DNA from: Geothrix sp.
Lineage (GTDB): Bacteria > Acidobacteriota > Holophagae > Holophagales > Holophagaceae
Direction: 5' to 3'
Length of the DNA: 64,000 nt
Assembly: GCF_020622065.1 (NCBI RefSeq)
Contig: NZ_JAHRYQ010000001.1
Location: forward strand, 1,054,001-1,118,000
Positions 1 through 64,000 of the stretch are shown here, in pieces. The notes under the pieces were generated by a model. The model was given only the letters and a program-made list of their open reading frames with translations. It was not told the DNA's origin and made no database searches. The position numbers were made by a program, and so were the translations under genes. The stretch's first letter is position 1. Every line of letters starts with the position of its first letter.

Positions 1-216
1 ATCTTCCGGGATGGCACGGCCGGTGCCGAGACCTATCCCGCGGGGCGTTTCCTCTACGCCGATCCGCCCAAGGACGGGAAGCTCGTCCTGGACTTCAACC
101 GGGCCGTCAACCCGCCCTGCGCCTTCACGCCCTTCGCCACCTGTCCGCTGCCCCCAAAGCAGAACCTGCTGAAGGTGCGGATCCCGGCCGGCGAGAAGAC
201 CTACGGAGAGCACTGA
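1..216 (+). CDS. DUF1684 family protein, C-terminal part
   Basis: The gene begins before the window; only the last 71 codons and the TGA are present. The visible part has the family's conserved end: a TYPAGRFL stretch, the segment [16 protein letters not shown] followed by TCPLPP, and a terminal IPAGEK motif. DUF1684 proteins occur in many bacteria and their biochemical role is not established. The stop lies 6 bases from the end of the convergent yicC gene, so the two genes nearly abut. Nothing can be said about the N-terminus or signal peptide. Confidence 0.85.
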
Positions 217-222
217 AGGCGG

Positions 223-1098
223 CTACTCCAGGTTGGCGGACTGCTCCCGGATCTGATCGAGGACGCCCTTGGCCTCCATGACGGCGCGGGTCATGTCGAT
301 GCGCTTGCACTTGCTGCCGGTGGTGTTGAGCTCGCGCAGCACCTCCTGGCACCACACATCCACGGCCTTGCCTTCAAGGCGGCCCTTCGCCAGCCGCTCT
401 TCAAAGTCGTCCAGGTGGGCGGCGAGCCGGGTCAGCTCCTCCCGCACATCCTGGCGTTCGGCCAGCACCCCGGCTTCGGCCAGCAGGCGCTCGGCGGGCA
501 GCTGGCCCGTGAGGCGGGCGTCCTCGAGGATCTGTTCGATGCGCTGGCGGTAGAGGCCCGGAAGCTCGGCGGCCTGGGCTTCCGCCTCGGCCTGGAGGCG
601 TTCGCGCAGGGATCGAAGCCGCACCAATCCGTCCTCGAAGAAGGGCCGCAGCCGCTCCGCTTCACGGGCCCTGCCTGCGTTCCAGGTTTCCAGAAGGGCC
701 TTCAGCGCCTCGTGGACCGGTGCCTGGAGCCGCTCTCCGAGATCCGAGGCGGGGGATTGGAAGGCCCCGGGCAGGCGGAAGAAGGCCTCGGCCGTGAGGG
801 AGGGCAGGTTCAGCCATTCCGCGTCCTCCTGCCAGCCCTTGGCCACGGCGCGCAGCAGGGCGCGGTTCATGCGGGGCTCCAGCGAGGGCTCGTCCTGCAC
901 CTCGACCACCAGGTCCAGCTTCCCGCGCTGGGCGGCGTCGCGCACCTGGGCGCGCAGCCCGGCCTCCAGGGGAAACAGGGCGGGGGGCAGGCGCAGGCTC
1001 AGGTCCAGGGTCTTGTGGTTGACGCTGCGGAGCGTGAGCCGCAGCTGACCGGCCTCCAGGGGACGGACGATCTCGGCGAAGGCGGTCATGGATTTCAT
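223..1098 (-). CDS. yicC: YicC/YloC family endoribonuclease
   Basis: A 291-residue protein beginning MKSMTAFAE, close to the family's usual MIRSMTGFG start. The N-terminal YicC domain covers about residues 1-155, with the conserved SVNHKTLDLSLRLP segment. The C-terminal DUF1808 domain ends in IREQSANLE, the family hallmark. Full length for the family (about 290). Members are stress-associated endoribonucleases in E. coli and B. subtilis; the role here is inferred from that. It runs in the same direction as leuC-leuD but lies about 40 bases downstream of leuD, so it may be the last gene of that transcript. Confidence 0.93.
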   Translation of the reverse strand: MKSMTAFAEIVRPLEAGQLRLTLRSVNHKTLDLSLRLPPALFPLEAGLRAQVRDAAQRGKLDLVVEVQDEPSLEPRMNRALLRAVAKGWQEDAEWLNLPSLTAEAFFRLPGAFQSPASDLGERLQAPVHEALKALLETWNAGRAREAERLRPFFEDGLVRLRSLRERLQAEAEAQAAELPGLYRQRIEQILEDARLTGQLPAERLLAEAGVLAERQDVREELTRLAAHLDDFEERLAKGRLEGKAVDVWCQEVLRELNTTGSKCKRIDMTRAVMEAKGVLDQIREQSANLE

Positions 1099-1137
1099 GC
1101 GGCATCCTGGAGGTTGGCCCTCCAGGGTAGCCTGCTC

Positions 1138-1740
1138 TCAGGGCACGCGGATCTCCAGCCAGGGCGCCTCTTCGCGTCGGCGGGCCTCGAAGGCCGCGAT
1201 GTCGGCCAGGTTCGCCTCGGTGCGTCGGATCTCGTCGAGCCCTTCGAGCAGCACGGCCTTGCGGGCGGGCTCGATGGTGAAGGCGAAGGACCGGCTTCCG
1301 CCGCGCACCTGCTGGGCGGGGAGGTCCACGGTAAGCGGGCCCTCAACCGTCGCCAGGACCTCAAGTGCCTCCATGGGGAGGACCGCCGGCAGCAGGCCGT
1401 TGGCGAAGCAGTTGGTGAAGAAGATGTCGGCGAAACTGGGTGCCAGAATGGCGCGGATGCCGAAGTCCTTCAGGGCCCAGGGCGCATGCTCGCGGCTCGA
1501 GCCGCAGCCGAAGTTCGGCCCGGCGAGCAGGATCGAGGCCCGGCGGTAGGGCGCCTGGTTCAGGATGAAGTCCGGGCGCTCCCGCCCCTGGGCGTCGTAC
1601 CGGATCTCCTGGAAGAGGTTCTTGCCCAGGCCCGAACGCACCAGCGTCTTCAGGAACTGCTTGGGAATGATGAGGTCCGTGTCGATGTTGGCGCGCAGCA
1701 GGGGCGCCGCGATGCCGGTGAGGGTGGTGAACGGTTCCAT
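1138..1740 (-). CDS. leuD: 3-isopropylmalate dehydratase, small subunit
   Basis: Small subunit of isopropylmalate isomerase, which with LeuC converts 2- to 3-isopropylmalate in leucine synthesis. The frame opens further upstream, but the start at 1740 (MEPFTTL) gives a normal 200-residue protein and places the ATG one base after the leuC stop. The conserved NIDTDLIIPKQFL segment near the N-terminus and the GCGSSREHAPWAL substrate-binding loop in the middle are both intact. Last gene of the lysR-leuC-leuD transcription group; translation is probably coupled to leuC. Confidence 0.96.
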   Translation of the reverse strand: MEPFTTLTGIAAPLLRANIDTDLIIPKQFLKTLVRSGLGKNLFQEIRYDAQGRERPDFILNQAPYRRASILLAGPNFGCGSSREHAPWALKDFGIRAILAPSFADIFFTNCFANGLLPAVLPMEALEVLATVEGPLTVDLPAQQVRGGSRSFAFTIEPARKAVLLEGLDEIRRTEANLADIAAFEARRREEAPWLEIRVP

Positions 1741-1741
1741 C

Positions 1742-3151
1742 TCAGGCCTCCAGCCATCGGCGCACATCAGTGAAGTGCCCCGTCACGGCCGCGGCGGCAG
1801 CCATGCCGGGACTCACCAGGTGGGTGCGGCTACCCCGGCCCTGACGGCCCTCGAAGTTGCGGTTGCTGGTGCTGGCGCACCGGACGCCCTCGGCGAGGCG
1901 GTCCTCGTTCATGCCCAGGCACATGCTGCAGCCGGGCTGGCGCCACTCGAAGCCGGCCTCCAGGAAGATCCGGTCCAGGCCCTCGGCCTCGGCCTGGCGC
2001 TTCACCAGCCCCGATCCCGGCACCACCAGGGCGCGGATCCCCGGCGCGACTTGGCGACCCCTTGCCACTGCGGCGGCCTCGCGGAGATCCTCGATGCGGC
2101 CGTTGGTGCAGGAGCCGATGAAGACGGCCTGCAGGGCGATCTCCTCGATGGGCGTGCCGGGCCGGAGATCCATGTAGTCGAGGGCGCGCAGCATGGCCTG
2201 CCGATCATCGGGCGTGGTCGCGGAGGCGGGGTCGGGCACGCGGCCGGTGATGTCCGTCACCCACTGGGGACTGGTGCCCCAGGTGACCTGGGGGGCCAGG
2301 TCCGAGATGTCCAGCACGACTTCTCGGTCGAAGACCGCCCCCTCCTCGGAGGCCAGGCCGCGCCAATGGGCCAGGGCCTGGTCCCACAGGGCGCCTTGGG
2401 GGGCCATGGGCCGGCCGTGCAGGTAGGCGAAGGTGGTGTCGTCCGGGGCCACCAGGCCGGAGCGGGCCCCGCCTTCGATGCTCATGTTGCAGAGGGTCAT
2501 CCGGCCTTCCATGGACAGGGCGCGGACTGCGGCCCCCGTGAACTCCATGACATGGCCGGTGCCGCCGGCGGTGCCGATGCGGCCGATCAGGGCCAGGGCC
2601 AGGTCCTTGGCGCCGAGTCCCCGGGGCAGGGCGCCCTCGAAGCGCACGCGCAGGTTGCGCGACTTCCGCTGCGGCAGGGTCTGGGTGGCCATCACATGCT
2701 CGACCTCGCTGGTGCCGATGCCGAAGGCCAGGGCCCCGAAGGCACCGTGGGTGCTGGTGTGGCTGTCACCGCAAACGATGGTGGTGCCGGGCAGGGTGAA
2801 GCCCTGCTCCGGGCCGATCACATGGACGATGCCCTGGCGGTCGTCGAGCAGCGGCAGGTAGGGCACGCCGTAGGCCTTCACATTCGTTTCGAGGGCTTCG
2901 ACCTGCAGGCGGCAGGTCTCGTCGGCGATGCCCTCCTCCCGGTGGAGTGTGGGGACATTGTGGTCGGCCACGGAGAGGATGGCGTTGGGCCGGCGCAGGG
3001 GCCGCCCCGCTTCGCGGAGGCCCTCGAAGGCCTGCGGGCTGGTGACCTCATGGACCAGGTGCCGGTCGATGTAGAGCAGGTTGGTGCCGTCGGCGCGGGT
3101 GGCCACCAGGTGCTCGTCCCAGATCCTGTCGTAGAGGGTGCGCGGAGTCAT
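1742..3151 (-). CDS. leuC: 3-isopropylmalate dehydratase, large subunit
   Basis: A 469-residue aconitase-family protein that carries the [4Fe-4S] cluster of isopropylmalate isomerase. The cluster cysteines are visible in [11 protein letters not shown] (about residue 350) and [11 protein letters not shown] (about residue 408). The [19 protein letters not shown] segment and the [15 protein letters not shown] loop are also typical. Length is normal. Its ATG overlaps the TGA of the upstream LysR gene by four bases (ATGA) and a GGAGG lies about nine bases upstream, which suggests coupled translation. Works with LeuD encoded directly downstream. Confidence 0.97.
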
Positions 3152-4068
3152 GGACGCTTCCTCCCAGGGCCGGGCAGGGGCTGGCTGAAGTCGATGGAGC
3201 GGATCAGGCCGAGGAAGGCCCGGGTGGCCGGGGACTGGGCCGCTTCGCGGCGGGTGACGATGCGGATGAGCTTCTCCAGCTGGAGTTCCTGCACGGGCAC
3301 CTCCACCAGGCGGCCCTCGCGGACCGCGGCGGCCACGGTCATCCGCGGCAGGATGGCCAGCCCGGCGCCCAGGGCCACGAACTCCAGGATGGTGGCGATG
3401 GAGGCCAGCTCCATGGTGAGCCGCAGGGGCGTCTCGCAGCGCGCGAACAGCTCGATGATGGCGGTCCGGGTGGGTGTGGGGGCGTTGTGGGCCACGAAGC
3501 GATCCTCCCCCAGATCGGTGATGCGGAGGTTCTTCCGCCGGGCGAAGCGGTGACCCGGGGGCACCACCAGCACCATGCGGTCACGGTGGATGACCTGGCT
3601 CACGAGCTCGGGGTGCAGCGCGTCGTAGGAGACGAAACCCACATCGAGCCTGCGGTCCAGCACCTCGCCCGGAATGCGCTCCGAGGTCTGGCGATAGGCC
3701 TGGATCTTGATGGCGGGGCAGGCCTGCTGATAGGCCAGCAGGATCCGGGGCAGCAGGAACTCCGACACGCTCTCGTTGGCCCCGACATTGAGACGGCCCT
3801 GCTGGAGCCCCTTCAGGGCCCCGAAGGTGTCGAAGATCTCCTGCCGCAGGTCGAACATGCGCTGGGCCAGCGGCAACAGCGTGGTGCCGGCATCCGTGAG
3901 GACGCCACCCTTGGTGGTCCGGTCCAGGAGGGTCTCGCCCAGCTCCTCCTCGAGTTTCTTGAGGGCGAGGCTCACGGCGGGCTGAGTGCGGAAGAGGCGC
4001 TCCGCAGCCCGGGAGAAGCTCTTCTCCTGCGCCACCACCAGGAATGTCTCCAGCTGCCCGAGATCCAT
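3148..4068 (-). CDS. LysR-family regulator of the leucine genes
   Basis: A 306-residue LysR-type regulator with a winged helix-turn-helix at about residues 3-60 ([27 protein letters not shown]) and a periplasmic-binding-like effector domain after it. The ATG at 4068 was chosen over a GTG at 4080 because a GGGAGG Shine-Dalgarno lies between them, four bases before the ATG. It is the first gene of a leftward unit with leuC-leuD and is divergent from leuA across an AT-rich region with palindromes. By analogy with LeuO and other divergently encoded LysR proteins it probably controls the leu genes. The co-inducer cannot be read from sequence. Confidence 0.88.
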
Positions 4069-4102
4069 GGGGCCTCCCACGGGAGAGTGTAGGATCTTAA
4101 GT

Positions 4103-4121
4103 ATTACTTATGTAATCATAA
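4103..4121. promoter_or_regulatory. Interleaved palindromes, candidate LysR operator
   Basis: Two overlapping perfect 5-4-5 inverted repeats: ATTAC-TTAT-GTAAT at 4103-4116 and TTATG-TAAT-CATAA at 4108-4121. They sit in an AT-rich patch (about 4092-4142) within otherwise GC-rich DNA, between the divergent lysR and leuA genes. Dyads of this size are typical LysR-type binding sites. A TATTTA at 4135-4140 could be the leuA -10 element, which would put the palindromes at or just upstream of its -35 region. Binding is an inference. Confidence 0.55.
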
Positions 4122-4201
4122 AAAAAATTAAATGTATTTATAGCTCGACTCGGATGATCGTTAGGTGATCCCCCGGCTCCGGCCGGTCCAGGAGTACCCC
4201 C

Positions 4202-5749
4202 ATGGGCACCGAGCGGATCGCCATCTTCGACACCACGCTCCGCGACGGCGAGCAGTCCCCGGGCTGCAGCATGAACCTCGACGAGAAGCTGCAGATGGCC
4301 CGCCAGCTGGAGGCCCTGGGGGTCGATGTCATCGAGGCCGGTTTCCCGGTGGCTTCGGACGACGACTTCGCCGCGGTGCAGGCCATCGCCCGGGAGTGCC
4401 GGAAGCCGGTGATCGCCGCCCTCTGCCGGGCCCTCCCCCGGGACATCGACCGCGCCTGGGAGGCCCTCCGGGAAGCCGCCCGGCCTCGCATCCACACCTT
4501 CCTGGCCACCTCCGACATCCACCTGGCCCACAAGCTCCAGAAGACCCGCACCGAGGCCCTGGAGATGATCCGGGACGGCGTGCGGCGGGCCAGATCGCTC
4601 TGTCCGGAGGTGGAGTTCTCCGCCGAGGATGCCACCCGCAGCGACTGGGACTACCTGGTGCAGGTGTTCGCCGTGGCCATCGAGGAGGGCGCCACGGTGC
4701 TGAATGTGCCGGATACCGTCGGCTACACGGTCCCGGATGAATACGGGAAGCTCATCAGCCACATCCGCGCCCGCGTGCCGGGCATCGAAGGCGTGACCAT
4801 CAGCGTCCACTGCCACAACGACCTGGGACTGGCGGTGGCCAATTCCCTGGCCGCCGTCGCGGCCGGGGCCCGGCAGGTGGAATGCACCGTGAACGGCATC
4901 GGCGAGCGCGCCGGCAATGCCGCGCTCGAGGAAGTGGTGATGGCGCTGTCCGTGCGCCGCGACGCGCTGCCCTTCGCCACGGGCGTCAACCAGGAGGCCA
5001 TCTACCGCGCCAGCCAGACCCTTGCCCACATCACGGGCATCGAGGTGCAGCCCAACAAGGCCATCGTGGGACGCAACGCCTTCGCCCACGAGAGCGGCAT
5101 CCACCAGCACGGCATGCTGAGCCACCGCTCCACCTACGAGATCATGACGCCGGAGTCCGTCGGCGTCCGCCGCACCAGCCTGGTGCTCGGCAAGCACTCG
5201 GGCCGCCACGCCCTGGCCAAGCGCTTCGAGGAATTGGGCTATGCCCTGGGCCGCACGGAGCTGGACAAGGCCTACAAGCTGTTCACCAAGCTCAGCGACC
5301 AGAAGAAGGAGATCTTCGACGAGGACTTGCTGGCCATCGTCCGCGACGGCCTGACCCACATCCCCGAAATCTTCAAGCTCCGGGCGCTCCAGGCCACGGC
5401 GGGCACCTCGATGTTCGCCACGGCCCTGGTCACCCTGGCCACTGAGGGTGGCGAGGCGACGGAGACGGCCATGGGCGACGGACCTGTGAACGCCGTCTTC
5501 GCGGCCGTGGACAAGCTCACGGGACTGACCGGCCGCCTGGTGGATTTCCGGATCCACTCCCTCACGGGCGGCGCCGATGCCGTGGGCGAGGTGTTCGTCC
5601 AGGTGGAGTTCGACGGCGTGATCCACGGCGGCAAGGGCGCCAGTACGGATGTGGTGGAGGCCAGCACCCGGGCCTATCTCAACGCCACGAACAAGGTCCT
5701 CTTCGCCCGCCGCGCGTCCGTGCCGGTCGAAGCCGAAACGAGGTGTTGA
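4202..5749 (+). CDS. leuA: 2-isopropylmalate synthase
   Basis: First committed enzyme of leucine synthesis: condenses acetyl-CoA with 2-oxoisovalerate. 515 residues, the normal length for the long bacterial form. The HMGL-like TIM barrel opens with [15 protein letters not shown] and carries the metal-binding HCHNDLGLA segment and [14 protein letters not shown]. The C-terminal allosteric LeuA domain (about residues 370-510) is present, so leucine feedback inhibition is expected. A GGAG lies about seven bases before the ATG. Expressed from the AT-rich divergent region and followed without a gap by a 43-codon ORF and then leuB. Confidence 0.97.
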
Positions 5750-5881
5750 ATGGCCGAAGCCACGCCTGAACCCCAGTCGGAAACCCCGGATCGGCCTGCC
5801 AAGGGCCTCCTGACCACCTCCGCCGCGAACCTGGCCGACGGCCCGGAGGCCGACCCCGACCAGTACGGCTGGGGGGTTTGA
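5750..5881 (+). CDS. 43-residue ORF between leuA and leuB
   Basis: A short open frame whose ATG follows the leuA TGA directly. A GAGGTG sits three bases upstream, inside the end of leuA, as expected for reinitiation. The peptide is acidic and proline-rich, starts MAEATPEPQSE and ends PDQYGWGV, with no membrane segment or cysteine. It stops two bases before the leuB ATG. No family was recognised. It could be a true small protein, a translational coupling device that carries ribosomes from leuA to leuB, or chance. The tight packing on both sides favours translation. Confidence 0.5.
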   Translation: MAEATPEPQSETPDRPAKGLLTTSAANLADGPEADPDQYGWGV

Positions 5882-5883
5882 AG

Positions 5884-7020
5884 ATGGACGCGCGGATCAC
5901 CGTCCTTCCCGGAGATGGCGTGGGGCCTGAGGTCACCGCCCAGGCTGTGGCCTGTCTGGCGGCCGTGGGAGAGCAGTTCGGCCACCGCTTCGTGTTCCAG
6001 GAGGCCCCCATCGGCGGAGCGGCCGTGGACGCCACCGGCGATCCGCTGCCCGAAGCCACGCTGGCGGCCTGCCGGTCCAGCCAGGCCGTGCTGCTGGGGG
6101 CCGTGGGCGGTCCCGCCTGGGATGGGTGCCCCCGGCATCAGCGACCCGAATCGGGTCTCCTGCGCCTGCGGCAGGCCCTGGGCCTCTACGCCAACCTGCG
6201 GCCCGTGGCCGTCCACCCGGCCCTGGAGGACGCCTCCCCCCTGAAGCCCGAGGTCGTCCGCGGGACGGACCTGATGTTCGTGCGGGAGCTTTCGGGCGGT
6301 CTCTATTTCGGCGAGCCCCGGTCGTACTCGGACCAGGCGGCCGTGAACACGCTGCCCTACACCCGGGTTGAGATCGAGCGCGTCGCCAAGGTGGCCTTCG
6401 AGCTGGCGGCCGGCCGGCGCCGGAACCTGGTGTCCGTGGACAAGGCCAATGTGCTGGAGACCTCGCGCCTGTGGCGCCAGGTGGTGGACGACCTGGCGCC
6501 GGCCTACCCGGCCGTGAAGGTCCAGCACGCCTATGTGGACAGCTTCGCCATGGCCCTCATCACGCGGCCCCGGGACTTCGATGTGGTGCTCACGGAGAAC
6601 CTCTTCGGCGACATCCTCACCGACGAGGCCGCCGTGCTGGCGGGGTCCCTGGGCCTGCTGCCTTCCGCGAGCCTCGGGGGATCCGTGGGCGTCTTCGAGC
6701 CCATCCACGGATCGGCGCCGGACCTCGCGGGCCAGGACCGGGCCAACCCCATCGGCACCATCCTGTCGGCGGCCCTGCTGCTGCGCCACGGCCTGGACCT
6801 CCAGGCCGAGGCCCTGGCGCTGGAATCCGCCGTGGATCGGGTGCTTCAGGGCGGGCATGGCACGGGCGACCTGAAGGGCGCCGTCCATCCCCACGGCACA
6901 CGCTCCCTGGGCGCCCGCATCCGCGACGCCATCCGTCCGCCCCGCGCCAGGGCCCCCCGGCTGGTGGATTCGGCCTATTCCTGGTGCGGCTCCCCGGAAG
7001 GCCACCGTTCCCGCCCCTGA
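5884..7020 (+). CDS. leuB: 3-isopropylmalate dehydrogenase
   Basis: NAD-dependent oxidative decarboxylation of 3-isopropylmalate, third step of leucine synthesis. 378 residues. It begins with the usual ITVLPGDGVGPEV and has the LFVRELSGGLYFG-type substrate loop (here MFVRELSGGLYFGEPR), ENLFGDILTDEAAVLAGSLG, and the NAD-binding PIHGSAPDLAGQ segment. The ATG at 5884 was preferred to the TTG two codons earlier because families start at this point. The last ~25 residues (from about RPPRARAP) extend beyond the usual end and look unconserved. Confidence 0.95.
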   Translation: MDARITVLPGDGVGPEVTAQAVACLAAVGEQFGHRFVFQEAPIGGAAVDATGDPLPEATLAACRSSQAVLLGAVGGPAWDGCPRHQRPESGLLRLRQALGLYANLRPVAVHPALEDASPLKPEVVRGTDLMFVRELSGGLYFGEPRSYSDQAAVNTLPYTRVEIERVAKVAFELAAGRRRNLVSVDKANVLETSRLWRQVVDDLAPAYPAVKVQHAYVDSFAMALITRPRDFDVVLTENLFGDILTDEAAVLAGSLGLLPSASLGGSVGVFEPIHGSAPDLAGQDRANPIGTILSAALLLRHGLDLQAEALALESAVDRVLQGGHGTGDLKGAVHPHGTRSLGARIRDAIRPPRARAPRLVDSAYSWCGSPEGHRSRP

Positions 7021-7040
7021 CTTTTCCAAAGGCTCCAGCC

Positions 7041-7148
7041 ATGTCCCTGTTTCCCGCCTCCGCACTCCCGATCCCGGCCCGCTGGACCGGAATCGGGGTG
7101 ATCGCGCGGCCCGTGGGCCTCGGCTTCGAGCTGCGACTGACGGGTTAG
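7041..7148 (+). CDS. Candidate branched-chain leader peptide before ilvD
   Basis: A 35-codon frame with AAAGG eight bases before its ATG. Its second half is rich in isoleucine, valine and leucine: within the last twenty codons there are two Ile, two Val and three Leu, in the sequence [17 protein letters not shown]. The stop at 7146-7148 lies 27 bases before a perfect GC-rich hairpin, and ilvD starts about 30 bases after that. This is the layout of ilv attenuators in enteric bacteria. The match is in arrangement only; no clear alternative antiterminator pairing was worked out. Confidence 0.42.
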
Positions 7149-7175
7149 GGGCGCTGTCCGGATCTCCACCGACCG

Positions 7176-7201
7176 CGGCCCCGCACCCCCAGGCGGGGCC
7201 G
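7176..7201 (+). terminator. GC-rich hairpin before ilvD, candidate attenuator
   Basis: Perfect 9-bp inverted repeat, CGGCCCCGC (7176-7184) and GCGGGGCCG (7193-7201), with an 8-base loop. The following bases (TTCCCGTTC) are only partly T-rich, so termination would be weaker than at a classical site. Located between the candidate leader peptide and ilvD. Confidence 0.5.
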
Positions 7202-7230
7202 TTCCCGTTCAAGAGCCACCGAGGATTGCC

Positions 7231-8919
7231 ATGACGCCCACCGACCAGCCTCTGAACCGTCGCAGCCGGGTCATCACCCAGGGCGCCCATCGCGCCCCGG
7301 CCCGGGCCATGCTGAAGGCCACCGGCTTCACGGATGAGGACCTGGCCAAGCCCATCATCGGCATCGCGAACACCTGGACCGAGATCGGCCCCTGCAACCA
7401 CCACCTGCGGGAGCTGGCTGAGCGCGTGAAGGTGGGCGTGCGCGCCGCCGGGGGCACGCCCATGGAGTTCTGCACCGTTTCGATCAGCGACGGCATCACC
7501 ATGGGCACTGAGGGCATGAAGGCTTCACTGGTGAGCCGCGAGGTCATCGCGGATTCCATCGAGCTGGTGGCCCGCGGCAATGCCTTCGACGGCCTGGTCT
7601 GTCTGTCGGGCTGCGACAAGACCAACCCCGGCGTGGCCATGGCCCTGGCGCGCCTCGACATCCCCGGCCTCATCCTCTACGGCGGCTCCACGGCCCCGGG
7701 CCACTGCGATGGCAGGGATCTCACCGTGCAGGATGTCTTCGAGGCCGTGGGCGCCCACAGCTCGGGCCGCCTGGACGACGCGGGCCTGAAGAAGGTCGAG
7801 GATGCCGCCTGTCCCGGCGCCGGGGCCTGCGGCGGCCAGTTCACGGCCAACACCATGGCCAGCAGCCTCGAGCTCATCGGCCTCAGCCCCATGGGCCTCA
7901 ACGGCATTCCGGCGGAGGATCCCCGGAAGGGCGAGGCCGCCGAGACCTGCGGGCGCCTCGCGATGGAGCTGTTGAAGCGCGACCTGCGGCCCAGCGCCCT
8001 CCTCACCCGCGAAGCCTTTGAGAACGCCATCGCCGCGGTGGCCGCCACCGGCGGGTCCACCAACGCCGTGCTGCACTACCTGGCCCTGGCCCGGGAGGCC
8101 GGCGTCCCGTTGACGCTCGAGGACTTCGACCAGATCAGCGCCCGCACGCCCCTGCTGGCGGACCTCAAGCCCGGCGGCCGCTTCACGGCCACGGATCTCC
8201 ACGCGGCCGGCGGCATCCGCCTGGTGGCCCAGCGCCTGCTGGAAGGGGGCAGGGTGCATGGCGCCGCGCTCACGGTGACCGGGCGGACCCTGGCCGAGGA
8301 GCTGGCCTCGGCCCGGGAGACGCCGGGCCAGGAGGTGGTGCGCGCCGCGTCGAATCCCATCAAAACGAGCGGAGGCCTGGTCATCCTGCGGGGCAGTCTC
8401 GCCCCGGAAGGGGCCGTGGTGAAGGTGGCGGGCCACGAGCGGCTTCACCACACGGGACCGGCCCGTGTCTTTGAAACGGAGGACGAGGCCTTTGCCGCGG
8501 TCCAGGCCGGGCGCATCGATCCGGGCGATGTGGTGGTGATCCGCTACGAGGGCCCGCGGGGCGGCCCGGGAATGCGCGAAATGCTGGGCGTGACGGCGGC
8601 CCTGGTGGGCGCGGGCCTCGGCGAATCCGTGGCCCTGCTGACGGATGGCCGCTTCTCGGGCGCCACCCGCGGGCTCATGGCGGGCCATGTGGCGCCGGAA
8701 GCGGCCGTGGGCGGCCCCATCGCGCTGGTTCAGGAGGGCGACACCGTGGTCTTCGACATCCCCACGCGCCGGCTCGACCTGAAGGTGGCCGAGGACGAAC
8801 TGGCGCGGCGCCGGGCCGAGTGGCGAACCCCGCCCCCGCGCTACCGCACGGGCGTCTTCGCCAAGTACGCCGCCACGGTGGCCAGCGCCGCCGAAGGCGC
8901 CATCACGGTCGCGCGGTGA
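7231..8919 (+). CDS. ilvD: Dihydroxy-acid dehydratase
   Basis: Iron-sulfur enzyme that dehydrates 2,3-dihydroxy acids to the 2-oxo acids of valine and isoleucine. 562 residues, normal length. Cluster and active-site motifs are intact: [21 protein letters not shown] (cluster cysteine), [17 protein letters not shown], and the C-terminal [11 protein letters not shown] segment. A GAGG lies six bases before the ATG. First structural gene of ilvD-ilvB-ilvN-ilvC, downstream of a candidate leader peptide and hairpin. Confidence 0.97.
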
Positions 8920-8930
8920 AGGGGGTGGCC

Positions 8931-10655
8931 ATGAACCAGGACGGGACGCATACCGGGGCCCAGCTCATCTGGGAGAGCCTCCAGCGCGAAGGGGTGGACA
9001 CGGTCTTCGGCTATCCCGGCGGAGCCATCCTGCCGACCTACGACGCCATGGTGGGCTACCCGATCCGGCATGTGCTGGTGCGCCACGAGCAGAGCGCCGC
9101 GCACATGGCCGATGGCTATGCCCGGGCTTCGGGCCGCGTGGGGGTGGTGGTGGCCACCTCGGGCCCCGGAGCGACCAACCTCGTCACCGGGTTGGCCACG
9201 GCCATGCTCGACTCCACGCCGCTGGTGGCGATCACCGGGCAGGTGGGCTCGGCCCTGCTGGGCACGGACGCCTTCCAGGAAGTGGACATCACGGGCATCA
9301 CCATCCCCATCACCAAGCACAACTACCTGGTGACCCGGGCCGAAGAGATCGTCCCGGCCCTCCGCGAGGCCTTCGCGGTGGCCCGCAGCGGCCGCCCCGG
9401 CCCCGTGCTGGTGGACATCACCAAGGACGCGCAGCAGTCCCGGGCGACGCTGGACTGGGCGGCAGCTGCGCCCCAGCGCCACCGGCGCCACCTGCCGCCC
9501 CCGCCGGATCCGGCCGAGTTGGCGCGCGCGCTGGAGTTGATCCGCCACGCCAAGCGGCCCGTCATCCTCGCCGGCCACGGCATCCAACTGGCCGGGGCCC
9601 GGGCCGAAGTGCTGGCGCTGGCCGAGCGCGCCGACATCCCCTTCGCCCTGACGCTGCTCGGCCTGGGCGCCGTGCCCGCCACGCATCCCCTCAGTCTCGG
9701 GATGATGGGCATGCACGGTGAATCCTGGGTGAACCGCGCCATCCAGGAGGCGGATCTCCTGCTGGCCCTGGGCATGCGCTTCGATGACCGCGTGACCGGC
9801 AAGCTCAGGGAATACGCCCCGAACGCGCGGAAGGTCCACATCGACATCGACGCCAGCGAGCTGAACAAGAATGTGCCGGTGGAGGTGGCCATCGCGGGGG
9901 ACCTGCTGGAGGTGCTCAGGGCGCTGCTGCCCGGGGTGCCGGTGGCGGACCGCTCGAGCTGGCTGGGCACCATCCGGGAGTGGCGGGGCGATTCCGCCGT
10001 GCGCGACATCCAGAACCTGCCGGACGACGGGCACCTCTATGCGGCCCATGTCATGCACGACCTCTGGCGCCTCACGAAGGGTGAGGCGGTGGTGGTCACC
10101 GATGTGGGCCAGCACCAGATGTGGGAGGCCCAGTATTACAAGCACGACGGTGAACGGAGCCTCATCACCAGCGGGGGCGCGGGCACCATGGGTTTCGCGC
10201 TGCCCGCGGCCATCGGCGCCAAGCTGGCGCGGCCCGAGGCCGAAGTCTGGGTGGTGGCGGGCGACGGCGGCTTCCAGATGACCTTCGCTGAGCTCATGAC
10301 GGCCGTGCAGGAGGGCGTGAAGGTCCACATCGCCATCATCAACAACGGGTACCTGGGCATGGTCCGCCAGTGGCAGGCCATGTTCTACGAGGGCCGCTAC
10401 GCCGCCACGCCCATCCGTTCACCGGACTTCGTGAAGCTGGCGGAGGCCTTCGGCATCCCTGGGCAGCGGGTGGAGGCCCGGGGCGACCTGGCCGCCGCCG
10501 TGGCCCGGGCCCGGGCGGTTGAAGGTCCGGCGCTCATCGAGTTCAAGGTCGAGCAGGAGGACAGCGTCTACCCCATGGTGCCGGCGGGCGCGGCGCTGCA
10601 CGACATGATCCGCCGCCCCAGCGCCCTCGCCGAAACCGGTTCGGATCCCGCATGA
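8931..10655 (+). CDS. ilvB: Acetolactate synthase, catalytic subunit
   Basis: Thiamine-diphosphate enzyme that makes acetolactate or acetohydroxybutyrate; partner of IlvN. 574 residues. The N-terminal pyrimidine-binding domain has GYPGGAILP and the catalytic glutamate in RHEQSAAHMADGYARASG. The C-terminal pyrophosphate-binding domain has GDGGFQMTFAELMT and the metal-binding NNGYLGMVRQWQ. The reading frame is open further upstream, but the ATG at 8931 with GGGGGTGG before it gives the family's N-terminus. Eleven bases separate it from ilvD. Its stop overlaps the start region of ilvN. Confidence 0.97.
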   Translation: MNQDGTHTGAQLIWESLQREGVDTVFGYPGGAILPTYDAMVGYPIRHVLVRHEQSAAHMADGYARASGRVGVVVATSGPGATNLVTGLATAMLDSTPLVAITGQVGSALLGTDAFQEVDITGITIPITKHNYLVTRAEEIVPALREAFAVARSGRPGPVLVDITKDAQQSRATLDWAAAAPQRHRRHLPPPPDPAELARALELIRHAKRPVILAGHGIQLAGARAEVLALAERADIPFALTLLGLGAVPATHPLSLGMMGMHGESWVNRAIQEADLLLALGMRFDDRVTGKLREYAPNARKVHIDIDASELNKNVPVEVAIAGDLLEVLRALLPGVPVADRSSWLGTIREWRGDSAVRDIQNLPDDGHLYAAHVMHDLWRLTKGEAVVVTDVGQHQMWEAQYYKHDGERSLITSGGAGTMGFALPAAIGAKLARPEAEVWVVAGDGGFQMTFAELMTAVQEGVKVHIAIINNGYLGMVRQWQAMFYEGRYAATPIRSPDFVKLAEAFGIPGQRVEARGDLAAAVARARAVEGPALIEFKVEQEDSVYPMVPAGAALHDMIRRPSALAETGSDPA

Positions 10656-10662
10656 AAGGAGG
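10655..10662 (+). promoter_or_regulatory. ilvN: Strong Shine-Dalgarno that decides the ilvN start
   Basis: AAAGGAGG overlaps the ilvB stop codon and ends four bases before an in-frame GTG at 10667. An ATG at 10652, overlapping the ilvB TGA, is also in frame but has no Shine-Dalgarno of its own. The GTG is therefore the better-supported start, though coupled initiation at the ATG cannot be excluded. Confidence 0.6.
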
Positions 10663-10666
10663 CTCT

Positions 10667-11227
10667 GTGCTCCAGGTTTCCAACTCTCAGGTCCTCGTGG
10701 TCTACACCGATGACGAACCCGGCGTCCTGACCCGCATCGCCTCCCTGATCCGGCGCCGCGGCTTCAACATCCACTCCCTGACTGTGGGTCCCACGGAGCG
10801 GGCCGGCCTGTCCCGCATGACCATCGTCGTGGATTCCGAGGCACCCATGGTGCGCCAGGCCGTGGAGCATCTCCGCAAGCTGGTGAATGTCCTGGAGGTC
10901 CAGCCGCTGGGGGAGCGGCCCAAAGTGGTGCGCGACCTGGTGCTGGTGCGGGTGGCGGCCGGGCCCGAGGTGCGTTCCGAAGTGCTCCAGCTGGCCCAGG
11001 TCTTCCGGGCCACGGTGGTGGACATCGCCGAAGACAGCCTCGTCATCGAATGCACCGGCAGCCTCGACAAGATCGATGCCCTGGTGGATGCCATGCGGCC
11101 CTTCGGCATCCTCGAGCTGGGCCGCACCGGCGCGGTGGCCATGGCCCGGGGCACGCGCACGCCCCCGCCGACCCGCGCCGCGATGCCGCTGCATACAGGC
11201 ACCGGCCCCGAAGCCATGTCCGTCTGA
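10667..11227 (+). CDS. ilvN: Acetolactate synthase, regulatory subunit
   Basis: Small subunit that confers valine feedback control on IlvB. From the GTG at 10667 it is 186 residues (191 from the ATG at 10652). The N-terminal ACT domain contains DEPGVLTRIASLIRRRGFNI, with the usual dimer-interface sequence. The second domain (about residues 85-160) contains LVLVRVAAGPEVRSEVLQL and FGILELGRTGAVAMARG, as in the IlvN/IlvH C-terminal domain. Long-form (IlvH-like) rather than the short enteric IlvN. The tail after MARGTRTP is proline-rich and unconserved. Confidence 0.94.
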   Translation: MLQVSNSQVLVVYTDDEPGVLTRIASLIRRRGFNIHSLTVGPTERAGLSRMTIVVDSEAPMVRQAVEHLRKLVNVLEVQPLGERPKVVRDLVLVRVAAGPEVRSEVLQLAQVFRATVVDIAEDSLVIECTGSLDKIDALVDAMRPFGILELGRTGAVAMARGTRTPPPTRAAMPLHTGTGPEAMSV

Positions 11228-11275
11228 TTGCCCCACGCCCACGCGCTCATTCCCCCTCACCCAAGGAGCCCCCCC

Positions 11276-12292
11276 ATGGCCAAGATCCACTACGACGCCG
11301 ACCTCGGCCTCATCCGCGCCCGCAAGGTCGCCATCCTGGGCTTCGGTTCCCAGGGCCACGCCCATGCCCTCAACCTCAAGGACAGCGGCGTCCATGTCCG
11401 CGTCGGGCTTCCGGCCGCCTCCGCCTCGCGGGCCAAGGCCGAAGCCCAGGGCCTCACCGTCACCACGCCCGCCGAAGCCGCGGCCTGGGCGGATGTGATC
11501 ATGGTCCTCACCCCCGACACGGGGCAGGGCGCCCTCTACCAGGAATCCATCGCGCCCCACCTGACGCCGGGCAAGACGCTGATGTTCGCTCACGGCTTCA
11601 ACATCCGCTACGGCTGCATCCAGCCGCCCGCGGGGGTGGATGTCAGCCTGGTGGCCCCCAAGAGCCCCGGCCACCGGGTGCGCGAGGTCTTCGTGGAAGG
11701 CGGGGGCACGCCGGCCCTCGTGGCCGTCCACCAGGACGCCAGCGGGCAGGCCCTGGCCCTGGCGCTGTCCTACGCAGCGGCCCTTGGCCTGACTCGGGCA
11801 GGCGTCCTGGAGACAACCTTTGCGGAAGAAACTGAAACGGATCTCTTCGGCGAGAAGGCGGTGCTCTGCGGGGGGGCGAGCGCCCTCGTAAAGGCGGGCT
11901 TCGAGACCCTGGTGGAAGCCGGCTATCAGCCCGAGATTGCCTATTTCGAGTGTCTGCATGAATTGAAGCTCATCGTGGACCTGATGTACCGGGGCGGCCT
12001 CAGCTTCATGCGCTACAGCATCAGCGACACGGCGGAATACGGCGACTACAGCGGAGGGCCCCGGTTGGTGACCGAGCAGACCAAGGCCGAGATGAAGGAG
12101 ATCCTGAAGGAGATCCAGGACGGCCGCTACGCCGCGGCGTGGATCGAGGAGAACCGCACGGGGCGCCGGTGGTTCGAGGCGCAGCGGGCCGCAGATCACG
12201 ACCATCCCATCGAACAGGTGGGCCGGAACCTGCGCCGCATGATGCCCTTCCTGGATCCCGTGGAGACGCCCGCGCCGGTGGCCCGGCCGTAG
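11276..12292 (+). CDS. ilvC: Ketol-acid reductoisomerase (class I)
   Basis: Isomerises and reduces acetolactate to dihydroxyisovalerate. 338 residues, the short class I form. The frame is open upstream, but the ATG at 11276 follows AAGGAG by seven bases and gives the standard N-terminus. The Rossmann fold has [17 protein letters not shown]. The knotted C-terminal domain has [16 protein letters not shown] and [19 protein letters not shown], with metal-binding acidic residues. The short loop after the second strand ([12 protein letters not shown]) contains serines, which usually indicates NADPH preference. Last gene of the ilv group. Confidence 0.97.
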
Positions 12293-12404
12293 CGTTTCGC
12301 CGCATCGCGGAGGATCCGCCAGAGGTTATTTTTGGCCACTGTTTTTTACCTTCATGACCAGCGGCTTGCCTGGCTTCAGGAGGTCTGGCCCGGGATGGCC
12401 TGAC

Positions 12405-12448
12405 CTGGGGTCAAAACCTTGAACGCCGTCACAGGGTTTTGGCCCCAG
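12405..12448. repeat. Long inverted repeat between ilvC and the next gene
   Basis: CTGGGGTCAAAACC (12405-12418) and GGTTTTGGCCCCAG (12435-12448) form a 14-bp stem that is perfect but for one G-T pair, around a 16-base loop. It lies about 45 bases before the ATG of the flavin oxidoreductase. No T-run follows, so it is more likely an operator or a leader structure than a terminator. Short T-runs at about 12329-12347, just after ilvC, have no clear stem. Confidence 0.6.
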
Positions 12449-12493
12449 AATGCTTGTTGCGGTAAGACATTTCCCGCGATCCCGGAGCCCGCA

Positions 12494-14221
12494 ATGGCTG
12501 AGTCCTTCTTCAACACCTCGACGCTGCCCACCCTCCAGGGTTGGCAGGCGCCGGGTTCCCTCGACTTCCAGGCCGCCTTCCTGCGGGCCGGAGGCTGGGC
12601 GCTGCCCCGCACCGAGGCCTTCCCCGACGCGGCCAAGCTCCGGGAGCGGCTGCACGAACTCAAGGCCTCCATGCGCGAGGGCGCCAAGATCGGTCTGGAC
12701 CTCCGGGGCCTGCGGGACAGCGCCGATAGCGTGATGGCCGCCGCCCGCGAGGCCGGCGTGGCCTTCCTGCTGCACACGGCGGAGCTGCCGCCCTCGCTGG
12801 CTATGCTGAAGCACGCGAACATGCCCCGCCTTGTGGCCGTGCAGAGCCCCGAGGAAGGAGCCCAGGCCAAGGCCGGCGGCGCTTCCGCCCTGCTGGCCCG
12901 GGCCTGCGATGTGGCAGCCCTGCGCTTCCTGGGACTTCCCGTGATGGCAGTGGCCGATACGGAAGCCGAGGCCAAGCAGGCCATGGCCGATGGGGCCATC
13001 GGCCTCCAGCCGCGCACGCCTTCGCTGCTGGACGCTTCGCCCCTGGCCGCCTTCCGCACCCGGCTCATGGCCGGCCTGGATTCCATGGCCCAGGCGCTCG
13101 TCCGCAAGGGTGCCTGCACCCTGCCGCGCCTGCGCATCCGCAACCTCGACCTGGCCTATCCCATCCAGCAAGGCGGCATGGGTGTGGGCATCTCCTGGGA
13201 AGGCCTGGCGGGCGCCGTGGCCCGTGAGGGCTGCGTGGGCCTGGTCTCGGCCATCGGCACGGGCTACCACGGCTCAGCCAACCCCACCATGCGCCTGGGC
13301 CGCCCCGATGGCTCCGATTCGCTGAACCCGCCCAAGGCGCTGGAATGGATCATCCGCGCCGCCCGGGAGCGCTCCGAAGGCCGGGGCGCCGTGGGCGTGA
13401 ACATCCTCTGCGCCATCGAAGGGTACGAGTCCGCCGTGCGGGCTTCCATCGCCGGTGGCGCCCAGATGATCGTGTCCGGCGCAGGCCTGCCCCTGGCCCT
13501 GCCGGGTTATGTGGGCGACGCGGATGTGGCCCTGGTGCCCATCGTGTCCTCGGGCCGGGCGCTCCAGGTGATCTGCAAGCAGTGGCAGCGGAAGTACAAC
13601 CGCCTGCCGGATGCCGTGGTGCTGGAAGGCCCCGAAAGCGGCGGTCACCAGGGTTTCAGCCACGACGGCTGTCTGGATCCGGCCCACACCCTGGAGAACA
13701 TCCTGCCCGAGGTCATCGAGGAGCGGGACAAGTGGGGCGACTTCCCCATCCTGGTGGCGGGCGGTGTGTGGGATCACGCCGACATCCAACGCTTCCTGGC
13801 CCTGGGCGCCTCCGGCGTGCAGATGGGCACCCGCTTCATCGGCACCTTCGAGTGCGACGCCTCGCCCATCTTCAAGGAGGTCATCCTCCGGGCCAAGGCC
13901 GAGGACATCGGCCTCATGAAGTCCCCGGTGGGCCTGCCCGCCCGGGGCGTGCGGACCTCCCTGCAGCGGCGCATCGAGGCCGGCACCGCGCCCCAGATCC
14001 GCTGCGTGAGCAACTGCCTGTCGCCCTGCGGCCACGGCAAGGGGGCCGCCGCCGTGGGCTACTGCATCGCGGACCGTCTGGCCGACGCCATGCGCGGCGA
14101 CGAGGAGAGTGGCCTCTTCTTCACCGGCAGCAACGGCGCCAAGCTCCGCGACCTGGTCAGCGTCCGCGACCTCATCGAGGAACTGACGCAGGATCCAGGC
14201 CTGCAGCGGGTCTACGCCTAA
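12494..14221 (+). CDS. Nitronate monooxygenase-like flavoprotein with N-terminal extension
   Basis: A 575-residue protein. From about residue 215 it is a full NMO/2-nitropropane-dioxygenase TIM barrel: PIQQGGMGVGISWEGLAGAVA, the flavin-binding VVLEGPESGGHQGF with the catalytic-type histidine, ILVAGGVWDHADI and GASGVQMGTRF. A cysteine-rich tail (CVSNCLSPCGHGKGA) follows. Residues 1-210 have alternating hydrophobic strands and helices that look like a decayed barrel half. Typical NMOs are about 320-360 residues, so this is a long form, like proteins related to PfaD or enoyl reductase. The substrate is unknown. Confidence 0.8.
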   Translation: MAESFFNTSTLPTLQGWQAPGSLDFQAAFLRAGGWALPRTEAFPDAAKLRERLHELKASMREGAKIGLDLRGLRDSADSVMAAAREAGVAFLLHTAELPPSLAMLKHANMPRLVAVQSPEEGAQAKAGGASALLARACDVAALRFLGLPVMAVADTEAEAKQAMADGAIGLQPRTPSLLDASPLAAFRTRLMAGLDSMAQALVRKGACTLPRLRIRNLDLAYPIQQGGMGVGISWEGLAGAVAREGCVGLVSAIGTGYHGSANPTMRLGRPDGSDSLNPPKALEWIIRAARERSEGRGAVGVNILCAIEGYESAVRASIAGGAQMIVSGAGLPLALPGYVGDADVALVPIVSSGRALQVICKQWQRKYNRLPDAVVLEGPESGGHQGFSHDGCLDPAHTLENILPEVIEERDKWGDFPILVAGGVWDHADIQRFLALGASGVQMGTRFIGTFECDASPIFKEVILRAKAEDIGLMKSPVGLPARGVRTSLQRRIEAGTAPQIRCVSNCLSPCGHGKGAAAVGYCIADRLADAMRGDEESGLFFTGSNGAKLRDLVSVRDLIEELTQDPGLQRVYA

Positions 14222-14363
14222 GCGGCTCAAGAGAGCGACACTCGCGGAGGTTGGGAGAGGGGGCGGAGGTTCGCAGAGGGGAAGGTGTGCCCGCCATTCC
14301 CGGCGCCCTTCGCCCACTCCGCGGTCTCTGCGGGTGCCGTTCCCGTCGGGATCCGCTGGATGG

Positions 14364-15350
14364 TCAGCTGGCGTTGGGATGCCGTTCCAGCAGCTGCCGC
14401 AGCGCCGCATTGCGCTTCACGGCCTCCTGGCGGCGGAGGTGGGCGATGAGCGGGGGCGGCGCGGCGCTCCAGCGGGCGATGTTCTGGATGAGCAGGGTGG
14501 AGACATAGGTGCGGCGGCAGAGGAGGGCCGTCGTGTGGCCGTCGATGGTGAGGCCCACCAGGCTCGCGAGGCAGCGGCCCTCCGTGGTGAGGATGAGCTC
14601 GGCCCGCTCCTCGCCCGTGCGCTGGTTGAAACTCGTGCGCAGCAGCTCCCGGGCCATGGCGCGGACCTGCTCGGGCGAATCGCGGGAGGTCGCCACGAGG
14701 TACTGCTCCAGGAGGCGCCGGGAGGACCAGAGGCGCCGGTAGAGGCCGATCGGCAGCAGGGGATTCTGCAGCAGCGCCCGGCGCACGCCGCCATCATTCG
14801 TGAAGGCGGTGCGCCCGCCCAGGGCCTCCAGGCCTGCCGCCGTGCGGTGGTGGGCCGCGATGAGGCGGGCGTGGAGACCGCCCACCTGGGGATTGTCCAG
14901 CACGGCGCGGACGACTTCGGCGGTGGGGTCGAAGCAGTAGGCGCTCAGTTCGGGCTCCGTCGCCCCCCGCGCCAGGGCGACGCGCTCATCCACGGGTCGG
15001 GCATGCAGCCGCTGCTCGAAGAGGGCCCGGTGGGTGGCGGCCCGGGCCTTGGCGAGCGGAGTCTCCTCCCCCGCTTCGGGGTTCTCCGAGCCGGGCTCCA
15101 TCGACGCGGAGGGCGGCGGCCCGGAAGGTGAAGCGGAAAGCGGAGCGGCGGGCCCTTCGGGGGCCACGGCGCCCAGGGCCACCAGGGCCCTCAGCATCCC
15201 GGCCACCTCACGCTCCTCCAGGTTCATGAGGTGCGCGAGGGTCGGGACATCGAGGGTTCCGTCCAGCCGCGACAACAGGTAGCCCTGGAGCGGATCGAGG
15301 GGCAGGGCGAGGGGATCCAAGCCGGGCCGGGGAGCGGGCTTCCAGGTCAT
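14364..15350 (-). CDS. Hypothetical protein with winged-helix-like and LRV-like repeats
   Basis: A 328-residue protein of unrecognised family. Residues 15-65 (DPLQGYLLSRLDGTLDVPTL and on to VAGMLRALVALGAV) look like a small winged-helix fold of the kind seen in bacterial signalling proteins. A low-complexity Pro/Ser/Glu linker spans about 66-95. The rest is helical with repeats such as VVRAVLDNP, VRRALLQNPLLP and LRQLLERHP that resemble leucine-rich-variant or HEAT repeats. No signal peptide or catalytic motif. Last gene of the trmL / B12-binding / radA leftward group, about 60 bases after radA. A protein-interaction role is a guess. Confidence 0.75.
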   Translation of the reverse strand: MTWKPAPRPGLDPLALPLDPLQGYLLSRLDGTLDVPTLAHLMNLEEREVAGMLRALVALGAVAPEGPAAPLSASPSGPPPSASMEPGSENPEAGEETPLAKARAATHRALFEQRLHARPVDERVALARGATEPELSAYCFDPTAEVVRAVLDNPQVGGLHARLIAAHHRTAAGLEALGGRTAFTNDGGVRRALLQNPLLPIGLYRRLWSSRRLLEQYLVATSRDSPEQVRAMARELLRTSFNQRTGEERAELILTTEGRCLASLVGLTIDGHTTALLCRRTYVSTLLIQNIARWSAAPPPLIAHLRRQEAVKRNAALRQLLERHPNAS

Positions 15351-15410
15351 GGGTCGAGCATAGGTCGGATGGGGGCCGGAACCATCCGGGGATTTCCAGC
15401 GGGTCGCCCG

Positions 15411-16775
15411 CTACTCCTCCACGATGCCTTTCAGCCAGGCCTTGCCCCGCAGGCGCTCCACGCTGGTCTCGGGGAAGAGGTCGAGGGGGCTCTTGCCCTC
15501 CAGTCCCAGGCGGGGCACGGCGGCGCAGCTGAAGCCCAGGCGGGCGCCCTCCTGGAGCCGAAGGGGCAGCTGGGCCACGGGGCGCACCTCGCCGGTCAAA
15601 CCGACTTCGCCCATGAAGAGACACTTCTCCGCCAGCAGACGGCCGCCGGCACTGCTGCACAGGGCGGCGATGACGGCGAGATCCGCGGCGGGATCCTCGA
15701 TCTCCAGGCCGCCGGCCACATTCACATAGATGTCCCGGTCATGGAGCTGCACGCCGCCGCGGCGCTCGGCCACGGCGCAGAGCATGGCCAGCCGCTGCCC
15801 GTCGATGCCCAGGGCCGTGCGGCGGGGGATGCCCAGGCCCGCGGCGGCCACCAGGGCCTGGATCTCCACCACCATGGGCCGGGTGCCGCTGAGCACCACC
15901 GTGGCGGCGCAGCCGGGCCGGGGCTCGGCGTCCAGGAAGAAGGGGTTGCCCTCGGCGGCCACCAGACCTTTCTCCGTCATGGCGAAGACGCCCAGCTCGA
16001 AGGCCGCGCCGAAGCGGTTCTTGAGGGCCCGCAGGAGGCGGTGGTGGTGGTGGCGGTCGCCTTCGAAGGCCAGCACCGTGTCCACCAGGTGTTCCAGCAC
16101 CTTGGGCCCGGCGAGGCTGCCGTCCTTGGTGACATGGCCCACCAGCACCAGGGGTGTGCCCGTGGTCTTGGCCCAGCGCGTGAGCATGGCCGCGCAGCCG
16201 CGCACCTGGCTCACGCTGCCGGCGCTGCTCTCGAAGTCGGGATCGAAGAGGGTCTGGATGCTGTCCACCAGGAGCAGATCCGGCTTCATGCGCTCGGCTT
16301 CCTCGAGGATGCGGCGCACATCCGTTTCGGCCAGCAGGTGGATGCCCGGGTTCTCCGCGCCGAGGCGCTGAGCCCGCAGCTTGATTTGGCGCTCGCTCTC
16401 TTCGCCGCTGGCGTAGAGGACGGCGCCTTCCGTCGTGGCCGCCCACTGCAGCAGCAGCGTGGACTTGCCGATGCCCGGCTCACCGCCCAGCAGGGCCACC
16501 ATGCCCGGCACCACGCCGCCGCCCAGTACGCGATCCAGCTCCGTGATGCCGGTGGGGCTGCGCTGGGCGTCCGTCACCTCCACATCGGGAAGGGCGATGG
16601 GGCCCGCGTAGTGGCTCTGCGCGTAGGCGGATCCAGCCCGCTGGAGGTCGCGCTTCAGGGTGCCGCGGATCTCCTGGACGGTGTCCCAGGCGCCGCAGCC
16701 CGTGCACTTGCCCAGGGCCTTGGGATGGCGGGCGCCGCAGGCCGTGCACTCGAAGAGGGGACTGGTCTTCGCCAT
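15411..16775 (-). CDS. radA: DNA repair protein RadA
   Basis: RecA-like ATPase that processes recombination intermediates by branch migration. 454 residues, normal length. The N-terminal zinc finger has Cys10, Cys13, Cys24 and Cys27. The Walker A motif LGGEPGIGKST is at about 96-106. The RadA signature KNRFG is in ALKNRFGAAFELGVF. The Lon-type C-terminal domain contains EIQALVAAAGLGIPRRTALG. Its ATG shares one base with the TGA of the B12-binding gene (TGATG), so translation is probably coupled. Confidence 0.96.
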   Translation of the reverse strand: MAKTSPLFECTACGARHPKALGKCTGCGAWDTVQEIRGTLKRDLQRAGSAYAQSHYAGPIALPDVEVTDAQRSPTGITELDRVLGGGVVPGMVALLGGEPGIGKSTLLLQWAATTEGAVLYASGEESERQIKLRAQRLGAENPGIHLLAETDVRRILEEAERMKPDLLLVDSIQTLFDPDFESSAGSVSQVRGCAAMLTRWAKTTGTPLVLVGHVTKDGSLAGPKVLEHLVDTVLAFEGDRHHHHRLLRALKNRFGAAFELGVFAMTEKGLVAAEGNPFFLDAEPRPGCAATVVLSGTRPMVVEIQALVAAAGLGIPRRTALGIDGQRLAMLCAVAERRGGVQLHDRDIYVNVAGGLEIEDPAADLAVIAALCSSAGGRLLAEKCLFMGEVGLTGEVRPVAQLPLRLQEGARLGFSCAAVPRLGLEGKSPLDLFPETSVERLRGKAWLKGIVEE

Positions 16776-17173
16776 CAGTTCGGGATCTCGCGCCGGATGA
16801 AGGCCACGATGTCGTCGGTGTTCGTGCCGGGCTGGAAGATCTCCCGGATGCCCTGGGCCTTGAGGCCGGGGATGTCCTCGTCGGGGATGATGCCGCCGGC
16901 GAAGACCAGCACATCGTCCGCGCCCTGCTCCTTCAGCAGTCGCAGCACCTCGGGGAAGATCTGGTTATGGGCGCCACTGAGGATGCTCATGCCGAGCACG
17001 CGGGCGTCCTCCTGCACCACGGCGGCGGCGATCTGCTGCGGCGTCTGCCGCAGGCCGGTGTAGATCACCTCCATGCCGGCATCGCGCAGGGCGCGGGCCA
17101 CGACCTTGGCGCCGCGGTCATGCCCGTCGAGGCCGGGCTTGGCGATGACGACGCGGATCGGCGCTGGGTTCAT
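16775..17173 (-). CDS. Stand-alone cobalamin-binding domain protein
   Basis: A 132-residue protein consisting only of a B12-binding Rossmann domain, like the C-terminal part of methylmalonyl-CoA mutase. The cobalt-ligating DxHxxG motif is Asp16-Gly-His18-Asp-Arg-Gly21; it is followed by [19 protein letters not shown] and [12 protein letters not shown]. The ATG at 17173 was chosen because GGAG lies five bases upstream. Such proteins pair with a separate catalytic subunit (methylmalonyl-CoA or other acyl-CoA mutase), which is not in the window. It sits between trmL and radA in one leftward group. Confidence 0.9.
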
Positions 17174-17187
17174 GGGGGCTCCGGAGG

Positions 17188-17643
17188 TTACCAACCCTCA
17201 GTCTGCCGCAGGGCCTCGTAAAGGCCAATGGCCGCGGCTTGCGCCAGGTTCAAGCTGCGGTGGTGGTCGCCCAGCATCGGGATCCGCAGCAGCGAGTCCT
17301 TGTGGGCCGCCAGCAGGTCCTCGGGCAGCCCCACGGTCTCCTGGCCGAAGACGAGCCCATCGCCATAAGCCCAGGGCACCTGGGTGTGCCGGCGGGCGCC
17401 CTTGGTGGTGAAGAACCACAGGCGCTTGGCGGGATTCCGGGCCAGGAAATCGTTCCAGTCGGCGTAGTGGGTGGGATCCAGCTTCTCCCAATAGTCGAGG
17501 CCCGCCCGGCGCAGGTAGTAGTCACTGGTGTCGAAGCCCAGCGGGTGGATCAGGTGCAGCTTCACGCCGTTGTTCACGCAGAGGCGGCCGATGCTTCCGG
17601 TATTCTGCGGAATCTCGGGCTGATGCAAGATGATGTGGAACAT
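17188..17643 (-). CDS. trmL: tRNA (cytidine(34)-2'-O)-methyltransferase
   Basis: A 151-residue SPOUT methyltransferase that modifies the wobble base of leucine tRNAs in the species studied. The N-terminus [19 protein letters not shown], the [20 protein letters not shown] segment, the [10 protein letters not shown] motif and the [14 protein letters not shown] ending (trefoil-knot SAM site) are all typical of TrmL. First gene of the leftward group with the B12-binding protein and radA. Only 12 bases separate its ATG from the divergent HIT gene, so its promoter must overlap that region or lie within the neighbour. Confidence 0.95.
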
Positions 17644-17655
17644 GGGAGGTCCCGG

Positions 17656-18015
17656 ATGAGCGCCCCTGCGAGCGAGTGCCTATTCTGCAAGATCGCGCGG
17701 AAGGAGATCCCCGCGGCCCTGGTGTATGAAGACGACGAACTGCTCGCCTTCAAAGACATCTTCCCCCAGGCGCCCGTCCATCTGCTCATCATTCCGAAGG
17801 CCCACTGCAAAGGATTGGGCGATCTGAGCCCCGAGGTGGTCGCCCTGTCGGGTCGGATCCTCCAGCTCTCCGCGCAGCTGGCCCGGGATCATGGCGTCAT
17901 GGCCGGCGGGTGGCGCCTGCTGAGCAATTGCGGCCCCGATGCGGGCCAGACGGTCTTCCACCTGCACTTCCACCTGCTGGGGGGGAAACCCCTCGGCGGG
18001 AAGCTCTGCCAGTAG
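17656..18015 (+). CDS. HIT family nucleotide-binding protein
   Basis: A 119-residue histidine-triad protein of the HINT type, usually a purine nucleoside phosphoramidase. CLFCKIARKEIPA at the start includes the Cys8-Cys11 pair found in zinc-binding members. HLHFHLLGGKPL at 102-113 is the HxHxH active site. The open frame extends some 400 bases upstream, but GGGAGG at 17644-17649 and the family N-terminus fix the ATG at 17656. Transcribed alone, divergently from trmL, and closed by a strong terminator. Confidence 0.95.
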   Translation: MSAPASECLFCKIARKEIPAALVYEDDELLAFKDIFPQAPVHLLIIPKAHCKGLGDLSPEVVALSGRILQLSAQLARDHGVMAGGWRLLSNCGPDAGQTVFHLHFHLLGGKPLGGKLCQ

Positions 18016-18034
18016 CCGAAACCCTTCCATTTAG

Positions 18035-18071
18035 CGAAAAAGGCACGCGTTTGCGTGTCTTTTTCGTTTTT
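18035..18071 (+). terminator. Intrinsic terminator after the HIT gene
   Basis: CGAAAAAGGCACGC (18035-18048) pairs with GCGTGTCTTTTTCG (18053-18066) through 14 bp with one G-T pair and a 4-base loop. Five T residues and a further T-rich stretch follow. It separates the HIT gene from the dcw promoter region. Confidence 0.9.
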
Positions 18072-18079
18072 ATTTCCGC

Positions 18080-18107
18080 TTGTTGCAATCTCGGGTCTTT
18101 CTAGACT
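18080..18107 (+). promoter_or_regulatory. Candidate promoter of the dcw cluster
   Basis: TTGTTG (18080-18085), a 16-base spacer and TAGACT (18102-18107) give a modest sigma-70-type match. It lies between the HIT terminator and the MraZ repeats, where the mraZ promoter is expected. Confidence 0.4.
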
Positions 18108-18111
18108 TTGA

Positions 18112-18156
18112 GGTGGCTCTCAGTGGAGAAAAGTGGTCTGAAGTGGATCAAAGTGG
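18112..18156 (+). promoter_or_regulatory. MraZ box: five direct repeats at 10-bp spacing
   Basis: GGTGG at 18112 and AGTGG at 18122, 18132, 18142 and 18152 occur at exactly one DNA turn, the last three as AAGTGG. MraZ is known to bind short GTGG/TGGG-type direct repeats of this period just upstream of its own gene and to repress the dcw operon. Most described boxes have three or four repeats; here there are four strong copies and one weaker outer copy. The mraZ GTG start is about 55 bases downstream. Confidence 0.85.
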
Positions 18157-18210
18157 TCTCACCTCGCATCCATCGGCCTCTCCTGGGTAGCTGGTTGAAA
18201 GGCGATACCG

Positions 18211-18696
18211 GTGCTGCGACTTCGCGGAAACTCACCGGCCACGGTGGATGAGAAGGGCCGTCTGAAGCTCCCCTCATCCTTCAAGGCCGAGCTGGAAACC
18301 TTCGCCCAGGGCGAAGGGGGCCGGGGTCTGCGCGAGGGCATTCCCGCCCTGCGGCACTACCTGACTTCGCTGGACGGCCGCTCCGCCCGGCTCTATCCCC
18401 TGCCGGTCTGGGAGGCCATCGAGGCGCGTCTGGCGGCCCTGCCGTCCACCAGCCCCGCCAAGCGCAAGTTCCTGGAGACCACCGCCTACTTCGGCAGCGA
18501 AGTGGAGCCGGATGCCCAGGGCCGCTTCGTCATCCCGCCCATCCTGCGCGAGGCCGCCCAGCTCACGGGCGAGGTGGCCGTGCTGGGCCAGATGGACCAC
18601 CTGGCCCTGTGGAACAAGGCCGGCTTCGAGCGGCGCCTCGCGGCCGAGCCCCTCGGTGCCGACGACCTGGCGCAGCTTGCGGACCTGGGGATCTGA
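18211..18696 (+). CDS. mraZ: MraZ, transcriptional regulator of the dcw cluster
   Basis: A 161-residue protein with two SpoVT-AbrB-like domains. The first opens MLRLRGNSPATVDEKGRLKLPSSF, the second contains PDAQGRFVIPPILREAA. MraZ forms a ring that binds the repeats found directly upstream. The start is a GTG preceded by GAAAGG. The final ATGATG run overlaps with rsmH (TGATG), so the two genes are coupled. Slightly longer than E. coli MraZ (152). Confidence 0.94.
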   Translation: MLRLRGNSPATVDEKGRLKLPSSFKAELETFAQGEGGRGLREGIPALRHYLTSLDGRSARLYPLPVWEAIEARLAALPSTSPAKRKFLETTAYFGSEVEPDAQGRFVIPPILREAAQLTGEVAVLGQMDHLALWNKAGFERRLAAEPLGADDLAQLADLGI

Positions 18697-19661
18697 TGAT
18701 GACCATTCAGCCCCCCATCCATGTGCCCGTCCTCCTCCAGGAGGTGCTGGACAACCTGATGCTGCCTCCGGCCGCGCGGGTCCTCGACCTGACCCTGGGC
18801 CTGGGCGGCCATGCCGAAGCCCTGCTGGGGCGGTGCGACAAGGCTGCCGCCTACCTGGGTGTGGATCGCGACCCCGAGGCCCGCTACCTGGCCCGCCGCC
18901 GCCTGGGCGACGACGGCCGCGTGGAGATCCTGGCGGGGAACTACGAGGACATCTGGACCGATCCCCAGTTCCTGGCCTGGACCGGAGCCCATGCCCCGGG
19001 CGGCTTCGACGCCATCCTGGCGGACCTGGGCGTTTCCACGCTGCAGCTCCGAACTCCGGAGCGGGGCTTCAGTTTCCGGGACGAAGGCCCCCTCGACATG
19101 CGCATGGACACGAATGCCGGCCCCACCGCCCTGGAATGGATCGCGGAGCAGACCGACGAAAGCCTGGCCGACGCGATCTACCAGTTCGGCGAAGAGCGTG
19201 CCAGCCGGCCCATCGCCCGCGCCATCCTCCGGGCGCATGGCGAAGGCCGGCTGGCCACCACGCGGGATCTGGCCCAGGCCGTCTACACCGTGATCCCCCG
19301 CGAACCGGCCAAGAGGAAGGGCCAGAGCGATCCCGCCACCCGGACCTTCCAGGCCATCCGCATCGCCGTGAACGGCGAGCTGGACCGGCTGGCTGGGGCG
19401 CTGGAGGCGGCGGTCTCCCACCTGCGGCCCGGCGGTCGCCTGGCGGTCATCAGCTTCCACAGCCTGGAGGACCGCATCGTCAAGCAGACCCTGCGGCGCC
19501 TCGCGGGCACCTACGACGGGCCCGGCCGCGTGGCCCCCGCACCGCTTCCCAAGGTCCTCAAGCTCATCCATCCCGGTGGCATCGCCCCCAGCGAGGCCGA
19601 AGCCGCCGGCAACCCCCCCTCCCGGTCCGCCCGCTTGCGCGTGGCGGAACGGCTCCCCTGA
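18696..19661 (+). CDS. rsmH: 16S rRNA (cytosine(1402)-N4)-methyltransferase
   Basis: SAM-dependent methylation of C1402 in the ribosomal P site. 321 residues. The N-terminal HVPVLLQEVLDNL, the SAM motif LDLTLGLGGHAEALL, DLGVSTLQLRTPERGFSFR, TRTFQAIRIAVNGELD and the C-terminal AVISFHSLEDRIVKQ are all family hallmarks. The first of two consecutive ATGs overlaps the mraZ stop. Second gene of the dcw cluster. Confidence 0.96.
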   Translation: MMTIQPPIHVPVLLQEVLDNLMLPPAARVLDLTLGLGGHAEALLGRCDKAAAYLGVDRDPEARYLARRRLGDDGRVEILAGNYEDIWTDPQFLAWTGAHAPGGFDAILADLGVSTLQLRTPERGFSFRDEGPLDMRMDTNAGPTALEWIAEQTDESLADAIYQFGEERASRPIARAILRAHGEGRLATTRDLAQAVYTVIPREPAKRKGQSDPATRTFQAIRIAVNGELDRLAGALEAAVSHLRPGGRLAVISFHSLEDRIVKQTLRRLAGTYDGPGRVAPAPLPKVLKLIHPGGIAPSEAEAAGNPPSRSARLRVAERLP

Positions 19662-19672
19662 CCGAGGTACCC

Positions 19673-20041
19673 ATGGCCGCCGGAACTCTGCCGAGCCCCG
19701 CCGCTCCCGTCCGCATGGTCGAGAGCGAAGGCATCCTGCGCATGCTGCTGCTGGTGCTGGCACTGGCCATGCCCCTCGGCACCCTTGCCTATCTGAAGAT
19801 CCAGAGCACGCGCCTGAGCTACGCCATGGGCGACTTGAAAGAGCGCATCCGCAAGGAGGAGGAGTTCCAGCGCAAGCTCATGCTGGAGCGCAGCCGCTAC
19901 CAGCGCGATGAGGAAGTCCAGGTCTACGCCCAGAAGGCGGGGCTCCAGCCCCGCAAGCAGGGCCATCTGATCCGCCGGGCCTTCACGCCCGAGGACCAGC
20001 GCCTCGCCAAGCTCCGTCCCGTGTCCTCCGAAGGGCTGTAG
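19673..20041 (+). CDS. ftsL: FtsL-like cell division protein
   Basis: A 122-residue bitopic membrane protein: short cytoplasmic N-terminus, one transmembrane segment at about residues 21-41 (ILRMLLLVLALAMPLGTLAY), then a charged helical region (about 43-90) that should form a coiled coil. FtsL is poorly conserved in sequence; the call rests on size, topology and position between rsmH and the division transpeptidase. The ATG at 19673 lies 11 bases after rsmH with GAGG upstream. Confidence 0.8.
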   Translation: MAAGTLPSPAAPVRMVESEGILRMLLLVLALAMPLGTLAYLKIQSTRLSYAMGDLKERIRKEEEFQRKLMLERSRYQRDEEVQVYAQKAGLQPRKQGHLIRRAFTPEDQRLAKLRPVSSEGL

Positions 20042-20101
20042 CCTATAGGCTGTGGGGCGCTGCGGCCCCGCGTCACCGCTCCATCCAGCCCCGGCCTTCC
20101 C

Positions 20102-22243
20102 GTGTCCCTCCGCTTCGCCACTGAACCCCGTGCTTCCCGGCGCCTGCTGGGCCGGCAGGATCCCCAGGATCTGCTGGGCCGGCGCATGCCCTGGATCATG
20201 GGGGGCATGGCCTTCTGGGCCCTCTGCATCCTCCTTCGGCTCTTCTGGCTGCAGGGGGTGGAGCACAAGCGCTACCGCGCCAAGGCCGACCAGCAGCACA
20301 CCACGGTGGTACCCATTCCGCCCATCCGTGGGGAGCTGCGGGACCGACGGGGCGAGCCGCTGGCCATCTCCATCAAAGTCGAAAGCCTCTTCGCCGATCC
20401 CCGCGTGTTCTATCCGGACTACAAGCCGGTGAAGGGGGAGGAGCGGCACTGGGGCGAGCCGGACCGCCGGGCCGCGTCCGAGGTGGCCGCCAAGCTGGCC
20501 CCCATCCTGGAGCAGACCCGTGGGCAGGTGATGGAAAAGCTCCTGCGCAAGAAGACCTTCGTCTACCTCGAGCGGCACCTGCCCCCCATCAAGACCGCCG
20601 CCGTGCGGGCCTTGAACCTGGATGGCATCGAGTTCCAGCCCGAGAGCCGCCGCTTCTACCCGCGCGGCAGCCTGGCGGCGCAGATCATCGGCTTCACGAA
20701 CATCGACGGCCTGGGCCAGCTGGGCATCGAGCAGACCTACGACAAGCAGCTGGCGGGGCTGAAGGGGGAGCTCATCGCCCCCCGCGACGCCCATGGCAAG
20801 CTGCTCATCCTCCAGGAGAACTATAGCCAGGTGCCCGTGAATGGGGCCTCGCTCCAGCTAAGCCTTGATGCCTCCATCCAGCACATCGTGGAGGACGCGC
20901 TGGAGGAGGGGGTGCGCCTGTCCCGTCCCCGCACGGCCTATGCCGTGGTGGTGGATCCCCAGACCGGCGAAATCCTGGCCATGGCCGGCACGCCCACCTT
21001 CGACCCGAACCACATCCTGCCGAAGAAGTTCCTCAACCGCGGCGAGGCCGAGCTGTCGGCCAGCGAGCGCGAAGAGCTGCGCCGGGAGCTGGAACGCCAG
21101 AAGGCGGCCCGCAAGGTGCATCCCGTGGAGGATGTCTACGAGCCCGGCTCCACCATGAAGATCTTCACCGCCGCCATCGCCCTGGAAGAGCGCAAGGTCC
21201 ACCTGGGGGAACGCATCGACTGCCTGGCCGGCCGCTGGCTGTACAGCCCGAAGGTCCCCCCCATCACCGATACACACCGCCACGGCGTGCTCACCTTCGA
21301 GGAAGTCCTCTGGCAGAGCTCCAACATCGGTGCCGCCAAGATGGGCATCCGGCTGGATCCCGCCGTGCACTACCAGTACCTCCGCAAGTTCGGCTTCGGA
21401 GATGCGACCGGGCTGAACTTCCCAGGCGAGAGCCCGGGCCGCATGATCGCCCCTGACCGCTGGAGCGTGCCGACCCAGTACACCTTCTCCTACGGCTATG
21501 GCCTCAGCACCACGCCTTTGCAGATCCTCATGGCCGGCTGCGCCCTGGCCAACGGCGGCAAGCTCATGCAGCCGATCCTGGTGCAGCGCATCTACAACGA
21601 CAAGGGCCTCCTGCTGAAGGAATTCAAGCCCACTGTGCGCGGGCAGGTGCTGAGCGAGGAGACCGCGAACCTGATGAAGGAGACGCTCAAGGGCGTCCTC
21701 ACCCAGGGCACGGGCAAGCGGGCCCGGCTCGACAACGGCGTGGAGGCCTTCGGCAAGACCGGCACCAGCCGCAAGCTCATCGACGGGAAGTACGACCCCA
21801 AGCGCCACTTCGCCTCCTTCATGGGCTTCTTCCCGGCAGACAAGCCGCAGTACGGCGTGCTGGTCATGCTCGACGATCCCGCGGGCGACACCACCGGCGG
21901 CGATGTGGCCGCGCCCCTCTTCAAGCGCATCGGCGATGGGATCCTCCGTTTCCGGCAGACCACCCCGGACCTGGACCGCGAAGCGGACCTGAAGCTGTCC
22001 CTGCGCGATTGGCCCGTGAGCGAGACGGACGAGGCCGCCGTCCATGTGGAGCGGGGCCGCGTGCCCGACCTCAAGGGGCTGAGCCTCAAGGCTGCCATCC
22101 ACCGCGTGGTGCTGGTGGGTGGCAGTCCCCGGGTGGAGTCGTCGCCGGGAACGACCGCGACGCGGGTGCTGGGCCAGAGCCCCGAACCCGGCGCCCCGCT
22201 GGAGCCGGGGACAGTGGTGAAGATCAAGGCGGGGATGCCATGA
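20102..22243 (+). CDS. ftsI: Division penicillin-binding protein with PASTA domain
   Basis: Septal peptidoglycan transpeptidase (class B PBP). 713 residues from a GTG start. One transmembrane anchor at about 31-52, a PBP dimerisation domain (PIRGELRDRRGEPLAIS), then the transpeptidase domain with Ser350-Thr-Met-Lys353, Ser406-Ser-Asn408 and Lys552-Thr-Gly. A single PASTA domain (about 650-713) ends the protein, as in Spo-type and many non-enteric FtsI. A charged stretch of roughly 20 extra residues, rich in Glu/Arg (about 310-340), sits just before the active-site serine. Its TGA overlaps the murE ATG. Confidence 0.94.
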   Translation: MSLRFATEPRASRRLLGRQDPQDLLGRRMPWIMGGMAFWALCILLRLFWLQGVEHKRYRAKADQQHTTVVPIPPIRGELRDRRGEPLAISIKVESLFADPRVFYPDYKPVKGEERHWGEPDRRAASEVAAKLAPILEQTRGQVMEKLLRKKTFVYLERHLPPIKTAAVRALNLDGIEFQPESRRFYPRGSLAAQIIGFTNIDGLGQLGIEQTYDKQLAGLKGELIAPRDAHGKLLILQENYSQVPVNGASLQLSLDASIQHIVEDALEEGVRLSRPRTAYAVVVDPQTGEILAMAGTPTFDPNHILPKKFLNRGEAELSASEREELRRELERQKAARKVHPVEDVYEPGSTMKIFTAAIALEERKVHLGERIDCLAGRWLYSPKVPPITDTHRHGVLTFEEVLWQSSNIGAAKMGIRLDPAVHYQYLRKFGFGDATGLNFPGESPGRMIAPDRWSVPTQYTFSYGYGLSTTPLQILMAGCALANGGKLMQPILVQRIYNDKGLLLKEFKPTVRGQVLSEETANLMKETLKGVLTQGTGKRARLDNGVEAFGKTGTSRKLIDGKYDPKRHFASFMGFFPADKPQYGVLVMLDDPAGDTTGGDVAAPLFKRIGDGILRFRQTTPDLDREADLKLSLRDWPVSETDEAAVHVERGRVPDLKGLSLKAAIHRVVLVGGSPRVESSPGTTATRVLGQSPEPGAPLEPGTVVKIKAGMP

Positions 22244-23697
22244 AGCTGGACGCGCTCATTGATGGAATCGCCCTGCGGCGCTCCGGTCCAGAGGTCGAGG
22301 TGGTGGACCTCACCAGCGACAGCCGGGAAGTTCGCTCCGGCTGGGCCTTTCTGGCCCTGAAGGGCGAGCAGGCCGATGGCGCGGCCTTCGTCCCCCAGGC
22401 GCTGACGCAAGGTGCCAGCGCTGTCGTTTCGGCCATGGGCGTCGCGGTGCCCGAGACTGTCGCCAGCTGCACCTTCACGGGGGATCCCAGGCTGCAGATG
22501 GCCGACTTGGCCCGTCGCCTGCACGGCCTGCCGGATGAGCGGCTGGCCCTCATCGGCGTCACCGGTACCAACGGCAAGACCACCACCACCACTTTGATCC
22601 GCCAACTCTTGCGCGGCGCGGGGATCGGCTGCGGGCTCGTGGGCACCGTCTTGAATGCCGCGGGGGACCGGGAGGAGGAGGCCGTCCGCACCACGCCGGA
22701 AAGCCCCGCCTTCTACCGCTGGCTGCACCGCAGCGTGGAGGCCGGCGACCGGGCCTCGGCGGTCGAGGTGAGCAGCCACGCCCTCTGCCTGGGCCGGGTC
22801 CACGGCGCGCGCTTCAAGGTGGGCGTCTTCACGAACCTCACGCAGGATCACCTGGACTACCACGGCACCCTGGAGGCCTATTTCGAGGCGAAGCACCGCC
22901 TGGTGGCGCAAAGCGGGCGCTTCCTCGTGAACGCCGACGACGCCTGGGGCCGCGGCCTGCTGGAGCGGGAAGGCCATGTGAGCTACGCCGTGGACCGCCC
23001 CGCCTGCTACCGGGCCCATGGTCTGGAGCTGGGCCCCACGGGGACCCGCTTCACCCTCCATTCGGCCAAGGGAAGCTGGGAAGTCCACAGCCCCCTGCTG
23101 GGCCGCTTCAATGTCTACAACCTGCTGGCGGCCCTGGCCGCCTGCGCTGAGGCTGGCTTCGATCTGGATCGGCTGGTGCCGGCCGTGCCCAAGGTGACTG
23201 GCGCCCCGGGCCGGCTGGAGCGGGTGGACTGCGGTCAGCCCTTTGGCGTGATGGTGGATTACGCCCATACGCCAGATGCCCTGGAGAAGCTGCTGGCCGA
23301 AGGCCGGCGCCTGCTGCCGCCGGGGGGCCGCCTGCATGTGCTCTTCGGCTGCGGCGGCGACCGCGACCGGGCCAAGCGCCCCCTCATGGCGGCAGCCGTG
23401 GCGGCCGGGGCCGATGTGCTCTGGCACACCAGCGACAACCCCCGCACCGAGGACCCGGAGCGCATCCTGGACGATGCCGCCCCCGGGATTCCCGAAGCCA
23501 TCCGTGCCGACGGCGCCCGGTACCACCGCCGCGCCGATCGCCGCGAATCCGTGCGTCGCGCCCTGATGGACTGCCGGCCCGGCGACCTGCTGTTGCTGGC
23601 GGGGAAGGGCCACGAACCCTACCAGGAAATCGGTGGCGTGAAATACCCCTACAGCGACCGCAGCGCCGTGGAAGCCGTGCTCGGGGAGTCGAAGTGA
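22240..23697 (+). CDS. murE: UDP-MurNAc-tripeptide synthetase (meso-DAP adding)
   Basis: Adds the third amino acid to the peptidoglycan precursor. 485 residues. The ATP loop is GVTGTNGKTTTT, followed by TTPESP and SSHALCLGRVHG. DNPRTEDP near the C-terminus is the meso-diaminopimelate-specific form of the DNPR motif, so a Gram-negative type wall is expected. The frame is open upstream, but the ATG at 22240 overlaps the ftsI stop by four bases (ATGA). Its own stop overlaps the GTG of the next gene. Confidence 0.96.
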   Translation: MKLDALIDGIALRRSGPEVEVVDLTSDSREVRSGWAFLALKGEQADGAAFVPQALTQGASAVVSAMGVAVPETVASCTFTGDPRLQMADLARRLHGLPDERLALIGVTGTNGKTTTTTLIRQLLRGAGIGCGLVGTVLNAAGDREEEAVRTTPESPAFYRWLHRSVEAGDRASAVEVSSHALCLGRVHGARFKVGVFTNLTQDHLDYHGTLEAYFEAKHRLVAQSGRFLVNADDAWGRGLLEREGHVSYAVDRPACYRAHGLELGPTGTRFTLHSAKGSWEVHSPLLGRFNVYNLLAALAACAEAGFDLDRLVPAVPKVTGAPGRLERVDCGQPFGVMVDYAHTPDALEKLLAEGRRLLPPGGRLHVLFGCGGDRDRAKRPLMAAAVAAGADVLWHTSDNPRTEDPERILDDAAPGIPEAIRADGARYHRRADRRESVRRALMDCRPGDLLLLAGKGHEPYQEIGGVKYPYSDRSAVEAVLGESK

Positions 23698-24680
23698 CGC
23701 GGCTGCTCCAGGTCACGGGTCCGGACGATCCCGCGATCCGCGAAGCGGCCGCGATCCTGGCCTCCGGCGGCCTGGTGGCCTTCCCCACGGAGACCGTCTA
23801 TGGTCTGGGTGCGGACGGGCTCAATCCCGAGGCTGTGGCGCGCATCTACGCCGCGAAGGGCCGCCCCGCCACGAACCCCGTCATCCTGCATGTGGCCGAT
23901 GCCGGTGCGGCCCGGGCGCTGGTGTCCCGATGGCCCGCCGAGGCCCAGGCCCTGGTCGAGCGGTTCTGGCCGGGCCCGCTGACCCTGGTGCTGCCGGCCT
24001 CGGAGACGGTGCCCGCCATCGTCCGCGCGGGGGGCCCTTCGGTGGCGCTGCGCTGCCCGGCGCATCCGGTGGCGCTGGCTCTGATCCGTGCCGCGGGCCG
24101 GCCCCTGGCGGCACCCAGCGCCAACCGCAGCCAGCACCTCTCTCCCACCCGCGCCGAGCATGTGGCTTCCAGCCTGGGGGAGGCGGTGGATCTCATCCTT
24201 GATGGGGGGGCGACGGCAGCCGGTCTCGAATCCACCATCCTCGATCTCAGCGGAGAGGCTCCCCGGATCCTGCGGCCCGGGCCCATCCAGCCTGCTGAAT
24301 TGGCCGCCCTCATCGGCCCAGTGGACCTGTGGGCGGGTGCGGTGAAGGCTGGGGTGCGCCAAGCCGCCCCCGGCATGGCGGAGCGCCATTACGCGCCCCG
24401 GGCCCGGCTGGAGCTGGTGGCGCCAGGATCGGGTCTGGCGGCTGCTTCCGGGCGCGTGGCCTATGTGGCCCTGGGGGTCCTGCCGCACCTGCCCGGCGGG
24501 GTCCGCGGCGTCCTCCTTCCGTTGGACGCGGAGGCCGTGGGGACTCGGCTGTACGCCCTCCTGCACGAGCTGGATGATGCGGGATTCGAGCGCATCCTCA
24601 TGGAACGGCCACCGGAGACGGAGGCTTGGCTGGCGGTGCGGGACCGGCTACGCCGTGCATCCGCCAAGGAGCCGGCATGA
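23694..24680 (+). CDS. Threonylcarbamoyl-AMP synthase, long form
   Basis: Makes threonylcarbamoyl-adenylate for the t6A37 modification of ANN-decoding tRNAs. 328 residues: a YrdC/Sua5 domain (1-205) with PTETVYGLGADGLNP, RPATNPVILHVA, the SANRSQHLSPT segment and LESTILDLSG, then a linker and a small C-terminal Sua5 domain. The GTG start overlaps the murE stop (GTGA). It is an unusual guest in a dcw cluster; the tight overlaps on both sides show it is part of the operon. It could be called tsaC or sua5; the C-terminal domain favours the latter. Confidence 0.92.
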   Translation: MTRLLQVTGPDDPAIREAAAILASGGLVAFPTETVYGLGADGLNPEAVARIYAAKGRPATNPVILHVADAGAARALVSRWPAEAQALVERFWPGPLTLVLPASETVPAIVRAGGPSVALRCPAHPVALALIRAAGRPLAAPSANRSQHLSPTRAEHVASSLGEAVDLILDGGATAAGLESTILDLSGEAPRILRPGPIQPAELAALIGPVDLWAGAVKAGVRQAAPGMAERHYAPRARLELVAPGSGLAAASGRVAYVALGVLPHLPGGVRGVLLPLDAEAVGTRLYALLHELDDAGFERILMERPPETEAWLAVRDRLRRASAKEPA

Positions 24681-24877
24681 GCACGAAGCAGGAGCGGAGT
24701 GCCACTTTGGCGCAGCCGAAGCCCTCCCCCCTATCGCACCTGGCATCAAGCCAGGTGCTCCTGCTCGGCCTTGCCTCGCTGAGGCGGGTCCCTGGGTGCG
24801 GCACAGGGAGGCTCCGCCTCCGCAAGCGAAGCGCGCCGGAGCACGCATCGCGTGCGTTAGGCGGAGGTGCCGCATGA
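24677..24877 (+). CDS. 66-residue ORF in a hairpin-rich insert between sua5 and murF
   Basis: The ATG overlaps the sua5 TGA by four bases and its own TGA overlaps the murF ATG by four bases, so the frame fits exactly between them. The peptide begins MSTKQERSATLAQPKPSP and is basic, arginine- and alanine-rich, with a short hydrophobic stretch (SSQVLLLGLASL); no family was recognised. The DNA holds three perfect inverted repeats (9, 5 and 6 bp arms), so the sequence may be constrained as a structured or mobile repeat rather than as protein. Translation would deliver ribosomes to murF. Confidence 0.4.
   Translation: MSTKQERSATLAQPKPSPLSHLASSQVLLLGLASLRRVPGCGTGRLRLRKRSAPEHASRALGGGAA
24736..24821. 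repeat. Three tandem stem-loops inside the sua5-murF insert
   Basis: GCACCTGGC/GCCAGGTGC (24736-24744 and 24750-24758, 5-base loop), GCCTC/GAGGC (24773-24777 and 24781-24785, 3-base loop) and GGAGGC/GCCTCC (24807-24812 and 24816-24821, 3-base loop). No T-run follows any of them. They resemble a REP/BIME-type intergenic element or an RNA processing site. A search of the same genome for copies would decide. Confidence 0.55.
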
Positions 24878-26253
24878 GTCTCTGGTCCCTGTTCCAGGTG
24901 GCCTCCCAAGTGGGGGGAGAGATCCTCGGCGACGGCGCGGTGAGGCCCTCGTCCCTCTCCCTGGATACCCGGACGATCCAGCCTGGCGCCTGCTTCGTCG
25001 CCCTGCGGGCCGAGCGGGATGGCCATGCTTTCTGCGCCCAGGCGGTCGAGAGGGGCGCCGCGGCCCTGCTGGTGGATCATCCTCTGGACAGCGGGTGTCC
25101 ACAGCTGGTGGTGCCCGATACGCTGGCGGCCCTCCAGCGGTGGGGCCAGGTGCGGCTGGCGGCCGTGCGCCCCCGGGCCGTGTTCGGCGTGACCGGCAGC
25201 GTGGGCAAGACCAGCACCAAGGAGCTGCTGGCGGCGGCCGTGGGGGGCTGGAAGACACCGGGCAATCGCAACAACACCCTGGGGCTGCCCGAGGCCCTGG
25301 CGACCCTGCCGGAGGGCCTGGGCGCCGCGGTGCTTGAGATGGGCATGAGCACACCCGGCGAGATCCGCCGCCTGACGGAAATCGTCCCGCTGGATTTCGG
25401 ACTCATCACCCTGGTCGGCACAGCCCACATCGAGAACTTCGCCAAGGGCCAACAAGGCATTGCGGAGGCCAAGGGCGAGCTGGTGGCGGGCCTGGTGCCG
25501 GGAGGCGCCTGGGCCTACCTGGCGGCGGACGAGTGGTGTCGCTGGATCGCCGGGCAGCCCTGGGCCCGCCATGCCGAGGCCCTCCCCGTGGGCCAGGGGC
25601 AGGCCTACGGCTGGGAAGGGGTCGAATCCCTGGGCGCCGCCGGCGAGGCCTTCCGCCTGCGGACGCCCATGGGCGAACTCCCGGTGAGGATCCAGCTGCC
25701 AGGGGAACACCAGGTTCGGAATGCGGCGCTCGCCGCCACCCTCGCGCTCCGAGCCGGGTTCGATCCGGAGCGTGTCGTGGCGGGCCTGGGAGCCGTCCTG
25801 CCCGAGCCCGGCCGGGGGCGTCTCCTCCCGCTCGCCGGGGGCGGCTGCATCCTGGACGAGACCTACAACGCCAGCTTCGATTCCATCCTCGCCTGCGCCC
25901 GGGCCCTTCTGCAGCTGCCGGGTGGCGAGGCCCTGGCTGTGCTGGGCTCCATGCGCGAACTGGGTCCCGAGGCGCTGCGCATCCACCGGGAGACCGGCGT
26001 GGCCCTGAAGGCCCAGGGCCTTTCCCGCCTCTGGGCTTATGGTGATTTCGCGGCCGCCTACGCCGAGGGCTTCGGGCCTGGGGCCCGGGCCTTCCCGGAT
26101 TTCGAGGCTTTGCGCGACGGGGCCGGCGGACTCTCCGCAATCCCGCCGGGAGCCCGTATCCTGGTGAAGGGAAGCCGATTCTGGCGGGCCGAGCGCGCCG
26201 TGGAATTCCTTCTGCAATCCTCTGCCCTCAGTCCCCAGTCCTCAGGCTCTTGA
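24874..26253 (+). CDS. murF: UDP-MurNAc-tripeptide:D-Ala-D-Ala ligase
   Basis: Adds D-Ala-D-Ala to complete the UDP-MurNAc-pentapeptide. 459 residues. The ATP loop is GVTGSVGKTSTKELL, followed by TPGNRNNTLGLPE, the EMGMSTPGEIRRL segment, GTAHIENFA and DETYNASFDSI. GGAGG six bases before the ATG at 24874 supports the start. The last residues (from SSALSPQSSGS) come from a CAGTCC-like repetitive stretch at the end of the gene and are unlikely to be conserved. Confidence 0.96.
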   Translation: MSLWSLFQVASQVGGEILGDGAVRPSSLSLDTRTIQPGACFVALRAERDGHAFCAQAVERGAAALLVDHPLDSGCPQLVVPDTLAALQRWGQVRLAAVRPRAVFGVTGSVGKTSTKELLAAAVGGWKTPGNRNNTLGLPEALATLPEGLGAAVLEMGMSTPGEIRRLTEIVPLDFGLITLVGTAHIENFAKGQQGIAEAKGELVAGLVPGGAWAYLAADEWCRWIAGQPWARHAEALPVGQGQAYGWEGVESLGAAGEAFRLRTPMGELPVRIQLPGEHQVRNAALAATLALRAGFDPERVVAGLGAVLPEPGRGRLLPLAGGGCILDETYNASFDSILACARALLQLPGGEALAVLGSMRELGPEALRIHRETGVALKAQGLSRLWAYGDFAAAYAEGFGPGARAFPDFEALRDGAGGLSAIPPGARILVKGSRFWRAERAVEFLLQSSALSPQSSGS

Positions 26254-26263
26254 ACGGATCCCC

Positions 26264-27352
26264 ATGCTTCCCTGGCTGCTCTATCCCTTCCGCGACCTGG
26301 TTCCGGGCTTCTCCGTCTTCCGCTATGTGACCTTCCGGACGGCCATGGCGGCGGCCACGGCCATGGTGTTGAGCCTGCTCCTGGGCCCCTGGGTCATCCG
26401 CACCCTGACGGCCCTGAAGATGGGCCAGCACATCCGTGATGTCGGCCCCGAGCACCACCAGAAGAAGGCGGGCACGCCCACCATGGGCGGCATCCTCATC
26501 CTGCTGGTGATCACCGTATCCACGCTGCTTTGGTGCGATCTCAAGAACGGCGCCATCTGGGTGGCCCTCATGGCCCTGCTGGGCTTCGGCACCGTGGGCG
26601 CCTTCGACGATGCCCAGAAGCTGCTCAAGAAGCAGAACCTGGGCCTCAGCAGCTGGCAGAAGATGGCCCTGCTCACCGGCATCTCGCTGGTAGTGGCGTG
26701 GCTCATCCTGCATTTCGGCCTGCGGGGTACGGCCACCAGCCAGCTGTCCGTGCCCTTCTTCAAGAATTTCCGGCCGGATGTGGGCATCTTCCTGATTCCC
26801 TGGATCTGGCTGGTGATGGTGGGCACGAGCAACGCCGTGAACCTCACGGATGGCCTGGACGGGCTGGCCACGGGCGGCACGCTCATCGTGTCGCTCACCT
26901 ACGCGATCCTGGCCTATGTGGTGGGCCATGTGAAGATCGCCGCCTACCTGGTGGTGCCTCATGTTCCGGGCGGTGCCGAACTATCGGTGTTCATGGGGGC
27001 CATGGCCGGGGCCTGCCTGGGCTTCCTCTGGTACAACGCCCACCCCGCGGAAGTCTTCATGGGGGATACGGGCTCTCTGGGCCTGGGCGGCGCGCTGGGT
27101 ACGGTGGCCGTCATCATCAAGCAGGAGGTGCTGCTGGTGATCGCCGGCGGTCTCTTCGTGGTGGAGGCCGTGAGCGTGATCCTGCAGGTGGGCAGCTTCA
27201 AGCTGCGGGGCGGCAAGCGCATCTTCCGCATGGCGCCCTTCCACCACCACCTCGAGCTGGGCGGGCTGCAGGAAACGAAAGTGGTGATCCGCATGTGGAT
27301 CACCGCCATCGTCTGCTCGATCCTGGCCCTCAGCTCTCTGAAGCTGCGATAG
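26264..27352 (+). CDS. mraY: Phospho-MurNAc-pentapeptide transferase
   Basis: Integral membrane enzyme that moves phospho-MurNAc-pentapeptide to undecaprenyl phosphate, giving lipid I. 362 residues with about ten membrane segments. Diagnostic motifs: KKAGTPTMGGI, the Asp pair in FDDAQKL, NAVNLTDGLDGLA, NAHPAEVFMGDTGSL and the cytoplasmic MAPFHHHLE near the C-terminus. Ten bases after murF. The last 23 bases overlap the 3' end of a convergent EAL-domain gene. Confidence 0.97.
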   Translation: MLPWLLYPFRDLVPGFSVFRYVTFRTAMAAATAMVLSLLLGPWVIRTLTALKMGQHIRDVGPEHHQKKAGTPTMGGILILLVITVSTLLWCDLKNGAIWVALMALLGFGTVGAFDDAQKLLKKQNLGLSSWQKMALLTGISLVVAWLILHFGLRGTATSQLSVPFFKNFRPDVGIFLIPWIWLVMVGTSNAVNLTDGLDGLATGGTLIVSLTYAILAYVVGHVKIAAYLVVPHVPGGAELSVFMGAMAGACLGFLWYNAHPAEVFMGDTGSLGLGGALGTVAVIIKQEVLLVIAGGLFVVEAVSVILQVGSFKLRGGKRIFRMAPFHHHLELGGLQETKVVIRMWITAIVCSILALSSLKLR

Positions 27353-28097
27353 GCCCAGCGATCGGCCTGGGCCGGGTCGGCCAGGGCTGGCCCAGGATGA
27401 AGCCCTGGCCCCAAGGCACATCGGCATCCATGACGGATTCAAGTTCCTCGAGCGTTTCGATGCCCTCGGCGATGAAGCCGATGCACATGCGCTGGGCGAA
27501 GTGGGAGAGGGCGTTGAGCAGCGCGGCCTGGTAGGGGCGGCGGTGGACCTGCTCCACGAGGCTGCGGTCGGCCTTGATGAAGTCCGGGGCCAGGCGGGCC
27601 ATGTGGGTGAGGCTGGCCACGCCGGCCCCCAGGTCGTCCACCGCCAGGCGCAGGCCGGCGTCGCGCAGCTTCTGGGCATAGCGCTGGAGCGCCGCCAGAT
27701 CATGCACGCCCTGGGATTCGGTGAACTCCATCACCACGCGCTCCACGGGGAAGGGCAGGGCCTCCAGCCAGCGCGGGAGGCAGTCCCAGAACCCGGGGGC
27801 CTCCAGGCTCACCGGCTCGAGGTTCACGAAATGCAGGAAGTCGCCTTCGCCGTGGCGGGCGAGGGCGGCGAAGGTGGCGTCGAGGAAGCGCAGGTCCAGG
27901 GCCAGGCGGTCCGCCGGAGCCAGGCCCGGGTCCTGGAGGATCGGGCCCACGGGGTGGGTCACGCCCGCCGCATCCAGGTGCCGGGCCAGGTACTCCTGGG
28001 CCATCATGCGGTTGTCCCGGAGCCGGTACATGGGCTGGACATGGGGCACGATGGCGCCCTCGCCGCTCAGCAGATGTTCCAGGATGCCCTTCTGCAT
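27330..28097 (-). CDS. EAL-domain c-di-GMP phosphodiesterase-like protein
   Basis: A 255-residue protein that is an EAL domain and little else, with no signal peptide or sensor. The motif itself reads EYL (Glu35). Other metal and substrate residues of active enzymes are kept: Asn92, Glu124 (MEFTES), Asp154-Asp155 in DDLGAG, Lys175, Glu211 and Glu214 (AEGIET) and Gln231. It may therefore hydrolyse c-di-GMP, though the DDFGTG loop is changed. It is antisense to the dcw cluster, lies between mraY and murD and overlaps the mraY 3' end by 23 bases. The ATG at 28097 gives the normal domain start. Confidence 0.88.
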   Translation of the reverse strand: MQKGILEHLLSGEGAIVPHVQPMYRLRDNRMMAQEYLARHLDAAGVTHPVGPILQDPGLAPADRLALDLRFLDATFAALARHGEGDFLHFVNLEPVSLEAPGFWDCLPRWLEALPFPVERVVMEFTESQGVHDLAALQRYAQKLRDAGLRLAVDDLGAGVASLTHMARLAPDFIKADRSLVEQVHRRPYQAALLNALSHFAQRMCIGFIAEGIETLEELESVMDADVPWGQGFILGQPWPTRPRPIAGPIAASES

Positions 28098-28175
28098 GAC
28101 CGCTCCATACAAGGGCCGGAAGGGCAGTGTACCCCATGGCGGGCCGTCCCCCGTTACGCTGGAGCGGGAGGCTGC

Positions 28176-29501
28176 ATGAGGACAGTGGTCATGGGGGCAG
28201 GGCGCTCGGGCCTGGCGGCGGCCCGTTTCCTGGCGGCGGCCGGGCGGCCGGTGGTGGTCACGGACAGCCGCTCCGAGCCCAGCCCTGAGTTGGAGCTCGC
28301 CCTGGCGAAGGCGGGCATTCCCGGCGTCTGGGGGAGCCATCCCGAAGCCCTGCTGGAGCGCTGCGGCGAGCTCGTCATCAGTCCCGGCATTCCCCGCAGC
28401 GCGCCCTTCGTGGCCGAGGCCCTGGTCCGGGGTATCCCCGTGATCGGGGAGGTGGAACTGGCCCATCGCGTCCTCCGCGCCCGGAATGACGGGAGCCTCG
28501 TGCTCGCCGTGACGGGCACCAACGGCAAGAGCACCACCACGGATCTGGCGGCGCACCTGCTGGGGACCGCGGGGACGCCCTCGGTGGCCTGCGGCAACCT
28601 GGGCACCCCCGTGATCGAAGCCGTCGCGGCCGGCCTTCCCGGCACGGTCTATGTGGTGGAGCTGAGCAGCTACCAGCTCGAATCCCTGGCGGCGTTCCAT
28701 GCGGAGGGCGCCGCCTTCCTCAACCTCACGCCCGACCACCTCGCGCGTCACGGCACCCTCGAGGCCTACCGCCGGGCCAAGCTGCGGATCTTCGAACGGC
28801 AGGGCGCCGGAGATCTCCGCGTGGTGCCCGCCGCCCACTCCGAGTGGTGGGAGGACGCCCCGGGGACGGGGCGCGCGGCCCGATTCGGCTGGACGCCCTG
28901 CGAAGCCTGGTGTGACGGGGAAGGCCGCTTGACCCTTCATGGAGAGGCGCTCCTGCACCGCGATGAGCTGCGCATTCCAGGCGACCACAATGTGGAGAAC
29001 GCCCTGGCCGCGGCGCTGCTGGCCCGGCACGGCGGCGCCAGCCTGGAGGCCATCCGCGAGGGCCTGCGGAGCTACCCCGGCCTGGCCCACCGCATCGCCT
29101 TCTGCGGGGAGAAGGGCGGCGTCCGCGCCTACAACGACTCCAAGGGTACCAATGTGGACGCCACGGTCACGGCCATCAAAGCGCTGCCGGGTCCCCTGGT
29201 GCTGCTGCTGGGTGGCACGGACAAGGGTGCCAGCTACGAGCCCCTCCGCGCGGCGCTCGAGGGCAAGCTGCGACGCCTCGTCTTCCTCGGGGAGGCCATT
29301 CCCCAGCTCACCCGCGATCTCGGCGATCTGCCCCACGAGGTGGTGCCGGCCTTCGACAATGCCGTCCACGCGGCTTTGGCCCTGGCCCGGCCCGGCGACC
29401 AGGTGCTCCTCAGCCCGGCCTGCGCCAGCTTCGACCAGTTCGACAACTTCGAGCAGCGGGGTGAGCGATTTGAAGCCCTGATCGGGGCCTGGCTCGAGTA
29501 A
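28176..29501 (+). CDS. murD: UDP-MurNAc-L-alanine:D-glutamate ligase
   Basis: Adds D-glutamate to UDP-MurNAc-L-Ala. 441 residues. N-terminal uracil-binding fold (VVMGAGRSGLAAARFLAAAG), ATP loop AVTGTNGKSTTTDL, ELSSYQLESL, LTPDHLARHG, IPGDHNVENALAA, NDSKGTNVDAT and LLGGTDKG, and the C-terminal SPACASFDQFDNFEQRG. A GGGAGG lies four bases before the ATG at 28176. It is cut off from mraY by the EAL gene, so it needs its own promoter or readthrough. ftsW, murG and murC do not follow it here. Confidence 0.96.
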   Translation: MRTVVMGAGRSGLAAARFLAAAGRPVVVTDSRSEPSPELELALAKAGIPGVWGSHPEALLERCGELVISPGIPRSAPFVAEALVRGIPVIGEVELAHRVLRARNDGSLVLAVTGTNGKSTTTDLAAHLLGTAGTPSVACGNLGTPVIEAVAAGLPGTVYVVELSSYQLESLAAFHAEGAAFLNLTPDHLARHGTLEAYRRAKLRIFERQGAGDLRVVPAAHSEWWEDAPGTGRAARFGWTPCEAWCDGEGRLTLHGEALLHRDELRIPGDHNVENALAAALLARHGGASLEAIREGLRSYPGLAHRIAFCGEKGGVRAYNDSKGTNVDATVTAIKALPGPLVLLLGGTDKGASYEPLRAALEGKLRRLVFLGEAIPQLTRDLGDLPHEVVPAFDNAVHAALALARPGDQVLLSPACASFDQFDNFEQRGERFEALIGAWLE

Positions 29502-29626
29502 AATTACTGTTGGATCGTCTTTGACCGACTGAACGGGCCTCCTTCCCGGAACCATCGCTGTGATCCATGCGTTCAGGGCTCCCGAGGGGCCCTGGAACCC
29601 GTTTCCGCTGTCCGCCTGGAGAGCCC

Positions 29627-31045
29627 ATGCACGACCTCGCCCAAATCGCTTCCGACCTGCGCGCCATGCTGGGCGCCGATGCCGTCTTGACTGAGGCGGA
29701 GGATCTCGTCCGCTACGAGTCGGGCTGGCGGTACGGGAAAGGCAAGGCCCTGCTGGCGGCCCGCCCTGGCACCACGGCCGAGGTGTCGAAGCTCATGGCC
29801 TACTGCCAGGCGCGCGGGATCCGGGTGATGCCTCAGGGGGCCAATACCGGGCTGGTGGGTGCATCCAACCCGGACGCCAGCGGCCGGATGCTGGTGCTCA
29901 GCCTGGAGCGCCTGAACAAGCGTCTGGAGATCGATCCGATCAACCGCACCGCGGTGGTGGATGGCGGCCTGCTGCTCAGCACGCTCAATGAGGCCCTTTC
30001 CGTGCACGGCCTGACTTTCCCCATCGACCTCGGGGCGGATCCCACCATCGGCGGCATGATCGCCACCAACACCGGTGGCACGCGCCTCCTGAAATACGGG
30101 GATGTGCGCCACAACCTGCAGGGCGTGGAGGTCGTGCTGGCCGACGGCACGGTGGTCGATGCGCTGAACCACCTGCGGAAGAACAACACGGGCCTGGACC
30201 TCAAGCAGCTCTTCGTGGGTACCAGCGGCGTTTATGGCGTGATCACCGGGGCGGTGCTGCAGGTGGTGCCCGTGCCCCGCCAGCATGCGGTGGCCTTGGT
30301 GGGCTGCGTCTCAGGTGGGGCCGTGCTGGCCCTGATGCAGGTCCTGGAGCGCGAGCTTGCGGATGTCTTCACGGCCTACGAAGTCATCAGCGCCAACGCG
30401 CTGAATCCGGTGTTCAGGCACCACGAGGATATCCGCAATCCCTACGGCAGCAGCCAACCTCCCGCCTACACGGCGCTGGTGGAGCTGTCATCCACCTTGC
30501 CCGACACCGCCTTGAACTTGCCCGAGGTCCTGGAGGAGCGCCTGGGCGCCTTCCTGGAAAGCGAGGCGGGCGAAGGGGTCACGGATGTGTTCATGGGCAA
30601 GCCCGAGGAATTCTGGGCCATCCGCCACCACATCAGCGAGAGCCTGCGCAACGAAGGCAAAGTGCTGGCCTTCGACATCAGCGTGCCCCGCAGCCGCATG
30701 GCGGCTTTCACCGATGCGGCTGTGGCCCTCCTGGCCAAGGATTACCCCTTCGTCCGGGCCTGCGACTTCGGCCATTGGGGCGATGGGGGCACGCACCTCA
30801 ACCTGGTCTGGATGGAAGCGGAATCCCCGCGCCCGACGGCGGAGATCGTCGAGGAACTGCAGGCCCGGATCTACGAACTGGCAGTGCGCGGTTTCGACGG
30901 CTCATACAGCGCCGAGCATGGCGTCGGACCCCATAACCAGAGGTTCTACGACGCCTATACGCCGGAGCCAGTGAAGGGCGTAAATCATGCGCTCAAGCAG
31001 CACCTCGATGCCAGGAATCTGTTGGGCACCACGCGCCTGGACTGA
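29627..31045 (+). CDS. FAD-linked D-2-hydroxyacid dehydrogenase
   Basis: A 472-residue flavoprotein of the GlcD/D2HGDH/D-lactate dehydrogenase family. The PCMH-type FAD domain (about 40-220) has MPQGANTGLVGAS, DLGADPTIGGMIATNTGG and LLKYGDVRHNLQGVEVVLADG. The C-terminal FAD-oxidase domain has DFGHWGDGGTHLNL, a variant of the usual FGHxGDGNxH, and GSYSAEHGVGPHN. The ATG at 29627 is used; the frame is open 60 bases upstream but that part is not conserved. D-2-hydroxyglutarate and D-lactate are both plausible substrates. The anion transporter directly downstream probably supplies or exports the acid. Confidence 0.88.
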   Translation: MHDLAQIASDLRAMLGADAVLTEAEDLVRYESGWRYGKGKALLAARPGTTAEVSKLMAYCQARGIRVMPQGANTGLVGASNPDASGRMLVLSLERLNKRLEIDPINRTAVVDGGLLLSTLNEALSVHGLTFPIDLGADPTIGGMIATNTGGTRLLKYGDVRHNLQGVEVVLADGTVVDALNHLRKNNTGLDLKQLFVGTSGVYGVITGAVLQVVPVPRQHAVALVGCVSGGAVLALMQVLERELADVFTAYEVISANALNPVFRHHEDIRNPYGSSQPPAYTALVELSSTLPDTALNLPEVLEERLGAFLESEAGEGVTDVFMGKPEEFWAIRHHISESLRNEGKVLAFDISVPRSRMAAFTDAAVALLAKDYPFVRACDFGHWGDGGTHLNLVWMEAESPRPTAEIVEELQARIYELAVRGFDGSYSAEHGVGPHNQRFYDAYTPEPVKGVNHALKQHLDARNLLGTTRLD

Positions 31046-31069
31046 ACGGCCTTCTGAAAGGAATGACCC

Positions 31070-32473
31070 ATGGGTGGCAAGAAGTGGCTCTACCTGGTGC
31101 TGGCTTTCGCCTGTCTGGCGGGAATCCTGTGGTTCATGCCCACCTCGGCGGCGCTGAAGCCCGCGGCGAAGGCCTCGCTGGCCATCGCGGTCTTCGCCAT
31201 CATCGTCTGGGTCACGCAGGCCCTGGATGATGCCCTGAGCGCCCTCGTCATCGTATTCCTGCTCGCGGCACTGAAGGCCACGGACCTCACGGGATCTTTC
31301 GCTGGCTATTCCAACACGGCGTTGTGGCTCATCGTCATCGGCTTCATCATGGCGGCCTGCATGGAGAAATCAGGGCTGTCCAAGCGCATCGCGCTGTTCC
31401 TGGTGAACGCGGCGGGCGGCTCGGCCATCAAGGTCTACTGGGCCGTGGCGCTGGTCATGGCGGTGCTGAGTTTCCTGGTGCCCTCCATCACCGCCCGCAC
31501 GCTGTTGATGCTGCCGATCATCCTCGGCGTGGGCCAGGCCTTCGGGACCAAGCCCGGCGAGAGCAACATCGTCAAGGCGCTGCTCTTCATCGTGGCCATG
31601 AGCGGCACGATGATGAGCATCGGCGTCCTCACCGCCCATGTGGGCAATCCCATCACGGCAGGCCTCATCCAGACCGCCACGAAGAGCACCATCTCCTGGT
31701 CCCAGTGGCTCAAGGTGGGCGCCCCGCCGGCCTTCATCCTGGCCTTCGTGTCGGTGTATGTGATCCAGCTGATGTGGCCGCCCGAGTTCAAGAACCTGGG
31801 CAAGGGGCAGGACTTCGTCCGCACCGAGCTGGCCGCCCTGGGCAAGTTCAGCGGCATGGAGGCCTACACTCTGGCCGTCTTCCTGCTCACCCTGGTCCTC
31901 TGGGCCACGGACTCCTTCCACAAGATCAATGTGGTGATCATCGGCATGCTGTCCGTGATCCTGCTGCTCTGGCCCAGCAAGGGCGTGATGACCTGGAAGG
32001 AAGCTCAGCAGAAGGTACCTTGGAATGTCTTCGTGCTGTACGGTGCGGGTCTGTCGATGGGGACGGCGCTGGCCAGCTCCGGTGCGGCGAAATGGCTGGC
32101 GGGCACCATGCTCTCCCCCATCGTCACCATGCCCCACGCGGTTCAGATGGTGATCCTCATCTGGTTCATCACCGGCCTGCAGATTTTCTTCACGGGTGGA
32201 GGCCCGAAGACCACGGCCCTGACGCCGATCATCATCGCCCACGCCGTGGCCATCGGCGCAAATCCCCTGGGCTTCGCCCTCATTCTCGGGATGAACATGC
32301 AGCATCAGTATCTCCTGCCGGTGAGCAACATGCCCAACGCCGTGGCCATGGGCACCGGTCATGTCACGACCAAGGAGCTGATGAAGACCGGCGCCGTGAT
32401 GAGCGTGCTGGCCGCCGCCTTCATGACCGGCGTGGTCTTCACCTACTGGAAGTGGCTGGGACTCGTCCAGTGA
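31070..32473 (+). CDS. DASS-family anion transporter
   Basis: A 467-residue integral membrane protein with about 12 hydrophobic segments, of the divalent anion:sodium symporter family (SLC13/CitT). The paired hairpin motifs are recognisable as HVGNPITAGL in the first half and SNMPNAVAMGTG in the second, and a GGGPKTTALTPII segment precedes the latter. Likely substrates are di- or hydroxycarboxylates. AAAGGA lies ten bases upstream. It follows the D-2-hydroxyacid dehydrogenase by 24 bases, so the pair is probably one transcription unit for uptake and oxidation of a hydroxyacid. Confidence 0.88.
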   Translation: MGGKKWLYLVLAFACLAGILWFMPTSAALKPAAKASLAIAVFAIIVWVTQALDDALSALVIVFLLAALKATDLTGSFAGYSNTALWLIVIGFIMAACMEKSGLSKRIALFLVNAAGGSAIKVYWAVALVMAVLSFLVPSITARTLLMLPIILGVGQAFGTKPGESNIVKALLFIVAMSGTMMSIGVLTAHVGNPITAGLIQTATKSTISWSQWLKVGAPPAFILAFVSVYVIQLMWPPEFKNLGKGQDFVRTELAALGKFSGMEAYTLAVFLLTLVLWATDSFHKINVVIIGMLSVILLLWPSKGVMTWKEAQQKVPWNVFVLYGAGLSMGTALASSGAAKWLAGTMLSPIVTMPHAVQMVILIWFITGLQIFFTGGGPKTTALTPIIIAHAVAIGANPLGFALILGMNMQHQYLLPVSNMPNAVAMGTGHVTTKELMKTGAVMSVLAAAFMTGVVFTYWKWLGLVQ

Positions 32474-32523
32474 TCGCCACCGTCAAGATCTGGCGGTAGA
32501 TTCAAGGGTCGTTCGGAGGCTTC

Positions 32524-33075
32524 ATGCGCCCTTCCATCCTTGCCCTGCTGATCGCGGCGCCCCTGACGACCCAGGCGGCCCAGACGACCACGCCGACGGC
32601 TGCCCAGACGCCAGCCCCTGCAGCCGCGCCCAAGGCTGACATCTTCTCGCCGGTCCGCTTCCTGGTGGGCCAGTGGAAGGGCGAGGGCGATGGCCAGCCC
32701 GGCCAGGCCACCGGGGCCGCGACCTTCCGCTTCGAGCTGGAGGGGAAGGCCCTGGTCCGTCGCAGCCACGCGGACTACCCCCCCGCCAACGGGCGCCCCG
32801 CCACCCATCACGAGGATCTGATGACGATCTTCGCCGAAGGCGGGCAGCTGAAGGCCATCTACTTCGACAATGAGGGCCATGTCATCCGCTACACCGGGGC
32901 CGCCGTGCCTGGGGGGGTGGCGTTCACCAGCGAGCCGGCCCCCGGTCCCCGCTTCCGCCTGACCTACCTGCAGAAGCCCGACGCTGCTGTCACCGTGTGC
33001 TTCGAGATCGCCCCACCCTTGGCGCCGGACGCCTTCAAGACCTACCTTGAAGGGGCCACGCGCCAGGTGAAGTGA
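32524..33075 (+). CDS. Secreted lipocalin-like hypothetical protein
   Basis: A 183-residue protein with a short signal peptide (RPSILALLIAAPLTTQA, cleavage near residue 20), a Thr/Pro/Ala-rich linker to about residue 38, then a domain starting FSPVRFLVGQWKGEGDG. The pattern of short beta strands with a Trp-Lys-Gly-Glu-Gly opening recalls small beta-barrel families such as DUF1579 or THAP4-type heme-binding domains. No catalytic residues stand out. GGAGG lies just upstream of the ATG. Third gene after the dehydrogenase and transporter and followed by a strong terminator. Confidence 0.75.
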   Translation: MRPSILALLIAAPLTTQAAQTTTPTAAQTPAPAAAPKADIFSPVRFLVGQWKGEGDGQPGQATGAATFRFELEGKALVRRSHADYPPANGRPATHHEDLMTIFAEGGQLKAIYFDNEGHVIRYTGAAVPGGVAFTSEPAPGPRFRLTYLQKPDAAVTVCFEIAPPLAPDAFKTYLEGATRQVK

Positions 33076-33096
33076 CAGCCTTCCTGGAGGTTCGCG

Positions 33097-33139
33097 GCCG
33101 CAAAAAAGGGCCCCCGGATCGGGAGCCCTTTTTTGCGGC
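33097..33139. terminator. Bidirectional intrinsic terminator
   Basis: GCCGC-AAAAAA-GGGCCCCC and GGGAGCCC-TTTTTT-GCGGC form a 19-bp stem with one mismatch around a 5-base GGATC loop. The A-run and T-run within the arms let it work in both directions. It lies between the convergent lipocalin-like gene and ccsA. Confidence 0.9.
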
Positions 33140-33149
33140 GGAGAAAAGC

Positions 33150-34922
33150 CTAGGTGTGGGCGCCGGGCTTGGTGATCCAGAACCGGGCGGGCGCGTAGCA
33201 GATGGCCATAAGGAGCAGCTGGCTGGCGATGAAGCCGGTCAGGGCCCAGAAGGCCTGGTCCATGAAGCCGTAGGAATGGAGGCCCACCCCGAGCATGTTC
33301 ACGCCGAACCAGGAACAGGCGGTGATCACATTGCCGAAGATGGCCATGACCATGGTGCCCCGCTCGCGCACATAACCGGCCCAGCGGGCGTGGAGGATGA
33401 TGGCGTTCCACAGCACGATGAGCAGGGCGCCGTTCTCCTTGGGATCCCAGCCCCAGAAGCGGCCCCAGGACTGGTCGGCCCAGATGCCGCCCAGCACGGT
33501 GCCCACGAAGCTGAAGAACAGGGCGAAGCAGATGATGCCGTAGGCCATGTCCACCAGGGCCTTGTCGGTTTCCGGATCGGCCTTGGCGGCGATGTGCTTG
33601 CGCAACGCGTAGCCGATGGCAATGGCGCCCGCGAGGAAGGTGCCGGAATAGCCGATGGTGATGGTCACCACATGGGTGGCCAACCAGAAGTTGGAGTCCA
33701 GCACGGCGCGCATCATCTCCATGGTGTCGCCCTCGGTGCCCAGGTTCTGGGCCACGATCAGGGAGGCGAAGCCGGCCGCAGCGGCCACGGCGGTGCCGAA
33801 GCCCTTGCGGTACATCCGCTCAACGATGAGGCCGAGAATCACCGCGCCCCAGCCCACGAAAACGGCGGAGGAGTAGAGGTTGGTGACCGGGGGGCGGCCC
33901 TGCAGGATGATGCGGGCGGCCAGACCCAGGGTGTGGACGATGGCGCCGGCGAACAGCAGGGCGTAGGCCGTGGGCTGCAGGAGCCCGGGCTTCCAGATCC
34001 AGGAGACGCACAGCACGAGGAAGGCCACGAAGTAGATGGAGAGGCCCACGAAGAAGGGCTGGGCGCGGTTGAAGAGGATCTCGTTCGAGGCGTGGCTGAG
34101 CGCGCCCGGCTTCAGGGTGGTGACCACGCCCTTCATCTCATCGAGGGCCTGATTGAAGCTGGCGGGATCGTTGGTGATGTAGGCGGCGTTGAGCTTGGCC
34201 AGGGGCACCAGGCCCGGGTGCATCGCGCCACCGCTGGAAGCGGCGCTGAGGGCCTGGCCGACGCTCTGCCAGGCATCAGGACCCGCTCCTGCCGGGGGCG
34301 GCAGAATCCGGAACTGGGCGAGCTGGATCAGGTCCTGGTGGCGCAGGGTGGCATCCGGCGTGCCGAGGGACTGGATCTCCCAGCCCAGGCCGGGGGACCC
34401 GGCCAACTGCAGCGTATTCCGGAGCTTGTAATACAGGTAGACCCGGTCGAACAGGTTGACGATGGCGCTCTGGAAGCGGGTGCGCTTCTGGGCGGCGATG
34501 GGCTGGGCCGCCATGGCCTGCTTCTGGATCTCCTCCAGGTGGGAGGAGAGGTCGGCGAAGCTGAAATAGTTCCGGTTCTTGGTCTGCTTGGCGCCGATGA
34601 GGCCGATGACATCGGGATCGTCGATGACGAAGATGGCCTGCTGATCCGCCACCTGGGGTCGGAACATCACATCAAGGATCCATTCGTCGGGGCCCACCAT
34701 GCGGCCCTCGTGACGGAATCCCTGGCGGCTGTGGATCACCAGCAGGGAGTTGCGGGCCACGGAGTCCAGGGGCTTGACGCGGCCGCCCTCGAGAATGGGC
34801 AGGGTGGCGAAGCCGCTGACATCAAAGCCGCGGGCCTTGCCGCCGGGCAGGGCGAAGATGAGGGCGACGAGCAGGGCGAGGGTGCCGGCCCCCCAGGCGA
34901 GGTATTTCTGAACGAAGGTCAT
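33150..34922 (-). CDS. ccsA: Cytochrome c biogenesis protein CcsA/ResC
   Basis: System II heme handling protein that delivers heme to apocytochromes c at the outer face of the membrane. 590 residues: an N-terminal membrane anchor (about 8-26), a large extracytoplasmic region to about residue 305, then eight or so membrane segments with the tryptophan-rich WWD-type motif WGRFWGWDPKENGALL and the heme-ligand type histidines around it (for example LATHVVTITIGYSG and LHSYGFMD). It starts two bases after the end of resB, its partner. The N-terminal extension is longer than in B. subtilis ResC. Confidence 0.93.
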   Translation of the reverse strand: MTFVQKYLAWGAGTLALLVALIFALPGGKARGFDVSGFATLPILEGGRVKPLDSVARNSLLVIHSRQGFRHEGRMVGPDEWILDVMFRPQVADQQAIFVIDDPDVIGLIGAKQTKNRNYFSFADLSSHLEEIQKQAMAAQPIAAQKRTRFQSAIVNLFDRVYLYYKLRNTLQLAGSPGLGWEIQSLGTPDATLRHQDLIQLAQFRILPPPAGAGPDAWQSVGQALSAASSGGAMHPGLVPLAKLNAAYITNDPASFNQALDEMKGVVTTLKPGALSHASNEILFNRAQPFFVGLSIYFVAFLVLCVSWIWKPGLLQPTAYALLFAGAIVHTLGLAARIILQGRPPVTNLYSSAVFVGWGAVILGLIVERMYRKGFGTAVAAAAGFASLIVAQNLGTEGDTMEMMRAVLDSNFWLATHVVTITIGYSGTFLAGAIAIGYALRKHIAAKADPETDKALVDMAYGIICFALFFSFVGTVLGGIWADQSWGRFWGWDPKENGALLIVLWNAIILHARWAGYVRERGTMVMAIFGNVITACSWFGVNMLGVGLHSYGFMDQAFWALTGFIASQLLLMAICYAPARFWITKPGAHT

Positions 34923-34924
34923 GG

Positions 34925-36082
34925 TCAGCCCTCCTTCTTGTCCTGGCGCCGTTTGAGGGAGCGCCGGAGGACGATGGCGAAGTGCACGAGCAGGCCCAGG
35001 GAGACCAGCACGCAGGACACATACGGGAGCAGCCAGCCGGGATTTTCAACCACGGAAAGGACCGAGAGCGTGTCGTTCTTGCCGAAGCTCGCCTGGTAGA
35101 AGGTCTTGCCCTCGTACCGAAGCGGCTGGTTCATGTAGATGAGCACCTCGCGGGACTCGTTCTGGGCGGGATTCACCACCTGGACGAGGCTCGAGAAGTT
35201 CTTGGGGATGTCCGTTCCGGGATAGACATCGTGCCGGAACTGCTTGAGCGTGAAGGCGTAGGGCAGATACTGGCGGCGCAGGCGCATGGTCAGCGCGTAG
35301 GTGCGGCCCTCATGGGTGAAGGTCTGCGGCTGGCCGATGGCCACGGAGGCCAGCCAGGTGCCATAGCTCCGGCCGCCGGCGACGGGTTCCACGACGACCG
35401 AGGTCTGGTTCATGTCGTTGTCGGCCGTGACCGTGGGGCGCTCCACAATGGCCACGCCCTGGCCCACGCCGGCCGTGGCCAGGGCGGGGGAACCGGGCGG
35501 CAGGTTGCTCAGCTCCGCGTTGGGATAGAAGCGCTTCACATTCAGGGTGATGGGCGTGCCGGGGACGGGGATCGAGGCACGGCGCGACAGCAGCGTGTCG
35601 GGGACGGAATAGACCTCGTCGAAGGCGGGATCGGTGACATCGATGACGGCCAGTTCCACATTCTTGTAGCTCTGGACATAGTTGACCGTCTGACCCACCT
35701 CGATGGACATGTTGGTGTCCACCTGCATCATGCCGGCCACGAATTCGCCCGCGAAGAGGATGACCAGGCCCGAGTGGACGAGCCACATGCCGGCCTTGGT
35801 CCAGGAGCGCTGGATGTCGAGCGTCTTGGCGATGAGGTTGAGGGTGAGGAGGAGGCCCACGAGCGCGGCGCCCGGGAACACCGGCAGGGGGAAGGGCAGG
35901 GCCGGGAACTGGCGCCACACGAAGAAGCTGCGCATGTAGGCGTTCACGGCGCCCGCGGTGCCCATCTCCACCTGGGCCAGGGTGCAGAGCACCACCAGCG
36001 CCATGAGGAGGGCCAGGAGGACGATGGTGAGCTGGAAGGACTTCAGGAATTTCCAGAGGCGGGTGGCGAGTGTCTTAATCAA
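34925..36082 (-). CDS. resB: Cytochrome c biogenesis protein ResB
   Basis: Partner of CcsA in System II. About 385 residues from a TTG at 36082 (LIKTLATRLWKFLKSFQLT), with GGAG ten bases upstream. The frame is open to 36148, but that would run back over the lipoprotein gene. The TTG overlaps the last codons and TAA of the lipoprotein gene in another frame. Three N-terminal membrane segments (LTIVLLALLMALVVLCTL; VGLLLTLNLI; GLVILFAGEFVAGM), a large extracytoplasmic domain and a C-terminal segment near 355-375 match ResB topology. The typical HSGLVILFAGE motif is present. Confidence 0.9.
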   Translation of the reverse strand: MIKTLATRLWKFLKSFQLTIVLLALLMALVVLCTLAQVEMGTAGAVNAYMRSFFVWRQFPALPFPLPVFPGAALVGLLLTLNLIAKTLDIQRSWTKAGMWLVHSGLVILFAGEFVAGMMQVDTNMSIEVGQTVNYVQSYKNVELAVIDVTDPAFDEVYSVPDTLLSRRASIPVPGTPITLNVKRFYPNAELSNLPPGSPALATAGVGQGVAIVERPTVTADNDMNQTSVVVEPVAGGRSYGTWLASVAIGQPQTFTHEGRTYALTMRLRRQYLPYAFTLKQFRHDVYPGTDIPKNFSSLVQVVNPAQNESREVLIYMNQPLRYEGKTFYQASFGKNDTLSVLSVVENPGWLLPYVSCVLVSLGLLVHFAIVLRRSLKRRQDKKEG

Positions 36083-36731
36083 GGCGGAGGCTCTCCAGGA
36101 TGCGCATGAAGTCAGGCTTGGCCTTCGCCGCGGCGGCGGCGTCCCCACTCATCTTCAGGAACCAGGTGTTCCCGTCGGGCGTGGAGATCAGACCGGCCAC
36201 CAGACGGCTCTTGGTGCCGTCGTTGGTGAAGTCGTAGAGGTTCACGGCGCCAGCCTTGGTCTTGAGCACCACGCGGGCGGCAGCCAGGGCCTGCTCGTCG
36301 ATCGGGGGCAGGGTGATCTGGCCGCGCCACCGGTTCACATTGGCCAGCTCGCCGCCCGCCGGACCCGGCAGGACCACCACGGTGGCCTCCAGACGACCGG
36401 CGACGGGGGTCTTGAAGGTGGCGAAGCGCATGCCGTCGCCGGGCAGCTCGCTCCAGCCCTTGGGGAGGGACCACTTCAGCGGCCCCCGGGCCGAGGCGGC
36501 GGGACCGGCGGGCTCAGGACCGGCCGCCTGGGGCGGCATGGTCTCCTCGGCGTGTCCCGGATGGTCCGGGTGGGGCGCGGCGGTCTCCTTGGGCACCCGG
36601 AAGTGGGAGACCCCGTCCGGGCGGCAGCCCAGGGTCAGGCCCAGCAGGCCGATCCCGACGAGGGCGCCCTTCAGCAGGGATGGATGGGGGTGGCGGGGGG
36701 GGGGTGGCAGGGTCGGCAAGGGGTTCCTCAT
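36075..36731 (-). CDS. Putative lipoprotein beside the cytochrome c genes
   Basis: A 218-residue protein with a basic, proline-rich N-terminus, a hydrophobic stretch (GALVGIGLLGLTLG) and a lipobox-like LGC near residue 37, so probably a lipoprotein. A Pro/Ala/His-rich linker follows. The C-terminal domain (about 85-218) contains LPKGWSELPG, NVNRWRGQITLPPI and ISTPDGNTWFLKMSG, a pattern seen in uncharacterised outer-surface proteins. No function is recognised. It overlaps the resB start and is translated just before it, so a role in cytochrome assembly or export is possible. Confidence 0.75.
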   Translation of the reverse strand: MRNPLPTLPPPPRHPHPSLLKGALVGIGLLGLTLGCRPDGVSHFRVPKETAAPHPDHPGHAEETMPPQAAGPEPAGPAASARGPLKWSLPKGWSELPGDGMRFATFKTPVAGRLEATVVVLPGPAGGELANVNRWRGQITLPPIDEQALAAARVVLKTKAGAVNLYDFTNDGTKSRLVAGLISTPDGNTWFLKMSGDAAAAAKAKPDFMRILESLRLD

Positions 36732-36788
36732 GGACTTTTCAGAATAACGGACCTGTCCATGCTCAGACAGTAAACAAACGGCAAATGG

Positions 36789-37034
36789 TCATAGTCCGAA
36801 GGGTTTAACCGCATCATCGATGAGCCGGGCCAGGCGGTGGTCCAGGTCGGTGATGCCGTTCGCATCGTGGGTGGTGAGGGCGATGCGGACATAGCCCCAG
36901 CCGAAGGCGATGTCGGGATGGTGGTTCAGTCCCTCGGCGGGCCCCACCACCGCACCAACCAGGTGGTAGGCCGTGAGGAAATCCGGGGTCTTGAAGGTCC
37001 GCACCAGGCTTCCGTTCTCTTCGGTCCAGCTCAT
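36789..37034 (-). CDS. phhB: Pterin-4a-carbinolamine dehydratase
   Basis: Regenerates the tetrahydropterin cofactor of phenylalanine hydroxylase. 81 residues, slightly shorter than usual (about 95-115). The active-site region is present as AEGLNHHPDIAFGWGYVRIALTTHD, with the two histidines and the aspartate. The N-terminus lacks the longer first helix. Its ATG overlaps the phhA TGA by four bases, so expression is coupled to the enzyme that uses its product. Confidence 0.93.
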   Translation of the reverse strand: MSWTEENGSLVRTFKTPDFLTAYHLVGAVVGPAEGLNHHPDIAFGWGYVRIALTTHDANGITDLDHRLARLIDDAVKPFGL

Positions 37035-38629
37035 GCCATCGCCTCCAGTTCCGACAGTTCAGCCTGCAGCAGCCACTCGGCGGGATGCCTCCGGACCTGG
37101 TCGGCCAGGGCCCGCAGGCCTGGGCCATCCCGCCGGCCACCTTCCCTCAATGCCCGGACCTCGAGGTAAAGTTCCGCAACTTCCGCCGGAAGGGACTCGG
37201 CCTTGCGGGTCCGGGCCTGGGCCTCGGCCTCTCCCTCCGAAAAGGCCCCCTGATCGCCGAACCAGCGATCCCAGGAACCCGGATCCGCCGGCCCCCCCGC
37301 CACCGAGGGCAGGCCTTCGCTGAGGAAGAGCAGGGCCCAGCTGGGCAGGTCCAGGGGGCGGCCATCCAGGTGGCCCCGCAGGTCGATCACCTCGTGCCCG
37401 TCCACGCGGAAGCCCGAGAGGGCGAGCCCGGAAGGCAGCTCCAGGCTGAAGGCTCCGCGCGGGGGCAAGGCGCCCCGTCCGAAGGCCACCAGGGCCTCGC
37501 CCGCCCAAGGCGGGCCTTCCGCTGCGCCGCGCCGGGACAGCAGCACCGGGCCCTCGATCCGGGCCAGGGCCGTGGAGAGTCCCGGGGCCACCGGACCGCG
37601 GGCCACGATCTGCCCCGTCACGCGACCCGTCAATTCGAGGCCATCTGCCAGCTGGAGGTGGTTCACGGTGCGGGCCCGCAGGGCCTCTGCCAATCCGTGA
37701 TCCCCGCCCCGCCGCCAGCTCAGGGTGGCCTCGAAGGCCTCGAGCACATCGAAGAGGTGGTCGAAGTCCCGGGCCACGAAGAGCTGGGGTTGCATGCGCG
37801 TGATGTCGTACTCGGCATCGACGCAGGCCAGGCTGAGGGGCACCCGCTTCACCGTGTCCGTGAGGCAATGGACCGCTTCGCCCAGGCTGCTGAGGAGCCC
37901 GGCTCCGTAAAGCTTCGGGTCATCGAGGTCGCCCACCAGGCCGTACTCGGCGGTCCACCAGTAGAGGCGGCTCGCCTTGGTGCTTTCGCTCTCGTAACGC
38001 CGGCTGGCGGCCGCCGCGCGCAACCGTGCCTCCGCCAGCTGCGTTTCCTCCTCGGTGGCGGAGGGATCCTCCTTCACCACGCTGAGATGACGGATGGCCT
38101 CGTAGACCGCCTGGTCCTCCACCGAGGCGATGGCACGGAAGCCCGCCTCGCCGCAGCGCTTCAGGTAGTCGGCGTAGCGGCGGTCCGCCAGGATGGGCGC
38201 GTGCCCCGCGCTCTCATGGACGATGTCCGGGGCCGGCGTGTATTCGATGTGCTCGTGGCTGCGGATGTCCGCGGCGATGGCCAGCACCCCCAGGGACTGC
38301 AGCTCCGTGAACACCGCCGGGGGGATGAAGCCGCGCACGCCCACGGCCGACCAGCCCAGCGCCTCCAGCTTCCCGTTCATCTCGTCGAGGCTGGGGATCG
38401 CCTCGAGACCGATGCCCGTGGCGGCCAGGCCGCATAGGTAGCTCGCATGGGCGGTGTGCTTCAGGCGGTCCGTCAGCCGGTGGAGGATGTGCCGCCACAC
38501 GGCATGGTCCCTGGGTGTGTAGGCTCCGTGGTCCTGATCCACCACATAGCGGCGGAGGTGGGCCGGCAGCCGGTCGATGGCTCGCCGGGTGGGACTGGGT
38601 GTCAGGGGATGGGCCGAGGGGAGGGTCAA
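37031..38629 (-). CDS. phhA: Phenylalanine 4-monooxygenase, long form
   Basis: Tetrahydropterin-dependent hydroxylation of phenylalanine to tyrosine. 532 residues, about twice the proteobacterial enzyme. The catalytic domain (about 25-320) has the iron ligands His138 and His143 in HESAGH and Glu228 in YWWTAEYGL. The C-terminal 200 residues are an extra domain of unknown role, as in long bacteroidete-type enzymes. The start is a TTG with GGAG six bases upstream; no ATG is available before residue 84. An AT-rich stretch (about 38679-38712) just upstream is the likely promoter. Confidence 0.93.
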   Translation of the reverse strand: MTLPSAHPLTPSPTRRAIDRLPAHLRRYVVDQDHGAYTPRDHAVWRHILHRLTDRLKHTAHASYLCGLAATGIGLEAIPSLDEMNGKLEALGWSAVGVRGFIPPAVFTELQSLGVLAIAADIRSHEHIEYTPAPDIVHESAGHAPILADRRYADYLKRCGEAGFRAIASVEDQAVYEAIRHLSVVKEDPSATEEETQLAEARLRAAAASRRYESESTKASRLYWWTAEYGLVGDLDDPKLYGAGLLSSLGEAVHCLTDTVKRVPLSLACVDAEYDITRMQPQLFVARDFDHLFDVLEAFEATLSWRRGGDHGLAEALRARTVNHLQLADGLELTGRVTGQIVARGPVAPGLSTALARIEGPVLLSRRGAAEGPPWAGEALVAFGRGALPPRGAFSLELPSGLALSGFRVDGHEVIDLRGHLDGRPLDLPSWALLFLSEGLPSVAGGPADPGSWDRWFGDQGAFSEGEAEAQARTRKAESLPAEVAELYLEVRALREGGRRDGPGLRALADQVRRHPAEWLLQAELSELEAMA

Positions 38630-38678
38630 ACCGCGCTCCGGGAACCCCCCAAGCCTAGTGTCAGAACAGATAGGCGGA

Positions 38679-38712
38679 AATTAAATAAATAATGAACCAT
38701 TCGTCGAATTAT
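38679..38712 (-). promoter_or_regulatory. AT-rich promoter region of phhA
   Basis: A 34-base AT-rich patch in GC-rich surroundings, between the end of the LysR gene and phhA. On the minus strand it has a TTTAAT (plus 38680-38685) that could serve as -10. An odd palindrome ATTCG-T-CGAAT lies at 38699-38709. It may be the target of the LysR protein encoded upstream. No clear -35 is seen. Confidence 0.35.
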
Positions 38713-39629
38713 CGTCGTTTGCGAAGGTGGGCGGCCAGGGCCTTCAGACAGGCCTCGGCCGCGGCGGACGCCCCGCCCGAGGGCCAGAGCGCCACCACTT
38801 CCACCGCCTGGGCCTTCCGCTCCTTCAGCGGCCAGATATGGAGATCCGCGGGGAAGGGCCCCAGGGCCCGGAGATCCGGGGCGATGGCGCAGGCCCGGAA
38901 GGCCCGCAGGGTCGGATAGAGCTGGAGGAAATTCTCCACCCGGGCCGCTTCCCGCACCTGGATCCCGGCCCCTGCAAAGCGCGCCGAGTTGGCGCCGCCG
39001 TAGGGATCGTCCCTCAGCCAATCCACGAAGGGCTTGTCGGCCAGGTCCTTCACCCGGAGGAAGCCCGCCCCGGGAGCCAGCCCGCACCCCAGCCCGCAGC
39101 CGGGCGCGGCCAGCACCACGAAGGGCAGGCGGGCGAGCACGCGGTATTCCACCCCCCGGTGGGGCGGCAGAGGTGTGAAGCCCAGGGCCAGGTCCAGCTG
39201 GCGCGTCTGGATCTGGCGCACCAGCTCGTGGGCGCCACCGAAGGCCGCCTCCAACTTGAGGCCCGTGCGCGCGGCGGCCTGGGCCAGCGGCTCCATCAGC
39301 AGGGCGGAGAGGGTGGGGTTCAGGCCCAGGCGCAGCCCGGGTTCCGGCGAGGCGAGATCCCGCAGGCGCTTCAGGTCCAGCTGATGGAAGGAGGCCTGGG
39401 CGCCGGCAAAGAGGCGCTCCCCCCGCGGGGTGAGGCTCAGGCGGCGGCCCGGCCCGCGCTCCACCAAGGTCTCGCCCTCGGCGAGGGTCTCCTCCAGGGC
39501 GCGGAGGTGTTCGCTCACCACCGAGCGAGCCACACTCAGATGCTGGGCCGCGGCCTCGAGCGAGCCCGTCTCCACGACGGCCACGAAGGCCTCGAGCCAG
39601 GTGAGGTGCCGGGGAAGTTTGCGGGGCAT
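38709..39629 (-). CDS. LysR-family transcriptional regulator
   Basis: A 306-residue LysR-type protein. The helix-turn-helix is at about residues 8-65 (GSLEAAAQHLSVARSVVSEHLRALEE), with serine-valine in place of the more common proline-alanine at the recognition helix. The effector domain follows from about 95. It is encoded 80 bases upstream of phhA on the same strand and 31 bases from the divergent rRNA/tRNA methyltransferase gene, so control of phhA-phhB is plausible. Confidence 0.88.
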   Translation of the reverse strand: MPRKLPRHLTWLEAFVAVVETGSLEAAAQHLSVARSVVSEHLRALEETLAEGETLVERGPGRRLSLTPRGERLFAGAQASFHQLDLKRLRDLASPEPGLRLGLNPTLSALLMEPLAQAAARTGLKLEAAFGGAHELVRQIQTRQLDLALGFTPLPPHRGVEYRVLARLPFVVLAAPGCGLGCGLAPGAGFLRVKDLADKPFVDWLRDDPYGGANSARFAGAGIQVREAARVENFLQLYPTLRAFRACAIAPDLRALGPFPADLHIWPLKERKAQAVEVVALWPSGGASAAAEACLKALAAHLRKRR

Positions 39630-39660
39630 GGCACCAGCCTACCGCCTGTAACCTGATCCC

Positions 39661-40470
39661 ATGCCGGCCTTCGACCCCTGGGACCCCTACCGCGACCTGC
39701 GTTTCGCCGGCACGCGGGAGCACCCGGATTACGGGACCTGCTTCATCGCGGAGGGCCGGATCCTGGTGGAGGACCTGCTGGAGGCGGGCCGCGCCGGGCG
39801 CCTGAAGGTCATCTCCGTGGCCGCCACCACCTCGGCAGCGGCAGAGCTTCGCGACCGCCTTCCGGCCGGCACGGACCTGCTGACGATGGAACCCGCGGCC
39901 CTGTCGGAGCTGGCGGGCTTTCCCTTCCACCGCGGCCTCATGGCCTGCGCCCAGGTGCCCGCACCGCCGCCGGCCCCGGCCCTGCGCGCCGCCCGCCGCC
40001 TGCTGGTGCTGCCCCGCCTCTATGACAGCGAGAACCTGGGGCTGCTGCTGCGTAGCGCCGCGGCCCTGGGCCTGGATGGCGTGCTGGCGGGGCCGGGGCC
40101 GGGCCAGTGGACCCGGCGCACCGTGCGCGTCTCCATGGGCGCCGTGTGGCGCATCCCCGTGTGGCGGGCAGAGGATCCCTGGGCGCTCCTGGCGGATTGG
40201 AAGGCGGCGGAACCCGGCTCGGAAGCCGTGGCCGCCGCGCTCACGCCGGGGGCGGAGGAGGCGCATGCCTGGCGGCCGGCCCCCCGCTGTGCCCTGGTGA
40301 TGGGTCCGGAGGACACGGGCCTGGATGCCCGCCAGCTGGCCTGCTGCGACCGTGCGGTGGCCATCCCCATGGCGTCGGGCATGGACAGCCTCAATGTCGC
40401 CGCCGCCGGCGCGATCCTGATGTTCCAGATGGCGGGATCCGGCTTCACTGGTAGCAGACGGACACCTTGA
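39661..40470 (+). CDS. SpoU/TrmH-family RNA methyltransferase
   Basis: A 269-residue SPOUT 2'-O-ribose methyltransferase. An N-terminal substrate-binding domain (1-100, with CFIAEGRILVEDLLEAG) is followed by the catalytic domain. That domain has the three family motifs: DSENLGLLLRSAAALG, LVMGPEDTGLD and IPMASGMDSLNVAAAGAI. Of the RlmB/TsnR type; the target nucleotide cannot be told. The last 26 bases overlap the end of the convergent pilus tip gene. Confidence 0.9.
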   Translation: MPAFDPWDPYRDLRFAGTREHPDYGTCFIAEGRILVEDLLEAGRAGRLKVISVAATTSAAAELRDRLPAGTDLLTMEPAALSELAGFPFHRGLMACAQVPAPPPAPALRAARRLLVLPRLYDSENLGLLLRSAAALGLDGVLAGPGPGQWTRRTVRVSMGAVWRIPVWRAEDPWALLADWKAAEPGSEAVAAALTPGAEEAHAWRPAPRCALVMGPEDTGLDARQLACCDRAVAIPMASGMDSLNVAAAGAILMFQMAGSGFTGSRRTP

Positions 40471-41356
40471 ACAGCCCGCGGTAGAGCCCGCTCGCCTGTC
40501 CGGGCGGCACCACCAGGCTGGCACCCACCCGGAAGGGCACCGTGCCCGTCGGAAGGGCGCCCTGGACCGGCAGGTCGCAGACGAATTCACGGACTTCCAG
40601 AGGTGCGCCGGGCCCCGTCAGCAACATCCGGGTGGGCAGCTGCAGGTTGTAGCCCGAGCCTGGAGGGCCCGACAGGAGGAAGGCCGCGGGCCGGGGATTG
40701 CCGCGGACCAGACGCGGTCCCCCAGCGGGGGTGCTCCGGTGTGAGCCATCCGGGGCGATGCTGAAGGTGCCCTCGGTGGAGCCTGGCAGCAGGCTCCCGA
40801 AGTCCAGGGGGCTCCCGTTGCTCAGCTTGAGGACAGGGCGCAGGTAGGCACGAATGCCGAAGGCTTGCCGCGCCACCCGGGGTTCCGGGCTCCCCTGCAC
40901 CCGCATCTCCAGAATCACCTGCTCGAGGGCGTAGGGGCCTTCGGGCGTGCCGGCCTGGATGTCGAGTTTGGCGCCGAGCCGTAGTTCCGCCTGACCCTGG
41001 GCATCGAAGGTTCCCTCCAGGCTGGGGAAGGACGGGAAGAACGACTCCACATGGATCTGCCCGCCCCGCGGTCCAGCGAGCAGCGGTTTCGGCGGATCCA
41101 GCCGCAGGAAGAACCGGGCCCGGGGTGGACCTGACAGCTGGAACCGGGCCTCCTGGCTGGTCGGCCGGAGGATGGGGCTGAGGCCGGGGCTCAAGGCGAT
41201 CCGCACCCCTTCGTGGGTGAGGGTGATCATGCCGCCCCGGTCCGCCACCTGGAGGCCGCCGAAGTGCATGTCCTGCACCAGCCGGATGGCCGGATCCTGG
41301 GCCTGGGCCAGCACCGAGGACAGGGCGAGGGTGAGCAGGATGGGCCGGGTGAACAT
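40445..41356 (-). CDS. Two-domain DUF4402 protein, likely pilus tip subunit
   Basis: A 303-residue secreted protein with a signal peptide (RPILLTLALSSVLAQA). It holds two copies of a DUF4402-like pilin fold, about residues 24-155 and 175-303. The second copy is clear: LDFGSLLPGSTEG, a FLLSGPPGSGYNL strand pair, FRVGASLVVPPGQASG and the closing YRGLFKVSVCYQ. The first copy is more diverged (HFGGLQVADRGG, RFQLSGPP, RLGAKLDIQAGTPEG). A two-domain subunit encoded last after usher and chaperone recalls the tip adhesin CsuE of archaic chaperone-usher pili. AAAGGAG lies six bases before the ATG. Confidence 0.75.
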   Translation of the reverse strand: MFTRPILLTLALSSVLAQAQDPAIRLVQDMHFGGLQVADRGGMITLTHEGVRIALSPGLSPILRPTSQEARFQLSGPPRARFFLRLDPPKPLLAGPRGGQIHVESFFPSFPSLEGTFDAQGQAELRLGAKLDIQAGTPEGPYALEQVILEMRVQGSPEPRVARQAFGIRAYLRPVLKLSNGSPLDFGSLLPGSTEGTFSIAPDGSHRSTPAGGPRLVRGNPRPAAFLLSGPPGSGYNLQLPTRMLLTGPGAPLEVREFVCDLPVQGALPTGTVPFRVGASLVVPPGQASGLYRGLFKVSVCYQ

Positions 41357-41392
41357 GGCAGCTCCTTTCCAGGTGGGTCGGGGTCGAACGGA

Positions 41393-44161
41393 TCAGGGCT
41401 TTCGGGGAGGAGGGTCCTCCCGGGCGGGCGGGACGGGCAGTGCTTCGGCGGGCCCTTCTTCCACCACCAGGTCGAGGCCTTCGAGGAAGCTCTTCTTCGC
41501 ATCGATGTGGATGGGGCGCGAAGGTGCGTGCGTCAAGCCCAGGCGGCGGACCTCCTCGGGCGTGATGCGAAGCACATAGTCACCGGGCGGGAGGTCACGG
41601 AACTCGAAGAAGCCGTCGTAGGCGCTCCGCTTCGTCTTGAGGGAGGTGCCGGCGGGCGTGATGATCTCCAGTTCGAGCCCCGGCAGCTCCTCGGTCTTGC
41701 CGGCCTTGCGGAGCCGGGTGGTGCCGCTCACCTCGCCCATGATGGTGATGGGGTAGTCCACGGTCATGACCTTGCCGGGCCTGGGGAGAATCCGATAGGA
41801 AGCGAGGGTCGGCCGCATGGAGGCATCCTCCAGGGTGCCTTCGTCCACCTGGAAGGCCAGATCCTGGCTCCTGCCCACATGGGAGTACAACGCGACCTTG
41901 GGATCGGGCCGCCGTTCCGGCAGTTCGCTCCCACCCACCTTGAACCGGACATCCTCGAGGGTGCGTTCGCCGGGATCTCGCCGCCCATTCAAGTTCTCGT
42001 CCATGAAGGCGGAGGCCGAGACGGCTCCCATGGACGACATGGCGCGGGCATCCATGAAGCCTTTGCCCGTCCGTGGTTCGCGTCCGAAGGAGGCCGACAG
42101 GCGCAGGCCGGCGGTATAGCCCGTGGCCCGGGCGTAGCTGGCATCGACCCCGTAGGCGATGCGCCCCGTCATTTTGGTGACGCTGGCGTTGATCGCCGTG
42201 TCGCGCAGGGATCCGTTGCTCCCCTGCAGGGTCACCCGGTAGAGCATCCCTTCTCCGTGGCGGTAGTCCGCGCCCAGGCCCCAGCTCTGGAACCGCGTCC
42301 GGTTCTGCTCCCGGGCGAAGGTCACCGAACCCAGAAGGTTGAGGTTCTCGCCGAAGGAGGAGACGAAGACGCTCCCCTCGGTCCGGACGGACTCCTGGCC
42401 GGCGCGCAGGGAGCGGATGCGCGTGAGGATGGGCGAGATGCTGAGCCGGGAGAGGCTGGCCGTGACCTGGGCGCGATCGCTCTGGAAGGCGCTGTCGAGA
42501 AAGACCTGGCGCTGGTGCTGGAGGTAGAGGTTCAGCGGGAAGCTCTTGAGGGGAAGAGGCGCCGAGAAGTCCGCGAAGTCCTCGGTGCGGATCACTTCGC
42601 CGCGCTCCGAGATGCCGAGTTTGTAGAAGCCCCGACGGTACTCCGACCGCCTCAGGGTCATGGTGGAGTAGCCGATGCCGGTCATCAGGATGCCCTCGGC
42701 GGCCAGTCCCTTGGACTCGGTTCCATCCGTCTTCTCAGCCTGGTCCTGGGCTCCGTTCAGCTGCAGGGACAGGAAGGGCAGGATCGCCCGGAGTCCCAGC
42801 ACGCTGTAGTCGTGCGTGCCGGTGGAGACGGCCATGCGGCTGAAGCCCGATTTCACGGAGAACATGGTGGACAGTCCATATTCGGCCTCGGCCAGCAGGG
42901 CCGTCCGGTGGGTCGGATCCAGCAGGATGGGCTGGGCACTCGGGTCGAGGCTCACCAGGGGGTAGGTGAGGTACGACGCTCGCGGCCGCCAACCCGCCGC
43001 GCGGTAGTAGAAGGTCCCCGGAGGCGGTTGCTCCTGCGCGATGTCCAGGCGGTAGTTCCGTTCCGTGCGCTGGCCGAGCGGGCCATGGAAGACCAGCCGG
43101 AATTGGTTCAGCCCGAACCGCATCGGCACATCCATGAATTCGTACTGGCCATCGGCCCGGGACCGCTGGAACGATACCAGGCTGCCGTTCTGGTACAACT
43201 CCACCGTCCAGCCCTCCGGCAGGGGCCCCCGGAAGGTCCGGGCGGCGAAGGTGGCGCGGTACGAGGTGGGGTAGTTGTCCACGAGCACCCCGCGTCCGGA
43301 GGGCAGGGAGCCGGCCAGTTCCAGCGAGGGGGTGGGGATGTCCACCAGGGCGACATGCCTGGCGTGGAGGGGCCCCAGCAGGCCGCCCGAGGGGTCGTCC
43401 CGGGACAGCGTCCCGCGGCTCGAATTGAAGGAGCCGTTCGCGTCCCGGGTGAGGTAGATTTCGGAGCTCATCCAGAGCAGGTCGCCGCCGGTCATGACGG
43501 CGCCCTGGACCGGGGCGCCGGCCCCCCGCTGGGCTGTCCGCCAGGAGGCGCTGAGATCCACCATGGGGACATCGATGAAGGCATAGGGCGATGGATAGCG
43601 CGGCGCCTGGTTCGCCGGGTCAGTATCCGGCGCGAAGCCGAGCTTGCCGCCGTATCGCTTGTCGCGGTCCCAGGCGGCCTGGATCGGCAGGCGCTCCTTG
43701 GCCTTGATCTGGATGGCGGAGGCCCGCAGGTCGATCTCAAGTTCCAGGGGGAACCATGTCTGGAAGAGGCGGGCGTCCACATAGAGGTCGGACTTGAAGG
43801 CGCGCACCTGCGCAGCCTCGAAGGTCATGCGGCGACCCTCCACCTCCACCGTCCGGCCCGCGAGGTCCAGCGCAAAGCGCCGCCTGGGCGAGATGAAGAA
43901 GCCTGAGGCCTGCCCTTTCGCGCCCTGCACGGTGATGCCGAGGGACAGCAGCCGCGACAGTTCCCCCAGGGGGACGAGGGGGGCCGGCCGGGCCGGAAAG
44001 GCCAGGAGGCCGTCACCCAAGGGGGTCCGGTCGAGGTAGGGCTGCAGGATCATGGCGTCGGCCTCGTCCAGGGGGCCGTCTTTCCGTTCTTGCGCATCCA
44101 CCAGGGCGGCCGCGAGGAACACCGCCGCGGCCGCCCGGAGGAAACACCGATCTGGAGGCAT
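41393..44161 (-). CDS. Usher-like outer membrane protein
   Basis: A 922-residue protein with a signal peptide (cleavage near residue 24). An N-terminal beta domain (about 30-155) is followed by a long central region of amphipathic strands (about 195-760) as in an outer membrane barrel, with usher-like passages such as VDNYPTSYRATFAARTFRG and MRFGLNQFRLVFHG. A CarboxypepD_reg/SpaA-like domain (about 825-895, with AYDGFFEFRDLPPGDYVLRI) ends it. Probably exports and assembles the DUF4402 subunits. Sequence is far from FimD; the call leans on size, topology and context. ATG two bases after the chaperone stop. Confidence 0.75.
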   Translation of the reverse strand: MPPDRCFLRAAAAVFLAAALVDAQERKDGPLDEADAMILQPYLDRTPLGDGLLAFPARPAPLVPLGELSRLLSLGITVQGAKGQASGFFISPRRRFALDLAGRTVEVEGRRMTFEAAQVRAFKSDLYVDARLFQTWFPLELEIDLRASAIQIKAKERLPIQAAWDRDKRYGGKLGFAPDTDPANQAPRYPSPYAFIDVPMVDLSASWRTAQRGAGAPVQGAVMTGGDLLWMSSEIYLTRDANGSFNSSRGTLSRDDPSGGLLGPLHARHVALVDIPTPSLELAGSLPSGRGVLVDNYPTSYRATFAARTFRGPLPEGWTVELYQNGSLVSFQRSRADGQYEFMDVPMRFGLNQFRLVFHGPLGQRTERNYRLDIAQEQPPPGTFYYRAAGWRPRASYLTYPLVSLDPSAQPILLDPTHRTALLAEAEYGLSTMFSVKSGFSRMAVSTGTHDYSVLGLRAILPFLSLQLNGAQDQAEKTDGTESKGLAAEGILMTGIGYSTMTLRRSEYRRGFYKLGISERGEVIRTEDFADFSAPLPLKSFPLNLYLQHQRQVFLDSAFQSDRAQVTASLSRLSISPILTRIRSLRAGQESVRTEGSVFVSSFGENLNLLGSVTFAREQNRTRFQSWGLGADYRHGEGMLYRVTLQGSNGSLRDTAINASVTKMTGRIAYGVDASYARATGYTAGLRLSASFGREPRTGKGFMDARAMSSMGAVSASAFMDENLNGRRDPGERTLEDVRFKVGGSELPERRPDPKVALYSHVGRSQDLAFQVDEGTLEDASMRPTLASYRILPRPGKVMTVDYPITIMGEVSGTTRLRKAGKTEELPGLELEIITPAGTSLKTKRSAYDGFFEFRDLPPGDYVLRITPEEVRRLGLTHAPSRPIHIDAKKSFLEGLDLVVEEGPAEALPVPPAREDPPPRKP

Positions 44162-44163
44162 GT

Positions 44164-45123
44164 TCAGTGGTCGATGTCGAAGGAGGCCGAGACCGGGGGG
44201 AGCTTCATGTCGGTGGCGGTGAAGGTGACCTTGACCCGGGTCCCCTTGAGCCCGCCGTTCTGCCCAAGCTGCATGGGCAGGTGGACTTCCCGTCTGGCGA
44301 GGTTCGCGTAGATGGCGATCGCCTTCAGCTCGCTGATGCGGGCGCCTTTCTTGAACTTGCCGCCGGATTCCACGGTGACGGCAAACTCGCCGATGACGCT
44401 GCGATTCCCGGTGCGCTCCATGGTGAGGCTCAGGACCGGGAGCGCCTCGGGTACATCCGGCTGCCAGAAACGGAACCCGGTGAGCGTGATGTTCGCCGTG
44501 GTCGGTCCATGCCGGACGATGATCGGTATGGAGATGCCCACCAGCTGCGTGATGTTGAAGCTCAGCTTCTGCTCGGGGTCCTCGCCGGAGGGCTTGGGGG
44601 GCTCGGCGGTGGGGATGGCCTGGAGCAGCAGGTGGGATCGGTATTCGCCGTCGGGGAGCCCTTCCGGTTTGCGCACCTGGACTCGGACCGTCTGGGACTC
44701 GCCGGGGGCGAGATCCACCTGGCGGGGGGAGAAGCGGACCAGATCCGCAGCGGTGATCTCACCGGGCCTCCGCTCCCGCTCCTGGATCCTTCCGCCGGGC
44801 AGCATGTCCATTTCCTTGAAGCTCACCCGGTACGAGGCGGCCGTGACCCCGCAGTTCTGCAGCATGATCTCGGCGGAGCGCTCGCGTCCCTCGAGCACCA
44901 CGCGGGTGGGGAAGATGGCGAGATCTCCGGTTCCTCCGGGCCGGGGGGCCGGCATCCCTGAAGGGGGCTTGATCGGCTGGCCGGCAGGAGGTGACGCCGG
45001 TTGCGCGGTGGGCGGAGACGGCGCGGGCGTCTGGGGGACGGCTGATGGGCCGCCGCCGGCGTCTCGGGAGATCGCCAGCAGGCAGCCAAGAAGGATGGAT
45101 AGGGCAGATCGGCTCGGCATCAT
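44164..45123 (-). CDS. PapD-like periplasmic pilus chaperone
   Basis: A 319-residue secreted protein. A signal peptide and a 40-residue proline-rich segment precede an Ig-like chaperone domain starting near residue 65 (LAIFPTRVVLEGRERSAEIML). It continues with VRFSPRQVDLAPGESQTVRVQV and GEYRSHLLLQAIP, equivalents of the F1-G1 region and the conserved Arg/Lys that anchors subunit C-termini. A second domain follows to residue 319. The proline-rich insert is unusual for PapD chaperones. First of two consecutive ATGs chosen; the Shine-Dalgarno is weak. Located between pilin and usher genes. Confidence 0.83.
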   Translation of the reverse strand: MMPSRSALSILLGCLLAISRDAGGGPSAVPQTPAPSPPTAQPASPPAGQPIKPPSGMPAPRPGGTGDLAIFPTRVVLEGRERSAEIMLQNCGVTAASYRVSFKEMDMLPGGRIQERERRPGEITAADLVRFSPRQVDLAPGESQTVRVQVRKPEGLPDGEYRSHLLLQAIPTAEPPKPSGEDPEQKLSFNITQLVGISIPIIVRHGPTTANITLTGFRFWQPDVPEALPVLSLTMERTGNRSVIGEFAVTVESGGKFKKGARISELKAIAIYANLARREVHLPMQLGQNGGLKGTRVKVTFTATDMKLPPVSASFDIDH

Positions 45124-45210
45124 GGCGGTGGGTGTTGGGCCTTCGGCGCCGACCCGGGGGCCGCGAGGTCAGACCTCGCGGCCCCCGGGGATTCCTGACG
45201 CCGCAGAGGC

Positions 45211-45804
45211 TCAGTTGTAGGTGACCTTTACCGTGATGGTCCCGGCGTAGTTGCCGGGGATGGCATCCGAGGGGATGTCCAGCTTGCCGAACACTGAGAA
45301 GTGCTTGGCCGCGGTGCCTTCCTTGGGCGGGAAGTAGAGGCAGGAGTCCACGGGCAGGTCGTTCTTCGGGGTGAAGTGGCAGGCCTTCCCATGGGGGCCG
45401 ATCAGATCGGTGGCGGTGATGTCGATGCTCACATTGGGATCGCCATCAGGGACGGGCATGAGGCTCGGGCCGCCGCCGCCGAAGTTGTTGTCCCGCTGAT
45501 AGTGGAAGAAGGCCGCGGTCGGCATTGCGGTCTTGTTGTAGAAGCCGCAGTTCACGAGCTTCTTGTCGGTGAGGGACGGGTTGCCGTTGGGCGGCGTGTT
45601 GAAGGTCAGCTCCACACTGGCGGCCTTTCCGAGCTCATCCAGCACGATGGATCCGAAGTTCAGGTCCTGGGTGGACACGACCTTGACGGGCGCCATGATC
45701 TTGGCGAAGGAGTGGGCGGTGGCGGTGTCGCTGTTGCCGATGCCGACCGGATCGAGGGCCAGCAATGGGGATGCGACGAGCGCGAAGGCGATGAACTTGC
45801 GCAT
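45211..45804 (-). CDS. DUF4402 pilin-like major subunit
   Basis: A 197-residue secreted protein, signal peptide MRKFIAFALVASPLLA. The DUF4402 domain begins VSTQDLNFGSIVLD and ends GNYAGTITVKVTYN, an alternating last strand that a chaperone or neighbouring subunit could cap by donor-strand exchange. Three cysteines (in NCGFYN, ACHFTP and SCLYFP) may form one disulfide. GGAG lies five bases before the ATG. It is the first gene of the four-gene operon and so likely the most abundant subunit. SCPU-type spore coat proteins have a similar fold. Confidence 0.78.
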   Translation of the reverse strand: MRKFIAFALVASPLLALDPVGIGNSDTATAHSFAKIMAPVKVVSTQDLNFGSIVLDELGKAASVELTFNTPPNGNPSLTDKKLVNCGFYNKTAMPTAAFFHYQRDNNFGGGGPSLMPVPDGDPNVSIDITATDLIGPHGKACHFTPKNDLPVDSCLYFPPKEGTAAKHFSVFGKLDIPSDAIPGNYAGTITVKVTYN

Positions 45805-46176
45805 GAATTCTCCATATGGGGCTAGCGTCCGGTGGGCGATGGATTCAACCCTGGCCGGACAATGTTTGGGGAACCCGGATTCCCCCGAGCGGGGGTTTCC
45901 GGGGTGAGACAGGCCACTGGCGGGCGCAGTCCCGGGTTCATGCGGGCGCAGCGGCCTTGGGGCGTTGCATTGAGGGTTCCTGACCGGACCGATGCAGGTG
46001 ACTGGAACAGGTCTAAGGTGATGCCGTGGAAGAAAGCGAGCAAGGGCGAAAATGGTTAAGATTTGTTAAAAAATCGATGAAAAACCACAATATAAATCAT
46101 TTTATTTCTTTGTTTGAATCTTCATTGCCCAGTGCCTGCCGGCTGGGGTTCCCCGGTTTGGGCAGGGGGCTTCCTG
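45805..46176 (-). promoter_or_regulatory. Long leader and promoter region of the pilus operon
   Basis: 372 bases without a convincing gene. Next to the pilin gene the DNA is GC-rich and holds the dyad described at 45874-45903. An AT-rich block at about 46049-46128 is the probable promoter: on the minus strand TTCAAA (plus 46113-46118), an 18-base spacer and TATATT (plus 46089-46094) make a fair sigma-70-type match. A transcript from there would carry a leader of about 280 bases. Confidence 0.5.
45874..45903. repeat. Dyad in the pilus operon leader
   Basis: CCCGGA-TT-CCCCC (45874-45886) and GGGGG-TT-TCCGGG (45891-45903) pair over 11 bp, interrupted by a symmetric TT/TT internal loop, with a 4-base GAGC loop. 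It lies about 70 bases upstream of the pilin ATG. No T-run follows on the minus strand, so it is more likely an operator or RNA structure than a terminator. Confidence 0.6.
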
Positions 46177-46959
46177 CTAGCAGCAGACGAAACCCACGCC
46201 CCACTCCGTCTTGAAATGCTGCGGGTGGGCGGGGTCGTCCTCGAGCTTTTCGCGCAGTTTGCACACGAAGACATCCAGGGCCTTCGCGCTGCCGAAGTGG
46301 TGCTCGCCCCAGACCTCTTCGCGGAGCTGCTCCCGCGTGAGCACCTCGCCCGGGTGCCGGAGGAACACGGCCAGCAAGGCGAATTCCCGGGGCGTGAGAT
46401 CCACTTCGCGGCCGCCCTTGAAGACCTTCATCGTCAGGCATTCCAGGCGCAGGTCGCCGAGGGACAGGGTGTTCGAGATCTGGGACTGGTGCGCGTACCG
46501 CCGCAGCACGGCCCGGATCCGTGCCACGAGCACATCCGGACCGAAGGGCTTCACCAGGTAGTCATCCGCGCCCAGATCGAGGCCCGACACTTTGTCGGAG
46601 TCGTCGCCCCGTCCCGTGAGGATGAGGATGGCCAGCGCTTCGCTCTGCTGCCTCAGCTTCTGGCACAGCTCGAATCCATCCATGCCCGGCAGGCCGATGT
46701 CCAGGAGGGCCACCTGCGTTGGATGGCGGTTGAAGAGGTCGAGAGCCTCCTCGCCGCTGCCCGTCTCGTGGACCTTGAAGCCCGCCTTCTGAAGCGTGAT
46801 CCGGATGAACTTCCGGGCGACGGGATCATCCTCCACCAGCAGGACCGGACAGGTGGGTCCCAGGATTCCGATCCAGCTCGGGCCATGCGAATTCCGGGAC
46901 GCACCAAGGGGAACCTCCGTGGAGGTCGGCTGGAAGGTGCAGGGTGTCCGCTGGTTCAT
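46177..46959 (-). CDS. OmpR-family response regulator, orphan
   Basis: A 260-residue two-component response regulator. Receiver domain about residues 38-155 with acidic pair Asp44-Asp45, phospho-acceptor Asp87 (LLDIGLPGMDG), Thr115 and Lys137 (VKPFG). The OmpR-type winged helix (about 165-260) has LTPREFALLAVFLRHPGEVLTREQL and ends GVGFVCC. The frame is open to 47043, but the ATG at 46959 is the more likely start; even so, 35 residues precede the receiver. No histidine kinase is encoded beside it. Encoded directly upstream of the pilus operon on the same strand, so it may control it. Confidence 0.88.
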   Translation of the reverse strand: MNQRTPCTFQPTSTEVPLGASRNSHGPSWIGILGPTCPVLLVEDDPVARKFIRITLQKAGFKVHETGSGEEALDLFNRHPTQVALLDIGLPGMDGFELCQKLRQQSEALAILILTGRGDDSDKVSGLDLGADDYLVKPFGPDVLVARIRAVLRRYAHQSQISNTLSLGDLRLECLTMKVFKGGREVDLTPREFALLAVFLRHPGEVLTREQLREEVWGEHHFGSAKALDVFVCKLREKLEDDPAHPQHFKTEWGVGFVCC

Positions 46960-47105
46960 GGATCCCCGGAGGGGGGCGACCGGAACGGAAAACAGGCTCG
47001 GGCGCCAAGGGCAAAAGCTAGCATGTTCTTTTAAGATGTTCAAGTTATCAATGTTTATTTTTTACCTAATCAGCCTATGCTTGATCATGCTTTTGGGTGG
47101 ATAAC

Positions 47106-48047
47106 ATGACTTTCGGGTGGACTGAGTCGGACACCGGGGCGGAGACCCTCCAGGGCCGAATCGAAGCGGGCGCCGCAAGTTCCAAGGCCCGGGATTTCCA
47201 GGCCGCCAGCGAGCATTACCTGCGTGCTCTGGAATGGGATCCACGCCATCCCCAGGCCCTGCGGGGGCTGGCCGAGGCCTACCGGGGCCTTCGCGAGGCC
47301 GGGCGGTGCCTCGAGACCTGGGATCGCTACCTCGCGGTTCGGCCGGACGATGTCGCCGTCCAGACCCGCGTGGGCGACGCCTGCCGGCGGGCCGGTCAGC
47401 TGGAGCGGGCCGCCGCCCACTACCAGGCCGCCCTGCATCACGATCCGCGGGACCGCTATGCCCTCATGGGGCTCGGCGACCTGCACCAGAAGGCGCATCG
47501 CTCGGAGGAAGCGCTGGCCTGCTGGGAGCAGCTTCTGACCCTCGCCCCGGGCCTGCTGAACATCCGCACCATGGCTGGGAACCTGTGCCGCCGGAAACTG
47601 GATTTCCTCCGCGCGGAGCACCATTTCCGCGAGGCCCTCGCCCTGGATCCCCACAATGCCCACGCGGTCTTCGGGCTGGCCGACGCCCTGCGGGGGCAGG
47701 GCCGCTTCGAGGAGGCGGCACCCTACTGGGACGAGATCCTGGAGGCCGATCCCAGGAACCGGCAGGTGCTCTGCCGGGCCGGGGATTGCTTCACGCGGCT
47801 GGGTCGGTGCGACCGGGCCGAGGCCCTGTTCCGCCGCGCCCTCGACTCCGGCTACGACCGCTCCGCCCTGCTCGGGCTGGCCAAGGTGCAGCTCCAGCTG
47901 GGTGTTCCGGCCGAAGCCATCCGCTGCTACGAGACCATCCTCGCGCGGAATCCAGAGGACGCGCGCACCGCCTTGCTCCTGGCGCAAGTCCGGGCGGAGG
48001 GCGGACCGCTCACGGGGCTCCGCCCGGGGACGACGGACCCGCCCTAA
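47106..48047 (+). CDS. TPR-repeat protein
   Basis: A 313-residue protein made of about seven tetratricopeptide repeats from residue 20 to 300, for example ASEHYLRALEWDPRHPQALRGLAEAY and AAHYQAALHHDPRDRYALMGL (each about 34 residues). No signal peptide or membrane segment, so probably a cytoplasmic scaffold. The ATG at 47106 is preferred to a GTG at 47097 because GGGTGG sits five bases before it. Divergent from the response regulator across an AT-rich region. Its end overlaps the convergent thioredoxin-like gene by four bases. Confidence 0.85.
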   Translation: MTFGWTESDTGAETLQGRIEAGAASSKARDFQAASEHYLRALEWDPRHPQALRGLAEAYRGLREAGRCLETWDRYLAVRPDDVAVQTRVGDACRRAGQLERAAAHYQAALHHDPRDRYALMGLGDLHQKAHRSEEALACWEQLLTLAPGLLNIRTMAGNLCRRKLDFLRAEHHFREALALDPHNAHAVFGLADALRGQGRFEEAAPYWDEILEADPRNRQVLCRAGDCFTRLGRCDRAEALFRRALDSGYDRSALLGLAKVQLQLGVPAEAIRCYETILARNPEDARTALLLAQVRAEGGPLTGLRPGTTDPP

Positions 48048-48637
48048 AGGCCGACTTGCCTCTGGTCCTGGCGCTCCCGGCTGGCGGCGATGTCGGTGAG
48101 GTGCAGCAGCTCGTCGACCACTTCCTGGCGGGCGGCGTCCTGCCCATAGCGGGCGGAGACTTCCTTCCGCGCGGCGGCCACATTCCCGCTGGCCTTGCCC
48201 CGGGCGATGAGCTCCCGGCAGGCCTCGGGCATGGGCCCCCAGTTCCCGCATTCCACGAAGCGGTCACTCAGGAAGATGAACTTGGGAATGGCCTCGCCGC
48301 CGTTGGTGAGGAAGCGGATGAACACGCCCGGGTGCTGCTCCCGGCTGATGTAGCGGACCCGGAGGTTGGGCCCGGCGTCGGCCATGCGCTGGAGCACGGG
48401 CACATGGCGAACCACATCCCCGCACCAGTCCTCGGCGATGGCCACGACATGCACGGGGACGGGCAGCGTGGCCAGGAAGCCCGCCGCGGTGGGATCCAGC
48501 ACGAGGGCACGGCGCTGTGCCTCGATCTCGTGGGCCTGCTCGGTCGATTCAGCTGCGCTCAACCAGGCGGCGTATTCCTGGCCGGATTCGAACACGGCTT
48601 TCCAGTCGAGGAGGGGCAGGGTGGCTGGGCGGGGCAT
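48044..48637 (-). CDS. Thioredoxin-fold protein with single active-site cysteine
   Basis: A 197-residue thioredoxin-like protein. The active-site region reads VVAIAEDWCGDVVRHVPVLQ, with one cysteine (Cys72) where thioredoxins have CGPC. IPKFIFLSDRF further on matches the cis-proline region. This CGD form occurs in the Thioredoxin_9 group (PF14595) of uncharacterised proteins, which cannot make the usual disulfide. A C-terminal helical extension (about 150-197) is added. GGAGG is five bases before the ATG at 48637. Transcribed alone. Confidence 0.85.
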   Translation of the reverse strand: MPRPATLPLLDWKAVFESGQEYAAWLSAAESTEQAHEIEAQRRALVLDPTAAGFLATLPVPVHVVAIAEDWCGDVVRHVPVLQRMADAGPNLRVRYISREQHPGVFIRFLTNGGEAIPKFIFLSDRFVECGNWGPMPEACRELIARGKASGNVAAARKEVSARYGQDAARQEVVDELLHLTDIAASRERQDQRQVGL

Positions 48638-48743
48638 GGAACCTCCGGTGGTCGTTTGATGCTGCCATGTCGGCCCTCGTTCCGGGCGTACCTTTGGGGC
48701 GGCGCCCAGCGCATCCCGCTGGAGCGTTGGAGGAGGGGGAGCC

Positions 48744-49310
48744 ATGAACGAGACCGCCGACTCGACCCGATCATCCCTCGAATGGAAGGAACCCCAGGCC
48801 GCCGAGCCCCGGTACGAGCCCCGGTACGAGCTATGGGCCGGCGAGGACCTGCTGGCGACCCTGTCCTTCGGGTCGCCATGCCGGACCCTCGGAACCGTCG
48901 AGACCCAGGAGGGCCGATGGACCTTCCAGCAGGCCGGCTTCCTCCGGCCCTCGATTCTCGTGCGCGAGGAGGAATCCGATCTGGACCTCGCCGTGTTCCG
49001 TCCCGGCCTGCTGGGCCATGGCCGCCTCCGGTTCACCAGCGGGGTCGTCTTCCAGTGGCGGCACGAGGGCCTGGGCTCCGCCACCTGGTCCTTCCGCGGC
49101 GACGGGGGGGAGGTGCTGGTCGCCCTCCAGCTGCACCCCGACGGCGAGGAGGGGCCAGGGCCTCACCGGGTCCAGGCTGAGGTCGAGGTCACGCCTGCGG
49201 GCCACTTCAGCCCCCGGGTGCCCCTGCTGGCGGCCCTGGGCTGGTATCTGATCCTGCTGCATCGCCAGGAGGAGGAGCCGGTCACCGACGGACCCATCGA
49301 ATCTGTGTAA
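48744..49310 (+). CDS. Hypothetical protein, beta-rich
   Basis: A 188-residue protein with no recognised family. No signal peptide. Residues 25-150 alternate short hydrophobic strands with glycine turns (LLATLSFGSPCRTLG, GRWTFQQAGFLRPSI, GRLRFTSGVVFQWRH), which suggests a beta barrel or sandwich, as in LURP-one-like folds. Near the C-terminus lies a hydrophobic stretch PLLAALGWYLILLH. A 12-base tandem duplication near the 5' end produces the repeat RYEPRYEL. A purine-rich ribosome-binding site (GGAGGAGGGGGAG) is present. Confidence 0.7.
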   Translation: MNETADSTRSSLEWKEPQAAEPRYEPRYELWAGEDLLATLSFGSPCRTLGTVETQEGRWTFQQAGFLRPSILVREEESDLDLAVFRPGLLGHGRLRFTSGVVFQWRHEGLGSATWSFRGDGGEVLVALQLHPDGEEGPGPHRVQAEVEVTPAGHFSPRVPLLAALGWYLILLHRQEEEPVTDGPIESV

Positions 49311-49320
49311 TGAGGACGGC

Positions 49321-49830
49321 TCAATCCAGGGCCAAGCGATACACGACCACCTCATCGCCCGGCGACCATTCCATGCTTCCTGTGGAACGAAAGCCCAGGG
49401 CCTCAAGCAGGCGGATGGAGGACGCATTGCCGGGCGAGACGATGGCGAGGACCCCCGGCAGCCGCAGGGCCTCGCGTGCGTAGGCGAGACACGCTGCGGC
49501 GGCCTCGCGGGCATGCCCGCGTCCCCAGAACTCCGGCACGAAGGCGTAGCCCAGGTCCACCTCGGGAAGCGCTTCGCGCCGGATGAGGCCGCACATGCCC
49601 ATGGGCGTGCCCGCACCCCGGTCCTGCACCATCCATAGCCCGTGGCCGTGGACGGCGTAGCTCGCCAGGGGGCCCTGACGCAGGTAGTTCTCGGCCTGGT
49701 CGATCGTGCGCACGCCCTTGTCGGCGATGTGCTCGATGAAGGAGGGTTCGTTGAGCAGCCGCAGGATGAAGGGCGCGTCTTCCAGGGTGAAGGGGCGGAT
49801 GAGCAGGCGGCGGGTCAGCAGGGGCGTCAT
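49321..49830 (-). CDS. GNAT acetyltransferase, RimJ/RimL type
   Basis: A 169-residue Gcn5-related N-acetyltransferase. It starts TPLLTRRLLIRPFTLEDAPFIL and has the acetyl-CoA binding stretch FVPEFWGRGHAREAAAACLAYA and the closing NASSIRLLEALGFRSTGS, as in ribosomal-protein or amino-acid acetyltransferases. The substrate is unknown. The frame is open far upstream on this strand, antisense to the alcohol dehydrogenase and kinase genes, but the ATG at 49830 gives the family N-terminus. Confidence 0.88.
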   Translation of the reverse strand: MTPLLTRRLLIRPFTLEDAPFILRLLNEPSFIEHIADKGVRTIDQAENYLRQGPLASYAVHGHGLWMVQDRGAGTPMGMCGLIRREALPEVDLGYAFVPEFWGRGHAREAAAACLAYAREALRLPGVLAIVSPGNASSIRLLEALGFRSTGSMEWSPGDEVVVYRLALD

Positions 49831-49938
49831 GGCTCCAGGATGGCCCAACCCACCGGCCCGACGCCACGCACCCCGGGGTGCCTTCTGGTCTTCCCGCGGC
49901 CATGGACTAGAGTGGATGTCCTGCCTCAAGGAGTTTCC

Positions 49939-50982
49939 ATGGCCATCGCCAAAGCCTACGCCGCGACCTCTCCCTCGGCGCCGCTCACCCCCTTCCAGTT
50001 CGAGCGCCGGGCCGTGGGGCCCCACGACATCCAGATCGAGATCGCCTACTGCGGCATCTGCCACTCGGACCTCCACCAGGTGCGCGACGAGTGGGGCGGC
50101 TCGAAGTTCCCCATGGTGCCCGGCCACGAGATCGTGGGCCGCGTCACCGCCGCGGGCGCCCATGTGAAGGGTTTCAAGACCGGCGACCTGGCGGGCGTGG
50201 GCTGTCTGGTGGACAGCTGCCGCACCTGCCCCAGTTGCCAGCGCCACTTCGAGCAGTTCTGCGAGAAGGGGGCCGCCTTCACCTACAACAGTTTCGAGAT
50301 GGACAAGAAGACTCCCACCCAGGGGGGCTACTCCTCGAGTGTGGTGGTCGATGAGGCCTTCGCACTGAAGGTCTCCCCCAAACTCGATCTGGCTGCAGCC
50401 GCGCCCCTGCTCTGCGCGGGCATCACCACCTATTCGCCCCTGCGCCGCTTCAACACGAAGAAGGGCGACAAGGTGGGCGTGGTGGGCCTGGGCGGGCTGG
50501 GCCACATGGCCGTGAAGCTGGCCGCCGCCATGGGCGCCGAAGTGACCATGCTCAGCACCTCGAAGTCGAAGGAGGCCGATGCCCGCAAGCTCGGCGCCCA
50601 CCACTTCGGCCTCACCTCCGACGACGCCACCTTCAAGCGGCTGGCGGGCCAGTTCGACCTCATCATCGACACCATCTCCGCGCCCCACGACTACAACAAA
50701 TACCTGGGCCTCCTCCGCCTGGAGGGCGCCATGGTGCTGTTGGGCGTGCCGCCGGAACCCACCCCCGTGGCCGCCGGATCGCTCATCTTCGGCCACAAGG
50801 TGCTGACGGGCTCGCTCATCGGAGGCATCAAGGAAACCCAGGAAATGCTCGATTTCTGCGCCGAGCACGGCATCGTCTCCGAGATTGAGCTCATCCCCGT
50901 CCAGCAGGTGAACGAGGCCTACGAGCGCATGCTGAAGAACGATGTCCGCTACCGCTTCGTGCTGGACATGAAGACCCTGTGA
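49939..50982 (+). CDS. Zinc-dependent alcohol dehydrogenase (CAD/YahK type)
   Basis: A 347-residue NAD(P)-dependent medium-chain dehydrogenase. Catalytic zinc site: Cys37 in CGICHSDLH, His-Glu in VPGHEIVG, and Cys in the second half (PLLCAGITTYSPL). The structural-zinc lobe has four cysteines in CRTCPSCQRHFEQFC. The nucleotide fold has VGLGGLGHMAVKLAAAMGA; the residues after the second strand (STSKSKE) suggest NADPH. Close in pattern to YahK and cinnamyl alcohol dehydrogenases, which reduce aldehydes broadly. AAGGAG precedes the ATG by five bases. Confidence 0.93.
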   Translation: MAIAKAYAATSPSAPLTPFQFERRAVGPHDIQIEIAYCGICHSDLHQVRDEWGGSKFPMVPGHEIVGRVTAAGAHVKGFKTGDLAGVGCLVDSCRTCPSCQRHFEQFCEKGAAFTYNSFEMDKKTPTQGGYSSSVVVDEAFALKVSPKLDLAAAAPLLCAGITTYSPLRRFNTKKGDKVGVVGLGGLGHMAVKLAAAMGAEVTMLSTSKSKEADARKLGAHHFGLTSDDATFKRLAGQFDLIIDTISAPHDYNKYLGLLRLEGAMVLLGVPPEPTPVAAGSLIFGHKVLTGSLIGGIKETQEMLDFCAEHGIVSEIELIPVQQVNEAYERMLKNDVRYRFVLDMKTL

Positions 50983-51090
50983 GGGGCCGCCTCCGGCATA
51001 AAACTTGAGGTGGAAAAAAACGGCTACATGGTGATCCACTTGGCCGTATAGTGGGTCGCTTCCCTCCCCCGCTGCGCGTGCGGAGGTCCC

Positions 51091-53643
51091 ATGTCCCTTG
51101 CGGCCGGCACGACCCTGGGCGCCTACGAGATCGTGGGCGTCCTGGGCGTGGGCGGAATGGGTGAGGTGTTCCGGGCCTGGGATCCGAAGCTGGGCCGCGA
51201 GGTGGCGATCAAGGTCCTGTCTGAGGCCTTCGCGGAGGATCCCGCTCGCCTGCACCGTTTCCAGCGGGAGGCGCACGCGCTGGCCGCCCTGTCCCATCCC
51301 AGCGTCGTGCAGATCTTCGATGTGGGGGAGCACCTGGGGCGCCCCTACCTGGTCATGGAACTGGTGGAAGGGGAGACCCTCCGCCAACGGATGGCCGCCG
51401 GTCCCTTGCCCTGGCGCCAGGCTGCGGAACTGGCCGCGGCCGTGGCGGATGGCTTGGCGGCGGCCCACGCCAAGGGGATCATCCACCGGGACCTCAAGCC
51501 CGAGAACCTGATGCTGACGGTCCACGGCCATGTGAAGATCCTCGATTTCGGGCTGGTGAAACTGCGTGAGGAGCAGACCCTCCCTCCGGGGATGCTGCGG
51601 GCCGTGGGAACCTCGGCGTCGACCGGCGGGCTCACCGAGGCGGGCCTGGTGATGGGCACCGCCGACTACATGAGCCCGGAGCAGGTGCAGGGTCAGGCCG
51701 TGGAGGCCCGCAGCGATCTCTTCAGCCTGGGCGTCATCCTGTGGGAGATGACCACGGGGGGCCACCCCTTCCGCCGCGGCGCCCCGGACGAAACCATGCG
51801 GGCGATCCGGTTGGGCCGGCCCGAGGTGCCCGCCGGCTCGGAACGGCCCCCTTCGCCCCTGGGCCGGATCCTCCGGGTCTGCCTGGCGAAGGAACCCTCC
51901 CAGCGCTTCAAGGGCGCCCTGGACCTCGCGGAGGCCCTGCGGTTTGCCGCCCGGACGGAGCTGGGGCCCCGGCCGGCCTGGGACCTGAGGCCCCGGATTG
52001 AGCTTGGGGCCCGGCGGCGGACGCTGTGGGCGGCCCTGGGGCTGGGCGCATTGGCCACGGCGAGCGGGCTCTATGCCTGGCGCCGGGTGCCGGCCGTGCC
52101 GGTGCCTCTGGCCGCGCCGGCGGCCTCGCGGGCTCCCAGCGTGCTGGCCCTGCCGGCGCGGGTCCTGGGAGCCGACGAGGCCGCCTACCTGACGGACGCC
52201 GTACCCAATTCCCTCTCCACGCTGCTGGCCGGCGTGGAGGGCCTCGACACCAAATCGCCGCCCTCCAGCGTCCAGGTCGACAAGTGGCATGGCGACCTGG
52301 CTCAGATCACCGAGGCCTACCGGGCGGATCACCTCGTGGTCACCACCATCACCAAGCAGGCGAAGCGGTTGATCCTCGATGTGCAGCTGGTGGACACCCG
52401 GACCTGGAAGGTGCGCTGGGGGCACCAGTATCAGGGGACCCAAGCCGCGTACAACGATCTCATGCGGGAGGCGGCCGGAGCGTTGGCCCGCGCGCTCCTG
52501 CGAGAGGAGGCAGGCGGCGCGCCGGTGCTGGCGCGGCCCACCACCAGCTCCGAGGCCGAACTGGCCTTCGGGGAGGGAAAGCACTTCCAGTACCGCTACC
52601 GGGCCCTGCAGCAGGATGATGACTTCAAGCAGGCGGTGGCGGCCTTCGAGAAGGTCTTCCGCCTGGATCCGCATCAGGCGGAGGCCGCCGCCCAGCTGGC
52701 GGTTCTCCACGGCTGGCGCTCCTACCAGCTGGGCCCGACCCCGGCCGGCGAGGCCGAACGGCGGGTCGAGGAAGCCTGGGCCCGACGGGCGCTGCAGGTC
52801 GATCCGCGCTGTGGCATGGCCTGGAGCCTGTTGGGGGCGGTCGAGGTCCAGGCGCGGCGGGAGGATCCTGAGCGGGCCGTGGAACACGCGGTGAAGGGGG
52901 TCTGCCTCGCCCCCAATCAGGCTCAGGTCCACATCACCCTGGCCACCATCGTGTCCGGGCCGGGTTCCGTGGGGCTTTTCATCGCGGGCGGGCGCCGGTC
53001 CATGGAGCTGGATCCCATGGATCTCACGGGGCCGGCCTTCGTGGCCCTGGGGCTGGCCTGGATGGGCCGGGGGGAGGAGTCGCTGGCCATCGTGGAGCGG
53101 GCCCTGCCGAGGGAACCCGGTCATGTGCTCTTCAACGACACGGTCAAGCCCTACGCCTTGATGCGGCTGGGCCGCCTGGAGGAGGCGGAGGCGCAGCTGA
53201 CCCGCTCCGGCCGGCCGCTCCGCGCCAACTCCCGATTCCTGCTGGCGGCCCACCGCGGGCAGGCCGAAGCGGCCCGGGCGCTGGCCGGGCCGCTCCTGGA
53301 TCACTGGCTGGGGCCCAAACCGCGGGCCATCGATCTGGGCAACGCCGTGCTCTTCAATGCCCCGTGCCTGGTGCGGGTGGGCCTCCGAGACGAGGCCTGC
53401 CGGCTGCTTCAGAAGAGCCTGGACATGGGCGCTCCACCGCCCCTGGACTGGCTCCTGATGGATCCCGACATGCAGACGCTCCGCAGCCATCCGCGCTTTC
53501 CCGGCATCCTGCGCGCCACCCGGAAGGCCACGGCCGCCGTGGTGCGCCAGCTCGACCAGGCCAAGGCCCGGGGGGAACTGCCCGACTACCTCTGCGTGCA
53601 ACTGGAAGACCTGCGCCGGAAGCTCGCCGAGGCCTCGGGTTGA
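51091..53643 (+). CDS. Ser/Thr protein kinase with TPR-containing C-terminal half
   Basis: An 850-residue Hanks-type kinase. Kinase domain about 10-280: glycine loop LGVGGMGEV, Lys41, Glu60, HRDLKPEN with Asp134, DFG at 152-154, and MSPEQ in place of APE. A transmembrane helix lies at about 308-328. Residues 340-480 form a FlgO/TolB-N-like module (VLALPARVLG through ALARALLREE), then about eight TPR-like repeats to the end. The topology puts the sensory part outside the cytoplasm. This architecture is common in Acidobacteria. A GGAGG precedes the ATG. Its substrate is not evident. Confidence 0.93.
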   Translation: MSLAAGTTLGAYEIVGVLGVGGMGEVFRAWDPKLGREVAIKVLSEAFAEDPARLHRFQREAHALAALSHPSVVQIFDVGEHLGRPYLVMELVEGETLRQRMAAGPLPWRQAAELAAAVADGLAAAHAKGIIHRDLKPENLMLTVHGHVKILDFGLVKLREEQTLPPGMLRAVGTSASTGGLTEAGLVMGTADYMSPEQVQGQAVEARSDLFSLGVILWEMTTGGHPFRRGAPDETMRAIRLGRPEVPAGSERPPSPLGRILRVCLAKEPSQRFKGALDLAEALRFAARTELGPRPAWDLRPRIELGARRRTLWAALGLGALATASGLYAWRRVPAVPVPLAAPAASRAPSVLALPARVLGADEAAYLTDAVPNSLSTLLAGVEGLDTKSPPSSVQVDKWHGDLAQITEAYRADHLVVTTITKQAKRLILDVQLVDTRTWKVRWGHQYQGTQAAYNDLMREAAGALARALLREEAGGAPVLARPTTSSEAELAFGEGKHFQYRYRALQQDDDFKQAVAAFEKVFRLDPHQAEAAAQLAVLHGWRSYQLGPTPAGEAERRVEEAWARRALQVDPRCGMAWSLLGAVEVQARREDPERAVEHAVKGVCLAPNQAQVHITLATIVSGPGSVGLFIAGGRRSMELDPMDLTGPAFVALGLAWMGRGEESLAIVERALPREPGHVLFNDTVKPYALMRLGRLEEAEAQLTRSGRPLRANSRFLLAAHRGQAEAARALAGPLLDHWLGPKPRAIDLGNAVLFNAPCLVRVGLRDEACRLLQKSLDMGAPPPLDWLLMDPDMQTLRSHPRFPGILRATRKATAAVVRQLDQAKARGELPDYLCVQLEDLRRKLAEASG

Positions 53644-53655
53644 GCCCCGAACGCA

Positions 53656-53681
53656 GCGCGCCCCGCCGCAGCGGGGCGCGC
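53656..53681. terminator. GC-rich hairpin between convergent genes
   Basis: GCGCGCCCCGC (53656-53666) and GCGGGGCGCGC (53671-53681) form a perfect 11-bp stem with a 4-base loop, just after the kinase stop and before the end of the convergent secreted-protein gene. No T-run follows on either strand, so termination strength is uncertain. Confidence 0.5.
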
Positions 53682-53698
53682 CCTGGTTCAGACGGGAT

Positions 53699-54259
53699 TC
53701 ACCGGCGCCGGAGCACCTGGTCGAGCGTGGCCGCGCCCCGCGCGGTACCGCGCTGCATGGGCGAGATCTCGATGGGGCCGATGGTGCCCTTCAGCTCGGG
53801 ATCGAGGATCTTCGGATTGATCATCAGCTCCCAGTTGGTGGCCGAGCCCAGGGCCAGGGCGCAGCCGTTCTTCAGCGCCTCGGGGCGGGTCCCGAAGGCC
53901 GCGACGGTGCCGTTGAGGCGCTGGACCAGGGCCGTGGCATGAGGGGAGCCATCGCGGATGAGCGGATCATTCGGCATGAGGGCGAGCAGTTCGACGCCCC
54001 GCTGGAGGATGGTTGTCCCGGCCGCCCCCACCTGCATGGGATGCCGCACATCGACCACCGTGAGGACGGAGCCGTTGGGCAGGGCGCGCTCGAGATCCGC
54101 CACCTGGGTGCGGCTCCGGCCGTAATCGCAGACCACGCCGTAGTGGATCTTGCCTTGGTAGATCAGGTTCGCGGCCTTCACCACCGGACCGAAATCCTCG
54201 GCGACGAGGGCGGTGGAGAGGGCTGCCAGGGCGACCAGCGCATGGGTGGGGCGGAACAT
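53699..54259 (-). CDS. Secreted protein of unknown function
   Basis: A 186-residue protein with a signal peptide (RPTHALVALAALSTALVA). The mature part alternates strands and helices (VKAANLIYQGKIHYGVVCDYG; GSVLTVVDVRHPMQ; GVELLALMPNDPLIR), somewhat like half of a periplasmic substrate-binding fold or the YfiR/DUF4154 family, but no family can be named with certainty. Ends in LDQVLRRR. GGAGG precedes the ATG. It lies between the kinase and the winged-helix regulator, convergent with the former and divergent from the latter. Confidence 0.75.
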   Translation of the reverse strand: MFRPTHALVALAALSTALVAEDFGPVVKAANLIYQGKIHYGVVCDYGRSRTQVADLERALPNGSVLTVVDVRHPMQVGAAGTTILQRGVELLALMPNDPLIRDGSPHATALVQRLNGTVAAFGTRPEALKNGCALALGSATNWELMINPKILDPELKGTIGPIEISPMQRGTARGAATLDQVLRRR

Positions 54260-54519
54260 GGAACACCTCCGTGAAAGGGCCCGGTCGGGCCGGGTGGTGC
54301 CGAGCCAGGGGCTGCGGCGGAGGTCAACCTGGCCCGGGGCACCTCACCGCGCCATGACCGCTGGCTGAAATCCGAAATGCTGACTCACGGCGAGTTGGAA
54401 GACCGCTTTTTTCCATGGATGAGCGGGTGGGTGCCCCCGTTAGCCGACCGTTAGCTCGGGGATGGCGCTTGAAGATGACCTTGGAGGCACCATACTTTCT
54501 CCACCCCCAAGGGGTAGCT

Positions 54520-55476
54520 ATGGCCCGCTTGGCTTTTGGCGACTTTGAGCTGGACCCGACCTCCGGCGAGCTCTGGAAGGCCGGGGCGTGCCTGCGCATC
54601 CAGGAACAGCCGCTCAAGCTCCTGCTCTGCCTGCTGGAGCGGCCGGGGCAGCTGGTGGGGCGCGAGGAACTCCAGAAGCGGGTCTGGACCGGCGGCATCC
54701 ATGTGGGGTTCGAGGATGGCCTCAATGCGGCCGCCTGGCGGCTCCGGCAGGCCCTCGGAGACTCCGCCGAGCGGCCCCAGTTCATCGAAACCGTGCCTCG
54801 GAAGGGCTACCGCTTCGTGGGCCGGGTGACGCCATTGCCCGGGAGCCCCCGTCCCCCCTCGGCCTCCTTTCCCATGCCGGTCTACCGGCCAGACTCAGGC
54901 TGGGCCCCGCGTCCGGCCCTGCCTGCCCGCCGGGGGTGGGAGGCGGTGAAGGACCTGGGGCGGAGCCTGGGCAAAGCCTGGATGGCGGGGGCGCTGGGCC
55001 TCGTCCTGCTGGGCGCGGGAGCCCTCGTCTGGGGTGCCTTCCGCACCCGGACACTGACGGTGGCCCTCACGCCCCTGGTGAATGGGACCGGGGATCTGGC
55101 CGTGGATTATTTCGCCTCGGCCCTGGGTCGTCAGGTGGCCCAGGATCTGGCAGCCACCCGGGAGTTGCGGGTTCTCCCGGCAGAGTCATCCGGTCCCCGG
55201 GGCGCACAGGCAGCCGACCTGGTGCTGACCTGGACCCTGGCCCGGGATGCCCAGGGCTATCGGATCGCCGTGCACCTGACCAGGCGGGGCGGGCAGGGCC
55301 TGGGGGATCAGGTCTTTCTCTCCAGCCCTGAGAACCTCCACGAGGCACACCAGGGGATCGCCACCTATCTCGTGGGCCAGGCGTTGGGCCGGGCGTCGGA
55401 CCGGGCGCTGCCCCCGCAGGGGGCCGAGCCCATCCCGGCGGCCGGAGCCGCCGCCGGAAGCCAGGGGAGGCCCTGA
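54520..55476 (+). CDS. CadC-like winged-helix membrane regulator
   Basis: A 318-residue protein. The N-terminal OmpR-type winged helix (1-100: FGDFELDPTSGELWKAG, LLCLLERPGQLVGREEL, RQALGDSAERPQFIETVPRKGYRFVG) is of the form abundant in Acidobacteria. A linker leads to one transmembrane helix (about 163-182) and a C-terminal FlgO/TolB-N-like domain (about 190-300: VALTPLVNGTGDLAVDYFASALG). So it probably senses outside the cytoplasm and binds DNA inside. The frame is open from 54415, but AAGGGG five bases before the ATG at 54520 decides the start. Confidence 0.88.
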   Translation: MARLAFGDFELDPTSGELWKAGACLRIQEQPLKLLLCLLERPGQLVGREELQKRVWTGGIHVGFEDGLNAAAWRLRQALGDSAERPQFIETVPRKGYRFVGRVTPLPGSPRPPSASFPMPVYRPDSGWAPRPALPARRGWEAVKDLGRSLGKAWMAGALGLVLLGAGALVWGAFRTRTLTVALTPLVNGTGDLAVDYFASALGRQVAQDLAATRELRVLPAESSGPRGAQAADLVLTWTLARDAQGYRIAVHLTRRGGQGLGDQVFLSSPENLHEAHQGIATYLVGQALGRASDRALPPQGAEPIPAAGAAAGSQGRP

Positions 55477-55532
55477 AAAGAGCCTAGACTGGCGGAGAGG
55501 TGCCTTCCCTTCCCGGAGTTCCGTCGCCTGCC

Positions 55533-56339
55533 ATGACCCTTCGACGATATTCCCTCTTCCTGCCGGGTCTTCTGCTCGTCGCGGGCCTGCGGGCGCAGGA
55601 GGCGCGCGACGCTTCGATCTTCCTTCGGTACCTCGCGCTGAACGGCACGGTGGAGCAGGCGGGCCGCGCCGTGGCCGCGCGCCGCTTCGGGGAGGCGCAG
55701 CGGCTGTTGGAACCCTGCCTGGCCAAGGTGCCGGAGCACTTCGAGGCCCATTTCCTCCTGGCCCAGATGGCCTACGAGGCGAAGGATTTCGCCGGGGCGC
55801 TGGGGCACCTCGAGGTCGCCCGGCAGAGCCTGGCGGAACTGGATCGCCTCTACCGCGACGAGACGGCGGCCATGAAGGCCCAGGTGGAGGCGGAAGAGCA
55901 GGCCATGCGGACCAGCCTGGACAACCTCTATTCCCGGGGCGCCGACCCCAGCGGCTGCACGGCTCCGCTGTTCCGCAGCAAGCAGAACGCGCTGGACTAC
56001 TACGAGGCGAGGAAGGGGCATCTCCACGACCGGGAGAATCCCTTCGCCTTCCCCGCGGAGTACGCCTTCCTGCATGGGAACTGCCTCTACCGTCTGGGTC
56101 GCCGGGATGAGGCGCTGGATCAGTACCGGCAGGCCGTGCAGAAGGATCCCGCCCACGCGGGCGCCTGGAACAACCTCATCAGCCTGCAGTGGGAGGCCAA
56201 GGCCCATGCCCAGGCCCGGGCTGACCTGGATCGTGCCGAGGCCGGCCACATCACCATCCGTCCCGACCTGAAGCAGGCCGTCCTCGCAGCCGCGGCCCAA
56301 GTCTCCGCCCAGGCCGCGGACACTCAGCCGCCGAGGTAA
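55533..56339 (+). CDS. Secreted TPR protein
   Basis: A 268-residue protein with a signal peptide (TLRRYSLFLPGLLLVAGLRA). TPR-like repeats lie at the start of the mature part (AARRFGEAQRLLEPCLAKVPEHFEAHFLLAQMAYEAKDFAGAL) and near the C-terminus (GNCLYRLGRRDEALDQYRQAVQKDPAHAGAWNNL). Between them is a charged helical region with CTAPLFRSKQNALDYY. The ATG at 55533 was preferred to a GTG at 55500 because it starts the signal peptide. It follows the winged-helix regulator by 56 bases and may be cotranscribed. Confidence 0.8.
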   Translation: MTLRRYSLFLPGLLLVAGLRAQEARDASIFLRYLALNGTVEQAGRAVAARRFGEAQRLLEPCLAKVPEHFEAHFLLAQMAYEAKDFAGALGHLEVARQSLAELDRLYRDETAAMKAQVEAEEQAMRTSLDNLYSRGADPSGCTAPLFRSKQNALDYYEARKGHLHDRENPFAFPAEYAFLHGNCLYRLGRRDEALDQYRQAVQKDPAHAGAWNNLISLQWEAKAHAQARADLDRAEAGHITIRPDLKQAVLAAAAQVSAQAADTQPPR

Positions 56340-56552
56340 GCCGGCGCCTCCATCGATTTGAAGCGTGGCTCCCGTCGTTTTGAATGGGTCGAGGGGTGGC
56401 TCAGGAACCGCTCCGTTCCATCCTCCAGCAGTCCATCGCCTCGAACGACTGATCTCGTTGGGCTTGAGTCGACATGGAGAGGCCGCATCTTCGTCGGCAT
56501 GCACCTTGATTGGAAAGGTGGAGCCCCGCTCAGGGACCCCAGGAGGCATTCC

Positions 56553-56705
56553 ATGCTCGTGCTCTTGATCGTCATTCTGCTCCTGATGTCCCTCGGCAGC
56601 CTTCCCACTTGGCCCCACAGCAAGCAATGGGGCTATTTCCCGAGCAGTGGCCTGGGCCTGGTCGTGGTGGTGCTCCTCGTCCTGCTGGTCCTGGGCCGGG
56701 TCTAG
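56553..56705 (+). CDS. DUF3309 small membrane protein
   Basis: A 50-residue protein with two hydrophobic segments (LVLLIVILLLMSLGSL and GLGLVVVVLLVLLVLGRV) around the family signature PTWPHSKQWGYFPSSG. This is the complete DUF3309 family pattern; function unknown. AGGAGG six bases before the ATG makes translation very likely. The 210 bases upstream, after the TPR gene, hold no other feature that I can support. Confidence 0.88.
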   Translation: MLVLLIVILLLMSLGSLPTWPHSKQWGYFPSSGLGLVVVVLLVLLVLGRV

Positions 56706-56817
56706 ACCGACGGCTCGGCTGGGCGCCCAGGAGTGATCCGGGGCCGCCCTCCCCGACCCGCTCCCCGAATGTCTCCCCCGTCCTGGGCTCCAGGGTCGAA
56801 ACCGAGGTGAAACCGCC

Positions 56818-56991
56818 ATGTCATTCGGACTTTACGCAATGGGCTTTGCCATCGTCATCGCCGGGCTCATCTACGGCGCTGCGTTGATGCATGTGCCCGG
56901 CCAATGGATCGCCGTCGGGGCCATCGTGATGCTGGGAGTCGGCATCCTGACCGGCGTCAAGGCCACGCGCCAGAAGGATCCACCGGCCTAG
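56818..56991 (+). CDS. Small two-helix membrane protein
   Basis: A 57-residue protein with two transmembrane segments (LYAMGFAIVIAGLIYGAALM and WIAVGAIVMLGVGILTGV) and a short basic tail. GAGGTG lies eight bases before the ATG. No family was recognised. It lies about 110 bases after the DUF3309 gene on the same strand; the two may form a small stress-related unit, which is a guess. Confidence 0.7.
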   Translation: MSFGLYAMGFAIVIAGLIYGAALMHVPGQWIAVGAIVMLGVGILTGVKATRQKDPPA

Positions 56992-57001
56992 AAAGCCACT
57001 C

Positions 57002-57406
57002 TCAGGGCTGCGGCCGCTCCAGCAGGATGCCTGGCCTGGGGGACGGCGGCTTGTAGTAGGCGAGGCGACCCGGAATGCAGGACAGGATGGCGCCTGGCCC
57101 ATGCAGGCAGACCAGGCGCAGCGCCTCACGGAGCGGCAGCTCCCGGCCATCGGCCTTCAGGCCATCGGCGATCACATGGCAGGTCGGGCCCGCGCCCCGG
57201 GCCGTGAGGAGCTTTTCCAGTTCCTCGGGAAAGTCCTGCGGCCCCGGCACCTCGATGGCGAATTCCGGCAGGCAGGGCAGGCCGCGGCTCAGCTGGACGA
57301 GAGCCTCCTTGCGCCGCTTGGGCTGGGCGAGGAACTGGGTGAACCGGGCCCGCTTCTCCGAGGGGAGGAAGGCCTTGGCGAATGCTTCTTCGTGATCCGT
57401 GGACAC
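57002..57406 (-). CDS. Hypothetical protein
   Basis: A 134-residue soluble protein from a GTG start with GGAG six bases upstream. Residues 1-45 are helical and basic (AFLPSEKRARFTQFLAQPKRRKEAL). The second half contains HVIADGLKADGRELPLREAL and CLHGPGAILSCIPGRLAYYKP, with two cysteines and several glycines that suggest a ligand pocket. No family was recognised. It is convergent with the small membrane protein gene, ten bases apart. Confidence 0.65.
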   Translation of the reverse strand: MSTDHEEAFAKAFLPSEKRARFTQFLAQPKRRKEALVQLSRGLPCLPEFAIEVPGPQDFPEELEKLLTARGAGPTCHVIADGLKADGRELPLREALRLVCLHGPGAILSCIPGRLAYYKPPSPRPGILLERPQP

Positions 57407-57488
57407 CGGCGACTCCTGCAGGAAGACCTTAACCGCATCGAGCGCCGAGCGCGGCGGACCTCAGACCACCCGGGACGGCCGTCCCGCC

Positions 57489-57848
57489 TCAGTTCGGCGG
57501 AATGGGCAGGCCGTGCTGGCGGAGGAAGCTGAGCTTGTCCCAGTAGCCGCGCTGGAAGACGATCAGCCCGCCGACCACGCGGAAGAAGCCGCAGCCCCGC
57601 AGGCCCAGGGGATCGCGCCATTCGAGGATGGCCCACTCGCCGTCCTCGAAGAGGTTCTCCACGAGGCAGACCATCTCCGCGGCGGCGAACTCCCGGGCGA
57701 ACATGGCGTGGATCGCCTCCCGGCCCTCCACCGGGGATTCCGCCACCTGGTGGTTCACTGCGTCCGTGTGGTACATCGCGGCCAGGGCATCGGCATCACC
57801 GCGGTTGAAGGCCTCGACCCAGGCGGCCACGCGGGTCTTCGGCCTCAT
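57489..57848 (-). CDS. NTF2-like (SnoaL-type) protein
   Basis: A 119-residue cone-shaped alpha+beta fold protein. AAWVEAFNRGDADALAAMYHTDAVNHQ, GREAIHAMFAREF, GEWAILEWRDP and GLRGCGFFRVVGGLIVFQRGYWDKLSFL are typical of the SnoaL/limonene-epoxide-hydrolase-like superfamily. A role as hydrolase or binding protein cannot be decided. The ATG at 57848 has GGAGGTG just upstream and overlaps the TGA of the next NTF2-like gene (ATGA), so the two are coupled. Confidence 0.87.
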   Translation of the reverse strand: MRPKTRVAAWVEAFNRGDADALAAMYHTDAVNHQVAESPVEGREAIHAMFAREFAAAEMVCLVENLFEDGEWAILEWRDPLGLRGCGFFRVVGGLIVFQRGYWDKLSFLRQHGLPIPPN

Positions 57849-58360
57849 CGCACCACCTCCGGCGGGCCCATTCGCCGGGGCGGGTGGTTCGGATTGTCCA
57901 TGTCGGACACGATGAGCCACCGGCCTCCCGCGCCGCGCCGGAGGGTCAGCACGAACTTGCCGGCGTCGGGCGCTCCGGCCCGGTGGGTGAAGCCGCCGAG
58001 GATGTAGCCGAGGGATCCATCCGTGGCGTAGGCCAGGGCGCGCAGGGACAGCGCCCCGCCTGCATCGGCGTAGGCCTCCCGGATCGCGGCCCGGCCGCGG
58101 ACCGGCGCCTTGCCCTGGGCCAGGACGAATCCGTCCTCGGCGAAGAGGTCGGCCAGGGCTGTGGCGTCGCGGCGCTGCCAGGCGGTCTCGTAGTCGCGCA
58201 GCACGCGGTCGAGGTCTGGCGGCAGCGCCACGGAGGGCAGGGAGGCCGCCGTGGCCGTGGGCGCAGGGGCGGGTACGGAGGCTTGCGCGAAGATGTGGTC
58301 TGCGGTGATGGCTAGGGTCAGGACCAGAGGCAGGACGGAGGATCGGTTCAGGCGGTGCAT
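57845..58360 (-). CDS. Secreted NTF2-like (DUF4440-type) protein
   Basis: A 171-residue protein with a signal peptide (RSSVLPLVLTLAITADHIFA) and an Ala/Pro-rich linker, then an NTF2-like domain: VLRDYETAWQRRDATALADLFAEDGFVL, GRAAIREAYADAGG, GYILGGFTHRAG and KFVLTLRRGAGGRWLIVSDMDNP. The family includes DUF4440 and SgcJ/EcaC-like proteins of unknown activity. It is upstream of, and overlaps by four bases with, a cytoplasmic NTF2-like gene. Confidence 0.85.
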   Translation of the reverse strand: MHRLNRSSVLPLVLTLAITADHIFAQASVPAPAPTATAASLPSVALPPDLDRVLRDYETAWQRRDATALADLFAEDGFVLAQGKAPVRGRAAIREAYADAGGALSLRALAYATDGSLGYILGGFTHRAGAPDAGKFVLTLRRGAGGRWLIVSDMDNPNHPPRRMGPPEVVR

Positions 58361-58444
58361 GAAGGTCTCCGGCGGGCTGGGTGGAGCTCTGGGGATAAAG
58401 TAGCCGAATCGTCCCGCAGGACGAAGGCTACCGATCCCGGCCAT

Positions 58445-58990
58445 TCAGAGCCCTGCGGGACTGGGCGCGGGCCGCCCCGGGCGGAGGCGGCGTGCCAGGG
58501 CGGGAAGCAGCAGCATGGCCGCGAGGATGATCCACACGGTGGCTTCGGGATGCTTCAGCCAGGCGTGGAGGCGCAGGGTGGCGAGGGCCACCACGGCGTA
58601 GTAGAGCAGGTCGCCCGCGATGGCGATGGCCCAGCCCGTCAGGAAACCGTGACCCGCGGCCAGGGCTGCGCTGCGGCCCGTCATGGGATCCACCCCGAAG
58701 GCCACCATGACGAGGGTGATGGGCCCCAGGCCCGGGCCGCCGATCTGGGCTGCGCTGCGGGCCATGGCCGCTTTCAGCGCGGCGCCGAACCGGGCCAGGA
58801 AGGGGCTGCGCTGGGCGAGGAACACCAGTCCCCGGAGCACGGGCTCGAAGGCCAGGGCCAGGATCAGGTCCGACGCGAGGTACAGCCCCGCCGTCAGTCC
58901 CCAGCCCAGCCCCTTCGACTGGGCCAGCAACACCCCCGCCGGGATCCCGCCCCCGATGGGAAGCAGGAAGAGGAGGAGGACCGCGAGCAT
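58445..58990 (-). CDS. Integral membrane protein of unknown family
   Basis: A 181-residue protein with four to five hydrophobic segments (LAVLLLFLLPIGGGIPAGVLLAQ; GLTAGLYLASDLILALAFEPVL; LGPITLVMVAFG; GWAIAIAGDLLYYAVVALATL; TVWIILAAMLLLPALA). The order SDLILALAFEP and GGPGLGPITL with FGVDPMTGR suggests a small transporter-like family, but none is named. Starts at an ATG without a clear Shine-Dalgarno and lies 85 bases upstream of the secreted NTF2-like gene on the same strand. Confidence 0.7.
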   Translation of the reverse strand: MLAVLLLFLLPIGGGIPAGVLLAQSKGLGWGLTAGLYLASDLILALAFEPVLRGLVFLAQRSPFLARFGAALKAAMARSAAQIGGPGLGPITLVMVAFGVDPMTGRSAALAAGHGFLTGWAIAIAGDLLYYAVVALATLRLHAWLKHPEATVWIILAAMLLLPALARRLRPGRPAPSPAGL

Positions 58991-59049
58991 GAACCCATGC
59001 TACCCGGGCCGGGACCAGCACCCGGGGGCCGCTCGGGGTAGATCAAGCT

Positions 59050-59274
59050 TCAGCTCTTGATGCGCCGGGGATCCATGGACCTCGGATAGGTCCGCTCCTC
59101 CTGGATCTGGCCGTCTTCCTTGTGGATCTTCACCGAGCCCGCATGCTGCTGCATGTAGACCCGCGTCTGTCCAATGGCCTCGGCCTTGGTCGCCGCGTGG
59201 ACGACGGGCCGGCGGCCGCCCTCAGGCTTGAGGGCCCAGGCGTTTCCTTCCTTGGCGAGGTGATAATTTTTCAT
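59050..59274 (-). CDS. DUF2188 family protein
   Basis: A 74-residue protein with the DUF2188 pattern: YHLAKEGNAWALKPEGGRRPVVHAATKAEAI in the first half and GSVKIHKEDGQIQEERTYP in the second. Members are small soluble proteins, sometimes linked to stress; function unknown. GGAGG lies five bases before the ATG. Possibly the first gene of the leftward run ending at the NTF2-like pair. Confidence 0.87.
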   Translation of the reverse strand: MKNYHLAKEGNAWALKPEGGRRPVVHAATKAEAIGQTRVYMQQHAGSVKIHKEDGQIQEERTYPRSMDPRRIKS

Positions 59275-59349
59275 ATCGCCCTCCTCGTGTGGCGTTCGCC
59301 GATGCCTAACATAGGCTTTTCGTGCTGCTTCACCAAGGAATGGAGGCCT

Positions 59350-59751
59350 TCATGACGGGGATCTTCCGAAAAGAGCGCTCAGGAAAGCCCTGGTGTAGCT
59401 CTGATCGCCCTCCATGGGGCAGTTCATGATGAGCAGGCCCGCGATCACTGCGAACGGAATGAGGAACGAAAACACGAACCGATGCCTCCGGGAAGCCTTG
59501 GCCCTGAAGAGGATGATTTGGGTTGGGGCCTGATACAGCGTGGACCCGACCAGCACGGGGCCGATGAAGAAGATGGCGTAGATCGCGCCACCCAGGCCCA
59601 TGGGGATGTGGAGGATCTTCCACGAAAGCCAGACGAACCAGACCTTGTGGAATAGCAGCGAGAACAGAACGCACGCGATGACGCCCGTGAAGAACCAGCC
59701 CACGGCGCCCCGTGGGTTGGATGGGTAGGACTGAGGTGCGCTGGAACTCAT
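59350..59751 (-). CDS. Small membrane protein
   Basis: A 133-residue protein with three to four hydrophobic segments (GWFFTGVIACVLFSLLFH; FVWLSWKILHIPMGLGGAIYAIFFIGPVL; FVFSFLIPFAVIAGLLIM). The N-terminus is soluble (SSSAPQSYPSNPRG). No family was recognised. The frame is open upstream to 59886 through the SRPBCC gene, but the ATG at 59751, just after that gene, is preferred. Weak Shine-Dalgarno. Confidence 0.65.
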   Translation of the reverse strand: MSSSAPQSYPSNPRGAVGWFFTGVIACVLFSLLFHKVWFVWLSWKILHIPMGLGGAIYAIFFIGPVLVGSTLYQAPTQIILFRAKASRRHRFVFSFLIPFAVIAGLLIMNCPMEGDQSYTRAFLSALFGRSPS

Positions 59752-59773
59752 GGGGGAGCCTGTCGAGTGGGGG

Positions 59774-60211
59774 TCAGCCGCCGTGCGACGCACCGGCGCT
59801 GACTTCACGAACCAGGCGGTCCAGGTTCTGCTCATTGGCGGTCTCGAGGAACGAGCGCATGTTCTCGGCGAAGTCCTGATTTTCAAACACGCCGACCCAG
59901 GAGACGAGGGTTCCGGTCGCGCTGGGTCCCAGAGACAGGGAAAGCTCGAAATGCGGCAGGTTCACATGTTTGATCCGAACCCGTGAAGGGGGAACGATGT
60001 CCAGGAACTCCGATTGGTTTGGATAGTCGGTCCCATCGGGACCATGCATGGTGAACAGCCACGCCCCTCCGGGCCAGAACTCGAAGGTCTGAAAGGTATT
60101 CGTGAACCCATCCGGGCCCCACCAGCGGGCCAGCCGCTCGGGATCCTGGATGGCCGAAAACACGGATTCAGGACGAGCCGGAATGTCTCGGGAGTGGCGG
60201 AAGACGGACAT
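59774..60211 (-). CDS. SRPBCC/AHSA1-family protein
   Basis: A 145-residue START-like protein. FRHSRDIPARPESVFSAIQDPERLARWWGPDGF is the usual AHSA1 N-terminus, followed by TFEFWPGGAWLFTMHGPDG, PSRVRIKH and a C-terminal helix (NMRSFLETANEQNLDRLVREV). Such proteins bind hydrophobic ligands or act as Hsp90-activator-like factors; the ligand is unknown. GGAGGTG lies three bases before the ATG, which overlaps the stop of a putative upstream gene (TGATG). Confidence 0.88.
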   Translation of the reverse strand: MSVFRHSRDIPARPESVFSAIQDPERLARWWGPDGFTNTFQTFEFWPGGAWLFTMHGPDGTDYPNQSEFLDIVPPSRVRIKHVNLPHFELSLSLGPSATGTLVSWVGVFENQDFAENMRSFLETANEQNLDRLVREVSAGASHGG

Positions 60212-60642
60212 CAACACCTCCGGGAGCTGAAATGACTTGAATGGTACCGTGGCGCCGAACCAGGGAAGCCCTGGGGAGTGGCCAAGCTGCCGGAGAGGAG
60301 AAGCTCTTTCAGGCGAAATACCGAGCGCCATCGGGAATCGAGCCCATGATGGGCAAGGAGCTCGGTCTCGAATTGCCGGCGCTCGGAAAGAACGGCCATG
60401 TCGAACGACAAGAAACCGAAGAAGGCCAAACCGACGGTGATCCACGGTGCCACCCATCGTGGCGCAGAACTCAGTGGCAAGCTCGCAGAACCTCTGGCGA
60501 AAGCTGCGCTCTTTCCCGCCAAGAAGAAAAAGTAGGACAGGGCCTCGAGCCCACCGAAGCTCGGTGGGACCGAGCCGAGGAAGCTGACCAGACTTGCCTG
60601 CGTCCCGGCGCTCTGCGAAGCCCAATCAGGCAGGGCCTGCAT
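60211..60642 (-). CDS. Putative membrane protein
   Basis: A 143-residue frame with two hydrophobic stretches (LEALSYFFFLAGKSAAF; WVAPWITVGLAFFGFLSF) and a charged segment (SERRQFETELLAHHGLDSRWRSVFRLKELL). Its stop shares one base with the SRPBCC start codon (TGATG) and it begins 11 bases after the DUF6191 gene. That position supports a real gene. Against it, there is no clear Shine-Dalgarno and the last residues (HSSHFSSRRC) read through the ribosome-binding site of the next gene. No family was recognised. Confidence 0.45.
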   Translation of the reverse strand: MQALPDWASQSAGTQASLVSFLGSVPPSFGGLEALSYFFFLAGKSAAFARGSASLPLSSAPRWVAPWITVGLAFFGFLSFDMAVLSERRQFETELLAHHGLDSRWRSVFRLKELLLSGSLATPQGFPGSAPRYHSSHFSSRRC

Positions 60643-60653
60643 CGAGCGAGGGG

Positions 60654-60905
60654 TCAGGCCGAGCCTGAGCCCGGATCGGGTGTGTCCTTTTTGGGCTCAC
60701 GCTTCGCTTCGATGACATGTCGGGCTTTGCCGGATTCGAACAGGGTTTGCAGTTCAAGCGTGATGGACCCGAGCGCATTTGAGGACGATTTTCTTTTCCT
60801 CCAGTAGATCCAACCGCGACGCTCGGCCCATAGGCCCAGCCGATCCACGAGAAAGAGAGCCGCCAGGGCGGCGAGGAGGATCAGGATGATGCTCAGAACT
60901 CGCAT
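60654..60905 (-). CDS. DUF6191-like small membrane protein
   Basis: An 83-residue protein with one N-terminal transmembrane segment (VLSIILILLAALAALFLVD) followed by GLWAERRGWIYWRKRK and ALGSITLELQTLFESGKARHVIEA, a pattern that fits the DUF6191 family of small bacterial membrane proteins. The charged C-terminus (AKREPKKDTPDP) is cytoplasmic or periplasmic. Function unknown. Confidence 0.8.
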   Translation of the reverse strand: MRVLSIILILLAALAALFLVDRLGLWAERRGWIYWRKRKSSSNALGSITLELQTLFESGKARHVIEAKREPKKDTPDPGSGSA

Positions 60906-60974
60906 GGCAGGGCTCGCGAGGCTTGACGAAGCAAAGTGATCACCCCTGCTTGTACCGAGGTGCTAAGCGAAGGG

Positions 60975-61457
60975 TCAGGCGAGGATGTGGAGATTGCCTC
61001 TCCACACGGCCCATGTGAGGACGGAGGCGAAAGATACCCAGGCCAGATAGGGGACAAGGAGAGCCCCGGCGACCCGGCTTCGACGCCCGAACATCCCTGC
61101 TGTGATGAGGATCAGCAACCACAGAATGAGGATCTCGGCAAAGGCCAGGCTGCCCAGATGCCAAACAAAGAACAACCAGGTCCATAAAGCGTTCACGGCT
61201 AACTGGACAAGGAATAGAGACAGTGCAAGGCCCGCTTTTCGAAAGCCGTGCTCACGCCATACCAGCCAGGCTGAGATGGCCATGAGGATGTAGAGGACCG
61301 TCCAAACAGGGCCAAAAAGCCATCCAGGCGGTGCCCAAGGGGGGCGCATGAGGGATTGATAGAAGGCGCCTGCTTGCACAGAGGCGAGTGCACCGAGTGC
61401 CGCGGCCATGAAACAGATGCTGAGCCACCCAAAGAAGCCTAGAACCTGCTTGGACAT
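60975..61457 (-). CDS. TspO/MBR family protein
   Basis: A 160-residue five-helix membrane protein, the bacterial relative of the mitochondrial benzodiazepine receptor, which binds porphyrins. Typical stretches are SLMRPPWAPPGWLFGPVWTV, LYILMAISAWLVW, QLAVNALWTWLFFVWH and YLAWVSFASVLTWAVW. The ATG at 61457 gives the normal length; the frame is open to 61568. No good Shine-Dalgarno is seen at either Met. It lies 69 bases before the DUF6191 gene on the same strand. Confidence 0.92.
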   Translation of the reverse strand: MSKQVLGFFGWLSICFMAAALGALASVQAGAFYQSLMRPPWAPPGWLFGPVWTVLYILMAISAWLVWREHGFRKAGLALSLFLVQLAVNALWTWLFFVWHLGSLAFAEILILWLLILITAGMFGRRSRVAGALLVPYLAWVSFASVLTWAVWRGNLHILA

Positions 61458-61593
61458 GGGATAGAGGGCCATGGGGCACCAAGAGAACACCTGGCGGATG
61501 AGGCCAATGCGAACGGGGAAGTTGAGCGAGAACGGAAGGTAATGCAGGTAGGGTCTGGGTTGAGTCAAGGGCAGGACGCCGACTCGGCCGAGT

Positions 61594-62040
61594 TTAAACG
61601 ACTGTCATGTGAAGGTAGATCAGCCAATGATCGCCTTCTTTTCTGAAAAGCAACAAAGACTTACCGTTTGCCTTCTGACCTGCGTTGTTTGCACGGTATT
61701 CACACAAAACGGTCGCCAGATTGCAAGATTCGGAAACCGAAAGAACGGTGAGGCTATCGATATGCCCACCCAATTGAATACCAGCCTGGAAGTACGAAAT
61801 TACCTTCTCTCGTCCGATCGCAACCAATCCGGGGACATGGCCCGAAATATATTGGGCATCTATTGCGTACAGCCGTCCCAGAAGCTTGGTGTCGCCGTCG
61901 TTGTATGCGGCTAACCACTGTTTGGAGATCTGTACGAATCCCTGATTGTGAGGTTGGGTTTGAACCGGTGGCGGTAGCCCTTGGGCGCTGGACGGAAGCG
62001 ACACCAGAGGGAAAAGAGCTGCCGCAAGTGATGACCTCAT
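61594..62040 (-). CDS. Secreted NTF2-like protein downstream of pyrC
   Basis: A 148-residue protein with a signal peptide (RSSLAAALFPLVSLPSSAQG). NTF2-like domain: KQWLAAYNDGDTKLLGRLYAIDAQYISGH, IGREKVISYFQAG, CNLATVLCEYRANN and KSLLLFRKEGDHWLIYLHM. Third NTF2-like protein in this region. It starts five bases after the pyrC stop, so it is likely in the pyrC transcript, although it looks lower in GC than pyrC. A 12-base palindrome (61582-61593) directly follows its stop. Confidence 0.83.
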   Translation of the reverse strand: MRSSLAAALFPLVSLPSSAQGLPPPVQTQPHNQGFVQISKQWLAAYNDGDTKLLGRLYAIDAQYISGHVPGLVAIGREKVISYFQAGIQLGGHIDSLTVLSVSESCNLATVLCEYRANNAGQKANGKSLLLFRKEGDHWLIYLHMTVV

Positions 62041-62045
62041 GGGGA

Positions 62046-63338
62046 CTAGCCCCAGACTCGCTTCCCACCCACCCAGGTTCCCAGGATCTTCCCGGGGAGG
62101 CTCCAGCCTTTGAAGGGGGTGTTGTAGGACTTGGACTGGATGAAGGCGCGGTCCACCTGGACCTGGGCGCTGGGGTCGAAGAGGACGAAGTCGGCGGGGG
62201 CGCCGGGCTTCAAGGCGCCGAGGCCCTGCTGGTCGAGGTGGAAGACCTTGGCGGGCTCCCAGGTGAGCAGGCTGATGGCCTTGGCCAGGCTGATGACCTT
62301 CCTGTTCACCAGCAGCTCGAGCGTGAGGGGCAGGGCGGTCTCCAGGCCGATGACGCCGAAGGCGGCGATGGGCAGCTCGACTTCCTTGTCGTCCCAGCCG
62401 TGGGGGGCGTGATCCGTGGCGATGGCGTCCACGGTGCCATCGGCCAGGGCCTCCAGCACGGCCTGGATGTCGGCTTCGGTGCGCAGGGGCGGGTTCATCT
62501 TGTAGTCGCTGTCGAACTTCATCAGCTCCTTGTCCGACAGGGCGAAGTGGTGGGGCGTCACCTCGCAGGTGACCTTCAGCCCCCGGGCCTTGGCTTCGCG
62601 CACCATGCGCAGGGAGCCCTTGGTGCTGAGGTGGGCCAGGTGCAGGTGGCCGCCGGTGTGCTCGGCCAGCACGATGTCCCGGGCCACCATGGCCTCTTCG
62701 GCGGCGGCGGGGATGCCCAGGCAACCCAGCGATGCACTCACGGCGCCTTCGTGCATGTAGCCCTTGCCGGCGAGGTCGCGATCCTCTTCGTGCGCCACCA
62801 CGGGCACCTCGAGCCAGCGCGTGTATTCCAGGACGCGGCGCATGAGCGAGGCGCTGGAGATGGGTAGGCCATCATCGGAGAAGGCCACGCAACCGGCGGC
62901 CTTCAGCGTGCCCATGTCGGCCAGCTCCTCGCCCTTCATCTCGCGGCTGACGGTACCGATGGGGAAGTAGCGGCAGAGGCCGGCTTTTGCGGCGCGGGTG
63001 AGCATCATCTCCGTGATGGCCACGCTGTCGTTCACGGGCTTGGTGTTGGCCATGGCGCACACGGCGGTGAAGCCACCCGCCACCGCCGCCCGGCTGCCGC
63101 TCTCGATGCTCTCCTTGCGGGTCTGCCCCGGCTCGCGGAAGTGCACATGAAGATCCACGAGGCCCGGCGTCAGCACCGCGCCGCCGCCGTCGACCACCTC
63201 CACGCCTTCGTGCTTCGGCAGGGCCGCGGCGTCCGTGGCAATGGCCTCCACCTTCCCGTCCACCACCAGCAGCAGGCCGGGCCCGTCCAGGTTCTGCGCA
63301 GGATCGACCAGGCGGACATTCTTCACGAGGAGGGACAT
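62046..63338 (-). CDS. pyrC: Dihydroorotase
   Basis: Zinc amidohydrolase that closes carbamoyl-aspartate to dihydroorotate in pyrimidine synthesis. 430 residues, class I type (PyrC of Gram-positives). Motifs: DLHVHFREPGQTRKE with metal histidines, FSDDG in place of the carbamylated lysine region, AHEED, HLAHLSTKGSL, VTPHHFALS and ATDHAPHG with the catalytic Asp. The ATG at 63338 starts the family N-terminus SLLVKNVRLVDP. pyrB is not beside it in this window. Confidence 0.95.
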   Translation of the reverse strand: MSLLVKNVRLVDPAQNLDGPGLLLVVDGKVEAIATDAAALPKHEGVEVVDGGGAVLTPGLVDLHVHFREPGQTRKESIESGSRAAVAGGFTAVCAMANTKPVNDSVAITEMMLTRAAKAGLCRYFPIGTVSREMKGEELADMGTLKAAGCVAFSDDGLPISSASLMRRVLEYTRWLEVPVVAHEEDRDLAGKGYMHEGAVSASLGCLGIPAAAEEAMVARDIVLAEHTGGHLHLAHLSTKGSLRMVREAKARGLKVTCEVTPHHFALSDKELMKFDSDYKMNPPLRTEADIQAVLEALADGTVDAIATDHAPHGWDDKEVELPIAAFGVIGLETALPLTLELLVNRKVISLAKAISLLTWEPAKVFHLDQQGLGALKPGAPADFVLFDPSAQVQVDRAFIQSKSYNTPFKGWSLPGKILGTWVGGKRVWG

Positions 63339-63486
63339 GGGAGGCTCCGGGGATGGGACTAGTCTAGCGGGGGCTGGAGTCTGGAGTCGGGAGGTACGGC
63401 CCCCCGAGGCGCATCGCGCCGCTTCTTTTTCTCTACTCGCGGGCCATCGGCCTGCGAGCCCTCCAGATTCCGGCCTCCGGACTGCC
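63339..63486. other. Intergenic region with imperfect inverted and direct repeats
   Basis: Between guaB and pyrC. It contains a short direct repeat CTGGAGT-CTGGAGT, a diverged inverted copy (CCTCCAGATTCCGG...CTCCGGACT) and a small GGCGC-ATC-GCGCC stem at about 63401-63413 followed on the plus strand by a pyrimidine run. This may be a degenerate repeat element. No gene is supported. Confidence 0.35.

Positions 63487-64000
<514 letters not shown>

Follow-up and report, generated by a model that had tools for sequence, protein, structure and literature searches.

The window analyzed here, a 64,000-nt stretch of a Geothrix-type genome (Holophagaceae, Acidobacteriota), contains four leftward genes with a regulator gene upstream. 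This arrangement raises the question of whether DUF4402 proteins are assembled into a pilus by a divergent chaperone-usher (CU) system, as was proposed in an original prediction made from the sequence, and whether the neighboring regulator controls it. All five genes were present where they had been predicted (Table 1). Pilin, chaperone, and usher genes followed one another in nearly all related loci with long enough flanks, and because this order recurs, the arrangement is not due to chance. We consider the four genes to constitute a CU pilus operon with a probability of about 0.93. The idea of a divergent CU system with DUF4402 subunits was strongly supported, since modeling of the usher and of the two-domain subunit yielded a large barrel in the former and a complementing strand in the latter.

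Table 1. Genes and sequence elements of the DUF4402 locus (window coordinates)
Feature	Position	Strand	Description
DUF4402 rod subunit (major pilin)	45211..45804	-	197 aa; signal peptide; Pfam and alignment
PapD-like periplasmic chaperone	44164..45123	-	319 aa; PapD_N match; hhalign to EcpB
Outer-membrane usher (predicted fold)	41393..44161	-	922 aa; AlphaFold2 model, Foldseek, VIA
Tip subunit, two DUF4402 domains	40445..41356	-	303 aa; Pfam and structure model
Inverted repeat, 18 bp, perfect, 1-nt spacer	45153..45189	-	between pilin and chaperone genes
Direct repeat TTAAC-N5-TTAAC	46055..46069	-	possible OmpR-family regulator binding site; conserved in six genomes
Orphan OmpR/PhoB-type response regulator	46177..46959	-	260 aa; Response_reg and Trans_reg_C (Pfam)

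Predicted structure of the 922-residue protein

Judged by its predicted fold, the 922-aa protein is an usher. The AlphaFold2 model, which has medium overall confidence (pLDDT, 77.9; pTM, 0.61), was examined by DSSP and shows the 24-strand barrel with plug that had been anticipated, with 6 strands preceding and 18 strands following an Ig-like plug. An N-terminal domain (residues ~37 to 154) is followed by barrel strands 1 to 6 (196 to 295), the plug (307 to 373), barrel strands 7 to 24 (384 to 694), and two C-terminal domains (~712 to 902). When the model was compared with the PDB using Foldseek, ranks 1 to 18 were all occupied by FimD or PapC, with E values from 1.5e-28 to 2.8e-12. VIA gave Z scores of 17 to 19.6 for ushers, and residues 188 to 900 of the model superposed on residues 131 to 833 of FimD. 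In the first C-terminal domain, a FimD-like segment could also be aligned by sequence (hhalign P = 0.015).

Sequence searches behaved differently. Pfam Usher (PF00577) matched none of the 18 Holophagaceae members above its curated cutoff, and the best result against 25 diverse relatives was a single match at an E value of 0.27. Comparison by hhalign with K-12 EcpC, a single sequence as target, yielded no significant match. In the PDB, neither phmmer nor a profile retrieved any usher; both recovered only relatives of the Ig-like C-terminal domains (SdrD and others), because the 922-aa protein is too divergent in sequence.

A TonB-dependent-type transporter with a CarboxypepD_reg domain, next to DUF4402 proteins that are secreted and do not form fibers, would be another way to read this gene. 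Plasmid-borne relatives are named in RefSeq after such a domain, and siderophore receptors do appear lower in the fold-match lists. However, every usher outranked every other barrel (E values of at most 2.8e-12 versus 1.8e-6 and Z scores of at least 17 versus 15). The plug separates strand 6 from strand 7, the chain continues past the barrel into two C-terminal domains, the adjoining gene encodes a PapD-like chaperone, and the DUF4402 subunits bear CU signatures. A transporter is strongly disfavored and, in our estimate, very improbable. The C-terminal CarboxypepD_reg domain that had originally been assigned to the protein was not upheld either: it scored 21.4 against a curated cutoff of 32.3, and the region corresponds to the ordinary second C-terminal domain of an usher rather than to an added module.

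Signature residues of the chaperone

The chaperone matched PapD_N just at the cutoff (23.1 versus 23.0), and all 15 family members matched this profile. Aligned by hhalign, P133 and R162 fall on Pro60 and Arg89 of K-12 EcpB, and both are invariant in 26 relatives. P133 is thereby the proline that is conserved throughout the CU superfamily, and R162, as the counterpart of Arg89 in CsuC and EcpB, gives the chaperone the non-classical signature. Candidates for the Arg/Tyr pair of the second domain (Tyr196/Arg174 of CsuC) are R237 and Y272, which lie outside the reach of the EcpB match and were picked for their conservation of at least 90%. Searching the PDB with the chaperone returned a single weak match, to CfaA (E = 1.2). 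The proline-rich stretch, described earlier as an insert in the chaperone, is not part of the fold, because it lies between the signal peptide and the first domain and is missing in most relatives. The putative G1 strand of the chaperone reads GISIPIIV.

DUF4402 proteins as probable fiber subunits

Both predicted DUF4402 proteins, the one-domain protein with a signal peptide and the two-domain protein, were recognized by Pfam. Behind its signal peptide, the pilin has an N-terminal extension (putative donor strand) and a first domain strand, LNFG, and it ends in GNYAGTITVKVTYN. Its DUF4402 match is confined to the last 32 residues (29.6 bits; cutoff, 25.2). The domain was matched twice in the two-domain protein (E = 3.4e-35) and in 20 of 21 pilins; no other pilin family, including spore-coat-U-type (SCPU) subunits, was matched by these 21 sequences. 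A glycine at position -14 and a tyrosine at position -2 from the C terminus are a hallmark of CU subunits. In our alignments, both residues were invariant in all 21 pilins and all 13 tips. A literature search on this motif found no paper.

When a profile of the tip subunit was run against 177,635 PDB sequences, CfaB, CfaE, and CooA came first; the CfaB match derives largely from three fused repeats, with an i-Evalue of ~0.07 for a single stretch. Comparison by hhalign with EcpA, a single K-12 sequence, was not significant. The structural matches included CfaE (Z = 10.0), CsuE (Z = 9.2), and EcpA (Z = 8.8). In the tip model (pLDDT, 90), the complementing strand that had been sought was located in the linker: residues 160 to 174 serve in cis as the donor strand that completes domain 1, and residues 18 to 174 superpose on donor-strand-complemented CfaE, EcpA, and FimA. 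The final strand of domain 2 is mostly unpaired in the model, leaving this domain open. The tip subunit has no N-terminal donor strand. Across two-subunit loci, the median number of residues before the first domain strand was 30.5 in subunit 1 and 15 in subunit 2. Since both of its domains are DUF4402, the tip resembles two naturally fused pilins rather than an adhesin joined to a pilin. We conclude that the DUF4402 proteins are the subunits of the usher with which they are associated.

Distribution and annotation of related operons

The original prediction had called for a survey of co-occurrence. Of 396 Acidobacteriota genomes, 22 contained DUF4402 and 22 contained the usher family, and the two sets were identical; a Pfam-type usher was absent from all 22. 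Usher-profile matches in other Acidobacteriota (E values of 1e-12 to 1e-5) covered C-terminal Ig-like parts only and were excluded from the counts. Related operons with preserved synteny occur in Beta-, Alpha-, and Gammaproteobacteria (Pseudomonadota) and in other phyla. On the Polaromonas plasmid pE5SP1, the order is DUF4402, DUF4402, molecular chaperone, usher, and the RefSeq set has the same genes and order as the Geothrix operon. RefSeq labels them "DUF4402 domain-containing protein" and "carboxypeptidase-like regulatory domain-containing protein," and neither usher nor pilus is recognized. Our literature searches found no paper mentioning DUF4402 and, for Geothrix and pili, no title or abstract on a DUF4402 pilus system. 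We know of no experimentally demonstrated pili from a DUF4402 usher system.

Elements that may set subunit levels and operon expression

A hairpin was present at the pilin-chaperone junction in 14 of 15 loci, followed in several by a run of U. An Rfam scan of the region gave no match. Located 3' of the pilin gene, the hairpin would hold pilin above usher level and probably keeps the pilin in excess.

The orphan regulator has an apparently intact phospho-acceptor site (LLDIGLPGMDG, LTG, LVKPF), and no histidine kinase was encoded among about 10 genes on each side. About 250 to 265 nt upstream of the pilin start lies the direct repeat TTAAC-N5-TTAAC, with a 10-bp period. The proposal that the adjoining OmpR-type regulator activates the operon through this repeat, which is compatible with a CU pilus, draws on several observations. 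Within an intergenic region that changes quickly, no block is better conserved than the repeat, and it is kept in six operon-bearing genomes, in one of which the operon is turned around with respect to the regulator. Even with 2 mismatches allowed, the genome contains no other such site; 0.03 sites are expected in the window. In another genus (G342, locus L165), a related regulator (48%) is encoded divergently to the pilin gene.

Other loci argue against this proposal. In seven genomes (L173 to L179), regulator homologues (50 to 59%) occupy this locus but the operon is missing there; the operon of G020 is at another location (L180); and both regulator and repeat are absent from G. fermentans-type operons. 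Similar repeats are also located ahead of an unrelated gene in G063, a genome that lacks a close copy of the regulator. What stood of the predicted control by the adjacent regulator was the conserved upstream repeat, while the regulators without operon, the operons without regulator, and the G063 repeats spoke against it. Control by the regulator is a reasonable guess, which we hold tentatively at slightly less than even odds. Synteny only partly upheld the idea that the regulator is specific to the operon, and the repeat as a site specific to it was weakened by the sites in G063.

Proposed assembly and significance

We infer an assembly order that would lead to a surface fiber and may serve adhesion. 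DUF4402 subunits would reach the periplasm as incomplete Ig-like folds, where the PapD-like chaperone would cap them and pass them on to the usher with its pore of 24 strands. The two-domain protein would be exported first and placed at the fiber tip, because it has no N-terminal donor strand. With domain 1 already completed by the linker strand, the first pilin would insert its N-terminal strand into domain 2, and further pilins would polymerize through donor-strand exchange.

The Pfam domain DUF4402, so far of unknown function, gains a probable one as a fiber building block, and many outer-membrane proteins that currently carry the name of a minor domain gain a probable usher role. The range of CU pili, well studied in pathogens, would come to include Geothrix and other bacteria of soil and water. 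Geothrix is a metal-reducing genus, and a previously unrecognized surface fiber would bear on cell attachment to minerals and electrodes. It also becomes possible to test, in harmless organisms, to which class DUF4402 systems belong and how they originated.

Relationship to known chaperone-usher systems

Kinship to archaic (Csu) pili, suggested by the original prediction, was not established: the Pro/Arg pair of the chaperone is common to the archaic and alternative classes (PMC4654587), and the subunit fold matches CfaE, CfaB, and EcpA at least as well as CsuE. The same pair and the same structural resemblances would fit a system that belongs to the archaic (Csu-like) or alternative (CFA/I- or ECP-like) pathway proper and forms no class of its own. 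Against this stand Pfam scans without a match to Usher or a known pilin family and the lone weak CfaA match of the chaperone; we consider such a placement possible but rather doubtful. Our tentative proposal, which may well prove wrong, is that DUF4402 systems form a further CU class beside the classical, alternative, and archaic ones. Its usher family, unseen by current models, would handle DUF4402 subunits exclusively. The tip would be a tandem that complements itself in Holophagaceae and, in Proteobacteria, a single domain lacking a donor strand. Such systems would be widespread, from Acidobacteriota to Proteobacteria, and would also occur on plasmids.

Type 1 and P pili (FimD and PapC) share with the Geothrix system the N-terminal domain, the 24-strand barrel, the plug between strands 6 and 7, and the two C-terminal domains of the predicted usher, as well as the C-terminal Gly/Tyr motif of the subunits. 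They differ in usher sequence (10 to 15% identity, no Pfam Usher match here) and in the chaperone, which carries the non-classical arginine in the DUF4402 system. The alternative systems (CFA/I, CfaA-CfaB-CfaC-CfaE; ECP, EcpA-E) likewise combine a two-domain tip with a polymerizing pilin, and they have donor-strand-complemented Ig folds, the Pro/Arg signature of the chaperone, and the best structural match to the subunits. In contrast, their ushers have no detectable sequence similarity to ours, both tip domains are DUF4402 in Geothrix, and no alternative CU usher or subunit family was matched by Pfam in the DUF4402 system. Archaic systems (Csu and CupE) resemble it in the non-classical chaperone residues, a two-domain tip of comparable fold, and a wide spread among phyla, whereas the subunits here are DUF4402, often one pilin and a tip rather than several subunits. 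The DUF4402 operon is a known type of machine in an under-annotated form.

Operon organization

The operon lies in a complete genome of 3.35 Mb, closest among named organisms to Geothrix, and its four genes, with the OmpR-type regulator gene upstream, were found as originally predicted. Intergenic gaps are 2 nt between chaperone and usher, 36 nt between usher and tip, and 87 nt between pilin and chaperone. Three details had to be corrected. The supposed C-terminal CarboxypepD_reg domain of the usher matched below the Pfam cut-off, the region being the usher's own C-terminal part, and the supposed proline-rich insert of the chaperone is instead a linker after the signal peptide, missing from most relatives. 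The DUF4402 match of the pilin in Pfam is limited to its last strands.

A strong hairpin was present at the pilin-chaperone gap in 14 of 15 loci, with differing sequences and, in several, a following U-run. We infer that it likely serves as a partial terminator or RNA stabilizer, favoring pilin over usher.

Features of the operon (window positions) and of related loci (L-numbers)
Feature	Position	Strand	Remarks
Pilin, chaperone, usher, two-domain DUF4402 protein	40445-45804	leftward	four genes
OmpR-type regulator	46177-46959	same as operon	upstream of the four genes
Perfect 18-bp inverted repeat	45153-45189		between pilin and chaperone; fold z = -6.1
TTAACAATTCTTAAC element	L195:4529, L196:4133, L198:4488		~70-85 nt upstream of conserved gene, ~930-950-aa product
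Small third protein	L127:6269-6583, L136:6056-6451, L200:2907-3314		between two DUF4402 subunits (Roseateles, Pelomonas, Polaromonas)
Long C-terminal usher extension, or SPOR protein beside the operon	L035:8835-11942, L036:339-3533; L201:7712-8350		some ushers
Four DUF4402 pilin paralogues	L050:10244-13165		in a row, upstream of a single chaperone-usher pair
~139-aa conserved secreted protein	L041:5555-5974, L042:9879-10298, L044:5456-5875	convergent to tip gene	G. fermentans-type loci

Regulator and upstream repeat

The phosphorylation site of this orphan regulator appears intact. Its proposed control of the operon fits a TTAAC-N5-TTAAC repeat upstream of the pilin gene, which is the most conserved intergenic block in four genomes, is the sole site genome-wide at ≤2 mismatches, and recurs in two further genomes, one with the operon inverted relative to the regulator. 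However, regulator homologues occupy the same locus in seven genomes without the operon, genome G020 carries the operon elsewhere, and G. fermentans-type operons have neither regulator nor repeat. Similar repeats also lie ahead of an unrelated gene in genome G063, where no close regulator copy was found. Control by the adjacent regulator is given somewhat less than even odds.

At L173 to L176, genus members without the pilus operon have a regulator homologue in this position; genes resembling surface-polysaccharide genes (sugar epimerase, sugar transferase) lie immediately upstream of it in L173 and L174. The regulator may govern surface structures more widely. The three genomes carrying the TTAACAATTCTTAAC element are Geothrix-type, and in L195 and L198 CTTG follows it at a spacing close to that of the pilin promoter. 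These sites suggest a wider OmpR-type promoter class.

Co-occurrence and distribution

DUF4402 (E ≤ 1e-5) and the usher (E ≤ 1e-30) coincided, occurring in the same 22 of 396 Acidobacteriota genomes and neither in the other 374. The probability of this is 10^-35.8 if genomes are independent, a figure inflated by genome relatedness, and the match is without exception inside the family (20/39) and the genus (15/26). Pfam-type ushers occurred in 10 other genomes and in none of the 22.

Scanning named genomes yielded 80 related loci, hosted by Geothrix, other Holophagaceae, Massilia, Telluria, Polaromonas, Pelomonas, Roseateles, Kiloniella, Porphyrobacter, and others, as well as a Desulfuromonadaceae MAG and a Zixiibacteriota MAG. 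DUF4402 pilins and a chaperone adjoin the usher in nearly all loci with sufficient flank. Plasmid copies are present, annotated without recognition of the usher. Polaromonas plasmid pE5SP1 (L200) carries a complete DUF4402-chaperone-usher operon next to transposase genes, and the usher is also on a second Polaromonas plasmid (NC_007950.1). The system is probably able to move horizontally.

Several loci carry additional elements. The small third protein, which has a donor-strand-like N-terminus and a C-terminal hydrophobic residue-Asn end in L127 and L136, may be an unrecognized further subunit. A SPOR (peptidoglycan-binding) domain was matched in 3 of 25 diverse ushers, and separate SPOR proteins flank the Pseudoalteromonas operon on both sides. 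At L050, where no two-domain tip gene was called adjoining the usher, the paralogue row possibly reflects pilin variation. The ~139-aa secreted protein is absent from the window.

Chaperone and subunits

PapD_N matched all 15 chaperones. Alignment with K-12 EcpB by hhalign (P = 0.035; P = 0.003 with a broader alignment) matched P133 to Pro60 (precursor position 80) and R162 to Arg89 (precursor position 109), assuming a 20-residue signal peptide. P133 and R162 are both invariant in 26 relatives. This proline is invariant throughout the chaperone-usher superfamily and the arginine typical of archaic and alternative chaperones (PMC4654587). The second-domain pair which that paper describes may correspond to R237 and Y272.

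All 21 pilins and all 13 two-domain proteins share a Gly 14 residues from the C-terminus and a penultimate Tyr; both occur in 110 of 141 ORFs of a wider set. Such a pattern is a classical hallmark of chaperone-usher subunits. When the two-domain protein profile was compared with 177,635 PDB sequences, CFA/I and CS1 subunits were the first matches; the E value of 1e-8 comes from three fused CfaB repeats, a single stretch having an i-Evalue of ~0.07. The match spans one subunit's end together with the following subunit's donor strand.

The two-domain protein was modeled confidently (pLDDT 90). Its linker (160-174) forms a long strand adjoining domain 1, residues 18-174 give structural alignments with CfaE (Z 10.0), EcpA (Z 8.8), and FimA (Z 8.2), all donor-strand complemented, and domain 2 ends in a strand that is for the most part unpaired. 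From this, domain 1 of the tip subunit is predicted to be completed in cis by the linker and domain 2 to await a strand. At loci with two one-domain subunits, mostly proteobacterial, the N-terminal extension is usually long in the first and short in the second (median 30.5 versus 15 residues from cleavage, predicted by our own simple rule, to the first domain strand; Mann-Whitney P = 6e-9). A subunit with no strand to donate would be restricted to the tip, its only possible place.

Usher architecture

Pfam Usher matched none of 18 Holophagaceae relatives of the usher and 1 of 25 diverse relatives (E = 0.27). The AlphaFold2 model of the 922-residue protein (18-sequence alignment; pLDDT 77.9, pTM 0.61) has, as predicted, a barrel with a plug. 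Behind an N-terminal domain come six barrel strands (196-295), then the Ig-like plug (307-373) and eighteen more strands (384-694), followed by two C-terminal domains. In a Foldseek search of the PDB, FimD and PapC took all of the first 18 places (E from 1.5e-28). VIA gave Z scores of 17 to 19.6 for these two versus 15 or less for other barrels, aligning residues 188-900 with FimD 131-833. For the first C-terminal domain, hhalign recovered a FimD-like sequence segment (P = 0.015).

Usher architecture, the subunit C-terminal hallmark, the PapD_N chaperone, and co-occurrence together bear out a divergent chaperone-usher system with DUF4402 subunits, and the operon is predicted to work as a chaperone-usher pilus. 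What is new is an unrecognized usher family and the assignment of its subunit role to DUF4402; in the open-access papers searched, no mention of DUF4402 was found. The usher is outside Pfam Usher, and its placement, by architecture, is in the superfamily, stopping short of a strict archaic or alternative class. Its model shares the plan of FimD and PapC, a barrel of 24 strands in which the plug falls between the sixth and the seventh.
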